Of a stretch of DNA of 5,033 nucleotides, positions 1 through 5,033 are shown piece after piece. This DNA is from Chloroflexota bacterium. Lineage in GTDB: Bacteria > Chloroflexota > Dehalococcoidia > DSTF01 > JACRBR01. Both the position numbers and the translations under genes were made by a program. The stretch covers positions 1 to 5,033 of the forward strand of contig JAKAMA010000214.1 in the NCBI GenBank assembly GCA_021813085.1, read 5' to 3'. The notes below the pieces were generated by a model, which was given only the letters and a program-made list of their open reading frames with translations, ran no database searches and was not told the origin of the DNA. How positions within the stretch are numbered: position 1 is the stretch's first letter; each line of letters begins with the position of its first letter.

Positions 1-846
1 ATCGTCACCGGCGCCAGCGCCGGCATCGGGTGGGAGACCGCGCTCGCGTTCGCGCGGCGCGGCGCCAACGTCGTGCTGGCGGCGCGGCGCGAGGAGCGCC
101 TGCGCGAGCTGGCGGCGCGCATCGAGCGCATCGGCGTCGAGGCGCTCGTCGTCCCAACGGACGTCGGACGGCCCGAAGACATCGCGCGCCTGGTGCAGGC
201 GACGCTCGACCGCTTCGGCCGCATCGACGTGCTGGTGAACAACGCCGGTTTCGGCTTCAGCGGCACGATCGAGGAGACGACCGAAGCCGACATGCGCGAG
301 CTGTGGGACGTCAACTACATGAGCGCGTTCCTGGCGACGAAGGCCGTGCTTCCGGTCATGCGACGGCAGCGGCGCGGCCACATCGTCAACGTCTCGTCCG
401 TCGTCGGCAAGCTGGCCTTCCCGTTCCACGGCGCCTACTCGGCGACGAAGTTCGCGCTGATCGGCATGACGGAGGCGCTGCGCGGCGAGCTCGAAGGCTC
501 CGGCGTCACGGCGACGGTCGTGCTGCCCGCGAGCACGCGCACGGAGTTCTTCGACGTCCAGCGCACGCACGACGGCCACGTCTCCGCGCCCACCGGCCCG
601 CAGCAGGACCCCGACGCCGTCGCGCGCGCCATCGTCCGCTCGGTGCGGCGGCCGACGCCCGAGGTGAACATGGTGCGCCCGTTCCGCATCGCCTACGGGC
701 TGGCGGCGTTCTTCCCGTTCCTGCGCGACTTCGCCGGCCGCCAGTTCTACCGCCGCAGCAAGGGACGCCCCCGCCGCATGCCCGCCGCGCCGACCGAGGC
801 AGGAAGCGAGAACGTGGATGTGGAGACGGATATGGACGCGCGATAG
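1..846 (+). CDS. Short-chain dehydrogenase/reductase (SDR), 5'-partial
   Basis: Classical SDR, an NAD(P)H-dependent oxidoreductase of the cytoplasm; the substrate cannot be read from the sequence. The reading frame is open from base 1, and visible residue 1 already lies in the first Rossmann strand, so probably only about 5-15 N-terminal residues are missing. Seen in the 281 visible residues: dinucleotide-binding TGASAGIG at 3-10, basic 'AARR' at the end of the second strand (favours NADP(H)), NNAG at 80-83, and a full catalytic tetrad Asn105, Ser133, Tyr146, Lys150 (YSATK) with the usual Ser-Tyr spacing of 13. The common 'PG' after strand six is PA (176-177), followed by TRTEF. The C-terminal region has a hydrophobic/aromatic patch (about 225-245) before an Arg-rich tail, as in membrane-associated SDRs. 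It ends TAG, converging on the ketosynthase gene 13 bp away. Reductase of a beta-ketoacyl intermediate is possible but unproven; it is not in the same transcript as the ACP and ketosynthase. Confidence 0.93.
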   Translation: MVTGASAGIGWETALAFARRGANVVLAARREERLRELAARIERIGVEALVVPTDVGRPEDIARLVQATLDRFGRIDVLVNNAGFGFSGTIEETTEADMRELWDVNYMSAFLATKAVLPVMRRQRRGHIVNVSSVVGKLAFPFHGAYSATKFALIGMTEALRGELEGSGVTATVVLPASTRTEFFDVQRTHDGHVSAPTGPQQDPDAVARAIVRSVRRPTPEVNMVRPFRIAYGLAAFFPFLRDFAGRQFYRRSKGRPRRMPAAPTEAGSENVDVETDMDAR

Positions 847-858
847 CGCGGAGACGCG
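837..858. terminator. GC hairpins at the convergent gene junction (weak terminator candidate)
   Basis: Two overlapping, mutually exclusive small hairpins sit between the convergent stop codons: CGCGC-GATA-GCGCG (837-850) and CGCG-GAGA-CGCG (847-858, a GNRA-type loop on the plus strand). Stems are only 5 and 4 bp, and there is no T run on either strand, so intrinsic termination is doubtful. The position, just at the meeting point of two converging genes, is the main argument. Confidence 0.2.
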
Positions 859-859
859 G

Positions 860-2107
860 TCAGCCACCGACGCGCCGATACACCAGGCAGGCGTTCTGGC
901 CCCCGAGCGCGAAGCTGTTCTTCAGCGCCACCCGCAGCGGCGCGGCCCGTGGCCCCTCCGCGACGTAATCCAGATCGCACGCCGGATCCGGCTCCCGCAG
1001 GTTGATCGTTGGCGGGATGACGCCGTCACGCAGAGCCATCACCGTGACGACCGACTCGATCGCCCCCGCCGCGCCCAGCGCGTGACCCAGCATCGACTTC
1101 ACCGAACTCACGGCGACGCGAGACGCGTGGCACCCCAGCGCGAGCTTGAGCGCGCGGGTCTCCGCCACGTCGTTCAGCGGCGTCGACGTGCCGTGCGCGT
1201 TCACGTAGTCGACCTCCGCCGCGGCGACGCCCGCATCTTCGAGCGCGAGGGCGATGCAACGCGCGGCTGCCGTGCCATCGGGACGCGGCGCGAGCTGATT
1301 GTGCGCGTCCGACGTTGACGCGACGCCGGCGACCTCGGCCAAGACCGGCGCCCGCCGGCGCTGTGCGTGCTCCCGCTCTTCAAGCACCAGCATCGCGGCG
1401 CCTTCCGTCGGCACGAAGCCGTCGCGGCGCCGGTCGAACGGACAGCTCGCCTCTTCCGGCGGACAGTCGCGCGTCGAGAGCGCCCGCAGCGCGGCGAACG
1501 TCGAGAGCCCGTACGGCGTGAGCCATGCTTCGGTGCCGCCGGCGAGCGCGACATCCGCTCTTCCCGCGCGGATCATCTCGGTCGCCTGGCCGATGGCCAT
1601 GGTGCCGGACGCACACGATGCCGTACAGGTCAAGATGGGCCCCCCGAGGCCGAGCGCGATGCTCACCTGCTGCGCCGCCACGTCCGGGAGCGCCTTCACC
1701 AGCGTCAGCGGATCCATGCCGCGCCAGCCGCGCGCCCGCCAGCCGTCCACCAGCGCCGGCCCACAGGGGAACCCTCCGCTGCCGTTCCCCACCACCGTTG
1801 CGACGCGCCGCCCATCGACGGCGTCATGAGCGAGCCCGGCGTGCTCCCACGCCTCGCGGGCCGACGCCAGCGCGAACTGGGAGAAGGGCAGCAGACGCCG
1901 CGCCTCGACCCGCCCCAGCATCTGGCACGGGTCGAAGTCCCGCACCTGCCCCGCGGCCCGGCACGGAAGGTCGCACGCGCCACGGTCGAGCGCCGTCACC
2001 GCCGAGCGTCCTTCGCGCACGCCCCGCCACAATGCCGCGGCGCCCACGCCGAACGGCGTGACCGCGCCCAGCCCGGTCACCACCACGCGCCGCCGCGGCG
2101 CGGTCAC
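860..2107 (-). CDS. Beta-ketoacyl-ACP synthase II (FabF-like ketosynthase)
   Basis: 415 aa, the normal FabF length (about 410-415). Ketosynthases of this family condense malonyl-ACP with an acyl thioester, extending the chain by two carbons. The thiolase fold is complete: VVVTGLGAVTPFG at 8-20, catalytic Cys165 in TASCASG, PFDRRRDGFV at 223-232, His305 in NAHGTSTPLND, Lys337, and His342 in GHALGAAG, giving the Cys-His-His set of decarboxylating condensing enzymes. Two deviations are visible: TEGA at 234-237 where GEGA is usual, and NSFALGGQN at 397-405, where Leu401 replaces the Phe that gates the FabF active site. The start is GTG at 2107, overlapping the ACP stop as GTGA; no separate strong ribosome site is seen, so translation is probably coupled. 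It is the last gene of the cluster. The one-to-one pairing with its own ACP suggests a specialised acyl or polyketide-type product rather than bulk fatty acid synthesis; that is inference. Confidence 0.95.
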   Translation of the reverse strand: MTAPRRRVVVTGLGAVTPFGVGAAALWRGVREGRSAVTALDRGACDLPCRAAGQVRDFDPCQMLGRVEARRLLPFSQFALASAREAWEHAGLAHDAVDGRRVATVVGNGSGGFPCGPALVDGWRARGWRGMDPLTLVKALPDVAAQQVSIALGLGGPILTCTASCASGTMAIGQATEMIRAGRADVALAGGTEAWLTPYGLSTFAALRALSTRDCPPEEASCPFDRRRDGFVPTEGAAMLVLEEREHAQRRRAPVLAEVAGVASTSDAHNQLAPRPDGTAAARCIALALEDAGVAAAEVDYVNAHGTSTPLNDVAETRALKLALGCHASRVAVSSVKSMLGHALGAAGAIESVVTVMALRDGVIPPTINLREPDPACDLDYVAEGPRAAPLRVALKNSFALGGQNACLVYRRVGG

Positions 2108-2379
2108 GGCGCGACGGTCTGCCGCGCGGCGACGTACTCAACCACGTCGCGCACGGTCTTGAAGGCCTGGAAGTCGACCTCCTCCGTCACGACGATCGCG
2201 AAGCACTCTTCCAGCGCCATCGCCAGCTCGAACGCGTCGAGGGAGTCGAAGTCCAGGCTTGCCTGCGTCCCGTCCTGCGAGAACAGCCGCGTGTCCTCCG
2301 CGACCGCCGCCGCGTCGAGATCCTTGATCTCGGCGATGATCGCGGTGACCTGCCGCCGCACGTCTGTGGCTTCGAGCAC
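2104..2379 (-). CDS. Acyl carrier protein
   Basis: 91 aa from the chosen GTG, the typical ACP size. It carries the growing acyl chain on a 4'-phosphopantetheine arm. The attachment site is Ser46 in DFDSLDAFELAMALEE (44-59 region), matching the DSL motif at the start of helix II. The following KTVRDVVEYV fits the last helix, and the N-terminal half (VRRQVTAIIAEIKDLDA) fits helix I. Start choice: the frame stays open upstream to 2520, but that part lies inside the metallopeptidase gene and is Ala/Arg/Pro-rich, unlike an ACP. GTG at 2379 has AGGGA 8 bases before it and gives the right length. The gene starts 20 bp after the upstream stop and overlaps the ketosynthase start by four bases. Helix II reads EECFAI, with a Cys and fewer acidic residues than housekeeping ACPs (usually EEEFGI), which supports a dedicated partner role for the adjacent ketosynthase. 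Confidence 0.92.
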   Translation of the reverse strand: MLEATDVRRQVTAIIAEIKDLDAAAVAEDTRLFSQDGTQASLDFDSLDAFELAMALEECFAIVVTEEVDFQAFKTVRDVVEYVAARQTVAP

Positions 2380-2387
2380 GGCTATGT

Positions 2388-2392
2388 TCCCT
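2388..2392 (-). promoter_or_regulatory. Ribosome binding site of the ACP gene
   Basis: AGGGA on the minus strand, 8 bases before the GTG at 2379, within the 20-bp gap after the metallopeptidase stop codon. It decides the GTG start over the longer upstream extension of the frame. Confidence 0.55.
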
Positions 2393-2399
2393 GTTTGTC

Positions 2400-3254
2400 C
2401 TACTTCCCGCCCGGCGGTGGGGGTGGCGGCGGCGGGGCCGGCGTGCTTGTGGCCGTTGGCACGGCGGTCGGCGAGGGCGTGGGGGTGGGGAACGTCTGCC
2501 AGAAGACGTCGTGCATCCACTTGTTCGTGTGATCACCTGTGGGGCTGATGCGGCAAGGCGTGCCGCTCTCGCAGGGAATAGTGAGGAGGTTGTTCTTGCT
2601 GACAACCGGACCGACGGGCCCCCCGCTCTGGTGCAGGTGCGGGCCAGACGAAATGGGGCAATCAGGGTGCTTCACGCGGCCGAGATAGAAAATGTTCCAG
2701 TCGCCGCCGATCAGGAACGTTTGGTCCACCCGCCGTTGATCGATGTGCACGAACTCGAAGCGGGCGATATCTTTGACCTGGTCTTCGGGCTTGTAGATCC
2801 GGACGCTCACCCCACTGCACGTTGTGCCGTGCGGCTGAACTTTCGCAACGAGCCAGGCGCTTGGTGCCATGTTGTAAGCCTGGAAGTAGACTGGGGCGCC
2901 GCACACCGCGGGGGCCGGCCCCGGTCCGTCCGGGTCGACGGACTGGTCAGGCGGACACGGACCAACCACCGAAGGGTCGGTCACGGTGCCATCGCCCTTC
3001 AGGAGGTCGAGCGCCGGCCTCCCCGTCCCGTCGTCGCAGTGCCACCAGTCGCCGTACGTCGGTGTGTTGCACGCATACGGCTGGAGCTCGGCCTGCGTCC
3101 ACCACTCCGCCCGGGCGTCCATCGTCGCGAGCCCGACGATGACCCTCAGGTGATGATCCTCGGCGGCGGCGATCCCGAGACCCGCAGCCAGCGCCGCGGA
3201 ACCGGCCCCGGCGGCGGCTGCTGCCCTTACCCACGTCGCGCGCGTTCGCCTCAT
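2400..3254 (-). CDS. Exported LasA/M23-like putative zinc metallopeptidase with Pro-rich tail
   Basis: 284 aa. Residues 1-31 form a Sec-type signal peptide: basic MRRTRATWVR, an Ala/Gly-rich core and likely cleavage after AAA31. M23 enzymes of the LasA type cut peptide cross-links or glycine bonds in cell walls or matrix. The zinc and active-site pattern can be traced: His72 and Asp83 (RPALDL), His170 in FVHID, and His206/His208 in SSGPHLH. From memory, LasA uses the same order (His, Asp about 13 on, His, then HLH after a Cys), and the spacing His170-His206 agrees. Between Asp83 and His170 there is a Pro/Asp/Gly-rich insertion (about 91-120). Eight cysteines (62, 73, 100, 118, 146, 199, 228, 234) could form four disulfides, in keeping with export. 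The protein ends in a Thr/Pro run and eight prolines (255-284) with no further domain. AAGGGGG lies 9 bases before the ATG. HLH is followed by QSGG rather than the usual FEV/FSL, so it may be a non-catalytic relative. Confidence 0.6.
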   Translation of the reverse strand: MRRTRATWVRAAAAAGAGSAALAAGLGIAAAEDHHLRVIVGLATMDARAEWWTQAELQPYACNTPTYGDWWHCDDGTGRPALDLLKGDGTVTDPSVVGPCPPDQSVDPDGPGPAPAVCGAPVYFQAYNMAPSAWLVAKVQPHGTTCSGVSVRIYKPEDQVKDIARFEFVHIDQRRVDQTFLIGGDWNIFYLGRVKHPDCPISSGPHLHQSGGPVGPVVSKNNLLTIPCESGTPCRISPTGDHTNKWMHDVFWQTFPTPTPSPTAVPTATSTPAPPPPPPPPGGK

Positions 3255-3263
3255 GGTAAGTAA

Positions 3264-3270
3264 CCCCCTT
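3264..3270 (-). promoter_or_regulatory. Ribosome binding site of the M23-like gene
   Basis: AAGGGGG on the minus strand, 9 bases before ATG 3254, inside the 31-bp gap following the upstream stop codon. No promoter-like hexamers are apparent in this gap, so the gene is most likely read from the upstream transcript. Confidence 0.5.
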
Positions 3271-3285
3271 GACTACAGGCACGCC

Positions 3286-3999
3286 TCAGCGCAGCGATTC
3301 AGCGACTTTCAGGAGTTCGGCGAAGTCGGCAATGTCCCCTATGATCTCCGTGGTGATTCCACGGTCGATTACATACAGGCGCTGGGGGCCTCCCTGGCCG
3401 GGCTTACTCCGGAAGAACACTGCGGGAGCGCCGACCACGGTCCCCTCTTCAAGCGCGACCCAACTGTCCACAGGCGGCACCCGCACATCGAGCGGCAGCG
3501 GGCGGCGGCTGCGAGAGATTGAGATTTCCGTAGCGCCGATCGCCCCCGGGAACCGCCAGACGATGTCCCGTACTTCACGGCCGCAGAGGTAGTCCGTCGT
3601 CGGCGGCTGGTACGTGAAGCCGGCGGGGATGTAGCCGACGGTGACGTAGAGGTCGGAGGCCTGGATCAGCGCCGGTATGTCCAGCCCCGCTTCCGGGCTG
3701 GCGCACGCGGGCTCAGAGCGCGCCGGCGCGCTTCCGGGCGCATCCTCGTACCCGTAGGGCAGGATCCGGAACGGTCCCTTCACCACGGCAGGCCCGGGGT
3801 TCTTCGGGTAATTCGGGACCTGCACGTTGACCGGCCCCTGCTGGCCGGATGGCCCGGTCGCCCGCACCTCCACGCGCGTGCTCGGCTCCTGGCCGCTGGT
3901 CAGCGCGCGCGTCCCGAGGATCGTGCCGGCAGCGACCACCATGATCGCCGCCGCGGCCGCGATCACCCGCGTCCGCGTGAACCAAGAGGATCTGTTCAT
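3286..3999 (-). CDS. Membrane-anchored extracytoplasmic protein, DUF4367-like C-terminus
   Basis: 237 aa; no confident family. Residues 1-11 are basic, 12-30 form one hydrophobic helix (IAAAAAIMVVAAGTILGT), and the rest is extracytoplasmic by the positive-inside rule: a type II anchor or an uncleaved signal. Residues 35-100 are Pro/Gly-rich and probably unstructured. The folded part starts near 108. VGYIPAGFTYQPP (121-133) and the ending (LYVIDRGITTEIIGDI, then FAELLKVAESLR) resemble the DUF4367 pattern of a 'P-GY/GF' motif and a final 'el-kiAeSl' helix, found in the exported parts of anti-sigma-factor-like and sporulation proteins. Two cysteines (99, 139) could pair. The ATG overlaps the GNAT stop as ATGA and has a strong GGGAGGG site 5 bases upstream, so it is translationally linked to the GNAT gene. 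The M23-like gene follows after 31 bp. A role as partner or sensor for that exported protein is a guess from context. Confidence 0.8.
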   Translation of the reverse strand: MNRSSWFTRTRVIAAAAAIMVVAAGTILGTRALTSGQEPSTRVEVRATGPSGQQGPVNVQVPNYPKNPGPAVVKGPFRILPYGYEDAPGSAPARSEPACASPEAGLDIPALIQASDLYVTVGYIPAGFTYQPPTTDYLCGREVRDIVWRFPGAIGATEISISRSRRPLPLDVRVPPVDSWVALEEGTVVGAPAVFFRSKPGQGGPQRLYVIDRGITTEIIGDIADFAELLKVAESLR

Positions 4000-4682
4000 C
4001 GTTCCCTCCCGTCTCGTGCGCCCTGGCGACTGCCTGCCGTCACTCCGTGCTCTTTCTGCTCCGCCGCAATCCCGGTCCCAGCGGCGAGATCATCTTCCAC
4101 CGCCGCGATGAACCCGTAGCGCCGCATCGCCTGCGCCCAGTCCTCGCGGCGCAGGCTGTAGAACAGGTGGTCCCAGTAGCGGTCCCGGTACCACGAGTGC
4201 TCCCGGAGCCGCCCCTCGTACCGGAACCCCAGCTTCTCGTTGAGCCTGCGACTGGCGTCGTTGAAGGCGAAGATCTCGCCGCAGAGCTTGCGGAGGGGGA
4301 ACTGCTCGAAGAGGTAGCGGCTGAACAGCGCCGCCCACTCGCCGAGCTGCGGCCGCGCGCGGAACGGCGGCTCGACGTATGCCTGTAGCCAGGCCCAGCC
4401 GTCGGCGATGTTCAGGTTGTAGGCGCGCGCGAAGCCAAAGCGCGCCCCCGTCGCCTGCTCGACCAGCAGGAACGTGACGCCGTCGCGCAGCCACGCCTCG
4501 AGCATCGGGAGGAACTGCGGGTACGTAGTCACCTGCCGGTACTGCGAGGTCCAGAGCGGCGCCTCGTCGCGGTCGCTCCACCACCGGAAGATCAGCTCGA
4601 AGTCCTCCGGCCAGACCGGCCGGAGCGCCACGTGCCGCCCCTGCATGGCGGCAGGTCGGAAGATGTCTCCCTGCGAAACCAC
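3996..4682 (-). CDS. GNAT N-acetyltransferase (RimJ/RimL type)
   Basis: 228 aa. Members of this group transfer an acetyl group from acetyl-CoA to an amine, such as protein N-termini, amino sugars or small molecules; the acceptor is unknown here. Seen: LRPVWPEDFELIFRW (20-34), typical of the first strand-helix; FRARPQLG (107-114) in the place of the CoA pyrophosphate loop; and the diagnostic C-terminal block FNDASRRLNEKLGFRYEG (140-157) with REHSWYRDRYWDHLFYSL after it. Residues from about 184 on form an Ala/Gly/Arg-rich extension beyond the usual GNAT end. Start: GTG at 4682 has GAGGGG 9 bases before it. ATG at 4646 (residue 13) would also give a normal GNAT N-terminus but has no ribosome site. 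It is the first gene of the cluster, about 38 bases downstream of the expected transcription start, and overlaps the next start as ATGA. Confidence 0.9.
   Translation of the reverse strand: MVSQGDIFRPAAMQGRHVALRPVWPEDFELIFRWWSDRDEAPLWTSQYRQVTTYPQFLPMLEAWLRDGVTFLLVEQATGARFGFARAYNLNIADGWAWLQAYVEPPFRARPQLGEWAALFSRYLFEQFPLRKLCGEIFAFNDASRRLNEKLGFRYEGRLREHSWYRDRYWDHLFYSLRREDWAQAMRRYGFIAAVEDDLAAGTGIAAEQKEHGVTAGSRQGARDGRER
4004..4010 (-). promoter_or_regulatory. Strong ribosome binding site inside the GNAT 3' end
   Basis: GGGAGGG on the minus strand, 5 bases before the ATG at 3999. It lies within the last codons of the GNAT gene (encoding Gly-Arg-Glu), so the C-terminal residues of GNAT are partly dictated by this site. 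This is the best Shine-Dalgarno sequence in the cluster and suggests that the membrane-anchored protein is made at a high level relative to GNAT. Confidence 0.7.
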
Positions 4683-4691
4683 CGCGCTACG

Positions 4692-4697
4692 CCCCTC
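4692..4697 (-). promoter_or_regulatory. Ribosome binding site of the GNAT gene
   Basis: GAGGGG on the minus strand, 9 bases before the GTG at 4682. It favours this GTG over the in-frame ATG at 4646. The 8-bp palindrome CGCTAGCG (4697-4704) touches its upstream edge, too small to call a regulatory hairpin. Confidence 0.55.
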
Positions 4698-4712
4698 GCT
4701 AGCGCCGTACCG

Positions 4713-4722
4713 CCAATGTTGG
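4713..4722. promoter_or_regulatory. Small inverted repeat at the expected transcription start
   Basis: CCAA-TG-TTGG (4713-4722) straddles the predicted transcription start of the cluster promoter. It could be half of an operator or chance; the arms are only 4 bp and no regulator gene is in the window. Confidence 0.15.
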
Positions 4723-4726
4723 AGTT

Positions 4727-4754
4727 ATCATATCACGGGGGGGGGGGTTGTCAA
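4727..4754 (-). promoter_or_regulatory. Extended -10 promoter of the five-gene cluster, homopolymer spacer
   Basis: Read on the minus strand: -35 TTGACA (4754-4749, a 6/6 consensus match), a 16-bp spacer, and -10 TATGAT (4732-4727, 5/6) preceded by TGA, an extended -10. The expected transcription start is near 4720, giving a leader of about 38 bases before the GNAT GTG. It is the only stretch in this otherwise GC-rich region with such AT-rich hexamers, and it is placed exactly upstream of the first cluster gene. The spacer is A, eleven C, GTGA. A 16-bp spacer is one short of the 17-bp optimum, so gain of one C would give the ideal distance and loss of bases would weaken the promoter. Confidence 0.75.
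4737..4747. repeat. Homopolymer tract, 11 G (plus) / 11 C (minus)
   Basis: An uninterrupted mononucleotide run lying wholly between the -35 and -10 hexamers. Runs of this length are prone to slipped-strand mispairing and also to sequencing or assembly length errors, so the exact count of eleven should be treated with care. Confidence 0.9.
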
Positions 4755-4848
4755 GGGGGTGCGAAGACAGGATGTTTGCGCCCACGCCGGGCCGCACCGG
4801 GCCGACACGCCCCACCCTCCATCGCCCATCTCCCAGCCGTCCCGCCGG

Positions 4849-4861
4849 GCGCACGATGCGC
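4849..4861 (-). terminator. Small hairpin just after the isomerase stop (weak terminator candidate)
   Basis: GCGCA-TCG-TGCGC on the minus strand, starting one base after the TAG at 4863. The stem is 5 bp, the loop 3, and no T run follows, so it is not a convincing intrinsic terminator. The remaining stretch to the promoter (4755-4848) holds only a GC-rich sequence with an 8-bp direct repeat, CCGGGCCG (4787-4794 and 4797-4804), of unknown meaning. Confidence 0.2.
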
Positions 4862-4862
4862 G

Positions 4863-5033
4863 CTACCCGATCACCCCGCGCTCGCGCAGATACGGGATCG
4901 CCCGTGCGACGTCCTCCGGCGGCTGCGTCTGGTTGATCTCGAACACGCGCAGCGCGCCCGGCGGGAGCCCCGCGGCGATGTAGCGCCAGTCGACGTCGCC
5001 GTTGCCCGGCGCCCGATGGTCCGCCAGCCACGT
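4863..5033 (-). CDS. Sugar phosphate isomerase/epimerase-like TIM-barrel protein, C-terminal part
   Basis: Only the last 56 codons before TAG are in the window; the 5' part lies beyond base 5033. The visible protein begins TWLADHRAPGNGDVDWRY, continues IAAGLPPGALRVFEINQ, and ends DVARAIPYLRERGVIG. This is the usual end of xylose-isomerase-like (AP endonuclease 2 family) barrels: a 'D.r.pG.GdvDW' loop after the seventh strand, the 'vfEi' eighth strand, and a final helix before the terminus. Members isomerise or epimerise sugars, inositols or related hydroxy-ketones using a divalent metal; the substrate cannot be told from this fragment. It is co-directional with the cluster but separated from it by 180 bp that contain the cluster's own promoter, so a functional link is not implied. 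Confidence 0.8.
   Translation of the reverse strand, partial: TWLADHRAPGNGDVDWRYIAAGLPPGALRVFEINQTQPPEDVARAIPYLRERGVIG

Follow-up and report, generated by a model that had tools for sequence, protein, structure and literature searches.

A predicted promoter with a C11 spacer ahead of a five-gene operon in a likely Dehalococcoidia bacterium: a candidate slippage dial

The window analysed here, 5033 bases in length, is one complete contig of a likely Dehalococcoidia assembly (2.52 Mb, 399 contigs, 77% complete). Named relatives point to the neighbourhood of Chloroflexota, class Dehalococcoidia, and the class name is taken from them. Its minus strand carries five co-directional genes in the order GNAT, exported protein 1, exported protein 2, acyl carrier protein (ACP) and ketosynthase, joined by 4-bp overlaps or by gaps of approximately 20–31 bp. 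An initial annotation of this DNA had described such a cluster downstream of a promoter, with two exported proteins in it, and both points held: signal-like N-termini, that is, hydrophobic N-termini judged by eye, are found in two of the five products. The first gene (3996..4682, minus strand; Pfam Acetyltransf_3, 2.6e-12) encodes a cytoplasmic-type GNAT-family acetyltransferase. Its start codon is a GTG at 4682, with an in-frame ATG further inside, and it has a weak PseH-type match, under the cut-off of that model. Exported protein 1 (3286..3999, minus strand) has no Pfam family above its cut-off. Exported protein 2 (2400..3254, minus strand) belongs to a rare family with a VH...HLH pattern. 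They are followed by the ACP (2104..2379, minus strand; PP-binding, 2.9e-8), which probably starts with the GTG at 2379, and by a FabF-like beta-ketoacyl-ACP synthase (860..2107, minus strand; PRK07314, over its cut-off).

Upstream of this operon, also on the minus strand, lies a predicted sigma-70 promoter. It consists of a perfect −35 hexamer, TTGACA (4754-4749), a 16-bp spacer of the form A-C11-GTGA (4748-4733) and the −10 hexamer TATGAT (4732-4727), with a TG one base before it (extended −10). Most of the spacer is the C11 homopolymer (4747-4737), i.e., a G/C run of at least about eight bases between the two boxes. The tract was read directly from the sequence, and the hexamers both directly and by consensus scan. 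The site 4754-4727 is the sole sigma-70 match of that scan in the 5033 bases, with 11 of the 12 consensus bases, and dinucleotide shuffles of the window gave a mean of 0.2 promoter-like sites against the one found. The promoter, the C11 tract and the 16-bp minus-strand spacer of the initial annotation are thus all confirmed by direct reading.

Exported protein 2 has few relatives. When 7997 candidates drawn from the protein collection were scored, seven came out at E ≤ 0.01; the closest, at 87% and 82%, are known as proteins alone, and the second of them is the NCBI Dehalococcoidia protein ACYC9X_11025. A match was found in six of the 393 genomes of the class, with its own genome included and one of the matches weak. 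The VH...HLH pattern is kept in all eight rows of the family alignment; HLH itself is found in 8/8 rows and GxHLH in 7/8, so that an HxH motif near the C-terminus is conserved. Such a motif is a feature of peptidase M23/LytM. The search for known families gave none for this protein in Pfam at E ≤ 1, in NCBIfam at 0.001 or among PDB sequences at E ≤ 1. The predicted fold is weak overall, with a mean pLDDT of 57, although residues 120-200 are modelled better, and because of this and the missing family match the protein was not filed as M23. Of the description "metallopeptidase-like" there remains the short HLH motif, whereas a Pfam family at E 1 is absent.

A relative of exported protein 1 adjoins the exported-2 gene in another genome of the class (G075, E 5e-6), and because the relatives are paired there, the two exported genes look like a module. 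In three Tepidiforma genomes (L094, L095, and L096), a window-type exported-1/exported-2 pair is located directly after a clpC-like gene. At L095 and L096 an ORF resembling part of clpC follows the module (by eye), which gives the impression of an insertion into a duplicated clpC. A C-run promoter is not a feature of the module as a whole: four of the five window-type exported-2 loci are without it, and no C-run of at least 7 was seen in the 7 kb fetched around the loci of G075, G161, G140:C2, and G374.

An orthologous promoter was found neither in 60 relatives, nor among 84,980 genomes searched from a pattern seed, nor in the 393 genomes of the class. The pattern-seeded search gave three GNAT relatives, the best at 47%, and the operon of this nearest relative (G014) has no C-run. 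The two genomes of the same genus (G001 and G002) have weak GNAT matches and no exported-2 match. In G014 a GNAT gene is again followed by a gene for a predicted exported protein, and in G006 and G047 the sequence preceding the GNAT relatives resembles the end of an exported protein (by eye); from these gene orders, this looks like a loose GNAT-exported neighbourhood across genomes.

The window's own genome offers a measure of how its promoters are usually spaced. The pattern TTGACAN15-19TANNNT gave 62 rows, of which two are nested, and its reversed form gave one; because of this difference such sites are considered a real class in the organism. The other 61 rows have spacers of 15 bp (1, a row nested inside another), 16 bp (8), 17 bp (28), 18 bp (23), and 19 bp (1), so that 51 of the 61 are 17 or 18 bp long. 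A TG precedes the −10 box in nine of them. No spacer among these 61 rows contains a C-run above 5, the maximum being 5. The earlier suggestion that 12 Cs would bring the window promoter closer to its optimum agrees with these counts, since 17 bp is the commonest spacer of the genome (28/61 rows).

Long C/G runs are rare in the same genome. Runs of at least 9 occur at three places in the 2.52 Mb, namely, a C9, the C11 of the window and a C14. Those of at least 11 amount to two, compared with approximately 34 expected from the base composition of the window. Given this shortage of long runs, the retention of one within a near-consensus promoter is notable. The C9 run is inside an ORF resembling a Rieske protein (by eye). 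The C14, the longest run of the genome (L050, G000:C390, 1508-1521), is apparently intergenic; it is flanked by a galactokinase-like gene and another ORF (by eye), with GC-rich inverted repeats close by.

The frequency of such spacers in the class was examined in 393 genomes with the pattern TTGACN0-4C7N3-9TANNNT, which is blind to gene content. C-run spacers were found in 42 rows (39 distinct) from 33/393 genomes, with 7 matches for the reversed control. The matching G-run scan gave 38 rows (35 distinct) from 31/393 genomes, with 10 for the reversed control. When good promoters were defined by a spacer of 16–18 bp and at least 10 of 12 consensus matches, 13 carried a C-run, the window among them, versus 14 with a G-run; two nested duplicate C rows had been removed before this count, whereas nested G rows were retained. 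The idea of C-runs as a special promoter class was abandoned, as the G-run scan gave as many matches. Runs of at least 10 number 2333 in 272/393 genomes (a sum transcribed by hand). Nine of them (0.39%; seven C and two G) are inside promoter-like spacers under a loose pattern, which by our own estimate is about what intergenic location gives. These class-wide counts show no sign of selection for C-run spacers as such. The chance that one of the two long runs of the window's genome falls in a promoter-like spacer is 0.8% at the class rate, or 2.8% when run-poor genomes set the rate (8 of 577, the numerator being our own count); these figures are background and do not amount to proof.

The first genes behind these promoters were also compared. 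Of the ORFs that begin no more than 300 bases away, the longest was taken, and it was called exported when hydrophobicity reached at least 2.0 in its first 60 residues, a rule which counts membrane proteins too and misses at least two exported proteins of the C set (L072 and L080, by eye). The C set comprised 34 of the 39 distinct sites (the window, G241, two of the three sites in G352, and one of the two in G140 were left out) and the G set 33 of 35 (G310 and G116 left out), whereas the ordinary-promoter set consisted of 30 loci among the matches listed. Sites without an ORF were dropped (4/34 C, 4/33 G, and 2/30 ordinary). Exported first genes follow 11/30 C-run promoters, 6/29 G-run promoters and 6/28 ordinary promoters; for the C set against all controls, this is 11/30 versus 12/57 (p 0.13). 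The C set is partly redundant (L073 and L150 are ortholog-like, and L078 and L079 lie in one module). A preference of C-run promoters for exported genes, although in the right direction, is not significant and was not retained.

Some single loci of these scans deserve mention. Genome G088 has several homopolymer-spacer promoters, with runs of C14, C9, C7, and G13 (L148, L069, L147, and L135). Those with C14 and G13 precede predicted exported proteins, and G088 is a candidate for a genome rich in such loci. At L072 (G235:C159), a promoter with a C11 spacer is followed by a short ORF whose beginning is signal-like and then by a second ORF resembling lectin-type repeats (by eye).

The matches of one genus are clustered in arrays. 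The genus (g67) is Tepidiforma, a name inferred from the label of a 94% exported-2 relative (Tepidiforma sp.). Three of its genomes (G140, G190, and G352) contain six C-run promoters, each before an exported-1 gene, with an exported-2 gene following in five of the six cases. The tracts are C10 and C9 in G140, C9 on the lead copy of G190, whose inner copy has an interrupted run, and C8, C7, and C8 on copies 1, 2, and 3 of G352. The exported-2 families of the window and of Tepidiforma are related at the profile level (across 103 columns of small alignments, hhalign gives a probability of 88 and E 3.1e-6), and the exported-1 families show a weak match (probability 34, E 4e-4, 56 columns).

Copies 1 and 2 of G352 are identical from the −35 box to the start codon except for one C of the tract; in the 40 bases compared after the tract there are 0 substitutions, yet one copy has C8 and the other C7. 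Together with copy 3 and the second copy of G140, they are 0 to 2 substitutions apart, with tracts from C7 to C9. From the comparison of these copies, a change of tract length in a predicted −35/−10 spacer is an event that occurs within the same class. The G352 array (L082, 6417-2324, minus strand) looks partly broken, which could be an assembly error: copy 2 is without an exported 2 of its own, that of copy 1 is broken up across frames, and that of copy 3 shares an ORF with its exported 1, which leaves the usual frame.

The Tepidiforma spacers range from 13 to 17 bp, with 13–16 bp in five of the six and 13–15 bp in four; provided that the hexamers are right, those of 13–15 bp would be poor promoters. 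Other loci of the Tepidiforma family (L102, L106, L107, L109, L182, L184, L185, L186, and L187, the last a weak match) showed no C-run in the stretches fetched. The G332 locus is truncated by a contig end, and that of G119 shows a C9 run that lacks clear hexamers. The chance of one C-run match over the 14 other loci of the module is approximately 0.001, or 0.0016 over 16 loci by a recount, a post hoc figure which takes 39 promoters per 393 genomes, assumes 1000 promoters per genome and treats a tandem locus as one event.

Taken together, these observations suggest that the C11 of the window may serve as a slippage dial in the promoter spacer, in the manner of opc and porA, a proposal which, on the sequence comparisons at hand, we regard as evenly balanced. 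Slippage in replication would add or remove one C, the distance between the boxes would shift and the strength of the five-gene operon would shift with it. The C11 state corresponds to 16 bp, as in 8 of the 61 other rows of the genome; C12 and C13 would give the 17 and 18 bp seen in 51 of them, and C10 the 15 bp seen in one. From this spacer preference, the assembled C11 is likely an intermediate state, with one slip up being strong and one down being weak. The TG of the extended −10 likely sets a floor to expression. The varying output would be surface or secreted proteins, namely, the two predicted exported proteins, one of them from the rare family with the HLH motif. A mutator background is not supported: MutS domain I was found in 14 of the 16 genomes examined, including that of the window. 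With mismatch repair apparently present, slips would be expected at a moderate rate and not at that of a mutator. Slippage at the window site, a change of expression with spacing and a benefit of the variation are what we infer here. The type of mechanism is already known, its host is unusual and the evidence is moderate.

The strongest rival is that a working promoter has acquired its C-run by accident: the tract would slip occasionally and would never have been selected as a switch, the variants being mild or purged. This is a serious possibility, to which we give somewhat less than even credence. The class-wide counts agree with it, as C-run and G-run spacers turn up at the same rate (approximately 0.1 per genome each), few of the long runs lie in promoter-like spacers and the exported-gene excess is not significant. 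The placement chance of 0.8 to 2.8% is counted on this side too, the site having been picked for its oddity. Against an accident stand the recurrence of C-run promoters in Tepidiforma, ahead of a rare exported module that is distantly related (approximately 0.001 to 0.0016, post hoc), and the depletion of long runs in the window's genome. The slippage dial is placed above mere accident because the scan, though blind to gene content, also matched C-run promoters before the related Tepidiforma modules.

An artefact, by which the run is mis-assembled or mis-sized or transcription starts elsewhere, appears improbable. The window is a whole contig of a fragmented and incomplete genome, and homopolymers are prone to error; however, a perfect −35 box, a −10 box with five of six bases and a TG, a usable spacing and an operon downstream are not the products of a sizing error, and a C10 or C12 would still leave this promoter architecture intact. 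A fixed promoter, in which the homopolymer serves DNA shape or the binding of a regulator and not a change of length, is highly improbable, for although the near-consensus boxes with the extended −10 suggest a strong promoter whose spacer could be tuned by stiffness, and the class tolerates both C- and G-run spacers, near-identical Tepidiforma copies differ in tract length, which a fixed site would resist.

A wider proposal may be put forward with more reserve. Dehalococcoidia might possess promoter contingency loci, in the form of slippage-prone C-tract spacers placed before a shared rare exported module in two lineages of different families; we consider this possible but rather doubtful. If it were true, the cells of one population would differ in their dose of the surface machinery encoded by the exported module, and the tandem C7–C10 copies of Tepidiforma would form a graded array. 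Most known cases of promoter phase variation through slippage in homopolymers come from host-associated pathogens, and its presence here would suggest bet-hedging at the surface against other pressures, for example, phages or surfaces. Because the Tepidiforma copies differ in little besides their C-count, the idea can be put to the test in a non-pathogen. As far as the literature was searched, this would be the earliest description of homopolymer phase variation in Chloroflexota; the titles and the openings of the abstracts listed hold no report of phase variation in this phylum. Excerpts of PMC5084427, PMC2831843, and PMC11868660 were covered as well.

Among known systems, the Bordetella fim promoters are activator-dependent; their C-stretch, upstream of the −10 box, separates that box from the activator site, and slippage in the stretch alters expression. 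The parallel with fim drawn by the initial annotation is thus a loose one: a C-stretch in the promoter region is common to both, but that of fim lies outside a classical −35/−10 spacer and that of the window inside one. A closer parallel is provided by the Tepidiforma arrays of the same class, in which a C-run in a predicted spacer is also located upstream of an exported module with a profile-related exported 2. These arrays differ from the window in their −35 boxes (TTGACG in five of six, TTGACA in G190) and −10 boxes (TAGGCT, TACGCT, or TACCGT), and their modules are tandem, with no GNAT, ACP or ketosynthase noticed alongside. Neisseria meningitidis offers a likeness in architecture. An excerpt of PMC2791445 describes the porA, fetA, and opc promoters as having unstable homopolymers between −10 and −35, and in an excerpt of PMC3960869 the opc tract is poly-C. 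As in these promoters, a G/C homopolymer occupies the −35/−10 spacer of the window, one slip equals 1 bp and the operon includes predicted exported products. Unlike them, for which variation and its effect on expression have been reported, the window site is known from one assembled sequence, its first gene is an acetyltransferase and its host, likely a Dehalococcoidia bacterium, is represented by a fragmented assembly.
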